Positions 1-6,736 of a DNA stretch of 6,736 nt are shown piece after piece (positions within the stretch are counted from its first letter, which is position 1; each line of letters opens with the position of its first letter). The notes under the pieces are model-generated. The model did no database searches, was not told where the DNA came from, and worked only from the letters and a program-made list of their open reading frames with translations. Origin of the DNA: Deltaproteobacteria bacterium RBG_13_61_14 (GTDB taxonomy: Bacteria > RBG-13-61-14); the NCBI GenBank assembly GCA_001797815.1, contig MGQK01000089.1, positions 8,993 through 15,728 on the forward strand. Direction: 5' to 3'. A program made the position numbers and the translations under genes.

Positions 1-332
1 TTATTGCGGAGGATGGTCTCGGCCACCGCCATCAGCCGGTCGGCCAGGCCCTGCCGGCGCTGCTTGGGGCGGACGTCAATGGTCACGATCTGGGCGGTGT
101 GCTGGCCCCGGGCCTGGAGGATGATGAAAGCGAGGAGCTCGCCCTTGGCGGTCTTCACGCCCAGGCTTAAACAGTCCGGGCTTTGCAGGCAATATTCAAA
201 GACGTCGCGGCCGAAGGCGACGCCGGGCCGGAAGCAGAGCCGGTCGAGCGCGTGAGCGGCGTCCACGTCTGGCAGGGAAAGCGCGGTGATTTCTCCCGGG
301 GTGCGGGTTCGGGGCGCTTTGGCCTTGGGCAT
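1..332 (-). CDS. GNAT-family N-acetyltransferase (RimI-like), 3' end cut by window edge
   Basis: Reading leftwards from an ATG at 332-330, the frame stays open for 110 codons to the window edge, so the C-terminus is missing. The visible protein begins MPKAKAPRTRT. After a basic, probably disordered start of about 12 residues comes a beta-alpha region resembling the RimI N-terminus (around LDRLCFRPG, residues 29-37). The acetyl-CoA-binding motif A is clear near residues 83-98: a hydrophobic strand (IVTIDVRP) followed by QRRQGLA, matching the GNAT pyrophosphate loop Q/R-x-x-G-x-G/A. Members of this family transfer acetyl groups from acetyl-CoA to protein N-termini or small amines; the substrate here cannot be told. 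The start lies 9 bases after the stop of the ClpX-like gene, with only a weak GGA upstream, so cotranscription and translational coupling are likely. Fold assignment is confident; specificity is not. Confidence 0.82.
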   Translation of the reverse strand, partial: MPKAKAPRTRTPGEITALSLPDVDAAHALDRLCFRPGVAFGRDVFEYCLQSPDCLSLGVKTAKGELLAFIILQARGQHTAQIVTIDVRPKQRRQGLADRLMAVAETILRN

Positions 333-341
333 GATCCGGTT

Positions 342-1418
342 TCAGGCCTGGGAGAGCTTCTCCCGGACTTCCGGCGCGCCATAGACAATGCGCTCGCCCC
401 GGTTCTCCGGCGCGTCGAACATCACGTCGTGCATCAGCTCCTCGAAAATGGTGCGCAGGCCCCGGGCGCCGACCTTGCGTTTTTTGGCAAAGGCCACGAT
501 CTCCCGGAACGCGGCGGGGGTGAAATCGAGCTCGATGCCGTCCAGGGCCAGGAGCGCCTTATACTCGTTGAGCACCGAGTCGGGCGGTTCGGTGATGATC
601 CGTTGCAACTCCGGCTCCGAAAGCTCGTCCAGCTCCACGAGCACCGGCACCCGGCCCAGGAACTCGGCGATCATGCCGTAGTCCATCAGGTCCTTGATCG
701 TGACCCGCTGCTCGAGCGGCTTGTGCCCCGAAGAGTCCTCTTGCTGGCCGAAGCCGGCCACGTGGGCCCGGCCGCCGCGCTGAATGTCGGTGAAGGTGCC
801 GGCGCAGATGAAGAGGATGTTGGTGGTGTCCATCTGGACAAAGTCGTGCTTGTTCCAGTGCTGGGTCAGGTTGTAGGGAACGAAGACCTGCGAGCCTTCC
901 AGCATCTTGAGCAGCGCCTGCTGCACCCCCTCGCCCCCGATGTCGCGCGAGCCGGCCCCGGTGCGGCTGCCGTGGTCCCGCCGCGCGATCTTGTCCACCT
1001 CGTCAATGAAGATGATCCCCTGCTGCGCCTTTTCCACGTCCATGTCCGCGGCGTAGAGCAGCTCGCCCGCCATCACCTCCACGTCCTTGCCGTAGTAGCC
1101 GGCCTCCGTGTACTCGGTGGCGTCGGACACGGTGAAGGGCACCTCCAGGATCTCGGCCAGGTTGCGGGCGATGTGGGTCTTGCCGCACCCGGTCGGCCCG
1201 ATCATCAGGATGTTGGATTTCTTGAGCAAGGGCTTCTTGAACCGGCTCTTCCCCGGCGGCTCCTTGGCTACGGCGTGGATCCGCTTGAAGTGGTTGTAGG
1301 CGGCGATGGCCACCGTCCGCTTGGCCCGCTCTTGCCCGATCACATATTGGTCCAGGTATTCGTAGATGTCACGCGGGCTCAGCCAGCGCACGTCTTCATG
1401 CTGCAGGGTCTTGACCAT
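342..1418 (-). CDS. clpX: ClpX-like AAA+ unfoldase lacking the zinc-binding domain
   Basis: The 358-residue protein is a hexameric-type AAA+ ATPase of the ClpX family, which unfolds proteins for the ClpP protease or acts as a chaperone. Visible motifs are Walker A GPTGCGKT (74-81), a GYYG pore loop (107-110; usually GYVG), Walker B IIFIDE (135-140), the arginine finger in EFLGR (R256) and sensor 2 GARGLR (317-322). Classical ClpX is about 420 residues; this one starts almost directly at the segment YLDQYVIGQE, so the N-terminal four-cysteine zinc domain is absent. No in-frame ATG lies just upstream, and the promoter at 1425-1453 abuts the ATG, so the short N-terminus looks genuine. The RKH-loop region (182-192) reads NLTQHWNKHDF without RKH. 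The usual I/L-G-F ClpP-docking tripeptide appears as AGF (221-223). No clpP lies beside it; a GNAT gene follows 9 bases downstream. It is probably a second, specialised ClpX paralogue. HslU is unlikely, since there is no I-domain. Confidence 0.9.
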   Translation of the reverse strand: MVKTLQHEDVRWLSPRDIYEYLDQYVIGQERAKRTVAIAAYNHFKRIHAVAKEPPGKSRFKKPLLKKSNILMIGPTGCGKTHIARNLAEILEVPFTVSDATEYTEAGYYGKDVEVMAGELLYAADMDVEKAQQGIIFIDEVDKIARRDHGSRTGAGSRDIGGEGVQQALLKMLEGSQVFVPYNLTQHWNKHDFVQMDTTNILFICAGTFTDIQRGGRAHVAGFGQQEDSSGHKPLEQRVTIKDLMDYGMIAEFLGRVPVLVELDELSEPELQRIITEPPDSVLNEYKALLALDGIELDFTPAAFREIVAFAKKRKVGARGLRTIFEELMHDVMFDAPENRGERIVYGAPEVREKLSQA

Positions 1419-1424
1419 AATTCC

Positions 1425-1453
1425 ATGATAAAGGATAGCGGGGAAGGGGTCAA
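1425..1453 (-). promoter_or_regulatory. sigma70-type promoter of the ClpX-like gene, apparently leaderless
   Basis: On the minus strand there is TTGACC (1453-1448), a 17-base spacer, then TATCAT (1430-1425). Each box matches the consensus at 5 of 6 positions and the spacing is ideal. Exactly six bases (GGAATT) separate the -10 box from the ATG at 1418. With the usual geometry the first transcribed base would be the A of the start codon, so the mRNA would have no leader. The GGA between box and ATG would not be transcribed. The hexamers and spacing are seen directly; use of the site is inferred. Confidence 0.65.
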
Positions 1454-1465
1454 GCGTTTGTCCGA

Positions 1466-1486
1466 GAGGCGTGAGGCATGAGGCAG
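1466..1486. repeat. three tandem 7-base units (GAGGCNN)
   Basis: Three consecutive heptamers read GAGGCGT, GAGGCAT and GAGGCAG. They lie between the clpX promoter and the AT-rich palindrome. This is one of three unrelated 7-base-periodic runs in the same spacer. No function is evident. Confidence 0.7.
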
Positions 1487-1494
1487 AAAACAGT

Positions 1495-1569
1495 CATTTT
1501 GGATTTTAGATTTCTGATTTTAGATTAGAAGACTTCAGGTAATCCAAAATCAAAAATCCAAAATCTAAA
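1495..1569. repeat. AT-rich imperfect palindrome built of 7-base units
   Basis: The arms 1498-1527 and 1540-1569 are inverted repeats matching at 26 of 30 positions, with a 12-base loop containing GAAGACTTC. Both arms are 7-base tandem repeats: the left runs CATTTTG, GATTTTA, GATTTCT, GATTTTA, GATTAGA from 1495, and the right runs CAAAATC, AAAAATC, CAAAATC from 1545. All four mismatches are transitions. In RNA read from the minus strand three of them become G-U pairs (at 1508/1559, 1514/1553 and 1522/1545), giving 29 of 30 pairs. The palindrome sits just after the aminopeptidase stop codon, so it could form a 3' hairpin on that transcript, followed on the minus strand by a short T-rich stretch (CTGTTTTC). 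A terminator role is possible but not shown. Confidence 0.75.
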
Positions 1570-1577
1570 CTTTTGTT

Positions 1578-1598
1578 GTGCACCGTGCATTGTCCACT
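1578..1598. repeat. three degenerate 7-base units (GTGCACC type)
   Basis: Consecutive heptamers read GTGCACC, GTGCATT and GTCCACT. The last overlaps the stop codon of the aminopeptidase gene (CTA on the plus strand at 1597-1599). Its unit differs from the other two heptamer runs in this spacer but the period is the same. Confidence 0.55.
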
Positions 1599-2664
1599 AA
1601 ATCAGGAACTTGCCGTTTTTCTGGACCAGTTTGCCGTCGAGATAAAGCTCGCCCTGCCGGCGCAAATCCTTGATCATGTCCCAGTGGATGGCGCTTTTGT
1701 TTTTGCCCCCGGTCTCGGGGTAGGATTTGCCCAGGGCCAGGTGCACGGTGCCGCCGATCTTTTCATCGAGGAGGATATCCTTGGTAAAGCGCCGGATCTT
1801 CTCGTTCAGCCCGATGCCGAGCTCGCCCAGAATTTTGGCGCCGGGGTCGGCCGCGAGCATGGTCTTGAGGAACCGATGGTTCTTTTCCGCCTGGGCCTTG
1901 ACCACCCTGCCCTTCTCGAACCTTAGCCGCACCCCGAACACCTCCCGGCCGCCGTAGATGGCCGGGAACTCATAATAAATGCGGCCCTCGGTCGCGTCCT
2001 CGAGCGGGCCGGTGAAGATCTCGCCGTCGGGCATGTTACACTCGCCGCTGGCCACCACAAAGCGCCGGCCCTGGATGCCCAGGGTGAGGTCGGTTTCCTT
2101 GCCTACGATCCGCACGGTGTCAGCGCGCTCAAAGGCGCGGGCGATCCGGGTCATGCCCTGTTTTTTGCCGGCCCAGTCGAGGTTGGTGGCGCCAAAGAGG
2201 AACCGCTCGTATTCTTCCAGGCTCATCTCGGCTTCCTGGGCCAGCGCCGGGGTGGGGTAGTTGCAGAGCACCCAGCGCACCTTCTCGGTCAAGTGTTCCT
2301 GGATCGGCTTCAGCACCCGGGCCCGGGCCACGGATCTCTCCGGCGCGACCGAGGACATGTCCTTGAGGTTGCCGGGCGCGTGGATCGCCACCAGCGCGTC
2401 CACGTGCTTGGCCTCATACAGGCTGATCTGGGGGAACTCTCGGATCTGCCGCTCGCTCGCCTCCCGCAAAAAAATTTCCCTGGCCTCGTCCAAACCCAAA
2501 GACAGCCGCGGGTGCGCCCCGGCCTGGAGCACTTCCCGGTAAACCGAGAGCACCAGCGGCTTGGCCTGGTCGTTGGCCTGGATCAAGACCGTCTCGCCGG
2601 GTTTGACCTTGAGCGAGTCGCGCACCAGGATCCGGGCTAACCGATTGATCCGGGGATCTTGCAC
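1597..2664 (-). CDS. M29-family metallo-aminopeptidase
   Basis: The protein is 355 residues from a GTG at 2664, close to the 360-410 usual for M29 (AmpS/AmpT-like, thermophilic aminopeptidase) enzymes, which use two metal ions to remove N-terminal residues from peptides, usually in the cytoplasm. The N-terminus (VQDPRINRLARILV) matches the family opening M-x-DPR-x-x-x-LA. The metal-site region appears in order: GEIFTGP (E215), LGELGIG (E281), DEKIGGTVHLALG (E301, H308) and SAIHWDM (H327, D329), which fits the Glu-Glu-Glu-His-His-Asp set of the family. The frame stays open upstream to a TTG at 2763, but those 33 residues have no family resemblance and cover the promoter at 2674-2702, so I chose GTG. 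The gene is monocistronic; the next gene downstream has its own promoter. Family assignment is firm; substrate preference is unknown. Confidence 0.9.
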   Translation of the reverse strand: MQDPRINRLARILVRDSLKVKPGETVLIQANDQAKPLVLSVYREVLQAGAHPRLSLGLDEAREIFLREASERQIREFPQISLYEAKHVDALVAIHAPGNLKDMSSVAPERSVARARVLKPIQEHLTEKVRWVLCNYPTPALAQEAEMSLEEYERFLFGATNLDWAGKKQGMTRIARAFERADTVRIVGKETDLTLGIQGRRFVVASGECNMPDGEIFTGPLEDATEGRIYYEFPAIYGGREVFGVRLRFEKGRVVKAQAEKNHRFLKTMLAADPGAKILGELGIGLNEKIRRFTKDILLDEKIGGTVHLALGKSYPETGGKNKSAIHWDMIKDLRRQGELYLDGKLVQKNGKFLI

Positions 2665-2673
2665 GGCGGGATG

Positions 2674-2702
2674 ATTGTAGCTTGTCCCGGCAAAAGGATC
2701 AA
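2674..2702 (-). promoter_or_regulatory. sigma70-type promoter of the aminopeptidase gene, near-leaderless
   Basis: The minus strand shows TTGATC (2702-2697), a 17-base spacer and TACAAT (2679-2674). The -10 box matches the consensus at 5 of 6 positions and the -35 box at 4 of 6. The predicted first transcribed base is about 2667, only three bases before the GTG at 2664, and no Shine-Dalgarno sequence would fit. The arrangement is nearly the same as in front of the ClpX-like gene. It also decides the start codon, because the longer TTG reading would begin upstream of the promoter. Confidence 0.62.
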
Positions 2703-2844
2703 GAAGAAAGATCGGCTCCGCTCGAGGATTGGTGGGTCGAAACGAAGCTTGATCTCGAGCCAAGAATGGATTTTCTCAGGCAGGACTCCATATAACACAT
2801 TACATTTCCGTATTTAACGGTTCCCGGTTGATTGCCAGAAAAAT

Positions 2845-2888
2845 AAGGTTCGGGCAGGTATCCAAACCCGACCTATCCGGTAAACCTT
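2845..2888. repeat. imperfect hairpin in a gene-free spacer
   Basis: AAGGTT (2845-2850) is the reverse complement of AACCTT (2883-2888). Directly inside the left arm, CGGG (2851-2854) can pair with CCCG (2867-2870). The interval 2703-2926 otherwise holds no convincing ORF, promoter or RNA gene; most of it is unexplained. The hairpin is modest and may be chance, or a decayed neighbour of the next element. Confidence 0.35.
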
Positions 2889-2926
2889 CAACATTTTTTC
2901 ACGGAACAGAGCGCTGGCTGAGCCGG

Positions 2927-3049
2927 CTAAGTCCTTCGATTCATAAGTTCGATGACGAACTTATTTACTCAGGACTTAGTGCTGAGTAAGCAAATAAGCC
3001 TTTGCGAGAAAATAAATACGTCATTGTATTTGCGAATCGAAGCACTAAG
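2927..3049. repeat. 123-base MITE-like element with nested inverted repeats
   Basis: The ends are inverted repeats matching at 14 of 16 positions (CTAAGTCCTTCGATTC at 2927-2942 against the complement of 3034-3049). Inside are several perfect pairs: 2943-2951 with 2956-2964 (9 bp, loop ATGA), 2927-2935 with 2971-2979 (9 bp), 2975-2983 with 3041-3049 (9 bp), 2965-2972 with 2982-2989 (8 bp) and 3014-3019 with 3026-3031 (6 bp). The central AGGACTTAGTGCT (2971-2983) is complementary to both ends, so the hairpins compete. CTAAG occurs directly repeated at 2927-2931 and 3045-3049; it could be a 5-base target duplication around a slightly shorter element. No protein is encoded. This may be a non-autonomous mobile repeat or a structured transcript end; I do not recognise a named family. 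Confidence 0.65.
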
Positions 3050-3050
3050 G

Positions 3051-3068
3051 TTATCCGCAAGCGGATAA
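3051..3068 (-). repeat. perfect hairpin enclosing the hydrolase stop codon
   Basis: TTATCCGC and GCGGATAA form a perfect 8-bp stem with a 2-base loop. On the minus strand it encodes the last codons and TAA stop of the alpha/beta hydrolase. No run of T follows, so it is not a standard Rho-independent terminator. It abuts the 123-base element (2927-3049), with which it may form one structured 3' region. Confidence 0.5.
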
Positions 3069-3698
3069 AAATTCGGCCACGGCCTGGGCCACTTCCTCTT
3101 CCCGGCCCCACCAGAAGTGGTCGGCGTCGGGAAAAATCCGAGTGCGGCAAGGCAGGACCTGGGTCAGCCCTTCCAGGGCCTTGGGCGGGCAAAAGGCGTC
3201 GCGGGAGCCGGTGCCGGCAAAGGCGGGCAAACGGGAATGGGCCAGGGCTTTCAGGCGCGGGTCCTTGGCAAAGCCCTTGTCCGGGGACATGGGGCTGACC
3301 AGCGCGAGTGCGGAAAGGCCCCCGGTCTCCGCCGCCGCGTAGAGAGCCATCAATCCCCCGAACGAGTAACCCACCAGGAACAACTTTCCTTGATCTACTT
3401 CCGGCAGTTCCTCCACCCAGGCCAGCGCCGCCTTCACGTCCTCCACCTCGCCCCGCATAAAACCGTAGCTGCCCCGGCTCAAGCCCACGCCGCGAAAGTT
3501 GAAGCGGAGCGTTCCCAGGCCCTGCTCGGCCAGGGTCTCGGCCACCGCCAGCACCACGTTGTTGTCCATGGTCCCGCCGAGCTGCGGATGAGGGTGGCAG
3601 ACCACCGCCGCGCCGCCTCCTCGCGCCGGCTTGAGCCAGCGGCCTTCCAGTGTGAGGCCCTCGGATAAAAATTCGACTCTCTCTTCCCGGAGCGCCAT
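3051..3698 (-). CDS. alpha/beta-fold serine hydrolase (COG2945-like)
   Basis: This 215-residue cytoplasmic-type protein has no signal peptide. It shows the features of the small alpha/beta hydrolases grouped as COG2945: CHPHPQLGGTMDNNVV (34-49), RFNFRGVGLSRGSY (65-78), the nucleophile elbow GYSFGG with Ser112, the acid Asp167 in GSRDAFCPP, and the catalytic His193 in DADHFWWG. The catalytic triad is therefore complete, and the length is normal for the group. Such proteins are predicted esterases or acylhydrolases, but their natural substrates are mostly unknown. The ATG at 3698 is preceded by AAGG about 11 bases upstream, which could be a weak ribosome binding site. The MITE-like element ends about 23 bases upstream, so transcription must either start inside it or read through from the solute-binding gene. 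No convincing promoter was found. Confidence 0.88.
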   Translation of the reverse strand: MALREERVEFLSEGLTLEGRWLKPARGGGAAVVCHPHPQLGGTMDNNVVLAVAETLAEQGLGTLRFNFRGVGLSRGSYGFMRGEVEDVKAALAWVEELPEVDQGKLFLVGYSFGGLMALYAAAETGGLSALALVSPMSPDKGFAKDPRLKALAHSRLPAFAGTGSRDAFCPPKALEGLTQVLPCRTRIFPDADHFWWGREEEVAQAVAEFLSACG

Positions 3699-3721
3699 CT
3701 ATTTTTTTACCTTAAAGTAAC

Positions 3722-3861
3722 GGGCCTGTTGCCGAAATCATTTTCTGTCGTGTTTTAGTCCGTAGGGGCAGGGCTTGCCCTGCCCATCATCCTGATTTGA
3801 TTGGGCGCGGCAAGCCGCGCCCCTACCCAGGAATCATCAATCCGGTTTGGGCAACAGGCCC
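3722..3861. repeat. composite MITE-like element with 12-bp inverted ends and two GC-rich hairpins
   Basis: GGGCCTGTTGCC (3722-3733) is perfectly inverted at 3850-3861. Nested inside, GTAGGGGC (3762-3769) is inverted as GCCCCTAC (3819-3826) and bounds two perfect 9-bp hairpins. These are GGGCAGGGC/GCCCTGCCC (3766-3785, loop TT) and GGGCGCGGC/GCCGCGCCC (3803-3822, loop AA). It encodes no protein. TAA lies next to both outer ends (3718-3720 and 3862-3864), offset by one base, so a short target duplication is possible but weak. GTAGGGGC-type double hairpins are, to my knowledge, a common dispersed intergenic repeat in several bacterial phyla. Confidence 0.75.
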
Positions 3862-3868
3862 TAAACGA

Positions 3869-3916
3869 TCTGACCCCCAAGATGCGTTAAGTTTAAAGTT
3901 TAGCTCTGACCCCCAA
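3869..3916. repeat. 12-base direct repeat (TCTGACCCCCAA), REP-like
   Basis: TCTGACCCCCAA occurs at 3869-3880 and again at 3905-3916, 36 bases apart, with an AT-rich middle holding GTTTAAAGTTTA. The second copy lies inside the solute-binding protein gene and encodes its residues L387-R390. The complement (GGGGGTCAGA, then GCTAAACTTTAA) resembles dispersed repeats I associate with REP-type elements; that link is from memory and untested. Confidence 0.6.
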
Positions 3917-5074
3917 CAGGCGTTTCATCTCCGGAGCCAGACGGGCCAGGACTTCCTGGGCCGGAGCCCCCTGGTAAACCACCTCGGCAAAAGCCCTGGC
4001 CCACAACTCCTGGACTTCGGGCAGGTGCTTGGCCGGAGGGAGCGCGTTGACGGCGGAGGCCATTTGTAAAAATCCCTGGTAGCGCTCCTGGTCAAATTCA
4101 CCAAGCAGATTCTTGGTGTCGGCCAGAGGGGAAAGCCAGCCCAGTTCATCAAACAGCCGGGTTTGAATCTTCGGCTCGAGGAGGAACTGAAGGAAAAGGT
4201 AGGCGTCTCTCGGATGGGGCGCGGTTTTGGGGATCCCGAGATAATTCCCCTCCAACCGGCCGGCCACTCCCTCGGGGCCTTCGGGCAGAATGGCCGTGTA
4301 ATTGGGAAAGGGCAGGAGTTTCTGATGGGCCAGGATCTGGGCCCTTTTCAGGTTATTGAAATGGAGGATGACCTCGCCTTGGCTTTGCGCCGCGAGGATG
4401 GACTCCTCGGTAAAACTGCGGGTGGAGAGATTGAGAAGAGGGCCGAGCCGGCCCAGGAATTCAAAGGCCTTGATGGTGCCGGGGTCGGTGAAGTCGTAAG
4501 GATCTCCCCCAGCCTGCCCGATCAAGGGCACCAGGTCTTGCGCCAGGCTTTCCGGGCGCAAGCCCCGCAGGGCAACCCCTCCCGGATGCTCGCCGGCCAC
4601 GGCCAAAAGCTCGTTCCAGGTTCGGGGGGGTTCGGGAAGGACCGAGCCATTGCAGATCATGGCCGACCAGGAGAGGTGCCAGGGCAAAAAGAACAAGCGA
4701 TCGGAAAAGGTGCCCGGGGCCCAGGCGGCATACAGGAGCGAGGGCGGATTCCATTTTTTCATCAGGGGTTCCAGATCCTGGACCGTCGCGGCAAAATCGG
4801 GAAGCCGGGAGATGTCCACATCCACCAGATCGGGCCGGGGTTCGCCTTTCTGACCCGAAGCCAGCCAGGACTCGATCTGCTCTGGGCTCTTCGCTTCCAG
4901 GCGGGTGGGGATGGAATGGCGGCTCTCAAACTCCTTGGCCACCCCTTGCATGACTTTTTCTTGCTCGGGAGACACGATCAGCCAGATCAGGAGCGGACCC
5001 GGCTCGCGCGAGGGGGTGCAGGGGACCGCGGCGAAGCCGAGGACCATCACCAGCCACAGGCGGAGCGGTCGCAT
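3893..5074 (-). CDS. extracellular solute-binding protein, family 1 type (sugar-type ABC receptor)
   Basis: The 393-residue protein has an N-terminal export signal: a basic start (MRPLR) and a hydrophobic core to about residue 17. Cys19 in AAVPCTP is a possible lipid site, but Pro at -1 does not fit a normal lipobox. The mature part resembles family 1 binding proteins: an opening strand LLIWLIVSPEQEKVMQGVAKEF (28-49) read as strand then helix, TWNELLAVA (152-160) and a C-terminal-lobe stretch with GNYLGIPKTA (276-285), AYLFLQFLLEP (291-301) and GWLSPLAD (312-319). Such proteins capture a solute outside the cell and deliver it to an ABC importer. The ATG follows the sulfatase-like stop by one base (TAAGATG), so the two are coupled. 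No permease or ATPase gene adjoins it. The last seven residues and the stop derive from the 3869-3916 repeat. Substrate is unknown. Confidence 0.85.
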   Translation of the reverse strand: MRPLRLWLVMVLGFAAVPCTPSREPGPLLIWLIVSPEQEKVMQGVAKEFESRHSIPTRLEAKSPEQIESWLASGQKGEPRPDLVDVDISRLPDFAATVQDLEPLMKKWNPPSLLYAAWAPGTFSDRLFFLPWHLSWSAMICNGSVLPEPPRTWNELLAVAGEHPGGVALRGLRPESLAQDLVPLIGQAGGDPYDFTDPGTIKAFEFLGRLGPLLNLSTRSFTEESILAAQSQGEVILHFNNLKRAQILAHQKLLPFPNYTAILPEGPEGVAGRLEGNYLGIPKTAPHPRDAYLFLQFLLEPKIQTRLFDELGWLSPLADTKNLLGEFDQERYQGFLQMASAVNALPPAKHLPEVQELWARAFAEVVYQGAPAQEVLARLAPEMKRLLGVRAKL

Positions 5075-5075
5075 C

Positions 5076-6422
5076 TTATTTATCCACGTAGCCCAGGCTC
5101 TCCAATTGTTTCCGGTCTTCTTCGGTCAGGGCGTCGGTTTCGCCGACCGCCCACCCTTCTTTCTCCTCCCGGTTGAACCAGGCGAGCAGCCGTTCGGAAA
5201 TAGCGATAAAGACCGGGTCCGTGACCTTGGCCAGGTTATGGAGTTCCTGGGGATCGGCGTTGAGGCGATACAACTCCCAGTGGGAATTCCGCAGGGAGTA
5301 GCTGATCTTGACCGGACCCTCGCGAAAGCCGATCCAGATGGGTTTCTTGGTATGGATGATTTCTTTCGCGCCTTTCACCTGGCGCACGGCGCCAGGATAA
5401 GTCTCAAAATAGATCAAGCGCTCGGCCGGCTGGGTCCGGCCCTGGACCGCGGGGAGCAGATTGAGGCCGAGCATCTTGTCTCCGGCGGGCAGGTTGAGGT
5501 AGGCGAGCAGGGTGGGCGCCAGGTCCAGAAGCTCGACCGGAAAGTCCAGGCGCTGATCCTGGGGGATGCCGCGCCCGATCAGGGCGAAGGGGACTTGCAG
5601 GCTTTGCTGATAGAGGTTGCGGCCGTGCCCGGTGTAGGAGTGCTCGCCCAGGCTCTCGCCATGGTCGGCCACGAACACGATCAGGCTGCGCGAGGGCAGG
5701 CCCAGGGCCTCGATGGTCTCGAACAGTTGTCCGATCCAATGGTCGGTGTAGGCGACCTCGCTGTCGTAGTCGTCCAGGTTGCGCTGCTCGGGGGAAAGGG
5801 GGATGCCGGACCGGAATGAAAATTCCTCATGGTTCAAGTAAGGGGCGTGCGGGTCGGAGTAGTGGACCCAGAGGAAAAACGGCTCGGCCGGCTGTCCCTG
5901 GAGCCAGGCCAGGGCGTGTTCGGTCACCCCCTGGGCATCGCGCTCGCTGTTGAAGAAGAGCCAGCGCTTTTCGGAGAATTCGTCGTCGTAAAGGTCGAAG
6001 CCGGGCTGGAGCCCGGAGAGGTGGGCCTTGAGCGGCCAGTTGGAGAGGATGGCGGCGGTGTGGTAGCCCTGGGCCTTGAGGAGTTGAGCCAGGGTTTCAT
6101 TGCCGGCGATCATGGGGATGCCGTTGCGGGTGGCGCCGGTCTGGTGGGCATAACGGGAGGTGAGCATGGAGCAGAAGCTGGGGTTGGTCAGGGGGACGTT
6201 GGCGGAGGCGTCGAGGAAGAGCGTGCCGCGGCGGAGCAGTTGGTCGAGGCGGGGCGAGGTGTTGCGGGAGTAGCCGTAGATTCCCAGGTGGTCGGCGCGC
6301 AAGGTGTCCACCGAGATGAAAATCAAGTTGGGCCCGGGCCTTTCGGCCGGCGCCACTGACAAAAGGCCGGCCAGACTCAGGCCGAAAAGCAGGCCCACTC
6401 GCAGAGGGAAAGGCTTCCGCAT
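5076..6422 (-). CDS. exported sulfatase-like hydrolase/transferase with Thr nucleophile (alkaline phosphatase superfamily)
   Basis: From the ATG at 6422 the protein has 448 residues; a TTG at 6428 would add two and has a better-spaced GAGAAG, so the start is slightly uncertain. A basic N-terminus and hydrophobic stretch ending near VAPA (about residue 26) suggest a signal peptide. Superfamily motifs follow: SVDTLRADHLGIYGY (37-51, D39 metal ligand), HYSDPHAPY (187-195), FVADHGESLGEH (250-261, D253/H254) and TGHGRNLY, then the C-terminal HWELYRLNADPQELHNL. At the place where sulfatases have C/S-x-P-S-R, this protein has TNPSF: Thr79 replaces the formylglycine Cys and Phe replaces Arg. Thr nucleophiles occur in phosphoester-acting relatives such as LtaS and EptA, so a phosphodiesterase or phosphotransferase role is as likely as sulfate ester hydrolysis. 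The solute-binding gene starts one base after its stop. Confidence 0.85.
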   Translation of the reverse strand: MRKPFPLRVGLLFGLSLAGLLSVAPAERPGPNLIFISVDTLRADHLGIYGYSRNTSPRLDQLLRRGTLFLDASANVPLTNPSFCSMLTSRYAHQTGATRNGIPMIAGNETLAQLLKAQGYHTAAILSNWPLKAHLSGLQPGFDLYDDEFSEKRWLFFNSERDAQGVTEHALAWLQGQPAEPFFLWVHYSDPHAPYLNHEEFSFRSGIPLSPEQRNLDDYDSEVAYTDHWIGQLFETIEALGLPSRSLIVFVADHGESLGEHSYTGHGRNLYQQSLQVPFALIGRGIPQDQRLDFPVELLDLAPTLLAYLNLPAGDKMLGLNLLPAVQGRTQPAERLIYFETYPGAVRQVKGAKEIIHTKKPIWIGFREGPVKISYSLRNSHWELYRLNADPQELHNLAKVTDPVFIAISERLLAWFNREEKEGWAVGETDALTEEDRKQLESLGYVDK

Positions 6423-6446
6423 GATCAAAACCGCTTCTCGATCATA

Positions 6447-6475
6447 AATTTAACATAGAATCTCGATGGAAACAA
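6447..6475 (-). promoter_or_regulatory. possible promoter of the sulfatase-like operon
   Basis: The minus strand offers TTGTTT (6475-6470), 17 bases, then TAAATT (6452-6447). Matches to the consensus are only 3 and 4 of 6, in an AT-rich patch unlike the surrounding GC-rich DNA. It is well placed in front of the gene, but other registers (TATGTT, TATGAT) are also possible. Confidence 0.3.
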
Positions 6476-6546
6476 CGAAAAGAGGCCTGTTGGCGGGCAA
6501 AGAAGCCGGAATTTTGGAACAAGCAGGAAAAAGGCTTCCCTGATGC

Positions 6547-6574
6547 TGGACAGGCGATCCGAGTGTGCTATCAT
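6547..6574 (+). promoter_or_regulatory. extended -10 sigma70-type promoter for the rightward gene
   Basis: TGGACA (6547-6552), a 16-base spacer, then TATCAT (6569-6574) preceded by TG one base before the hexamer (6566-6567). Each hexamer matches at 5 of 6 positions and the TGn extension strengthens the call. The predicted transcript start near 6581 leaves a leader of about 20 bases before the ATG at 6601, with no clear Shine-Dalgarno sequence. Confidence 0.6.
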
Positions 6575-6600
6575 ATCCGCTTGAATTGCGCGGTAGTGCC

Positions 6601-6736
6601 ATGATGCGAAAGGCTCCCTGGAGCCGGGCGGCCGTTCTCTTGCTGGCCCTGGGCTGGCTTTGCTTGCCGCCGCGGGCTGATGCCACGCCGGCCGACACCG
6701 CGGGGAAAGAGCTCAGCTTCGCCGAGCTGGACGCGG
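6601..6736 (+). CDS. N-terminus of an exported protein, cut by window edge
   Basis: An ATG at 6601 (or the adjacent ATG at 6604) opens a frame of 45 codons that continues past the right edge. The start MMRKAPWSRA is basic, followed by a hydrophobic core (VLLLALGWLCL, about residues 12-22) and a likely signal peptidase I site after RADA (about residue 28). The mature part begins TPADTAGKELSFAELD, too short to assign a family. A Cys at residue 21 lies inside the core but not in a lipobox. It is transcribed divergently from the sulfatase-like operon and has a good promoter at 6547-6574, which together with the signal peptide makes it a real gene in my view. The function is unknown. Confidence 0.7.
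   Translation, partial: MMRKAPWSRAAVLLLALGWLCLPPRADATPADTAGKELSFAELDA

Follow-up and report, generated by a model that had tools for sequence, protein, structure and literature searches.

The stretch of DNA analysed here, hereafter the window, is 6,736 nucleotides long and belongs to a genome of 4.7 Mb in 132 contigs, 95% complete. Its central feature is a ClpX-type gene (positions 342..1418, minus strand, ATG start) coding for a 358 aa protein made of the ClpX AAA+ core without zinc domain, which we call clpX3-type. Upstream on the same strand lies a gene for an M29 family metallopeptidase (1597..2763), and a gene for a RimI-like GNAT acetyltransferase (3..332, minus strand) starts 9 bases past the stop codon of clpX3 and extends beyond the edge of the window. 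Just before the ATG, a sigma-70-like promoter, TTGACC-17-TATCAT (1425..1453, minus strand), is predicted from its match to the consensus; the search found one such site, against 0.4 expected in shuffles, and the clpX3 transcript may be leaderless. Two repeated sequences were also seen. Between the M29 gene and clpX3, positions 1485-1575 hold a palindromic AT-rich repeat of the AATCTAAAATCCAAAATC type, present in dozens of copies in the genome (74 matches, with palindromes counted on both strands). A MITE-like element occupies positions 3722-3865; its terminal inverted repeats are GGGCCTGTTGCC and GGGCAACAGGCCC. Elsewhere in the genome it has one copy at 99% and several at 79-84%, the inner part occurring at more places.

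The preliminary description of this locus took the ATPase core of the protein to be intact, and all its motifs are indeed present: Walker A (GPTGCGKT, residues 74-81, positions 1176..1199, nearly all invariant in the alignment of relatives), Walker B (IIFIDE), the arginine-finger region (EFLGR) and sensor 2 (GARGLR). The three altered loops were also correctly read, as GYYG, NLTQHWNKH and AGF align with the GYVG, the RKH loop and the IGF of E. coli ClpX. Pore loop 1 is GYYG instead of the classical GYVG (residues 107-110, 1089..1100), and the pore loop 2 region, GAGSRDI (residues 154-160, 939..959), has S157 and I160 at the places of E. coli T199 and V202. In the counterpart of the RKH loop, PYNLTQHWNKHD (residues 181-192, 843..878), R228-K229-H230 are replaced by Q186-H187-W188, and the ClpP-docking tripeptide is AGF (residues 221-223, 750..758), in a shortened loop; all these motifs are on the minus strand. 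The protein scored 400.6 bits with the NCBIfam profile PRK05342 for ClpX (cut-off 359), and 362.3 with the TIGR00382 clpX profile, slightly below the cut-off of 370.75. It therefore has the core recognised by a family profile, and lacks the C4 zinc domain, the GYVG and the RKH of classical ClpX. The best fold matches of its structure model were solved ClpX structures (6wrf, Z 33.8, rmsd 3.2, 321 aligned; 3hws, Z 33.5, rmsd 2.6, 303 aligned). HslU matches in this search reflect the shared AAA+ fold and nothing more, and the model carries no information on AGF docking.

The N-terminal zinc domain (ZBD) had been described as missing, and this was borne out. The open frame extends only 25 codons upstream of the ATG (383 aa for the whole frame), and a genome search with PF06689, the ClpX zinc domain, matched only the classical ClpX on contig C100 and a small separate protein on C70, with no match near the window; a frameshifted or hidden domain upstream is therefore ruled out. 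Start sites of the relatives are at about the same place. The C70 protein (L016, 2023-2676, genome G000) is a stand-alone ClpX-type zinc domain of at most 218 aa, flanked by sugar-nucleotide genes. That it supplies the missing domain in trans is not supported by its distribution, because such small proteins do not track clpX3: among Myxococcota they turn up whether or not clpX3 is present, and the search for them in several clpX3 genomes gave none.

A second, classical clpX beside clpP was sought in the genome and found on C100, within a classical tig-clpP-clpX-lon operon. This ClpX has the zinc domain, GYVG, RKH and MGF, and is 42.7% identical to the window protein. The window gene, which is not adjacent to clpP, is thus not the sole clpX of its genome; it is a paralogue beside the housekeeping ClpX, and the earlier view that it is a specialised one agrees both with this and with the replacement of the ssrA-reading residues. 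The genome also holds hslVU (on C88) and one true ClpP, in which Ser97, His122, Asp171 and Arg192 of E. coli ClpP are all kept.

By scanning GTDB genomes, we collected about 72 loci with the same signature as the window gene. In an HslU-rooted tree, all 76 clpX3-type rows of the alignment (a few being repeats of one gene) formed one clade with a support of 0.97, apart from 53 classical ClpX; motif counts for the latter are over 52 rows. About 74 columns are invariant among the clpX3-type rows. GYYGKD is present in 76/76 of them, and RKH in none; classical ClpX have GYVG with E or D as the next residue in 52/52 rows. At the level of sequence, such a loop signature is far beyond chance. Whether ZBD-less proteins with AGF form one clade had been set as a check. 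The ZBD-less clade exists, but AGF is not its marker, being rare (3/76) and scattered: it is found in the window protein, in its near relative L018 and in the distant L092, but L019, a less distant member than L092, reads VGF. In the phylum of Myxococcus, matches at E ≤1.4e-108, the range of the clpX3-type clade, were obtained for 91 of 195 genomes, other matches beginning next at about 4e-96; the phylum scanned is that of genome G030, and includes, judging by matching coordinates, the M. xanthus strain that carries member L067 (G231, the same as G078). A wider sample gave a clpX3-type gene in 10 of 389 genomes, two of them from the window's own order. The clpX3-type genomes that we inspected individually also have a classical ClpX. 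A Spirochaetaceae MAG (G082; loci L085, L143 and L152) has several partial ClpX-like genes beside its clpX3-type gene, whose docking loop is greatly lengthened, to 70 residues after the F.

In E. coli ClpX, residues Y153, V154, T199, V202, R228 and H230 are critical for ssrA recognition (PMC7652416). Their counterparts in the window protein are Y, Y, S, I, Q and W, so that five of the six are changed, and the clade is strongly conserved at these places: the second Y, the I and Q186 are found in 76/76 rows, W188 in 74/76, and a T at the T199 position in only 3/76. D192, in the same loop as Q186 and W188, is also kept in 76/76 rows. In E. coli, V154F and R228A raise the KM for ssrA substrates by a factor of 50 or more, and the latter change also moves the preference to an N-degron substrate (PMC7652416). 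With five of six ssrA-critical residues replaced, a changed substrate choice of the window protein is likely, and the changed substrates suggested in the preliminary description gain from both the alignment and the published mutants. A bolder proposal, which we hold as very doubtful, is that the fixed GYYGK / NxTQxWNK / RDI set recognises N-terminal tails in place of ssrA-type ones, the clade being an AAA+ protease lineage apart, with a degron code of its own, and that the adjacent RimI-like acetyltransferase writes or masks the N-degron. A GNAT gene follows clpX3 directly or closely in nine loci (L013, which is the window, L018, L019, L044, L050, L060, L085, L221 and L222), including MAGs labelled Nitrospirae, Nitrospinota and Spirochaetaceae.

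A weak or absent coupling to ClpP had been deduced from AGF and from the absence of clpP next door. As argued, this does not stand: 75/76 clpX3-type rows retain the GF of the docking tripeptide, AGF is one of its rare variants, and tig-clpP-clpX3 operons exist in one branch. The first position is V in 25 rows, L in 18, M in 15, I in 7, P in 5 and A in 3, with single others (V, L, M or I in 65/76), and is more variable than in classical ClpX. The loop itself is shorter on both sides throughout the family, with 13-17 residues before the F, compared with 18 in classical ClpX, and mostly 21-23 after it (25 in the window protein), compared with mostly 28. Moreover, the counterpart of V274, which makes a third hydrophobic contact in E. 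coli, is hydrophobic in 4/76 clpX3-type rows, versus 28/52 classical ones. In E. coli, I268L, F270L, V274A and changes in loop length each impair ClpP binding (PMC7112951), so that the shortened loop and the lost V274 contact make weaker docking likely. ClpP docking of the window protein is probably altered, and it may be lost in some clpX3-type members, that of the window included. If the loop no longer bound ClpP at all, the protein would be a ClpP-independent remodelling chaperone whose clients are only unfolded or remodelled, like yeast Mcx1. We consider this possible but rather unlikely, since a GF core in nearly all rows is hard to explain without a docking partner and the clpP-clpX3 operons of one branch also speak against it, even if the shortened loop, the lost V274 contact, the AGF of the window protein, the crippling effect of E. 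coli point changes (PMC7112951) and the distance between the window gene and clpP would all be in keeping with it.

Linkage to clpP was found in a minority of the family, most clpX3-type members being elsewhere. Genes tig, clpP, a small lipoprotein-like gene and clpX3 are contiguous on the same strand in L068, L075, L079 and L084, and L041/L211 has tig-clpP-clpX3 without the intervening gene, which is thus present in 4/5 contiguous cases. The genomes with this arrangement have a ZBD-bearing classical clpX elsewhere. Some tig-linked ClpPs have lost catalytic residues: Ser is replaced by Gly in L084 (3811-4392), L164 and L165, Asp171 by Asn in L164 and L165, and several have His for Arg192. The genomes of L084 and L164 encode, in addition, another type of ClpP whose triad is intact, and the losses suggest mixed ClpP rings in that branch. 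ClpX3 might then pair in a mixed ring with a dedicated or inactivated, ClpR-like ClpP, and regulate ClpP assembly rather than serve as a general unfoldase. The missing Ser97, Asp171 and Arg192 and the second ClpP invite this reading, but we find it improbable, as the only true ClpP of the window genome has its Ser-His-Asp and Arg192 intact, and most of the family is not clpP-linked. In the clpP-linked branch clpX3 faces a dnaK gene, and in Myxococcaceae a CvpA-DnaJ-DnaK block; DnaK-type neighbours fit a role of clpX3 in protein quality control. One or two genes for secreted or lipoprotein-like products (clusters c16 and c25) lie beside the clpX3-dnaK block, downstream of dnaK, in L068, L075, L078, L079, L081 and L084.

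The order M29 peptidase, clpX3, RimI-like GNAT is found in the window and also in L018 and L019, the two nearest genomes. HslU is a related AAA+ unfoldase, part of a two-part protease, with a Lys after the pore-loop GYxG, and a Lys also follows GYYG in the clpX3-type proteins, where classical ClpX has Glu or Asp. The conserved order and the HslU-like Lys raise the idea that ClpX3 partners the M29 metallopeptidase, or HslV, instead of ClpP. This is highly unlikely: the M29 neighbour is confined to three genomes of one order, for which reason this peptidase was set aside as a partner, and the window protein scores 216.4 with the TIGR00390 HslU profile, below the cut-off of 362.45, and, at 358 aa, has no insertion of the size of an I-domain, nor room for one.

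One member of the clade has been studied. Wan et al. (2024) examined the three ClpX of M. xanthus, of which ClpX3 (MXAN_2743) has neither N-domain nor RKH and is dispensable under normal conditions (PMC11423568). Loss of clpX3 impairs growth at 36 C; this defect is rescued by clpX3, and better by an N-truncated ClpX2 than by full ClpX2, and the ClpX3 protein was insoluble (PMC11423568). We found no further paper on ClpX3 in the open literature. Of the two classical ClpX of M. xanthus AM003 (G078), one shares 67.24% and the other 64.82% identity with E. coli ClpX, exactly as published for ClpX1 and ClpX2 (PMC11423568). Because of this match, the ZBD-less protein of this strain, L067 (58.6% identical to the window protein), is by sequence ClpX3. 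L153 (G078, C41) and L147 are a further ClpX/HslU-like AAA+ protein with a 386-aa frame; L153 shares 33.7% identity with E. coli ClpX, and does not belong to the three published ClpX. An origin of ClpX3 by horizontal transfer was guessed by Wan et al. (PMC11423568); the breadth of the clade points rather to an old family with a fixed loop signature. The greater variation at the first xGF position might have betrayed a duplicate decaying under relaxed constraint, but this is hardly credible given the invariant columns, the new motifs fixed across lineages, and the phenotype of the M. xanthus deletion (PMC11423568).

We propose, with a probability of about 60%, that the window protein is a ClpX3-type unfoldase which works alongside the housekeeping ClpX, serves ClpP as a second motor independent of adaptors, and has a degron preference of its own. 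It would be a hexameric ClpX-family AAA+ motor that has lost the zinc/adaptor domain and whose substrate-facing loops have been rebuilt. Loss of the ZBD would free it from ZBD-binding adaptors. With V154, T199, V202, R228 and H230 replaced, it would not read ssrA-type Ala-Ala tails, and its loops would grip tails of a different class, or unfolded protein. The xGF loop, shortened but retained, would dock on the single ClpP of the cell, probably more weakly or transiently. Under heat and proteotoxic stress, the motor would thus deliver substrates to ClpP, and may in part work on its own as a free unfoldase, a role proposed on the basis of the M. xanthus phenotype. Four elements of this proposal are directly evident from the sequences: intact ATPase motifs, absence of the ZBD, loop changes fixed across the clade, and the presence of classical ClpXP in addition. 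For at least one branch of the family, the tig-clpP-clpX3 operons predict continued work with ClpP.

Compared with known systems, the window protein is 42.6% identical to classical E. coli ClpX (b0438) over 366 aligned columns. It shares with it the AAA+ core, Walker motifs, arginine finger, sensor 2 and loop positions, and differs by the absent ZBD, by GYVG changed to GYYG, RKH to QHW and T199/V202 to S/I, and by a shorter docking loop. Unlike HslU, it has an xGF loop and no I-domain, and its genome has its own hslVU. Yeast mitochondrial Mcx1 is a ZBD-less ClpX relative that acts without ClpP; the likeness drawn here is one of description, and whereas an Mcx1-like protein would have lost the ClpP-docking motif, the window protein and its family keep the GF core. 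M. xanthus ClpX3, for which L067 of strain AM003 stands in, belongs to the same clade, and, like the window protein, it has no zinc domain and no RKH, is encoded apart from clpP, and exists in addition to classical ClpX. The two differ by their neighbours (SpeA and CvpA-DnaJ-DnaK in M. xanthus, M29 and GNAT in the window) and by the docking tripeptide (MGF versus AGF), and a role in heat tolerance is known for M. xanthus ClpX3 only. The novelty is modest, as this kind of protein was already described in 2024 as M. xanthus ClpX3, and the family-level description goes beyond that paper. The clpX3-type family offers a natural test of rewired ClpX substrate choice and ClpP docking, and ClpX3, published as an odd and possibly horizontally acquired Myxococcus gene, now appears as a member of an old and widespread family with a fixed signature.
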